Positions 1 through 28,395 of a stretch of DNA of 28,395 bases are shown here, piece after piece (the stretch's first letter is position 1; every line of letters starts with the position of its first letter). The stretch covers positions 1 to 28,395 of IMG/VR virus record IMGVR_UViG_3300025128_000236; one strand, 5' to 3'. Below the pieces are notes generated by a model. That model was not told the origin of the DNA. It did not search any database and saw only the letters and a program-made list of their open reading frames with translations. The DNA is from a virus. Made by a program: the position numbers and the translations under genes.

Positions 1-72
1 AGATTGGTACTTATCTATTTCTTTATCAATAAAAGTATGGAGTTGTTGCTTTGTTATATTTATGTGTTTCAT
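1..72 (-). CDS. Small hypothetical protein, cut by the left window edge
   Basis: The first 24 residues of a leftward gene are visible, starting MKHINITKQQLHTF and continuing off the window. The start at 72 was chosen because AGGAG lies at 77-81 just upstream of the ATG. The frame is open further, to an in-frame ATG pair ending at 168, but that start has no ribosome site and lies in the structured stretch at 101-222. The visible part is polar and helix-prone. Function cannot be judged. Confidence 0.55.
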   Translation of the reverse strand, partial: MKHINITKQQLHTFIDKEIDKYQS

Positions 73-100
73 AGCACTCCTATATTGTTTGGTTAGTTTC

Positions 101-222
101 GGAAGTATGCACCAAGATAACGATAGTTGGAAAACTACCCATAACATTTCGCATGGCTTGAACATCATTGAAGATTAGTCAATCACATACTCCCCCTTGA
201 TTGTTTTTATTGTGGACTAATC
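101..222 (-). other. Gene-free stretch with nested complementary segments, possible structured leader RNA
   Basis: Read on the minus strand, GATTAGTC (222-215) can pair with GACTAATC (180-173), and nested inside it CAATCA (203-198) pairs with TGATTG (185-180). The enclosed loop contains GGGAGTATG (194-186), which can pair with CATACTTCC (109-101) through 9 bp including one G-U pair, as in a pseudoknot. The wobble only works on the minus strand, which points to a leftward RNA upstream of the gene at 72-1. A five-pair TAGTT/AACTA hairpin lies at about 125-138. No known riboswitch class was recognised, and no convincing promoter was found. Confidence 0.35.
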
Positions 223-244
223 GTATACTAGAACGCCCACTAAC

Positions 245-279
245 AAAAAAGGATAGCCAACTCTCGCTGACTATCCTTT
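245..279 (-). terminator. Rho-independent terminator closing the leftward gene at 310-582
   Basis: AAAGGATAG (248-256) and CTATCCTTT (271-279) form a perfect 9-bp stem around a 14-base loop. On the minus strand the stem is followed by a run of six T (250-245), the usual intrinsic terminator layout. It lies about 30 bases beyond the stop of the 310-582 gene. A smaller CATACT/AGTATG hairpin at 288-305 lies between the two. Confidence 0.85.
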
Positions 280-309
280 AGTTATAACATACTAGATTGA
301 GTATGTCAA

Positions 310-582
310 TCAGTTCTCAACATCTGATACTTCAGGTTGTTGAAGTTCCGTTTGTGGTACTGGTGGATTTGTAGGTATAACCATATTATGTTTTTCCCAC
401 AAAGCCGTATCACTATTCCAATAGGTTAAAGCGTCTCTAGCAAGTCTTAACTCATACATTAATTCTTGTGTAGGTTTGCCTTTGTTCTCTATCAGAACTA
501 AACAATTAAGAAGTTTCTTTCTTAATGTTCTTCGCCACTTCAACTCCCAAGATGTATCTATTGAGGGTGTATTATCTGACAT
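310..582 (-). CDS. Hypothetical protein, 90 aa
   Basis: A predicted helical, charged N-terminal two thirds (a basic RRTLRKKLLN segment near residue 17-26, then an amphipathic stretch containing RLARDALTYW near 46-55) is followed by a proline- and glutamine-rich acidic tail. I do not recognise the family. The ATG at 582 is supported by AAAGGAG at 591-597. It has its own promoter (610-638), a 10-bp dyad across the expected transcription start, and its own terminator at 245-279, so it behaves as a single-gene, separately controlled unit. That arrangement, with the position in the left control region, suggests an early or regulatory small protein, which is inference only. Confidence 0.75.
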   Translation of the reverse strand: MSDNTPSIDTSWELKWRRTLRKKLLNCLVLIENKGKPTQELMYELRLARDALTYWNSDTALWEKHNMVIPTNPPVPQTELQQPEVSDVEN

Positions 583-609
583 ATATGTACTCCTTTGTTG
601 AGTACATAT
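583..609. promoter_or_regulatory. Ten-base-pair dyad at the start point of the 310-582 promoter, candidate operator
   Basis: ATATGTACTC (583-592) and GAGTACATAT (600-609) are perfect inverted copies separated by seven bases. The dyad runs from just after the -10 box of the minus-strand promoter, across the expected start point near 603, to the base next to the ATG at 582. The ribosome site AAAGGAG lies partly in its centre. A dimeric repressor bound here would block transcription; a hairpin in read-through RNA would also cover the ribosome site. Confidence 0.6.
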
Positions 610-638
610 GTTATAGCATTAATCTTTGTTATTGTCAA
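610..638 (-). promoter_or_regulatory. Sigma70-type promoter for the 310-582 gene
   Basis: On the minus strand TTGACA (638-633) and TATAAC (615-610) are separated by exactly 17 bases (632-616). The expected start near 603 gives a leader of about 20 bases with a good ribosome site. The -35 box and spacer overlap the last codons of the 619-786 gene. Confidence 0.75.
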
Positions 639-786
639 CTAGCTTTGATATCTCTTGTATCTTTTCATCTAGCTTATGTAGTTCAGAATAGAACACAGAA
701 TCTTTTAGATATTTTGTTTTAAGTTCAATCATAAGTTCATCAAACTTTTTTAACTTTAATTGTATTTGTTTAGCTAATTTTGTCAT
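619..786 (-). CDS. Small hypothetical coiled-coil-like protein, 55 aa
   Basis: A leftward 55-residue reading frame starting MTKLAKQIQLKLKKF. It is very rich in lysine, glutamate and leucine with hydrophobic residues spaced as in an amphipathic helix (LKKFDELMIELK), so a helical or coiled-coil protein is likely. Its first 17 bases overlap the end of the 770-931 gene, consistent with translational coupling; there is no strong ribosome site of its own. It is the third gene of a tight leftward trio. Function is unknown, and its reality rests on the packing of the trio rather than on homology. Confidence 0.6.
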   Translation of the reverse strand: MTKLAKQIQLKLKKFDELMIELKTKYLKDSVFYSELHKLDEKIQEISKLVDNNKD

Positions 787-931
787 CTGCTACCAACTCT
801 ATAAATTTATCTGCATTAAACTTTGGATTATCTTTTTTAAAATACTCACAAAGTTTTAGTAGTATCATATGTTCATTTTTACTATACTTGTTTAGTATCG
901 TACCTATTGCTATGTAATCTTTTTTTGTCAT
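770..931 (-). CDS. Small hypothetical protein, 53 aa
   Basis: A leftward 53-residue frame starting MTKKDYIAIGTILNKY. AAAGGA lies six bases before the ATG at 931. The sequence reads as two helices with a conserved-looking FKKDNPKFNADKF stretch before a last helix. Short proteins beginning MTKKDY are, to my memory, common in pelagiphage-like genomes, but their role is not established. It overlaps the upstream gene (882-1037) by 50 bases and the downstream gene by 17, so the three are probably one transcript from the promoter at 1044-1072. Confidence 0.65.
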   Translation of the reverse strand: MTKKDYIAIGTILNKYSKNEHMILLKLCEYFKKDNPKFNADKFIELVADDKIS

Positions 932-1037
932 TTAGTTCCTTTAAAAATTTTTCACATCTTTTAACATATGCTTTTGGTAAGTCTTTGTTATCATATATGA
1001 AATAATTTAATAAATTATATTTTTTTGTTTTAATCAT
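882..1037 (-). CDS. Small basic hypothetical protein, 51 aa, apparently leaderless
   Basis: A leftward 51-residue frame starting MIKTKKYNLLNYFIY, strongly basic with a C-terminal half rich in lysine and arginine (LNDKKRLHSNRYD). The promoter TTGACA-17-TATACT at 1044-1072 ends only six bases before the ATG, so transcription would begin on, or within a base or two of, the A of the start codon. No ribosome site can therefore exist, and the gene would be translated as a leaderless message. It shares 50 bases with the next gene in another frame. Function unknown; the basic character would suit nucleic-acid binding. Confidence 0.6.
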   Translation of the reverse strand: MIKTKKYNLLNYFIYDNKDLPKAYVKRCEKFLKELNDKKRLHSNRYDTKQV

Positions 1038-1043
1038 AAGGTC

Positions 1044-1072
1044 AGTATATAAAAAAACCCCACGACTGTCAA
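1044..1072 (-). promoter_or_regulatory. Sigma70-type promoter embedded in a terminator
   Basis: On the minus strand TTGACA (1072-1067) and TATACT (1049-1044) are separated by 17 bases (1066-1050). The -35 box is in the loop of the terminator hairpin at 1055-1089, and the terminator T-run forms part of the spacer. The expected start is at about 1037, the first base of the ATG of the 882-1037 gene. Confidence 0.7.
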
Positions 1073-1089
1073 TAGCAATCGCAGGGTTT
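1051..1089 (-). terminator. Leftward intrinsic terminator after the 29-aa peptide gene
   Basis: On the minus strand AAACCCTGCGA (1089-1079) pairs with TCGTGGGGTTT (1065-1055) through 11 pairs, two of them G-U, followed by seven T (1057-1051). Because the wobble pairs become mismatches on the other strand, the terminator is directional. It stops transcripts of the 1108-1197 gene while the next promoter begins inside it. Confidence 0.8.
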
Positions 1090-1107
1090 AGGTTTTATAT
1101 AACATGA

Positions 1108-1197
1108 TTACACCATTTGTAATATCATTTTAATTATAGGCATTACTACTAATATAAAAAAAGGTATGCCCATAATCATAGTATATATAAGATACAT
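1108..1197 (-). CDS. Single-span membrane micro-protein, 29 aa
   Basis: A leftward 29-residue frame starting MYLIYTMIMGIPFF. Almost all residues are hydrophobic apart from one lysine near position 24, so it is essentially one membrane-spanning helix. AAGGAG lies about seven bases before the ATG, a consensus promoter sits at 1228-1256 and a clear terminator follows at 1051-1089, giving a complete single-gene transcription unit. Such a complete unit around so short a frame argues that it is real. It could be a membrane-active inhibitor, a holin-like or a host-takeover peptide; none can be shown. No charged C-terminal tail typical of holins is present. Confidence 0.65.
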   Translation of the reverse strand: MYLIYTMIMGIPFFILVVMPIIKMILQMV

Positions 1198-1227
1198 AAC
1201 GCTTTCTCCTTTCATATTATTAAATTC

Positions 1228-1256
1228 ACCCTAGCATACCTATATGTATGTGTCAA
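1228..1256 (-). promoter_or_regulatory. Leftward promoter of the divergent pair
   Basis: On the minus strand TTGACA (1256-1251) and TAGGGT (1233-1228) lie 17 bases apart, and a TG one base before the -10 makes it an extended -10 promoter. The expected start near 1221 leaves a 24-base leader with AAGGAG before the 29-aa peptide gene. Confidence 0.7.
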
Positions 1257-1262
1257 ACTCAT

Positions 1263-1291
1263 TTGACGAAAGCATATAAGTTTGATATAGT
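1263..1291 (+). promoter_or_regulatory. Rightward promoter of the divergent pair
   Basis: TTGACG (1263-1268) and TATAGT (1286-1291) are separated by 17 bases. The expected start near 1298 gives a 24-base leader with AAAGGAG before the ATG at 1322. Its -35 box is only six bases from the -35 box of the leftward promoter, and the two form an inverted repeat GTCAAA-CTCA-TTTGAC (1252-1267). Confidence 0.75.
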
Positions 1292-1321
1292 TAAAACATA
1301 ATCAATAACAAAGGAGTGAGT

Positions 1322-1579
1322 ATGTTAATCAAAGGCGACCAACAGAACGATTTGAGAACATATAAGTTTTCAAATGGTTATACAATGCAAGAAACAATGC
1401 TACTTATGGCATTGAAAACACAAGCAAAATATAATTTGCTTATGACTAATCCTAAAGTAACGGGATATAGTTCATTTGCAAAAGCTGTAATTGCCAAGTT
1501 TAATTTAGGAAACAATACACCTAAAACTTGTAAAAAGTTATATCAATATCTAATAGAGAAAGGGTACTATGAAAGATAA
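1322..1579 (+). CDS. Hypothetical protein, 85 aa, first gene of the rightward small-gene operon
   Basis: The ATG at 1322 is preferred over the in-frame GTG at 1316 because the GTG lies inside the ribosome site AAAGGAG (1310-1316), while the ATG is correctly spaced from it. The protein is mostly helical: MLIKGDQQNDLRTYKF, then a stretch containing MQETMLLMALKTQAKYNLLM, then a basic C-terminal part (TPKTCKKLYQYLIEKGYYER) that could be a recognition helix. No family is recognised. It overlaps the next gene by 11 bases and is driven by the promoter at 1263-1291. Early timing is inferred from the sigma70-type promoter. Confidence 0.75.
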   Translation: MLIKGDQQNDLRTYKFSNGYTMQETMLLMALKTQAKYNLLMTNPKVTGYSSFAKAVIAKFNLGNNTPKTCKKLYQYLIEKGYYER

Positions 1580-1772
1580 TCATTATGCTACATTACTTGA
1601 AGAATTAGGTAATTTGAATAAAAACTTTGTGGCACACAATCAAATTATGAGTGTGTTTTTAAAGTTTGCTCTTGATAGTAGTAGTTATAAATCTAAAACT
1701 ACTAATGAGATAAACGCAAGTAGTAAAATAGAAAATGAAATACTACGAGCAATACATGAGGGAAACAACTAA
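1569..1772 (+). CDS. Hypothetical protein, 67 aa
   Basis: It starts 11 bases before the end of the preceding gene, so it is probably translated by coupling; there is no strong ribosome site of its own. The sequence begins MKDNHYATLLEELGNLNKNF, with a leucine-spaced helix, a serine- and lysine-rich middle, and an acidic helical end (KIENEILRAIHEGNN). No conserved domain is recognised. It is the middle gene of the three-gene rightward set between the divergent promoter and the hairpin at 1992-2023. Confidence 0.65.
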   Translation: MKDNHYATLLEELGNLNKNFVAHNQIMSVFLKFALDSSSYKSKTTNEINASSKIENEILRAIHEGNN

Positions 1773-1773
1773 A

Positions 1774-1965
1774 ATGACAAATGAAAATGATCAAAATGCT
1801 CTAGACTTTGTAAGGGCTAGTAATCACGATAAGTTATATCAAGCTACACTTAAAGAAGTTCAAACTAATTTAAGTGAAGAAGTTCAAACCAAAATAAAAG
1901 ATATGCTTAAAACACAATCACCCGAGCAAGTGAAACAAGCTATCTATTTATTTTTTAAAACATAA
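1774..1965 (+). CDS. Hypothetical protein, 63 aa
   Basis: The ATG at 1774 is two bases after the stop of the previous gene, with GAGGGA about ten bases upstream. An in-frame ATG at 1735 exists but would overlap the previous gene by 38 bases and lacks a ribosome site. The protein is acidic and helical (MTNENDQNALDFVRASNHDK, then ATLKEVQTNLSEEVQTKIKD) and ends in an aromatic-hydrophobic helix (QAIYLFFKT). Family unknown. It is the last gene of its operon. Confidence 0.65.
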   Translation: MTNENDQNALDFVRASNHDKLYQATLKEVQTNLSEEVQTKIKDMLKTQSPEQVKQAIYLFFKT

Positions 1966-1991
1966 AAAACTTTAGTTCCCTCTAAAGGTTA

Positions 1992-2023
1992 GGCATAGCT
2001 AGTGAAGTCTTACTAGCTATGTC
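1992..2023 (+). terminator. Hairpin ending the rightward small-gene operon
   Basis: CATAGCTAGT (1994-2003) and ACTAGCTATG (2012-2021) form a perfect 10-bp stem with an 8-base loop, extendable by two further pairs including one wobble. It lies about 30 bases after the last stop. The T-run is imperfect (tctttgtaaaattttt), so it may stop transcription only partly. Confidence 0.6.
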
Positions 2024-2081
2024 TTTGTAAAATTTTTCCAATTATAATCACACGCTACTTTGAATCTATGTCTTTGTAAAA
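2017..2081 (+). repeat. Sixteen-base direct repeat, two copies
   Basis: CTATGTCTTTGTAAAA occurs exactly at 2017-2032 and again at 2066-2081, 49 bases apart, in the non-coding gap 1966-2291. The first copy begins inside the descending arm of the hairpin at 1992-2023. Confidence 0.7.
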
Positions 2082-2156
2082 ATATAGTAATTTTTTTTTC
2101 GTGTAAAAGTTGTAAAGAACAAAGCAAGAACAAAAGTAGTACATAATTACACGCTA
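2044..2156 (+). repeat. Fourteen-base direct repeat, two copies with one mismatch
   Basis: ATAATCACACGCTA (2044-2057) and ATAATTACACGCTA (2143-2156) lie 99 bases apart, interleaved with the 16-base repeat and followed by an A/T-rich stretch with nine T in a row at 2091-2099. They could be protein binding sites or part of a replication start. The rest of the gap to the promoter at 2231 holds no readable gene. Confidence 0.55.
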
Positions 2157-2230
2157 AAATGTTCTCATTTTTCAACTAAAAGTAGAAACCCAAAATGGGC
2201 GTATATATAATAAAATGAACTGATATTTAT

Positions 2231-2259
2231 TTGACGCTTTAATATACATATTGTAAGGT
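2231..2259 (+). promoter_or_regulatory. Sigma70-type promoter for the 2292-3320 gene
   Basis: TTGACG (2231-2236) and TAAGGT (2254-2259) are separated by 17 bases. The expected start near 2266 leaves a leader of about 26 bases with AAGGAG. The -35 box is the same TTGACG as in the promoter at 1263. The start point also argues against the upstream ATG at 2265. Confidence 0.65.
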
Positions 2260-2291
2260 GGTATATGTTCAATTTAACAAAAAGGAGAAAA

Positions 2292-3320
2292 ATGAACACA
2301 CTAAAAAAAGAAAATCAACCTAAAGTTGATTTACAAAAAACAACTTGGACAAGTGTTCAAGATGTAGCCAAAAGCGAAAAACAAGCTAATGGAAAACTTT
2401 TATATATTACTAAAAATTTATTTAGTATGTATAAAAATAATCAAATCAATATTACTAAATATTTTGATGAAACTGAAAACGACACATCAGTTAAAAAAAT
2501 ATTTTTTAATACTGACGGAACAAGAAAAACCCTGATTGCAAAAGATTTTAGTTTATTTGTTGATCGGGTTTTAATTCCTGCAATGGGTCAAAACTTGGAA
2601 AATTTCAGAAAATGGTATTTGTATGAATACCAAGTTTTAATAAGTGTTTCTCCATGTTTTTTATTTTTAATAGATAATGAAAAACACATTAATATTGACA
2701 CACTTTTAAACGAGGAAACTGACCCCGTTCAAATTGGTTTAGATTGGAAAATCTTTAATTTTAAAGATTTAAAAGATCAAAACCAAGCTATTTTCAGATC
2801 AAATTTTGTTAAGAAATTTTTTCTTGAAAGTGAACAAGGAAAGCCATATTATACAACTTTTAGAGGTGAAAGGGGTTTTGTAGATATGGTTAAGACTTGG
2901 TTTGTTCCAAAAATTGTAAGCAATGAAATAGTTAAAAATGCAACTGTTTCTCCCTTTGCTATGCAATTGAAAAAACTTGTTGAAAAGGACAAAGGACTAT
3001 TTGATAAAAATACACTTTTAACAAAAGTTTCAACTAGCCCTGATGTTCCTGAAACCGATAAGCAAAATGCAAGATTAAGACAAGGAGTTGAAATTAATCT
3101 TTGTCAGGATATTGCCGAGAAGAATATAGAATTAATTGCAAGTGCTGAAAGTGAATCAGCAACAAACGCATTAATTAAATTATATTCTTTAATTGGTTTC
3201 CACTTGGAAGATGTTAAAGTTTATGGAAAATCAAAGGCAAAAATAAACTTAAACCCAAGAGTGAATAATAAGGAAATACCCATATCAAGTGATTTAATTA
3301 AATATTGCAATAATATTTAA
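2292..3320 (+). CDS. Unrecognised 342-aa protein, single-gene unit in the control region
   Basis: The ATG at 2292 is taken because AAGGAG precedes it with good spacing; the ATG at 2265 has no ribosome site and falls on the expected transcription start. The protein is lysine-rich with a charged N-terminal tail and a globular middle of alternating aromatic and charged residues (FRKWYLYEYQVLISVSPC near residues 114-131 and YYTTFRGERGFVDMVKTWF near 194-212). The last third is helical. No catalytic motif, membrane segment or signal peptide is seen and I do not recognise the family. It has its own promoter and a strong hairpin after the stop, and is the only large gene left of the late operon, so an early or middle function such as host takeover or replication support is possible but unproven. 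Confidence 0.8.
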   Translation: MNTLKKENQPKVDLQKTTWTSVQDVAKSEKQANGKLLYITKNLFSMYKNNQINITKYFDETENDTSVKKIFFNTDGTRKTLIAKDFSLFVDRVLIPAMGQNLENFRKWYLYEYQVLISVSPCFLFLIDNEKHINIDTLLNEETDPVQIGLDWKIFNFKDLKDQNQAIFRSNFVKKFFLESEQGKPYYTTFRGERGFVDMVKTWFVPKIVSNEIVKNATVSPFAMQLKKLVEKDKGLFDKNTLLTKVSTSPDVPETDKQNARLRQGVEINLCQDIAEKNIELIASAESESATNALIKLYSLIGFHLEDVKVYGKSKAKINLNPRVNNKEIPISSDLIKYCNNI

Positions 3321-3338
3321 TAATACCAAGTAATTAAC

Positions 3339-3375
3339 AAGGGGAATTTTAGGTACAAAACCTAAAGTTCCCCTT
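3339..3375 (+). terminator. Strong hairpin after the 2292-3320 gene
   Basis: AAGGGGAA-T-TTTAGGT (3339-3354) and ACCTAAA-G-TTCCCCTT (3360-3375) form a 16-bp stem with one U-G pair and a 5-base loop. It follows the stop codon by 18 bases. There is no immediate T-run; a run of seven T comes about 23 bases later, so it may act as a terminator or as a 3' end protected from nucleases. Confidence 0.7.
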
Positions 3376-3767
3376 AGTGTTTATAGGTGTTAATCATTTT
3401 TTTATTAAAAAATTTTTGGGGTACACTTCGTTCCCCCCAAACCCCATAAGGAATACCTAGAGGTATTCTCTAAATTTACCCAAAAAATTTTCTTAACGTA
3501 CCCTATGCGTGTGCCACGGGGGGTATCCTATATACTATATATACGGACACCAGAAAATCTCTAGAATCCATGTAAACCACCTAGTGGCTGTATTTTAGGG
3601 ATAAATATTCCGACAATATTCCTAGGAATACCCTAGGGGGTAGCTGTATATTTACCCTGAGTATATATATATAGGCTCCCTGGGGGGTTCCTATGAACAT
3701 TATACACCCTATTTCCAATTTTGTCTAGTACTATTTTGTCGCAGTCTACATTATTATAAAAAAACAC
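3376..3767. other. Gene-free region rich in CTAG-centred palindromes and G/C runs
   Basis: No credible reading frame is present. The stretch holds TTTGGGG/CCCCAAA (3415-3421 and 3435-3441), GAATACCT-AG-AGGTATTC (3451-3468), the perfect 14-base palindrome TATTCCTAGGAATA (3617-3630), TACCC/GGGTA around CCCTAGGG (3629-3642) and ATAGG/CCTAT around a GGGGGG run near 3672-3694. CTAG occurs six times. GGAATACC-like motifs recur on both strands. It lies between the early genes and the terminase genes, so it may hold regulatory sites or a packaging start (cos or pac). That role is inference from position. Confidence 0.5.
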
Positions 3768-3796
3768 TTGACAAAATTGAATATAAGTACTATAAT
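3768..3796 (+). promoter_or_regulatory. Perfect-consensus sigma70 promoter for the late operon
   Basis: TTGACA (3768-3773), 17 bases, TATAAT (3791-3796): both boxes and the spacing match the bacterial consensus exactly. The expected start near 3803 gives a leader of about 80 bases before the first gene at 3883. No similar strong promoter was noticed downstream, so it may drive most of the head and tail genes. Confidence 0.85.
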
Positions 3797-3882
3797 AGGT
3801 AGTATATATTATTCAAAGGACACACATACACGCACATAACATATAAGTTAACAAGGGTCATCACGAATAATATAAAAAATTT

Positions 3883-4260
3883 ATGAAGTTTGAAGCTAAC
3901 ATACCAAGTTATTTAAAAACAGGAGCTGGATCTTTTCCAGTGGGTAGCAAAGGTGCACCCAAAATAAAAAAAGAAACTAATTTTTACGAACAAGCTAAAA
4001 AAGGTTTTGATATTCCTATAACAAATGTTAGCTCAACACCAGTTTTTGCACCAGTAGGTGAAACAGAAAGACCAAGTGTTAATTTTTTTGATAGTATGCA
4101 AACAAATATGGATAAAGTAGAACCTGTTAATCCGTTTAAACCTAAACCAATAGGTCCATTACCAGATGATCCTACTAAACCAGTTAACCCTTTTACACCT
4201 AAACCAAAAGAAATAGCAAAAACTGATGAAAAAACAAATGAAGATATCTTTATTGGCTAA
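3883..4260 (+). CDS. Proline-rich hypothetical protein, 125 aa, first gene of the late operon
   Basis: It starts MKFEANIPSYLKTGAGSF and has no visible ribosome site; the ATG follows an A/T-only stretch about 80 bases after the expected transcription start. The middle is extended and polar, and residues about 84-112 repeat a proline-lysine pattern (VNPFKPKP, then VNPFTPKP), suggesting an unfolded linker or protein-binding tail. No family is recognised. It sits 35 bases before the small terminase gene, so a role in packaging or virion assembly is possible. Confidence 0.7.
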   Translation: MKFEANIPSYLKTGAGSFPVGSKGAPKIKKETNFYEQAKKGFDIPITNVSSTPVFAPVGETERPSVNFFDSMQTNMDKVEPVNPFKPKPIGPLPDDPTKPVNPFTPKPKEIAKTDEKTNEDIFIG

Positions 4261-4295
4261 AGATTTGCCATTTAAAGAAATAATGGAGATAATAA

Positions 4296-4715
4296 ATGCA
4301 AACAATGGATTCTTCTATAACAAAGACTCAAAAAAGAAACTTAACAGATATGCAGGAAAAGTTTCTAGACGTATTGTTCGGAGAAGCGAAGGGAAATCCA
4401 CGGGAGGCAGCTCGCATAGCTGGTTATTCGGAGCATAGTTATCCCAAAGTAATACGGAATTTAAAAAAAGAAATCACAGAGTTGGCGGAAACCCACTTAT
4501 CAACGCACTCTGCAAAAGCAGCTACTCGGTTAACTGACCTACTAGACGAAGACGGGACCACACCACACTCTAACATTCGTCTAGCAGCTGCGAACTCAGT
4601 GTTAGACAGAGTGGGTATAACAAAAAAAGACCAACTAGATATAAGTATGAAAGCATTGCATGGAATATTTATATTACCACCAAAGGATATTAGTAAAGAT
4701 GACAGTAAAAAGTAA
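4296..4715 (+). CDS. terS: Terminase small subunit
   Basis: This 139-residue protein should recognise phage DNA and start packaging by delivering it to the large terminase at the portal. An N-terminal helix-turn-helix-type region (residues about 18-58, with MQEKFLDVLFGEAKGNPREA then ARIAGYSEHSYPKVIRNLKK) matches the DNA-binding domain of small terminases. A central helical oligomerisation part (about 70-113, AAANSVLDRVGI) and a short C-terminal tail with GIFILPPK, where partners of the large subunit often bind, follow. GGAG lies seven bases before the ATG at 4296. The large subunit is encoded 635 bases downstream, as expected. Assignment is from motif and position. Confidence 0.8.
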   Translation: MQTMDSSITKTQKRNLTDMQEKFLDVLFGEAKGNPREAARIAGYSEHSYPKVIRNLKKEITELAETHLSTHSAKAATRLTDLLDEDGTTPHSNIRLAAANSVLDRVGITKKDQLDISMKALHGIFILPPKDISKDDSKK

Positions 4716-5157
4716 AAAGGATTATGCAAATAAAGTTTTGCAAATGGACCCACTGTCAGAAAGATTAAATGCTGCAGGATTTACTGGAGGTGCTAGTAGA
4801 ACATATTTAAAATCCTTAAAGACTACAGCTAAACCTTTAATAAATAAAAGTTTAAAAACAGCCCCACTTGAAACTAGAAATTTTAAAGGTGTAGCAGGTG
4901 CTCCTATTAGTGTAAAAAAACAATTACTAACAGTAAACAAACTACAAAAAGTAAATCAAGAAAATTTAATGTTTGATAGGGCTAATCCTAATCTTATAAG
5001 AAATACAAAAAAAATTTTAAAAAAAGTAGAAAATGATATTAGATTAGACTTTAGAAAAACAGATCAAGGTAAAAAAAATACAAAACAAGATAGTGAATTT
5101 AGAAAATTTTTAAGAGAACAGAAGGCAAGAAGAACTATCTCAACAGATTTCTCCTAA
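4699..5157 (+). CDS. Basic hypothetical protein between the terminase genes, 152 aa
   Basis: The ATG at 4699 is chosen because AAAGGA lies about 11 bases upstream; an in-frame ATG at 4660 would overlap the small terminase by 56 bases. The chosen start overlaps it by 17 bases. The protein is very rich in lysine, arginine and asparagine, with an N-terminal segment LNAAGFTGGASRTYLKSLKT, a basic central part and a strongly charged C-terminal tail ending KARRTISTDFS. No domain is recognised. It ends in TAATG, sharing one base with the next start. A nucleic-acid-binding or scaffolding helper in packaging fits its charge, but is inference. Confidence 0.7.
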   Translation: MTVKSKKDYANKVLQMDPLSERLNAAGFTGGASRTYLKSLKTTAKPLINKSLKTAPLETRNFKGVAGAPISVKKQLLTVNKLQKVNQENLMFDRANPNLIRNTKKILKKVENDIRLDFRKTDQGKKNTKQDSEFRKFLREQKARRTISTDFS

Positions 5158-5459
5158 TGGAATCTATTAAAATTAAAAAGAAGGCTAGAACAATACCATT
5201 TGGATTTAAACAATCACAAGATCCAGATTATCTAGAACCTATCAAAGAAGAATTAGATGCTCTTAGACAAGCAAAGGAATATTCAAAGACTTGTTCACTA
5301 AGAGAGACTGCCCAATGGCTACATAGAAAAACAGGAAGATACATATCACATGTCGGACTTAAAAAAAGATTTGAACGAAATAGCACCACCGAAACCGAAG
5401 AGAATAGTTCAACAGAAAGCCAAGAAGTCAGTCAAACAGATTCTAGCTCGCACTCGTAA
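5157..5459 (+). CDS. Small helix-turn-helix-like protein overlapping the large terminase
   Basis: A 100-residue protein beginning MESIKIKKKARTIPFGFKQS, with a helix-turn-helix-like stretch at about residues 45-72 (SLRETAQWLHRKTGRYISH, then VGLKKRF). The last 28 residues are a serine/threonine/glutamate tail of low complexity. I recall this same module fused to, or placed just before, the large terminase in other marine phages. It overlaps the terminase frame by 110 bases; the frames meet at a run of seven A (5361-5367), where a +1 shift would join the module to the terminase. Either two overlapping genes or one gene split by a shift or sequence error is possible. Confidence 0.65.
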   Translation: MESIKIKKKARTIPFGFKQSQDPDYLEPIKEELDALRQAKEYSKTCSLRETAQWLHRKTGRYISHVGLKKRFERNSTTETEENSSTESQEVSQTDSSSHS

Positions 5460-6978
5460 GAAAGTTGCAAAGGCAGAACAAACATTACGTTCTGCTAAAC
5501 AGTCTGCAGAAAATACAAAAAATAAACTGTTAACTATTGATAAAGCATTAACAGGAAAAGAGACACAACTACTTACTGAGGACATAATCGAGAGTGCTCC
5601 CAAAAATGTACAAGAGCATATAAACCAGCAAGAAGTAATCTTTAAACCTAATTCAGGTCCACAGACAGAATTTCTTGCAGCTTCTGAAAGAGAAGTATTT
5701 TATGGTGGAGCAAGAGGCGGTGGTAAATCATATGCGATGCTAGTCGATCCGCTACGCTACTGTGCACACTCAAATCACAGAGCACTCTTAGTAAGGAGAA
5801 CGATGCCTGAGTTAAGAGACTTAATTCAAAAGTCTCAACTATTATATGCAAAAGCATTTCCAGGTGCAAAATGGAGAGAACAAGAAAAAGAATGGCGATT
5901 CCCATCAGGGGCAAAGATAGAGTTTGGTTACGCAGAGAACATGACAGATGCTTTAAGATACCAAGGTCAATCATACACATGGATAGGAATAGACGAACTT
6001 CCACAATATCCTTCGCCAGATATATATAATTTTTTAAGATCTTCTTTAAGATCCGTTGATAAAAATATTCCTGTTTATATGAGAGCAACAGGTAATCCAG
6101 GAAACGTAGGTTCACAATGGGTACGAGAAATGTTCGTAGAACCAGGAAAACCAAATATAGCGTTTGATGTAGGGATAGATACACCTAATGGAAAAAAATA
6201 CATTAGTAGAAGATTTATTCCAGCTAAGTTACAAGATAATCCATATCTAATGCAGACTGATGATTATTATATTATGCTTGCATCTTTACCTGAAGTACAA
6301 CGTAAACAATTTTTAGATGGGGATTGGGATGCATATGAAGATTCAGCTTTCCCAGAATTTAGTAAAACAACCCATGTGGTCGAACCTTTTGAAATACCTA
6401 ATGGATGGTATAAGTTTCGTGCTGCTGACTGGGGTTATTCTTCTCCTGCTTGTGTTTTATGGTTTGCTGTGGATTATAATAATAATGTTTGGATTTATAG
6501 AGAATTATATACTTCCAAAGTTACGGCAGATAATTTTGCACATCAAGTCTTAAGATTAGAAAATGGTGAGTATATTCACTATGGAGTATTAGATGTTAGT
6601 ACTTGGGCAAAGAGAGGTGATGTAGGTCCTAGTATTGCAGAGACAATGATACATAATGGATGTAGATGGAGACCATCAGATAGATCTCCTAAAAGTAGAA
6701 TTAATGGTAAGTTAGAAGTTCATAAACGTTTTAAATTATTTAATGAAGAACCAGGAATTAGAATATTTAAAACATGTAATAATTTAATTAGAACTTTAAG
6801 TACATTACCAACAGATAAAAAAAACCCTGAAGATGTAGATACAAATGCAGAAGATCATGCATATGATGCATTAAGATATGGATGTATGAGTAGACCAATG
6901 CATCCTAAATATGCACAAAGATTTAGACCAACATTTCAAAATAGCTTTGAAGCAGTAGATAATAAATTTGGATACTAG
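5350..6978 (+). CDS. terL: Terminase large subunit (packaging ATPase and nuclease)
   Basis: This 542-residue motor pumps DNA into the prohead through the portal and cuts the concatemer. Walker A is GGARGGGKS (119-127), Walker B ends IGIDE (212-216) with the catalytic glutamate, and the coupling motif ATGNPG is at 246-251. The nuclease half has the RNase H-like acidic residues D360 (AADWG), D415 (VLDVS) and D502/D506 in EDHAYDALRY. Residues 1-95 form an unusual lysine- and alanine-rich extension, probably coiled coil, ahead of the ATPase domain. The start at 5350 has only a weak ribosome site (AGGA 13 bases upstream) and lies inside the preceding gene. It belongs with the small terminase and portal. 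Confidence 0.95.
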   Translation: MSDLKKDLNEIAPPKPKRIVQQKAKKSVKQILARTRKKVAKAEQTLRSAKQSAENTKNKLLTIDKALTGKETQLLTEDIIESAPKNVQEHINQQEVIFKPNSGPQTEFLAASEREVFYGGARGGGKSYAMLVDPLRYCAHSNHRALLVRRTMPELRDLIQKSQLLYAKAFPGAKWREQEKEWRFPSGAKIEFGYAENMTDALRYQGQSYTWIGIDELPQYPSPDIYNFLRSSLRSVDKNIPVYMRATGNPGNVGSQWVREMFVEPGKPNIAFDVGIDTPNGKKYISRRFIPAKLQDNPYLMQTDDYYIMLASLPEVQRKQFLDGDWDAYEDSAFPEFSKTTHVVEPFEIPNGWYKFRAADWGYSSPACVLWFAVDYNNNVWIYRELYTSKVTADNFAHQVLRLENGEYIHYGVLDVSTWAKRGDVGPSIAETMIHNGCRWRPSDRSPKSRINGKLEVHKRFKLFNEEPGIRIFKTCNNLIRTLSTLPTDKKNPEDVDTNAEDHAYDALRYGCMSRPMHPKYAQRFRPTFQNSFEAVDNKFGY

Positions 6979-6980
6979 GG

Positions 6981-7274
6981 GTGTCAAAAAAAATAAAAAT
7001 ACCAGAAACAAATAAAAAAAATTTTCCCTATACTTTAAATTTAGTATGGTGGGAGGATATCGTCAGTGAATCAAATTGGGCTGACATAGTAGATATCAAA
7101 AAAGCAAAAACAGCTGTATGTTGTAGTGTTGGATGGTTAGTTAAACATGATTCTAATTCTACGGTTTTAATGGCTGATTATTCTTTTGAAGATAATAAAG
7201 AAATAAAACAAGGTGGTAATTACACAACCATACCTACCAAAAATATACTAAAGATTAAAAAAATAAAAATATAG
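6981..7274 (+). CDS. Small phage protein, 97 aa
   Basis: It begins with GTG at 6981, three bases after the terminase stop. Aromatic residues are conserved-looking at the front (YTLNLVWWEDIVSESNWADI), followed by AVCCSVGWLVKHDSN and an ending NYTTIPTKNILKIKK. The pattern W-x-D ... S-V-G-W-L-V ... T-x-I-P resembles small beta-rich phage proteins near terminase genes in many phages, whose function is unknown. A basic C-terminus (KIKKIKI) may bind nucleic acid. The assignment to that family is from memory and tentative. Confidence 0.7.
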   Translation: MSKKIKIPETNKKNFPYTLNLVWWEDIVSESNWADIVDIKKAKTAVCCSVGWLVKHDSNSTVLMADYSFEDNKEIKQGGNYTTIPTKNILKIKKIKI

Positions 7275-7284
7275 GAGATAGACA

Positions 7285-7506
7285 ATGGAAGCAAAATTTG
7301 ATCCAAAAGCTAAAGTTAAACAAGGTCAATTAAGTGATGCACCTGAAGGTAAACAACCTAACAGGGAATCTACTAATATTGATTTCTCTCAGCATACACA
7401 TAGAAAACAAGAACCTTTTGAGTATGATGTAGATGTACCTACTAAATCTGGCTCAGAGCATGTGCAAGATTCTTTGTTTAAAATGGCTGACGAAAAAGAT
7501 TATTAA
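7285..7506 (+). CDS. Small hypothetical protein, 73 aa, paralogue of 7610-7801
   Basis: A good ribosome site (AGGAG, about ten bases upstream) precedes the ATG. The protein is hydrophilic and probably unfolded, starting MEAKFDPKAKVKQGQL and ending DSLFKMADEKDY. It shares the motif DPKAKVKQG and the ending [LI]F[KR]MA[DE]E[KR]DY with the gene two positions downstream, so the two came from a duplication. The stop shares one base with the start of the micro-gene at 7506 (TAATG). Function unknown; the place before the portal gene suggests a virion or assembly accessory protein. Confidence 0.75.
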   Translation: MEAKFDPKAKVKQGQLSDAPEGKQPNRESTNIDFSQHTHRKQEPFEYDVDVPTKSGSEHVQDSLFKMADEKDY

Positions 7507-7613
7507 TGAGTCTTGGACCCACTAGTAATTTTATACCTGTCATCTATGCAGGCACTAAAAAGAAAACTAAAAAAATTAAAAAGAAAAAAACAAAAAGGAG
7601 AAAACCCAAATGA
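7506..7613 (+). CDS. Lysine-rich micro-protein, 35 aa
   Basis: The frame starts MSLGPTSNFIPVIYAG and then becomes almost entirely lysine with some threonine, isoleucine and arginine, ending KRRKPK. It starts in the TAATG of the previous gene and ends in ATGA shared with the next start, so it fills the gap exactly. This tight two-sided coupling argues that it is translated. A neutral N-terminal half and a polycationic tail suggest DNA or RNA binding, or an anchor to packaged DNA. The purine-rich part also supplies the ribosome site AAGGAG of the next gene, which could by itself explain some of the lysine codons. Confidence 0.6.
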   Translation: MSLGPTSNFIPVIYAGTKKKTKKIKKKKTKRRKPK

Positions 7614-7801
7614 TGAAAAGATATATGCACGGAGAACTCGCACCAGACACACCAAAAGCTGCTAACGAGCCAATGGCTATAGATCCTAATTCTAAAATAA
7701 AACAAGGAGCTACAAGCGGTGATGGCAATGATGCTAAAGGTAAGTCTAAATCAAAAGTAGATCCAGCAATCTTTAGAATGGCTGAAGAAAGAGATTACTA
7801 A
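7610..7801 (+). CDS. Small hypothetical protein, 63 aa, paralogue of 7285-7506
   Basis: The first of two adjacent ATG codons is taken; AAGGAG lies nine bases upstream. The N-terminus MMKRYMHGELAPDTPK is unlike its relative, but DPNSKIKQG in the middle and the C-terminal IFRMAEERDY match DPKAKVKQG and LFKMADEKDY in the 73-residue protein. The protein is hydrophilic with a lysine/glycine/serine linker. It ends five bases before the portal gene. Function unknown; the conserved C-terminal peptide may be a docking tag for a common partner. Confidence 0.75.
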   Translation: MMKRYMHGELAPDTPKAANEPMAIDPNSKIKQGATSGDGNDAKGKSKSKVDPAIFRMAEERDY

Positions 7802-7806
7802 TTTAA

Positions 7807-9876
7807 ATGGAAGAAGAAGATAAAAAAACTGATAGGGTCAGTGAATCTTCTCCTATTGTAGGACATATAAGAGAAAAATTTCATCAAGCAGAAACATCAA
7901 GACTGTTTGACGAAAAAAGATGGTTAAAGGCTTATAGAAACTATAGAGGAGTTTATGGACCAGAGATGGCTTTTCGATCTAACGAAAAGTCTAGAGTCTT
8001 TGTTAAAATAACTAAGACTAAAGTTTTAGCTGCATTTGGTCAAATTATTGAAGTATTATTTTCTGCTGGTAAGTTTCCCCTAGGAATTGCTCCTACACCA
8101 GTTCCAGAAGATATTGCTGAATACGCACATATAAAACCAAAACAACCAGAAGCACCACAACAACCACAAGATCCATATGGATTTAAAGGTGACGGTAGAG
8201 AAATACCACCAGGTGCAACTGCTGATATGCTAATGAAAAATTTAGCACAAGAATATGATAATTTAGGTTTTGAAGAAGGTCCAGCAAATGCAGGTGAACC
8301 ACAAATAGAACCAGCAGCTATAAGTGCTAAAAATTTAGAAAAATTAATTCACGATCAATTAGAAGAATCAACAGCAATTACAACTCTTAGACATGTATTT
8401 TTTGAAATGTGTTTATTGGGTACGGGTATTTTAAAAGGACCATTTAGTTTTGATAAAGAATACCATTCTTTTGAAGAACATGATGATACATCTGTTCATA
8501 TTAAAAAAATTAAAACAGTTCCAAAAATAGAAGCAGTATCTTGTTGGGATTTTTATTCAGATCCAAATGCAACAAATATAAATGATTGTGATTATGCAAT
8601 TCAAAGACATTCATTAAATAGGCAACAATTTTCTGATTTAAGAAAAATGCCATTCTTTGATGAAGTAGCTATAGATCATTGTTTAGAAGAAGGACCTAAT
8701 TATCAAGTTAGAGGATACGAGTCATCTTTATACAACAGAGAAACTGTAGAAACTATTTATAAAAATAGATTTGAAGTATTAGAATATTGGGGTGTAGTTG
8801 ATAAAGAATTAGCAGAACAATGTGGTGTAGAAAGTGATAAAGATGTAATTAGTATTAACGCATGGATATGTGGTGGTAAAGTTTTAAGAATGGTTGAAAA
8901 TCCATTTACACCTACAAGATTACCTTTTATGGTATGTCCATACGAATTAAATCCTTATCAATTTTTTGGTGTTGGTGTTCCAGAAAATATGGAAGACTCA
9001 CAGCAAATTATGAATGGTCATGCAAGAATGGCTATTGATAATTTAGCACTTGCAGGTAATATGGTATTTGATGTTGATGAAACACAATTAGTGCCTGGTC
9101 AAGATATGAAAATTTTTCCTGGTAAAATATTTAGAAGACAAAGTGGACAGCCAGGAACATCTATTAATGCAATAAAATTTCCTAATAGTACACAGGAAAA
9201 CATGATGATGTTTGATAGATTTAGACAGTTAGCAGATGAAGCAACTGGTATACCATCATATTCACATGGTACAACAGGTGTTCAATCTACAACTAGAACT
9301 GCAGCAGGTATGTCAATGTTAATGGGTGCTGCAGCATTAAGTATTAAAACAGTAATTAAAAATATTGACGACTATTTATTAAAGCCCCTAGGAGATAGTT
9401 TCTTTCATTGGAACATGCAGTTTAATGCAGACATGCCACATATTAAAGGTAATCTTGAAATTAAACCAAGAGGTACTTCATCTTTAATGCAGAAAGAAGT
9501 TAGATCACAAAGACTCATGACATTTATGCAAACAGCAGCTAATCCTGCTCTAGCACCTTTTGTTAGATGGCATACATGTTTAAGAGAAATAGCAAAAGCA
9601 TTAGATATTGATCCTGATCAATTAATTAATGATCCAGAGAAAGCAGCTATCTATGCACAAATAATGGGAATGGCAAATGGAAATCAAAATAATACAGCCC
9701 CTGCTGGAGAACAAAACCCTATGGAGACAGTTGGAAAAGCACCTCCAGGGGCTTCAATCACAGATCCAACAGGAAATGGAGGTGGCAACATCGGAGTCGG
9801 CAATATACCGATGCCAGGGGAAGCTGGTTTTGCTTCGCCAGATATTAAACCTACCAACAGCAAACAAACGCAGTAA
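7807..9876 (+). CDS. Portal protein
   Basis: A 689-residue protein expected to form the dodecameric ring at the capsid vertex through which DNA enters and leaves. It lies downstream of the terminase and before scaffold and capsid genes. Portal-like blocks are seen at about residues 383-416 (FFGVGVPENMEDSQQIMNGH, then ARMAIDNLALAGN) and 476-510 (DEATGIPSYSHGTTGVQSTT followed by RTAAGMSMLM). The length is nearer to P22-type portals (about 725 residues) than to T7-type ones (about 535). The C-terminal 60 residues are glycine/proline-rich and probably unfolded. Residues about 105-165 are a proline-, alanine- and glutamate-rich loop that looks like an insertion. No ribosome site is visible at the ATG. 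Confidence 0.85.
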   Translation: MEEEDKKTDRVSESSPIVGHIREKFHQAETSRLFDEKRWLKAYRNYRGVYGPEMAFRSNEKSRVFVKITKTKVLAAFGQIIEVLFSAGKFPLGIAPTPVPEDIAEYAHIKPKQPEAPQQPQDPYGFKGDGREIPPGATADMLMKNLAQEYDNLGFEEGPANAGEPQIEPAAISAKNLEKLIHDQLEESTAITTLRHVFFEMCLLGTGILKGPFSFDKEYHSFEEHDDTSVHIKKIKTVPKIEAVSCWDFYSDPNATNINDCDYAIQRHSLNRQQFSDLRKMPFFDEVAIDHCLEEGPNYQVRGYESSLYNRETVETIYKNRFEVLEYWGVVDKELAEQCGVESDKDVISINAWICGGKVLRMVENPFTPTRLPFMVCPYELNPYQFFGVGVPENMEDSQQIMNGHARMAIDNLALAGNMVFDVDETQLVPGQDMKIFPGKIFRRQSGQPGTSINAIKFPNSTQENMMMFDRFRQLADEATGIPSYSHGTTGVQSTTRTAAGMSMLMGAAALSIKTVIKNIDDYLLKPLGDSFFHWNMQFNADMPHIKGNLEIKPRGTSSLMQKEVRSQRLMTFMQTAANPALAPFVRWHTCLREIAKALDIDPDQLINDPEKAAIYAQIMGMANGNQNNTAPAGEQNPMETVGKAPPGASITDPTGNGGGNIGVGNIPMPGEAGFASPDIKPTNSKQTQ

Positions 9877-9888
9877 AGAGAAAGATTA

Positions 9889-10764
9889 ATGGCAATACAG
9901 TATTCTTTAAATTATGATGATCAAGGTAATCCATCATTAGTTAAAAATACTATAACTGGTTCAAGAAAAGTTATTGATACAAGTAGATTTACAATAGGTG
10001 CGTATTTACCTGCTAGAACAATATCAACAGATTATAATTTTACAGCTACACCTACTGAAGATAGTAGAGAAGTTTTTGGTACACAAACCCAATACGAAAT
10101 ATTAGAAACTTTTATAAAAGAAAATGATGGTGGTGATGGAAATACTAAAGATATTACTCCAACTGGAAAAGATTATAGTTTAAGTGTTACACAACAAGCA
10201 AAAGTAAATGCTTTAAAAGCTGCAGGTATGTATAAAGAAGCAGATGATTTTAAAAACTATAGTTTAAATAAAGCTAAAGCAGATGATTTAAAATCATTTA
10301 CAGGAACTATTGGGCTATTATCTAGTAATCCTTTAACTACTATTTTAGGTGTTGGTGCTAGAATATATGGCAATTATGCTGATAGAAAAACAACTACTAT
10401 TATGAATGATTATTATGCATCAGAATCTTATCAAGATATGGCAACAAAAATGGATTATGAATATGATGCTTATAGTGACTATGATGTTTATAATGATGGA
10501 TCATATAACATAGGACCAACATATACTAGAGATGATTTAAAAACTAGAACAGTATTTGATGCAGAAGAGCATGGTGAACCACCTACATCACCTAGAGGCA
10601 CTGGTAATGTAGAAGCTGGATTAGGTACAGAAACTATGGCTGATATTCAATCAAAAGAAAGGGGACAATCATTACATGGTGATAATGGTGGTAGTGGAAG
10701 TAATCAAGGTGGATCACCAGGATCACAAGGACCAGGTGGATCAGATGAAATGGGAAGTTTTTAA
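9889..10764 (+). CDS. Hypothetical head-module protein, 291 aa
   Basis: It starts MAIQYSLNYDDQGNPSLVKN directly after the portal gene, with only a weak purine-rich ribosome site. There is a polar N-terminal half, a small hydrophobic glycine-rich stretch (about 140-165, GLLSSNPLTTILGVGARIYG), a tyrosine- and aspartate-rich segment (YEYDAYSDYDVYNDGSYN near 196-213) and a glycine/serine/glutamine low-complexity tail over the last 45 residues. No family is recognised. The hydrophobic stretch could contact membrane or another virion protein. Its place between portal and scaffold suggests a minor virion protein. Confidence 0.7.
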   Translation: MAIQYSLNYDDQGNPSLVKNTITGSRKVIDTSRFTIGAYLPARTISTDYNFTATPTEDSREVFGTQTQYEILETFIKENDGGDGNTKDITPTGKDYSLSVTQQAKVNALKAAGMYKEADDFKNYSLNKAKADDLKSFTGTIGLLSSNPLTTILGVGARIYGNYADRKTTTIMNDYYASESYQDMATKMDYEYDAYSDYDVYNDGSYNIGPTYTRDDLKTRTVFDAEEHGEPPTSPRGTGNVEAGLGTETMADIQSKERGQSLHGDNGGSGSNQGGSPGSQGPGGSDEMGSF

Positions 10765-10766
10765 TT

Positions 10767-11198
10767 ATGGCAGTAGATTATAGAGGGCAACCAATAACTA
10801 AACAAACAGCATTTACAACTACAGGTATAATGAATAAAAAACCTGCAGCTATTAAGCCATTAAAAATGCCTACTGCAAAAGCTGTAGAACAAAAGGCAAC
10901 ACAACAAAGAGTTGTAGAAAAACCAAAACCACAAATAAATTTATCTAATTTGAGAGATGATGATAAGCGAATTTTAAATATTCATTTAACACCATCTCTT
11001 AAAAATGTATTCAGCAAAGTATTTGGACAAGATATATTTCCTGAGTTTGGAATAAAAGAAAACACAGTTAGTATACCAACAAGTATAATTGTTGATAGAT
11101 TTGGATCATTATCTAATTTTAGATCTATGGTTCAAAGAGATGTAAACAATAATGTGCCACCTAGTCAAGGTATAATGACTAGCCCACAAACTACATAG
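10767..11198 (+). CDS. Hypothetical head-module protein, 143 aa
   Basis: It begins MAVDYRGQPITKQTAFTTTG two bases after the previous stop. The first 65 residues are basic and proline/lysine/glutamine-rich, probably unfolded; the second half is more compact (LRDDDKRILNIHLTPSLKNV, then FGIKENTVSIPTSIIVDRFG). No known domain is seen. It is the last gene before the hairpin at 11202-11231 and the scaffold gene. Confidence 0.7.
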   Translation: MAVDYRGQPITKQTAFTTTGIMNKKPAAIKPLKMPTAKAVEQKATQQRVVEKPKPQINLSNLRDDDKRILNIHLTPSLKNVFSKVFGQDIFPEFGIKENTVSIPTSIIVDRFGSLSNFRSMVQRDVNNNVPPSQGIMTSPQTT

Positions 11199-11201
11199 TT
11201 T

Positions 11202-11231
11202 TTGAGCTACCCTTATCCATAAGGCACTCAA
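11202..11231 (+). promoter_or_regulatory. Hairpin in the gap before the scaffold and capsid genes
   Basis: TTGAG (11202-11206) pairs with CTCAA (11227-11231) and CCTTA (11211-11215) with TAAGG (11220-11224), giving a two-part stem with an internal loop. It fills the 49-base gap before the scaffold gene. It may be an RNA processing or stability element that raises scaffold and capsid expression, or a weak terminator; no T-run follows. Confidence 0.45.
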
Positions 11232-11247
11232 CTTAAGAGGAAAAATA

Positions 11248-12186
11248 ATGGAAAAAGAAAAAGAAACTCCTGAAGTTTCTGAAGAAAAAAAAGTTAAAAT
11301 GCCAGAAGCAAATCCTTATAATAAGGTTCGTGAAGAAGATGATCCTGAAACAGAGGCTTTTGCAAAAGGTGAATTAACTAAATTTCATAAGGAACAAAGG
11401 GAAAAAGAGGCAACCGCAGCAACCGAACAGAAGGACACCGATGCATCTGAAGAGACTGCAGAATCAACAGATCAAAAGGCTACTCCACTAACTGAACGCC
11501 CTGCTAAAGCTGAAGACCGTGTTTTTAAAAAACGTTATGACGATTTAAAAAAACACTATGATTCTACAATTAATAAACACAAGGATGAAGTTCGATCTTT
11601 GCGTACACAATTAGAATCAAGTACACAACAATTTGTGCCACCTAAATCTAAATCAGAATTAGAGGCATGGAGAAAAGAGTACCCCGATGTTTATGATATG
11701 GTTGAAACTATAGCAATGGACAAAGCTACTACTCGAACTGCAGAACTTGAAGATAAATATAAAAATCTTCAACTCCAGCAAGAACAAATTACAAAAGAAA
11801 AAGCAGAAGTAGAACTTTTAAAACTGCACCCTGACTTTAATGATATTCGACAAAAAGAAGAATTTCATGAATGGGCTGCAAGACAAGATCCTACTATTCA
11901 AGGTTGGTTGTATGAAAATACATCTAATGCACAGTTAGCTGCTAGAGCTATTGATCTATATAAAATGGACAATGGTCAAAGTAAATTAACTAAAAAAGAA
12001 GAAAAGGATATTAAAAAAGAAGCTGCTAAAGCAATTTCTAAAACTAGAAAAAGTACTGATTCAGATACGCCAAAGAAAAAAGTTTGGACAACAAGTGAGA
12101 TTTCTAAATTAAAACCTCATGAGTTTGAAAAATTTGAAAAGGACATTGACCTTGCTCGTTTAGAAGGTAGGATTGAACAACGTTAA
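11248..12186 (+). CDS. Scaffold (capsid assembly) protein
   Basis: A 312-residue, highly charged, largely helical protein directly before the major capsid gene, the usual place for a scaffold that shapes the prohead and leaves before packaging. The first 85 residues are glutamate-, lysine- and threonine-rich and probably unfolded. Residues about 95-200 are predicted coiled coil (KRYDDLKKHYDSTINKHKDE, later LEDKYKNLQLQQEQITKEKA). The C-terminal basic/helical end (HEFEKFEKDIDLARLEGRIE) resembles the capsid-binding ends of scaffolds. AGAGGA lies upstream of the ATG. The assignment is from composition and gene order. Confidence 0.8.
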   Translation: MEKEKETPEVSEEKKVKMPEANPYNKVREEDDPETEAFAKGELTKFHKEQREKEATAATEQKDTDASEETAESTDQKATPLTERPAKAEDRVFKKRYDDLKKHYDSTINKHKDEVRSLRTQLESSTQQFVPPKSKSELEAWRKEYPDVYDMVETIAMDKATTRTAELEDKYKNLQLQQEQITKEKAEVELLKLHPDFNDIRQKEEFHEWAARQDPTIQGWLYENTSNAQLAARAIDLYKMDNGQSKLTKKEEKDIKKEAAKAISKTRKSTDSDTPKKKVWTTSEISKLKPHEFEKFEKDIDLARLEGRIEQR

Positions 12187-12216
12187 CAATCTAACTAAAC
12201 AATAAGGAGAAGCATT

Positions 12217-13152
12217 ATGGCTTTTACAAATGCTACTGGGTATCAAAACCTTGCACAAGGTAATTTTACCCCACAGATCTTTAGTCAGAAAGTTCAAAAA
12301 TTCTTCAGAAGAGCATCAGTAGTAGAGGATATTACTAACACTGATTACGCTGGAGAAATTGAAAACTTTGGTGACACAGTAAAGATCATTAAAGAGCCTA
12401 CAATCACAGTCAGAGATTATGCTAGAGGTCAAACAGTTGATACACAAATATTAGCTGATGATCAAATAACTATGACAGTTGATCAAGGTTCATATTTTGC
12501 TTTTAAAGTAGATGATATTGAAGAAAGACAATCTCATGTAAACTTTGAAGCTCTTGCAACCTCTTCAGGTGCATATTCATTAAAGAAAAACTACGACTAC
12601 AATGTATTGAAGTTTATATACGACAATGCAAGTGATGGTACGGGTGCAGGAACTGATGGTTCACCAATTGATGGTGACGCAGCTGTAGATACTTTAGCAA
12701 ATTTAGTATCAACACTAAAAAAGAACCTGGATAAAAATGATGTGCCAGAAGAAAATAGATGGCTAGTTGCACCACCTGAATTTTTTGAGCAATTAAGAAA
12801 AGCAGGCGGAAAACTATCTGACCAATCAGTAATGAACGATGGTGGAGCATCACAAATCAGAAATGGTAAAGTTACAGACAGACCATTATTTGGTTTTAAT
12901 ATGTATTCATCAAACGCTATTGCTGTATCAAGTGGAAGTGCTGCATCACATACTTTTGGATCTGCTGGATCTAATGAGTATGCGTATGTATACGGACACA
13001 TGTCAGGAGTTGCAACTGTGAATCATATCGCTAAAACAGAATTAATCAGAGACCCTGATTCATTCGCAGACGTTGTCAGAGGACTACACGTATTTGGAAG
13101 AAAAATCCTTAGAAGTGATGCAGTCCAAAGAGGCGTTATAACAATAGGTTAA
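12217..13152 (+). CDS. Major capsid protein
   Basis: A 311-residue protein forming the icosahedral shell, expected to have the HK97 fold. The start has a strong AGGAG site. The N-terminal part (FTPQIFSQKVQKFFRRASVV) is followed by the typical block FGDTVKIIKEPTITVRDYAR and then ITMTVDQGSYFAFKVDDIEE, a pattern found in P22/T7-style coat proteins of short-tailed phages. A central region with ENRWLVAPPEFFEQLRKAGG and a glycine/serine-rich insertion (about 138-147) precede a C-terminal block with VRGLHVFGRKILR. It follows the scaffold gene. High expression is likely: a good ribosome site and a hairpin after the next gene protect or end the message. Confidence 0.9.
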   Translation: MAFTNATGYQNLAQGNFTPQIFSQKVQKFFRRASVVEDITNTDYAGEIENFGDTVKIIKEPTITVRDYARGQTVDTQILADDQITMTVDQGSYFAFKVDDIEERQSHVNFEALATSSGAYSLKKNYDYNVLKFIYDNASDGTGAGTDGSPIDGDAAVDTLANLVSTLKKNLDKNDVPEENRWLVAPPEFFEQLRKAGGKLSDQSVMNDGGASQIRNGKVTDRPLFGFNMYSSNAIAVSSGSAASHTFGSAGSNEYAYVYGHMSGVATVNHIAKTELIRDPDSFADVVRGLHVFGRKILRSDAVQRGVITIG

Positions 13153-13173
13153 TTAGGAGGATAATAGAGAACT

Positions 13174-13611
13174 ATGGCAACTTATAATAGAACAGGTGCT
13201 GGTGGAACTACTGGACATCCGTCTAATGGTAGAACACCTTACTTAGTTGAAAATACAATTGATGTATCAGCAATTAATAGTAGCTCAGGAACAGCAAACG
13301 GAGACGTAGTCAACGCTTTGGATATTCCTGCAGAAACTTTAATCATGGAAGCTGGAATCGAGGTAATCACAGCATTATCTAGTTCTGCTACTATGGACTT
13401 AGGTATCACTGGTGGAGACGTTGACAGATATGTTGATGGTGACACTAATGCTACTGGTTATGCAACACTTACGGCTACAGCGAGAGTTGTAGTTGCTAGT
13501 GCAGATACTCTAGATATATTAACAGCTGGAGCAGATTCAAGTGCGGGTAAAGTCCGTGTTTGGGCTGTTCTTTGTGATGTATCAGGTATTGACGAAAGCG
13601 ACCACAACTAA
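13174..13611 (+). CDS. Probable capsid decoration protein, 145 aa
   Basis: A threonine-, alanine- and glycine-rich protein with alternating hydrophobic residues typical of beta structure (ETLIMEAGIEVITALSSSAT, then ARVVVASADTLDILTAG). AGGAGG, the strongest ribosome site nearby, lies upstream. The immediate position after the major capsid gene and before a strong hairpin suggests a high-copy outer capsid protein. No family could be named with certainty; a head fibre or cement protein is the likely role. Confidence 0.65.
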   Translation: MATYNRTGAGGTTGHPSNGRTPYLVENTIDVSAINSSSGTANGDVVNALDIPAETLIMEAGIEVITALSSSATMDLGITGGDVDRYVDGDTNATGYATLTATARVVVASADTLDILTAGADSSAGKVRVWAVLCDVSGIDESDHN

Positions 13612-13620
13612 TAAATAAAA

Positions 13621-13650
13621 ATTAAGGGGGGTATTATTATCCCCCTTAAT
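13621..13650 (+). terminator. Hairpin after the capsid and decoration genes
   Basis: ATTAAGGGGG (13621-13630) and CCCCCTTAAT (13641-13650) form a perfect 10-bp stem with a 10-base loop, starting nine bases after the decoration gene stop. No clear T-run follows, so it may be a partial terminator that keeps capsid messages abundant over the tail messages, or a 3' end stabiliser. Confidence 0.75.
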
Positions 13651-13678
13651 ACTTACCCTTTATAACAAATAGGAATTT

Positions 13679-13858
13679 ATGACAACTTATGATTTAAGAA
13701 AAAAAACTAATGCAAGTACAGGACAAAGAATTATTTCATTAGGTAATGATACAAGGGTGGAACGTTTAGAAAATAGAATTAATAAACAAGAAGAAAAACT
13801 TAACAAAATATTAGAATTATTAGAAAATGGCAACAACTTACCTAACATTAACAAATAG
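13679..13858 (+). CDS. Small coiled-coil protein, 59 aa
   Basis: The frame begins MTTYDLRKKTNASTGQRIIS and continues with a helix whose leucines and isoleucines fall on heptad positions (VERLENRINKQEEKLNKILE, about residues 27-46), a clear coiled coil. AGGAA lies a few bases upstream of the ATG. Its last 32 bases overlap the start of the adaptor gene in another frame. It is placed between capsid and head-tail genes, so a head completion or fibre-bundling role is possible. No family is recognised. Confidence 0.65.
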   Translation: MTTYDLRKKTNASTGQRIISLGNDTRVERLENRINKQEEKLNKILELLENGNNLPNINK

Positions 13859-14927
13859 TGTACTTAGAGAATTAAATGAAACGGAATTAACTTCTAGTAC
13901 GTTTAGTTCAAGTAGAGGTATACAAACTGCAATTAAAGATTTTGTAAATAAATCTGTTCATGATATTTATAATGAAAGTGCAGAAATACCTGCTATACAT
14001 ACAAGAGCAACTCAAGATTTAACTGTTGGAGACGCTGAATATGATTTTCCTACAGATATGCGAAGAGTTGATTTTGAATCTTTTAGTTTAAAACCAAAAG
14101 AGTTAGTTACAAATGGTGAGTTTGCATCTAATATAACTAGTTGGACAACTGGAGATGGATCACCATCACATACATCAAGTGGCAATGGTAGATTAAATTT
14201 AAATAGTTCAGCAGCTTATCAAGCTATTAATACTACTGTAAATAAAACTTATAAAATACAAGTTAGAGTTTTAAGTCCAAACAGTTCTAGCACTGCATTA
14301 ATAATAAGAGTTGGAACATCAGCTGGTGGAACACAAAATTTAAATACAACACAAGCTGTAACTAATTTTAGAGAAGGTGCTATATTAAATACTACATTTA
14401 CAGCAACAGCACAAACATCATATATTTATGTAGAAGCATCAAGTGTGCAATTAGATGTAGATTATATAAGAATATCTAGAAGTGATATTGCACCAAGAAA
14501 ATTAAGCTATTTATCATACGATCAATTTTTACAAAATAGAAAACCTATTGATGATGTAAATAATAGTAGTCAATATGCTATACCACAATATATTTATAGA
14601 ATACCTAGTTATACAGCATTTGGTGTAAGTCCTATACCTAATACAAATGAATATGCTATAAGTTATGATTACTATACAACACACACAGATTTATCTGTAC
14701 ATGGAGATAATATGTCACTACCTGATAGATTTGCGTCATTAATTGTAGATAGATGTAAGTATTATACTTATATGTTAAGATCTGATCCACAACATGCACA
14801 ATTAGCAGATAGAGATTACCAAAGAAAACTTAGATTATTAAAAACAGATTATGCTACAAAAGCTGATTATATGAGAACAGATGTAATAGCTGAAAGCATT
14901 ACAACAAATATAGGAGCAGTTAGATAA
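13827..14927 (+). CDS. Head-tail adaptor (tail accessory) protein with an inserted carbohydrate-binding-like domain
   Basis: A 366-residue protein. Residues 1-90 (TLTNSVLRELNETELTSSTF, then VGDAEYDFPTDMRRV) and about 220-366 (YRIPSYTAFGVSPIPNTNEY, later DRFASLIVDRCKYYTYMLRS) together resemble adaptor proteins of P22 gp4/T7 gp11 type, which form a ring below the portal. Between them, about 92-218, lies a serine/threonine/asparagine-rich beta-sandwich-like stretch beginning LVTNGEFASNITSWTTGDG and ending VDYIRIS, the pattern of carbohydrate-binding modules of the CBM4/9 kind. It is an in-frame insertion in an otherwise compact protein and could project from the neck. The stop shares one base with the next start (TAATG). 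Confidence 0.7.
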   Translation: MATTYLTLTNSVLRELNETELTSSTFSSSRGIQTAIKDFVNKSVHDIYNESAEIPAIHTRATQDLTVGDAEYDFPTDMRRVDFESFSLKPKELVTNGEFASNITSWTTGDGSPSHTSSGNGRLNLNSSAAYQAINTTVNKTYKIQVRVLSPNSSSTALIIRVGTSAGGTQNLNTTQAVTNFREGAILNTTFTATAQTSYIYVEASSVQLDVDYIRISRSDIAPRKLSYLSYDQFLQNRKPIDDVNNSSQYAIPQYIYRIPSYTAFGVSPIPNTNEYAISYDYYTTHTDLSVHGDNMSLPDRFASLIVDRCKYYTYMLRSDPQHAQLADRDYQRKLRLLKTDYATKADYMRTDVIAESITTNIGAVR

Positions 14928-15175
14928 TGGCTATTAGAGAAAAAGAAGAAAAAAAAGCAATTGATAATATAGATTATGGATCTATAAAAAAAGATATACA
15001 AAAAGATAATGGTATGCAAGTAGCAGATATATCTGATAAAATGACTATTAAAGAAATTAATGAATACATTAAAAGATATAAAAGTGGTGGAAATACTAGA
15101 GAATTATTAAAAGGTAAAGGTTTAATTAAAATAGAGTTAAATCAATTACAAGCATTAGCAGATAAAAGAACGTAA
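14927..15175 (+). CDS. Small charged helical protein, 82 aa
   Basis: It begins MAIREKEEKKAIDNIDYGSI and is rich in lysine, glutamate and isoleucine, with a helical middle (MTIKEINEYIKRYKSGGNTR). The start is coupled to the adaptor stop through TAATG. It ends three bases before the tail hub gene. No domain is recognised; it may be an assembly helper for the neck or tail. Confidence 0.65.
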   Translation: MAIREKEEKKAIDNIDYGSIKKDIQKDNGMQVADISDKMTIKEINEYIKRYKSGGNTRELLKGKGLIKIELNQLQALADKRT

Positions 15176-15178
15176 TAA

Positions 15179-16729
15179 ATGCCAACTACTGACCTTATAT
15201 CACCATTTGTAGTGAGTTGTGCAGGAGGCTTAACACTTAATAAAGATGTGTTTTCAATGCAACCTGGAGAAGCTCTTATACTACAAAATTTTGAGCCTGA
15301 TATTAAAGGTGGATATAGACGTATAAGTGGAACAGCACTATATAATAGTAATATAGTTCCACAAGGATCTAGTAATAGTAGTTTAGTTGTAGATTGTTCA
15401 ATAGTATTTAATGGACAAATAATTGCAGCAAGAGGTGGGGATATTCATAGGGGAACTACTTCAGGTAGTTGGACAAGTTTAACTACAGGTCTTGGCACAT
15501 CTAGTAGAGCTTATGATTTTGAAAAATTTAATTTTAATGGTACAGACAAACTTATAATTGCAACAGGACATTCCGCTGCACAAATAATTAATACAAGTTA
15601 TGCTGTAGATGTTGTAAATGCAACAGGTGGTGGAACAGCACCAACTAATCCTAAATTTGTAAAAGCATTTCAAAATCACATGTTTTATGCTGGTGCATCT
15701 AATTCACAAGAAGTTATATTTAGTGTACCATTTGAAGAAGATAACTTTACAACTGGTAGTGGTGCAGGATCATTTAAAGTTGACTCAACTGTTGTTGGAT
15801 TAAAAGTATTTAGAAATGAATTAATTATATTTTGTCAAGATAGAATTTATAAATTAACAGGAACATCATCTAGTAATTTTGCAGTACAAGAAGTTACAAG
15901 AAATATTGGGTGTAGAGATGGTGGTAGTATTCAAGAGATTGGTGGTGATGTTATATTTTTAGCACCAGATGGTTTAAGAACTATTGCTGGTACAGCAAGA
16001 ATTGGTGACGTTGAATTAGGATCTATTTCTAGACAAATACAATCTAGAATTGATGATGTAACATTAGATAGAATGTCATCTTTAGTTATTAGAGATAAAT
16101 CACAATATAGATTATTTTATCCAGTAACAGCTACAGGTCAATTATCATCAAAGGGAATTATAGGTGTATTAAAAAATAATCCTAATACAGGATCTATTGG
16201 ATTTGAATATGCAGATATAGTTGGTATTAAACCAGCTTGTACAGATTCAGATTTTATAAGTAATGTTGAAACTCAAGTATTTGGTGGATATGATGGTTTT
16301 ATATATAAAATGGAAACAGGAAATACTTTTGCAACAGGTTCAACTACTACAACTATACAAGCAGTGTATAGATCACCCGATATGGTAATGGGAGATCCAG
16401 GTATTAGAAAATATATGCAAAGAGTTAATTTAAATTATGAAGGTGAAGGAACATCAATTGATGCAAACTTAGCTCTTAGATATAATTATGATGATCAAAA
16501 TAGTCCACAACCAGCAAAAATTGCACTTCCAAGTGTAGGTGGTGCTGGACAATATGGTGCTGGAGTTTACGGTCAAGCATTATATGATGCATCGGGTGTT
16601 CCATTAGTAAGACAAACAGTAGAAGGTTCAGGATTTGCAGTAGCATTACAAATAGATGATCAAAATAGTGCAGATGCATTTTCAGTTAAAGGATTTCAAT
16701 TAGAATTTACCCCAGGAGGAAGAAGATAA
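15179..16729 (+). CDS. Tail hub / tail tubular protein (P22 gp10 or T7 gp12 type)
   Basis: A 516-residue, beta-rich protein placed right after the adaptor gene and before the tail fibre, where short-tailed phages encode the tail nozzle. It opens with PTTDLISPFVVSCAGGLTLN and has the block FEPDIKGGYRRISGTALYNS found in nozzle/hub proteins. The middle has evenly spaced glycine-aromatic strands (RGGDIHRGTTSGSWTSLTTG, then VGLKVFRNELIIFCQDRIYK), fitting a propeller fold. The C-terminus (FQLEFTPGGRR) overlaps the next start by one base. A ribosome site for the next gene is encoded in its last codons. Confidence 0.65.
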   Translation: MPTTDLISPFVVSCAGGLTLNKDVFSMQPGEALILQNFEPDIKGGYRRISGTALYNSNIVPQGSSNSSLVVDCSIVFNGQIIAARGGDIHRGTTSGSWTSLTTGLGTSSRAYDFEKFNFNGTDKLIIATGHSAAQIINTSYAVDVVNATGGGTAPTNPKFVKAFQNHMFYAGASNSQEVIFSVPFEEDNFTTGSGAGSFKVDSTVVGLKVFRNELIIFCQDRIYKLTGTSSSNFAVQEVTRNIGCRDGGSIQEIGGDVIFLAPDGLRTIAGTARIGDVELGSISRQIQSRIDDVTLDRMSSLVIRDKSQYRLFYPVTATGQLSSKGIIGVLKNNPNTGSIGFEYADIVGIKPACTDSDFISNVETQVFGGYDGFIYKMETGNTFATGSTTTTIQAVYRSPDMVMGDPGIRKYMQRVNLNYEGEGTSIDANLALRYNYDDQNSPQPAKIALPSVGGAGQYGAGVYGQALYDASGVPLVRQTVEGSGFAVALQIDDQNSADAFSVKGFQLEFTPGGRR

Positions 16730-19143
16730 TGGCAGGCTATTCGGCACGACAGTCTAGTTTTACAACAGGTGATACTATTACGGCAGCTCACAGTAATGAT
16801 GAGTTTAACCAAGTATTAGCTGCATTTCATGCAACAACAGGGCACTCACACGATGGAACATCGGGTGAAGGTGGACCTGTAAGTACACTTAGAGATGCTG
16901 ACAGTAATAATAAAATATTAGTTGATACAACTAATAATCATTTAGAATTTTATGTAGAAGTATCATCTTCTGCAACACAACAATTAAGAATACAAGATGG
17001 TGCTATTGTACCTATTACAGATAATGATATAGATTTAGGAACTTCTTCTCTTGAATTTAAAGATGCATATTTTGATGGTACAGTAACTTCAGATGCTTTT
17101 GCTGGACCACTTACAGGTGATGTAACAGGAAATGTATCAGGAACTGCAGCCACAGTAACTACTGCAGCACAAACAAATATTACATCATTAGGAACTTTAA
17201 CAACTTTGACAGTTGATAATGTAATTATTAATGGGACAACAATTGGTCATACATCTGATACAGATTTAATTACAGTAGCAGATGGAGTTGCTACGGTAGC
17301 TGGTGAAGTATCAATGACAACATTAGATATTGGTGGTACAAATGTAACATCTACAGCAGCAGAATTAAATATTATAGATGGGGGCACTTCAGCTACTTCA
17401 ACAACAGTTGCTGATGCTGATAGAGTTGTATTAAATGATAATGGTACAATGGTTCAAGTTGCTGTTACAGATTTAGCTGCATACTTTGATGATGAAATTA
17501 CAGCAATGCCTAATCTTGTTACAACTGCTGCTACAACAGTGGGTGCATTAAATTCAGGATCAATTACTTCAGGATTTGGTACTATTGATACAGGATCATC
17601 TACAATTACAACAACAGGATTAATTACTGGTGGTTCATTAGATATAGATGATGTTTTAATTAATGGTACAACAATAGGTCACACTGATGATACGGATTTA
17701 ATTACATTAGCAGATGGAGTTGCAACAGTTGCAGGAGAAATTTCTGTAACAACTTTAGATATTGGTGGAACTAATGTAACTGCTACTGCAGCAGAAATTA
17801 ATTTAATAGATGGTGGTACTGCAAGAGGTACTACAGCAGTTGCAGATGCAGATGGTATTCTTCATAATGATGGTGGCACAATGAGAATGACTAGTGCTGC
17901 AACATTTAAAACATATTTTACAAGTGGTGTATCTTCAGCAGCAGATGATTTAACAGTCGGTGATGCAGCAGTTAATATTACAACTTCATCAGGTGATATT
18001 ACAATTGATGCAGCAGCAAATGATTCAGATATTATATTTAAAGGAACTGATAATAGTTCTGATATTACTATGCTTACACTTGATGGAAGTGAAGCTGGAG
18101 CTGCTACATTTAATAATAAAATTATAGCAACAGAATTAGATATATCTGGTGATGTAGATATAGATGGTACATTAGAAGCAGATGCAATTACAATAGATGG
18201 TGCAACTTTAGCTGAAACAATTTCAGATACTGTTGGTGCTATGGTTGGTTCTAATACTGAAACAGGTATTACAGTTACTTATCAAGATGGAGATAATACT
18301 TTAGATTTTGCTTTGGGTGCTGCCCAAACAACAATTACATCTTTACTTGCAACAGATATTAAAATTGGTGAAGATGATCAGACTAAAATAGATTTTGAAA
18401 CAGCTGATGAAATACATTTTTATGCTGCAAACGTAGAACAAGTTTATTTAGGTGATAATATTTTTGGACCACAAGCTGATAGTGATGTTGATTTAGGTTC
18501 TAGTAGTGTAAGATGGAAAGATGCTTATATAGATACTATTACAACAACAGGTGCTATCACATCTGGTGCAGGAGTAGTAATAGCTGATGCTGGTAATATT
18601 GGATCTGCAAGTGATACAGATGCAATAGCAATAGCGTCAAATGGTGTAGTAACATTTTCACAAACACCAGTTTTATCTGGTGCAAGTATAAGTGCAGGAA
18701 CAACTCCTTTAACAGCATTAGATATTGATGGTGGAACAGATATTGGTGCTGATTTAGCAGATGCTGATTTATTTATAGTAGATGATGCAGCAGGTGGAAC
18801 TAATAGAAAAGTAGCAGCGTCTAGAATTAAAACTTATGTTGGTGGTGGCACTTCTTGGCAAGCAGTTAAAACAGGAAATTTTACAGCAGCAGCTGGACAA
18901 GGAGTATTTTGTAATACAACTTCTTCTGCATTTACAATTACTTTACCAGCAGGAACTATTGGAGACGAAGTATCTATAGTTGATTATGCTGGAACGTTTG
19001 ACTCAAATGCATTAACAGTGGCAGCTAATGGTTCAGAAAAAATATTTGGATCTACAGACGATTTAACAGTATCAACAGAAAGAGCAGCATTTACTTTAGT
19101 ATTTACTGACTCTACTCAAGGTTGGTTATTTAAAAACGATTAA
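16729..19143 (+). CDS. Tail fibre protein, 804 aa
   Basis: Probable receptor-contact fibre. The N-terminal head-binding part contains NDEFNQVLAAFHATTGHSHD followed by GTSGEGGPV, a pattern common in marine phage fibres; such HxH motifs bind metal in other fibres. The long middle is a threonine/aspartate/glycine-rich repetitive beta shaft with two near-copies of an 80-residue block (INGTTIGHTSDTDLIT ... TAAELNIIDGG). The C-terminal 100 residues (WQAVKTGNFTAAAGQGVFCN, later SIVDYAGTF and GWLFKND) form a compact beta domain frequent at fibre tips. AGGAGG precedes the start with nine bases of spacing. The chaperone-like self-cleaving end of some fibres is not seen. Confidence 0.8.
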   Translation: MAGYSARQSSFTTGDTITAAHSNDEFNQVLAAFHATTGHSHDGTSGEGGPVSTLRDADSNNKILVDTTNNHLEFYVEVSSSATQQLRIQDGAIVPITDNDIDLGTSSLEFKDAYFDGTVTSDAFAGPLTGDVTGNVSGTAATVTTAAQTNITSLGTLTTLTVDNVIINGTTIGHTSDTDLITVADGVATVAGEVSMTTLDIGGTNVTSTAAELNIIDGGTSATSTTVADADRVVLNDNGTMVQVAVTDLAAYFDDEITAMPNLVTTAATTVGALNSGSITSGFGTIDTGSSTITTTGLITGGSLDIDDVLINGTTIGHTDDTDLITLADGVATVAGEISVTTLDIGGTNVTATAAEINLIDGGTARGTTAVADADGILHNDGGTMRMTSAATFKTYFTSGVSSAADDLTVGDAAVNITTSSGDITIDAAANDSDIIFKGTDNSSDITMLTLDGSEAGAATFNNKIIATELDISGDVDIDGTLEADAITIDGATLAETISDTVGAMVGSNTETGITVTYQDGDNTLDFALGAAQTTITSLLATDIKIGEDDQTKIDFETADEIHFYAANVEQVYLGDNIFGPQADSDVDLGSSSVRWKDAYIDTITTTGAITSGAGVVIADAGNIGSASDTDAIAIASNGVVTFSQTPVLSGASISAGTTPLTALDIDGGTDIGADLADADLFIVDDAAGGTNRKVAASRIKTYVGGGTSWQAVKTGNFTAAAGQGVFCNTTSSAFTITLPAGTIGDEVSIVDYAGTFDSNALTVAANGSEKIFGSTDDLTVSTERAAFTLVFTDSTQGWLFKND
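17227..17898 (+). repeat. Internal duplication in the tail fibre shaft
   Basis: Bases 17227-17466 and 17659-17898 encode two related 80-residue blocks, both opening INGTTIGHT and containing LDIGGTNVT and VADAD at the same places. The offset stays exactly 432 bases (144 residues) from one end to the other, with no gaps. Confidence 0.8.
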
Positions 19144-19155
19144 TAGGAGAGTTGA

Positions 19156-20154
19156 TTGACAACTTATAGAGAAGTAAAAGGTTACAGTGTAAAGTCAGTA
19201 ACAAGTGATCCTTCTAATATTAAGGAAGGACAAATTTGGTATAACTCTTCAACTAAAGCAATAAAAGTTGCACCTAAAATATCTGCGTGGTCATCTGGTG
19301 GAAATATGAATACTGGAATAAATTATAGGTATGCTGGTGGAACACAAACAGCAGCTTTTGGAGCAGGTGGTTATAATCCTGGTCTTTCTCACCTTGCTGT
19401 AGACGCTAATACTGAAGAATATGATGGTAGTAGTTGGACTAATACTAATGATATGGGAACTGCTAGATATACTGGTGGTGGATGTGGAACACAGACTGCA
19501 GGATTAGCAACTGGAGGTACTTCATCCCCAGGAGATGCGGATCTTAATAATGAAGAATATAATGGTTCTACTTGGACTGAAGCAGGTAATATTAATACAG
19601 GTCATGGTTATGGTTATAATTGTGGAACTCAAACTGCAGCTTTAATGGCTACAGGTTTATCTGATCCTTCTCCTGCAACTAAAACAGTTAATGCTGAAAG
19701 TTATGATGGTACTTCTTGGACTGAAGGACCAAATGTAAATACCTCTAGATATGGTGTAACTGGATTTGGAACTTCAACTGCAATGGTTATTGCAGCAGGA
19801 GGACCTAATGCTCAAAATGTAGAAGAATATAATGGCACTAGTTGGAGTGAAGTGACTAATACTCCAACAATACGTAATGATGGTGGTGCTTCTGGAATTT
19901 TAACAGATGGATTAATTTTTGGAGGAATAAATCCTCCTGCTAGTCCTGCTGTTTTAAATACTACTTTTAGTTATGATGGAACTAATTGGGCTTCTGCCCC
20001 AGCTTTAGGAACTGCTGGAGCATATGGAAATAGAGGTGAATCAGAATCAAGTAGCACAAGTGCTATTTTTTTTGGTACAGGACCTGGAGGTCCACGAGTC
20101 ATTACACAAGAATATAATGATGCAGCAACAACAAGATCGGTGGATGTATCATGA
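19156..20154 (+). CDS. Kelch-like repeat protein, six repeats
   Basis: A 332-residue protein with a TTG start at 19156 after AGGAG (19145-19149). The header YREVKGYSVKSVTSDPSNIK followed by EGQIWYNS is shared with the two later relatives. Six repeats of about 45 residues follow, each with GTQTAxLxxGG, a variable loop and [ED]YDGSSWTE, ending NTGR or similar. This is the pattern of a kelch beta-propeller; six blades would close one ring, with the final strand (TRSVDVS) possibly completing blade one. The position beside the tail fibre suggests an adhesin or receptor-binding protein. Its stop overlaps the next start by ATGA. Confidence 0.75.
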   Translation: MTTYREVKGYSVKSVTSDPSNIKEGQIWYNSSTKAIKVAPKISAWSSGGNMNTGINYRYAGGTQTAAFGAGGYNPGLSHLAVDANTEEYDGSSWTNTNDMGTARYTGGGCGTQTAGLATGGTSSPGDADLNNEEYNGSTWTEAGNINTGHGYGYNCGTQTAALMATGLSDPSPATKTVNAESYDGTSWTEGPNVNTSRYGVTGFGTSTAMVIAAGGPNAQNVEEYNGTSWSEVTNTPTIRNDGGASGILTDGLIFGGINPPASPAVLNTTFSYDGTNWASAPALGTAGAYGNRGESESSSTSAIFFGTGPGGPRVITQEYNDAATTRSVDVS

Positions 20155-21158
20155 GTAATTATAAAACTATACGTGGAAAAAAAGTTAAATATTTTTCAAG
20201 TGATCCACCTGGATCGGTTGCTGAAGGTCAAGTTTGGTATAACTCTGCTGCTAAAGAATATAAAGCATCTATTAATGTTTCAGCATGGGCATCTGGTGGA
20301 AATTTAAATACTGGAAAAATAAATGCTGGTAGTACTTCTTCAGGACCAAGAGATGCTTGCCTTTATTTTGCAGGAGAAACTGGACCAGATAATACAATGC
20401 AAACAAATGAATCTTATGACGGAAGTAGTTGGACAGAACTTGGAGATTTAAATACAGGAAGAAGAAATGTTGCAGGCTTTGGAACACAAACTGCAGCTGT
20501 ATGCGCAGGAGGTTTAATACCACCAGCAAACCCTCAAACTCAAGATCTTGTAGAAGAGTGGGATGGATCATCTTGGACAGAAGTAACTGATGTACCAGTG
20601 GCAGGAATTCCTGAAGCTGGAGGGGCTGGAACATTAACTGCAGGAATAATATTTGGTGGAGATGTAAGCACTGGAGACGCACGAACTGATAAAACATATG
20701 AATATGATGGCACTAATTGGACTGCAGGTGGTGATTTAAATACAGCAAGAAGAGATCCAGGTGCTGCAGGAACACAAACAGCTACTTTAGCCTTTGGTGG
20801 CATGACTGGTGGAAATACTGCTGGAACTAATGTTACAGAAGAATATAATGGTTCTACTTGGACAAATGGTAATAATATGGGTACTTCAAGAGGAGATGCT
20901 GGCTCTGGAGGAACTCAAACAGATGCTATGTATGCGGGGGGAGAAACCCATCCAGGTGGAGGAATGAATAACACAGAATTATATGATGGCACTAATTGGT
21001 CAACTGCACCAACATTAGCAACTGCAAGACATGCTGGTGCTACAACATCAGCATCTGGAAGTACTGCTTCAATATATTTTGGTGGGCATCCACCATTTTT
21101 AAATAATACAGAAGAGTTTTCACAGGCAGGAACAGTAAAAGTAATAACAGATAGTTGA
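20151..21158 (+). CDS. Kelch-like repeat protein, six repeats
   Basis: A 335-residue relative of the preceding gene. The header is YKTIRGKKVKYFSSDPPGSV, then AEGQVWYNS and AWASGG, followed by six repeats such as GTQTAAVCAGG ... EEWDGSSWTE and ending in a closing strand TVKVITDS. It is translated from the overlapping ATGA, so expression is tied to the previous gene. The loops between conserved strands differ from the first copy in both length and sequence, as expected for surfaces that contact different host glycans or proteins. Role as adhesin is inferred. Confidence 0.75.
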   Translation: MSNYKTIRGKKVKYFSSDPPGSVAEGQVWYNSAAKEYKASINVSAWASGGNLNTGKINAGSTSSGPRDACLYFAGETGPDNTMQTNESYDGSSWTELGDLNTGRRNVAGFGTQTAAVCAGGLIPPANPQTQDLVEEWDGSSWTEVTDVPVAGIPEAGGAGTLTAGIIFGGDVSTGDARTDKTYEYDGTNWTAGGDLNTARRDPGAAGTQTATLAFGGMTGGNTAGTNVTEEYNGSTWTNGNNMGTSRGDAGSGGTQTDAMYAGGETHPGGGMNNTELYDGTNWSTAPTLATARHAGATTSASGSTASIYFGGHPPFLNNTEEFSQAGTVKVITDS

Positions 21159-21201
21159 TTTATAATATTAATAATATATAAACTAAAATAGGAGGATTAA
21201 T

Positions 21202-21531
21202 ATGGCTATATTTATATACGGCACAGCAACAAACACAGGAAAAGGTTTTTTTACTGCAGAAGATAGAAGAGATTTCTTTTTAAGAGGTTACGGTGGTCAC
21301 GATGGATCTAATAATGTAGATGTTTGGGTTATAGGTGCTAATGAAAAAGGAGCATTATGGTTAGCAGATAAATCTGGTGTAGAAAAAACTAAAGCAGAAG
21401 CACAAGCTTTGGTTAAAGCTGCCGATGATATTTCTAGAACAGCTTGGGACAATAACAATGTTGATGGTGAATCAGCAGATGATAAAATTGCAAGAATTGG
21501 TGAAAAACCTGGTTTTACTACAATCCCCTAA
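21202..21531 (+). CDS. Hypothetical protein between kelch-like genes, 109 aa
   Basis: The start has a strong AGGAGG ribosome site. The sequence begins MAIFIYGTATNTGKGFFTAE with an aromatic-rich N-terminal half (DRRDFFLRGYGGHDGSNNVD, then VWVIGANEKGALWL) and an alanine/lysine helical middle, ending EKPGFTTIP. No family is recognised. It interrupts the series of kelch-like genes and has its own ribosome site, so it may be a small fibre-associated protein or chaperone for these adhesins. Confidence 0.7.
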   Translation: MAIFIYGTATNTGKGFFTAEDRRDFFLRGYGGHDGSNNVDVWVIGANEKGALWLADKSGVEKTKAEAQALVKAADDISRTAWDNNNVDGESADDKIARIGEKPGFTTIP

Positions 21532-21541
21532 AGGAATTTAA

Positions 21542-23380
21542 ATGTCAACCTATCAAACACTTAAAGGTTTAAAAGTAAAATTTTTAGACTCTGCTACATC
21601 AGGAGATAGAGCAAAAGAAGGAGAAATTTTTTACAACTCTTCAGGTCCCAATATTGCATCACACATAGCTGTTGCTTCTGTTTCATCAGGCACTTCAATG
21701 AATACTGGTAGAAATGCAATGGGAACTTCTGCTTCAACTGGAGCATCAGCTTTTGCTGCAGGAGGTAATCCTAATGATACAGAACATTATGATGGTAGTG
21801 GTTGGTCTGAAGGTACAGCAATAAATACAGATAGAAGATATTTAGCAGGTTGTGGAACATTAACAGCTGGTTTAATTTTTGGAGGTAATAAAGCTCCATT
21901 GCCAACTTTATCAGGTGATACAGAAGAATATGATGGTTCAACCTGGACTGAGTCAGGAGATTTAAATACAACAAGACAATTTATGTCAAGAGCTGGAACA
22001 CAAACAGCAGCATTAGCAGCTGGAGGAACAGCTGGTCCTGGTCAAGTAAATAATTCTGAAGAGTATAACGGAACATCTTGGACAGAAGGAGATAATTTAA
22101 ATACAACTAGAAGTTATTTTTCTGGTTGTGGAACACAAACAGCTGGCTTATGTGTAGCAGGAGCTACTCCAGGTGGTAATAGTGCATTAGTTGAAGAATA
22201 TGATGGCACATCATGGTCAGAACAAGGAAACGTAAATACTGCAAGACAAATTGTTGCTGCAGCAGGTCCACAAACAGCCGCTGTATCAGCTGGTGGTAAA
22301 ATTAGTAGTACATCATTATCAACTGCAATAGAAGAATATGATGGATCTGCACATTCTACCAGTCCTGCAACTTTAACCACAGGAAGAAATGCAGCAGGTG
22401 GAAGTGGAGATAGTAGCAATATGGTTATTTTTGGTGGGGGATCTCAACCAGGACAAACTACACACACAGAAGAATTTAATAAATCAATATTTACAAGAAC
22501 TGCTGGAGCATGGTCTAGTGGTGAAGCTGTAAATCAAATAAGAAGGGTAGGAGCAGGAACAGGAACACAAACTTCAGGAATGATATTTGGAGGACTTGAC
22601 GCTGCAACTGCATTAGGACATACCGAACAATATGATGGAACAAATTGGACTGAGGTTGGAGATTTAAATACAGCAAGAGGAAAACTTGGTTCTGCAACTG
22701 CAGGATCACAAACAGCAGCATTAGGTTTTGGAGGTTCGACAGCAGAACCCTCTAATCCAGCAATTGTAGATAACTCAGAAGAATTTAATGGGTCTTCTTG
22801 GGCAGAAGGAGATAATATAAATACAGCAAGATATAATATTGCTGGAGCAGGAACTCAAACAGCAGGAATTGGGTTTGGAGGATATACAACTAGCACAAAT
22901 AGAAATGAATCCGAAGAATATAATGGTACTAGTTGGACTGAAGGAGATAATTTAAACACAGCTAGAGGTTATATAGCAGGCGGAGGAATACAGACAGCAG
23001 CATTAGCAGCAACAGGTTTTATTGATGGGGGTGGAGGAAAGAGTGCTGTTACAGAAGAATATGATGGAACAAGTTGGACAAATGTAACTTCTTGTCCTAC
23101 TGTACAAGCAAGTGCTATTTTAGCGGGAACTCAAACAAATGCTATTATTTTTGCAGGATCTCCTAATCGTGCTACAACTTTTGGTTATGATGGAACTAAT
23201 TGGTCTACTAGACCTTCAATGGCAACAGGTAGAGATTTTTCATCTGGATTTGGAACAGCAACAGCTGCACTTTGTGCAGGTGGAAATGGTGGAAGTCCTG
23301 GAGATGAAGGTGTAAATACTGTTGAAGAATTTACAGGAGAAACATTAGCAGCTACAGCAAAAACAATTGACTTTGATTAA
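21542..23380 (+). CDS. Double-length kelch-like repeat protein, twelve repeats
   Basis: A 612-residue protein with AAAGG before the ATG. It opens with the shared header (YQTLKGLKVKFLDSATSGDR, then EGEIFYNS). Repeats 1-6 run to about residue 320; after a short link (FTRTAGAWSSGE, about 317-328) that matches the end of a header, repeats 7-12 follow, closing with TAKTIDFD, like the ends of the six-repeat relatives. So it is two propellers of six in one chain, probably from fusion of two genes. It may act as a two-headed adhesin. The stop overlaps the next start through TAATG. Confidence 0.75.
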   Translation: MSTYQTLKGLKVKFLDSATSGDRAKEGEIFYNSSGPNIASHIAVASVSSGTSMNTGRNAMGTSASTGASAFAAGGNPNDTEHYDGSGWSEGTAINTDRRYLAGCGTLTAGLIFGGNKAPLPTLSGDTEEYDGSTWTESGDLNTTRQFMSRAGTQTAALAAGGTAGPGQVNNSEEYNGTSWTEGDNLNTTRSYFSGCGTQTAGLCVAGATPGGNSALVEEYDGTSWSEQGNVNTARQIVAAAGPQTAAVSAGGKISSTSLSTAIEEYDGSAHSTSPATLTTGRNAAGGSGDSSNMVIFGGGSQPGQTTHTEEFNKSIFTRTAGAWSSGEAVNQIRRVGAGTGTQTSGMIFGGLDAATALGHTEQYDGTNWTEVGDLNTARGKLGSATAGSQTAALGFGGSTAEPSNPAIVDNSEEFNGSSWAEGDNINTARYNIAGAGTQTAGIGFGGYTTSTNRNESEEYNGTSWTEGDNLNTARGYIAGGGIQTAALAATGFIDGGGGKSAVTEEYDGTSWTNVTSCPTVQASAILAGTQTNAIIFAGSPNRATTFGYDGTNWSTRPSMATGRDFSSGFGTATAALCAGGNGGSPGDEGVNTVEEFTGETLAATAKTIDFD

Positions 23381-23508
23381 TGTCTCGTGTTAATTTTAAA
23401 AATTTTACACCTAGACCTAAACCAAGAAAAAGACCAAGAAGACATAAAAAAAATTTAAACAAACAAGAAAAACGAATGACAAAAAAATATAGGAGACAGG
23501 GGAGATAA
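23380..23508 (+). CDS. Arginine/lysine-rich micro-protein, 42 aa
   Basis: The frame starts MSRVNFKNFTPRPKPRKRPR and continues basic to KKYRRQGR; about half of all residues are arginine or lysine. It begins in the TAATG of the kelch-like gene and ends in the TAATG of the next gene, filling the gap exactly. A purine-rich GGGG-A-G ribosome site for the next gene lies in its last codons. Such polycationic peptides could bind DNA inside the head or RNA. It mirrors the lysine-rich micro-gene at 7506-7613. Function unknown. Confidence 0.6.
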   Translation: MSRVNFKNFTPRPKPRKRPRRHKKNLNKQEKRMTKKYRRQGR

Positions 23509-24890
23509 TGGCGACAACAGACGCACCAAATACAACGACATTAGCTGAAGCAGCTATTCAGCCAACTATGACTGAACAAGATAAAAGTCGTAAAGTTATA
23601 TCAGTTATTGATACATTACTTACAACACCAACTGCACCTACAGGTACTACAGTAACACCTGTTGTGCAACAAGTTCAAACTGGTGAATTATTAGGAACAT
23701 CAGGAGTAACAGGCACGGTTGCTGCTACTACACCTACAGCAGGAGTAGTACCTACAATAACTCCTGTTACAGCACCTACAGCTACAACAGCTACAGGACC
23801 TACAACTGCTACTCCAGCTAGTATAACAGCACAAACAGTTGCTGGAGCTACTCCTACAATGACTGCTGAAACTGGAACAGTTACTCAACCAATGACTGCT
23901 GAAACTGGTGCTATAACTTCTGATGCTACAGTTAGAGGACAATTAGCAAACATTACTCAAGATATTGAAACATCATTACAAACTGGATCAGCATTACCAG
24001 CATACTTAAGAGGTGTTGCAAGTGCTACTAAAGCAGCTATGCAGGAAAGAGGATTAGGTGCAAGTTCAATGATGGCTGAAGCATTATCTGATGGTCTATT
24101 AACTGCTTCAATACCTATAGCACAAGCAGATGCTGATACTTATAAGCAGATGATATTTCAAAATCTTAATAATAGACAGCAAGCTGCAATCACAAATGCT
24201 AATAATTATTTTCAAATGGATATGCAAAACTTGTCAAATAAACAACAAGCAAGTTTACAAAATTTAAATGTAAGACAAAGTTTTTTATTATCAGATCAAG
24301 CTGCTCAAAATGCTGCATTACAATTTAATGCAACAAGTCAAAATCAAGTTGATCAGTTTTATTCTAATTTAACTGCACAAATAAATGAGCAAAATTCTGC
24401 TAGATCAGATGCTATGAATCAATTTGCAACTGCAGAATCAAATAAAATTGCAGGAATAAATGCACAAAATAAAGTAGCAGTAGAGAAATCAAACGCAGAT
24501 AGAGCTTCTGTACTAAATCAATTTAACGCAAAACTACAAGATCAACGAGATCAATTTAATGTTAATAATCAAAGAGTTATTGATCAATCAAATGTAGAAT
24601 GGAGAAGAACTATTAATACTGCAAACACAACAATAACAAACGCAACTAATCAATTAAACGCACAAAACTTATTAAATCTTTCTAACTTTGCTTTATCATC
24701 ATTATGGCAATCATGGAGAGATGAAGCTGCTTGGGTAAACAGTTCATCTGAAAATGCAGAGAGTAGAGCACATAATACTGCAATAGCAGCATTAGAAAGA
24801 TCTACAGAATTAGATTTAAATGATTCTAATAAAACATCAGCATTATATCAAATGCTTGGTAAGTTTGGAATTGCGTTAATTACAGAATAA
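23508..24890 (+). CDS. Probable internal virion protein, 460 aa
   Basis: The first 150 residues are threonine-, proline- and alanine-rich low complexity (TPTAPTGTTVTPVVQQ, later TAPTATTATGPTTATPAS). From about 160 it is helical: AMQERGLGASSMMAEALSDG followed by LLTASIPIAQADADTYK, then a long glutamine/asparagine-rich coiled coil (MIFQNLNNRQQAAITNANNY to RRTINTANTTITNATNQL). Similar glutamine-rich helical proteins with RG[LM]GASS-type blocks occur, as I recall, next to ejection proteins in marine phages. A role inside the head or in the ejection channel is likely. It may be an early part of the ejection apparatus; no enzyme motif is visible. Confidence 0.6.
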   Translation: MATTDAPNTTTLAEAAIQPTMTEQDKSRKVISVIDTLLTTPTAPTGTTVTPVVQQVQTGELLGTSGVTGTVAATTPTAGVVPTITPVTAPTATTATGPTTATPASITAQTVAGATPTMTAETGTVTQPMTAETGAITSDATVRGQLANITQDIETSLQTGSALPAYLRGVASATKAAMQERGLGASSMMAEALSDGLLTASIPIAQADADTYKQMIFQNLNNRQQAAITNANNYFQMDMQNLSNKQQASLQNLNVRQSFLLSDQAAQNAALQFNATSQNQVDQFYSNLTAQINEQNSARSDAMNQFATAESNKIAGINAQNKVAVEKSNADRASVLNQFNAKLQDQRDQFNVNNQRVIDQSNVEWRRTINTANTTITNATNQLNAQNLLNLSNFALSSLWQSWRDEAAWVNSSSENAESRAHNTAIAALERSTELDLNDSNKTSALYQMLGKFGIALITE

Positions 24891-24904
24891 TAATAGGAGA
24901 ATAA

Positions 24905-25276
24905 ATGGCATTAGATTTAAGTTTTTTTTCAGACGCATATAAAGGTATAAAAAATATAGGTAGTGGGGTAGTAGATTTTTTTAAAAGTCCTGGAATGGAA
25001 ACTGCAGGTGATATTTTTCAAGGAGTACGAACTATAGGAACAGCTTTTAGAGATGCTACTTCAGATGTAAGTCAGGAAGGACCAATTGGATTAGCTGATC
25101 CTAATGTAAATTTAGGTCAATTTAAAGTTAGAGGTACATCAAGATCAAAAGCAGGTGTACCAACTTTTGGTGATATTTCAGAAGCTAGTTTTTATAAATA
25201 TGCACAATTACAAAATACAGTTAGATATTTATATAATCAAAAAGCAAAATATCAAAATATAGCAAAGGATAAGTAA
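24905..25276 (+). CDS. Small virion-associated protein, 123 aa
   Basis: A good AGGAG site precedes the ATG. It starts MALDLSFFSDAYKGIKNIGS with an amphipathic, aromatic/glycine-rich N-terminal helix, a polar middle (SQEGPIGLADPNVNLGQFKV) and a basic helical end (YKYAQLQNTVRYLYNQKAKY). There is no recognised domain. Lying among ejection-type genes, it could be a small internal protein that touches membrane through the N-terminal helix. Confidence 0.65.
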   Translation: MALDLSFFSDAYKGIKNIGSGVVDFFKSPGMETAGDIFQGVRTIGTAFRDATSDVSQEGPIGLADPNVNLGQFKVRGTSRSKAGVPTFGDISEASFYKYAQLQNTVRYLYNQKAKYQNIAKDK

Positions 25277-25278
25277 TA

Positions 25279-25827
25279 ATGGAACTAGATAAATTAATAG
25301 AAAAATTTAGACAAGAAAAAGATGAGTCAACACCATCTTATGAAGAACCTAATGTAAATGCATTTGATGCACCAATACCAGGACAATCTTTAACAGATAC
25401 TCCAGGCAATTATCCTTGGGAGCATCCACCAAAAACTGCATCAATAGAAGAAGCAACAGATTTAGTATATGAAAGTTTAATGAATGAAAAAAATATGTCT
25501 AGAATGTTTACACTTCTTAGAATGGGTATACCTATAGAAGCATTAGTAAAAGTTATTACTTTTTCTGGATTCTTAGAAGGTAAATGGACAGTTGATACTG
25601 CAAAATTATTAGAACCAATAGTTGCTATGATGGTTGCTGGAGAAGCTGCACTTGCTAAAATACCAGCTAAAGTAAATCTAGGTGATGGAGAAGATACAGA
25701 TTTTTTTCAAGATATGTCTGAAAGAAAATTAGATATGAAACAAGATAAAGAATTAAGTAAATTAAATTTAGAAATAGCACCAACAGAAAAACCTGAAATG
25801 TCAGGATTAATGGCTAAAGGAGAATAA
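25279..25827 (+). CDS. Virion structural protein, 182 aa, marine-phage type
   Basis: It starts MELDKLIEKFRQEKDESTPS two bases after the previous stop. The block PIPGQSLTDTPGNYPWEHPP (about residues 32-51) and the following helical region (MFTLLRMGIPIEALVKVITF, then LLEPIVAMMVAGEAALAKI) are, from memory, widespread in marine phages, where the protein is found as a virion component of unknown function. The C-terminus is acidic and lysine-rich. Position in the ejection-type cluster agrees with an internal or tail-associated role. Confidence 0.65.
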   Translation: MELDKLIEKFRQEKDESTPSYEEPNVNAFDAPIPGQSLTDTPGNYPWEHPPKTASIEEATDLVYESLMNEKNMSRMFTLLRMGIPIEALVKVITFSGFLEGKWTVDTAKLLEPIVAMMVAGEAALAKIPAKVNLGDGEDTDFFQDMSERKLDMKQDKELSKLNLEIAPTEKPEMSGLMAKGE

Positions 25828-25828
25828 T

Positions 25829-27277
25829 ATGGGAATATTTAAAGATTTTGCAACTAGTACAGGTGGAGATGTAACTATAGGTGCACTTAGTGGCTTACAA
25901 CAAGTTGCAGAAAAAGATGCAAAAAATAATGCTGTTATAGCTACTAACTCATTAAACAAAGAAAATGAATCTTTTAAAATAACAGAACGTGCATTTGATA
26001 ATAAAAAACAAATTACTAATATATTAACAGCAAATCCTGAAGCATTTGGAATTATCCCTAATGGTAATTTAACAGTTGAAATGATTGCAGATAGATTAAC
26101 TAATTCTATATTTACAGAACAAAGAAGTATATTTGAAGATTCAGATTTTGATAAAGTTAAAATGAATGTTGCAAAATATTTAGCAAGAGATCCAGGTAAA
26201 GGTTTTGAACTAAAAGATCCTTATATCCCATCAGAAAATTTATTTGAAGATGAGCAAGATAAACATGCACAAAAATTATCAGCTATTAGTAAAATGCCAA
26301 GAGCAGATAAATTACTATTTAATTTAAAAAAAATAGATAAAGAAGTTGGCGGTGATTTTCAAACTGTAAATCAACTTACAAAGGTTGCATCTATAACTGC
26401 AAAAGGTTATGGTATATTAAATACTTTTCCAGGAACAGTTGAAGGTAATACTAATTTAAATTTTGCAAAAACTAATATTATAGTTGCAAATGCTAAAGCA
26501 CAATTTCCAAATGATGCAGTTAAAAGATCACAGTTTATAAGTAAAAGATTATATGAAAATGGTATTAATGAATTAGATGCTATTGGATTTAAATCACCAA
26601 TGAGTTATAAAGCTATAGCAAGTTTAATAGATGATGTTGGTGAAAATTTTGCAGCACAAATATCTATGAATACAGCTCAAATTGCTAATCCAGAAACTAC
26701 ACCACAAGAAAGAGATAGATTATTAAAATCAAATGATCAAATAATGTTATCTCAATTACAGATGATAGATAGATATTCTGATGTTAAAATAATAGCTGGA
26801 GATAATAGAGCTACTATATTTCCAACTGAAAAAACTGCAGAAACACAAGAAACATTTGTTAAACAAGAAGTGCCTAAAGGTTACATGCCTAAAATTAATA
26901 AAAGAGGTGCGGTTATATTACCTTTTGGTAATGAATTACCTTTAGATAATTTATTTGCAAATTATGAAGCAAATAAAAAAGTTCTTCCAGATGAAGTATT
27001 AAAATTTGTAGAACCACTTAGACAATATTTTGATAAAGATGGTGGAATGATAAAACCAGAAAGAAGTATGTTACCTGAGGGAGAACCAGGTGATATACTA
27101 TTTGCAAAATTAATTAGAATATATAATTTTTTAATGCCAGAAGATGATTTGGCAACATTAGGTGGTTATGGTACAATAAATCAAGACGACTTTAGATTTG
27201 TTATGCCAAGAACAAAAACAGAAACTTTTATAGATCCTACAAAATTAAAAAAAAAAGATACTAAAAATAAAAAATAA
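25829..27277 (+). CDS. Probable internal virion (ejection) protein, 482 aa
   Basis: AAGGAG lies seven bases before the ATG. The protein is mainly helical and polar with no membrane segment, beginning MGIFKDFATSTGGDVTIGAL. Middle blocks such as LFNLKKIDKEVGGDFQTVNQ and GVEGNT-like turns are followed by MPKINKRGAVILPFGNELPL near residues 352-371. The last ten residues are lysine-rich. It is followed by a still larger gene through TAATG. Size, composition and order resemble the internal core proteins that short-tailed phages eject before DNA, although no conserved domain is recognised. Confidence 0.6.
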   Translation: MGIFKDFATSTGGDVTIGALSGLQQVAEKDAKNNAVIATNSLNKENESFKITERAFDNKKQITNILTANPEAFGIIPNGNLTVEMIADRLTNSIFTEQRSIFEDSDFDKVKMNVAKYLARDPGKGFELKDPYIPSENLFEDEQDKHAQKLSAISKMPRADKLLFNLKKIDKEVGGDFQTVNQLTKVASITAKGYGILNTFPGTVEGNTNLNFAKTNIIVANAKAQFPNDAVKRSQFISKRLYENGINELDAIGFKSPMSYKAIASLIDDVGENFAAQISMNTAQIANPETTPQERDRLLKSNDQIMLSQLQMIDRYSDVKIIAGDNRATIFPTEKTAETQETFVKQEVPKGYMPKINKRGAVILPFGNELPLDNLFANYEANKKVLPDEVLKFVEPLRQYFDKDGGMIKPERSMLPEGEPGDILFAKLIRIYNFLMPEDDLATLGGYGTINQDDFRFVMPRTKTETFIDPTKLKKKDTKNKK

Positions 27278-28395
27278 TGGATTTACAAACATTAAATAAG
27301 GAGGAGTTTGAAAAACTTCATCCATCGGTACAATCCTATTTAACTGCAGGGATTGATACAAATCCTTATGGTGATAAAATAGTAAGTGAAAAAAACTTTT
27401 TTAATATGGATTTATTTAATAATGATCCATATAATATAGATCCTGATTTACCACAAAGAACAGAAAAATTAAGAGAAAATCCTAATTACTTTGTTGAAGG
27501 TGTAAAAGCAGGAACATCACATGCATTAGAACTTATTGGTAGTGTGCCAGGTGGATTAGATAGATTTTATGATTGGGGTAGATCTACGTTAGGATTTGAA
27601 CCAACAGAAGATAGCATATTTGATTATGCTGAAGATTATCTAAAAGATATTGCACATGATATAAATCCTGAATCTAAAAACTTTGCAAGACCAGAAGGAT
27701 TTGTAAATAAGTTTGTGTATGGTTTAGGACAAGCTATGCCTACTATAGTTTCTTATATACCTTTTATAAAAGCTACAGCTATGGCAGGCAAAGGATTACA
27801 AACTATACAAGGTATAGGCATGGGTGCTAAATCAGCTAGAGCAACTGGTAGATTTTTAGCAGCAGGTAGTGCATTACCATCAGGTATAGCAATAACTGAT
27901 ATGATTCGTGAAATAGATGATGGTAAACTATCAGACATAGCTATTTCTGGTGCATATGGTTATGGTACAGGTAAAATATTAAACATAGCAAATAAATTAA
28001 ATATATTACCTAGAATGGCTGTGCTTGGATCTACAGGATACTTAAGTGCAGGCTGGGAAGCTAATAATGAAGATAGATTAGCATCAGCTGCAGTGTGGGC
28101 TACGCTAGGTGTATTTGGACCATTAGCTGAAGGTAAATCCATAAAGAGACAATTATCTGATGTAGAGGTACAAACAAAGCAATTGTTTGGTCAGATGGAA
28201 AAACCAACATTATTAAAAGAATCTATAGAAGCAAAAAGATTAGAGATTCAAGAATTAAATCAAGGTATAGAATTAAAACCTGGATCACAAGTTGTTATTA
28301 ATAGTAAAGGTGATAAAGCAACTATTATTGCTTTTAATAAAAAGAATGTAAAACTAGGTAATACAACTGATTCTTATGTTTTAAGAGAAGAAGGT
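27277..28395 (+). CDS. Large internal virion / ejection protein, cut by the right window edge
   Basis: At least 373 residues are encoded, open to the window end. It starts MDLQTLNKEEFEKLHPSVQS in the TAATG of the previous stop, without a ribosome site. After an acidic N-terminal third there are hydrophobic, glycine/alanine-rich helices (MPTIVSYIPFIKATAMAGKG near 149-168; AVLGSTGYLSAGWE near 248-261) that could insert into membranes, then a charged helix (EAKRLEIQELNQGIELKPGS). This mix is common in the giant ejection proteins (T7 gp16 type) that line the DNA channel. No lysozyme or transglycosylase motif is visible in the part shown. Confidence 0.6.
   Translation, partial: MDLQTLNKEEFEKLHPSVQSYLTAGIDTNPYGDKIVSEKNFFNMDLFNNDPYNIDPDLPQRTEKLRENPNYFVEGVKAGTSHALELIGSVPGGLDRFYDWGRSTLGFEPTEDSIFDYAEDYLKDIAHDINPESKNFARPEGFVNKFVYGLGQAMPTIVSYIPFIKATAMAGKGLQTIQGIGMGAKSARATGRFLAAGSALPSGIAITDMIREIDDGKLSDIAISGAYGYGTGKILNIANKLNILPRMAVLGSTGYLSAGWEANNEDRLASAAVWATLGVFGPLAEGKSIKRQLSDVEVQTKQLFGQMEKPTLLKESIEAKRLEIQELNQGIELKPGSQVVINSKGDKATIIAFNKKNVKLGNTTDSYVLREEG

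Follow-up and report, generated by a model that had tools for sequence, protein, structure and literature searches.

A probable composite terminator–promoter element recurring in ocean SAR11 phages, with a predicted leaderless start of the next early gene

The window considered here is the whole of a 28,395-base virus record, which is a fragment; the subgroup of Pelagibacter phage HTVC033P is characterised by core replication genes and by genomes of about 53–55 kb. HTVC033P is the nearest isolate, with a terminase match of 89% over the full length and 79.5% identity in the aligned part of positions 242–1097, which lie in the early region. Based on the close terminase and the shared early region, the window probably belongs to the HTVC033P subgroup. 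HTVC033P is a SAR11 phage of the HMO-2011 type (subgroup IX) and was reported among the most abundant pelagiphages (PMC9038755); that paper mentions neither promoters nor terminators.

The genes of interest are all encoded by the minus strand. The first unit consists of one gene for a hydrophobic membrane micropeptide of 29 aa (1108–1197), which has the ribosome-binding site AAAGGAG. Its probable promoter lies at 1256–1228 and includes TTGACA (1256–1251) and, 17 bp further, TAGGGT (1233–1228) preceded by TG (an extended -10 box); the predicted start is A1221, and the ATG is at +31. Relatives have TTGACA-17-TAAGAT or a similar sequence at this site. The second unit starts with a gene for a 51-aa protein (882–1037, ATG at 1037–1035), predicted to be leaderless. 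It is followed by genes for proteins of 53 aa (770–931), here with an AAAGG-type ribosome-binding site, of 55 aa (619–786), a family that in other contigs supplies the leaderless gene most often seen after the element, and of 90 aa (310–582), with AAAGGAG. The unit ends with a plain terminator (248–279), a near-identical copy of which was found at 2096 of HTVC033P. Searches of Pfam and PHROGs with seven proteins gave no match.

Between the two units lies a hairpin (1089–1055, minus strand), AAACCCTGCGATTG-CTATTGA-CAGTCGTGGGGTTT, with 14 pairs and the loop CTATTGA, followed by a run of seven T (1057–1051), the first three of which pair with the leading AAA of the hairpin. A free energy of -19.9 kcal/mol was calculated for its fold (z -5.5), and none of 200 shuffled sequences folded as well. 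The first-pass annotation, made from the letters alone, described a stem of 11 bp with two G-U pairs; the length holds if the AAA/UUU pairs are left aside, while the G-U pairs are three. A stable G+C-rich hairpin running directly into a T-run identifies an intrinsic terminator, and its proposed role in closing the 29-aa gene was upheld by the comparisons below.

The same bases contain the boxes of a promoter. The -35 box TTGACA (1072–1067), which is also present in HTVC033P and in viral contigs, had been placed in the loop; in fact, TTGA is in the loop and CA belongs to the 3′ arm. The -10 box TATACT (1049–1044) follows at 17 bp, so that the spacer includes the T-run and contains the G4T7 tract of the terminator. 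Together, the two boxes show 11/12 matches to the consensus, which is that of E. coli, and such conserved hexamers about 17 bp apart are typical of a sigma-70 promoter. The predicted transcription start, the seventh base after the -10 box, is 1037, the A of the ATG of the 51-aa gene, and a ribosome-binding site is absent; the gene can thus be classed as leaderless by prediction.

Within the window, eight terminators were found versus 2.3 expected, and promoter-like matches numbered 23 versus 26.5 expected in such AT-rich DNA. Because of this, a lone promoter match in the window is weak evidence, and one could suppose that the terminator works alone, that the -35 and -10 boxes are a coincidence and that the genes beyond it depend on read-through for their expression. 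We regard this as highly improbable. Chance is ruled out by the presence of the same composite twice in HTVC033P and in many contigs, where the spacing remains 17 although the hairpins differ, and by the constant distances between the -10 box and the start codons. Moreover, a read-through message would need a ribosome-binding site, and none is present.

In HTVC033P, bases 1–46000 of the early strand contain five terminators, two of which, at 612 and 1244, are composites. The element at 612 has the form TTGACA-17-TATTAT and is followed by a leader with AAAGGAG, while that at 1244 has the form TTGACA-17-TATACT with an ATG at +10. The gene behind the second element is different from that in the window (gp06 type). 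It is worth noting that the annotated ATG of gp06 (1255–1446) at 1255 sits inside the terminator hairpin, and that an in-frame ATG at 1297, 14 codons later, suits the promoter better; the element may therefore predict start codons missed by annotation. No composite was found in the first 50 kb of HMO-2011, CRP-345 and HTVC115P, so it is not universal among the relatives.

To assess recurrence, viral contigs were scanned with the seeds TTGACA and GGGGTTTTTT, the spacing being left open over a wide range, which gave at least 119 stretches. Of the 124 sites among the matches listed, 94 had a -10-like hexamer at a distance of exactly 17 bp, 6 had one at 16 bp and 5 at 18 bp; with a hairpin required, spacing 17 was found in 82 of 104. 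A hairpin with the 5′ flank was formed by 51 of the 66 distinct spacing-17 elements listed (77%), compared with 2.3% for shuffled 5′ flanks. The placing of a promoter inside the terminator, with TATACT 17 bp after TTGACA, as first proposed for the window, is thus borne out by a spacing that stays fixed across unrelated hairpins. Judging by these comparisons, the window contains a single example of an element that recurs in ocean SAR11 phages.

The inverted repeat overlaps the -35 box, a classic place for an operator, and could in principle be a DNA site for a phage or host repressor, its resemblance to a terminator being secondary. The character of the hairpins makes this very unlikely. The arms differ widely in sequence and stay complementary throughout, and the G-rich and C-rich arms are even swapped in three loci (L034, L038, L214) with the -35 box retained. 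Among the matches listed, G-U pairs, which break DNA symmetry, are present in 55 of 61 hairpins, which fits RNA and not a DNA palindrome; together with the arm swaps, this indicates conservation of the RNA fold. In addition, the one-sided T-run is always there.

A set of 79 contigs, picked by primase only, contained 69 terminators. Promoters with at least 10/12 matches accompanied six of these (8.7%), compared with a mean of 1.4% at shifted positions, although the worst shift gave 7.6%, which is near the observed value. All 11 promoters with at least 9/12 matches in this set had spacing 17. It should be noted that many contigs are closely related and that the leaderless class comes mostly from one clade, so the element counts overstate independence. 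A direct BLAST search of the 74-base element against phage records gave unrelated short matches only, and Rfam gave no match at threshold, its three weak ones being due to chance. When the sequences were aligned with MAFFT, which anchored on the -35 box, RNAalifold consequently gave a consensus fold without pairs, and the test with shuffled 5′ flanks was used in its place. A figure of 0.996 for pairing with the own arm was set aside as circular, the hairpins having been selected by pairing. Upstream of a conserved gene, the contigs L054, L108, L087 and L132, among them two of 115–208 kb, have a hairpin of a related kind, CCCCACCTTGACAGTGGGG, from which TATCTT is 17 bp away.

The position of the start codons was also restricted. 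Among the matches listed, the first open start after the -10 box of the viral elements was at +7 (10 cases), at +10 (7 cases) or mostly at 20–31, and none was found at 2–6, 8–9 or 11–19; one further case at +1 is seemingly spurious. A few more elements with imperfect stems had a start at +8 or +7. The +7 and +10 classes have no ribosome-binding site, while AAAGGAG or a similar site precedes most starts of the 20–31 class. Starts at +7, +8 or +10 behind the element belong to about eight gene families that are unrelated to each other. That unrelated genes should begin at exactly +7 or +10 without a ribosome-binding site sustains the proposal, already made from the window alone, that the message starts at about 1037 on the A of the ATG and is leaderless. 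The suggestions of an operator, of chance and of read-through were accordingly rejected on the evidence of spacing, start codons, G-U pairs and T-run.

Transcription in bacteria does not always begin at precisely the same base, which leaves room for a genuine promoter whose working start is a few bases off, so that the message has a very short leader and not none. Seven elements with the ATG at +10, and a few with it at +8, point in this direction, as the predicted start would give these a leader of 1–3 nt. We consider this unlikely, since +7 is the largest single class, with no start at 2–6. Furthermore, among the matches listed, 17 of 18 distinct leaderless-type elements have A at +7; so do 31 of 55 others, A being the commonest base in leadered elements too.

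Start codons were also compared among related phages, as a conserved start elsewhere would have told against the proposal. Homologs of the 51-aa gene were retrieved from 27 contigs; in 26 of these the gene has another context and its start is one or two codons further out, in several cases behind a ribosome-binding site. For the other genes behind the element, the start codon coincides with a conserved N-terminus. In L136, L150 and L102 the 53-aa gene directly follows the element and is near-leaderless, with its ATG at +10 and the same N-terminus (with one extra Met in L102), and that of the 55-aa family is likewise unchanged. Genes of this kind, found with and without a leader, offer natural matched pairs for the study of leaderless translation.

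In the same phages, promoters without a terminator also have an ATG at +6 or +7 (strong ones in L162, L172, L179, L164, L174 and L028). Leaderless starts are therefore not confined to the composite and may be general in these phages. The earlier remark that reports of leaderless messages in phages are rare should be qualified, given that the lambda cI mRNA is the textbook example and that such mRNAs are common in some alphaproteobacteria. The numbers given are 375 for Caulobacter and 171 for Sinorhizobium (PMC4117421), which makes a leaderless 51-aa message plausible in a SAR11 host.

The elements also follow an order. Two or more were found on forty locus-strands, some sharing a contig, among the matches listed. 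Where a leaderless-type element has a partner, it is the downstream one in all 14 loci listed; in 13 of them the upstream partner gives a leader that includes a ribosome-binding site, and one is without a clear start call. Of 20 cases inspected, 18, counting the window, have a one-gene unit for a membrane peptide of 22–29 aa before the first element, and this unit frequently has a TTGACA-17 promoter to itself. In HTVC033P (L153) the micropeptide gene, at 529–597, is unannotated. One such family is, judging by its coding sequences, under protein-level selection; the differences among its fourteen distinct versions are mostly at third codon positions (813 versus 511 and 254). Related SAR11 phages have a series of a promoter, the membrane micropeptide of about 22 aa, a first element giving a leader with a ribosome-binding site, small genes, a second, leaderless element, small genes and a terminator. 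In the window, unlike in these phages, the micropeptide is directly followed by the leaderless element.

In bacterial genomes, spacing 17 was also the commonest (46 of 117 sites), so part of the signal simply reflects that G4T6 spacers can occur in promoters. Hairpins were found alongside 26% of the spacing-17 sites, which indicates that the composite exists outside phages, sporadically and at a lower frequency. Since the bacterial scan also yields the element, uniqueness to phages is not claimed. In three Geobacter-type genomes (L248, L276, L295), a conserved terminator–promoter overlap, TTGACACGGGGTTTTTTT, was observed with a -10-like hexamer at 17 bp and an ATG about 9–10 bases after it.

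Based on the above results, we suggest that the element is, with good probability, a composite terminator and promoter read by the host sigma-70 RNA polymerase, and that the next message is leaderless. The terminator, the promoter, the fixed spacing, the start-codon classes and the order are supported by comparison; activity in the cell, the exact RNA ends and the use of the host polymerase are inferred. The host enzyme with sigma-70 would transcribe the micropeptide unit, after which the 5′ and 3′ arms of the RNA would fold and stop the message in the T-run at about 1055–1050. On the DNA, the loop and 3′ arm would serve as the -35 box of the next promoter, with the G4T7 tract in the 17-bp spacer and TATACT as the -10 box. 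The AUG of the next message would then stand at its very 5′ end, transcription starting at A1037, and the 51-aa gene would be translated without a leader. The likely benefit is that early units are kept apart and insulate themselves while using as few bases as possible.

The element has the G+C-rich hairpin, the T-run and the directionality of Rho-independent terminators, but its 3′ half is also the -35 box and spacer of a promoter. Likewise, it shares TTGACA, the 17-bp distance and TATACT with sigma-70 promoters, but its spacer has the G4T7 tract of a terminator and its -35 box lies in a hairpin loop and arm. With known leaderless mRNAs (lambda cI; Caulobacter and Sinorhizobium) it has in common a predicted start on the A of the AUG and no ribosome-binding site, while here, as known from sequence, this is set by a recurrent element common to unrelated early genes of phages. 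No earlier description of such a terminator–promoter overlap was found in the open-access literature, including that on pelagiphage promoters and on phage leaderless mRNAs. About 55 bases would end one message, start the next and fix its translation start, and this is repeated in an abundant group of ocean phages, where the element also led to an unannotated membrane peptide of about 22 aa at the head of the early region.

A further step may be added to the composite reading, namely that a polymerase remains bound to the DNA after terminating in the spacer, is captured in place and restarts at the underlying promoter for the next unit, the last step of this relay being leaderless. In single-molecule work, polymerase diffused on DNA after termination and re-initiated at nearby promoters, and the authors expected a dependence on the distance between terminator and promoter (PMC6978380). 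The element similarly puts a promoter within reach of the terminated polymerase, overlapping the terminator rather than neighbouring it, and the units stand in tandem order, as would suit a relay on an incoming single-copy genome. Nevertheless, the overlap is sufficiently explained by compaction, the promoter would also be blocked by any polymerase terminating there, and the published work concerned the E. coli enzyme in vitro, the authors stating that the process was unobserved in cells. We therefore consider this addition doubtful, though the overlap offers a natural system in which the recycling of polymerase after termination could be tested.

Elsewhere in the window, at 3699–3796, two near-perfect divergent promoters were observed: TTGACA-17-TATAAT on the plus strand (3768) and TAGACA-17-TATAAT on the minus strand (3727).
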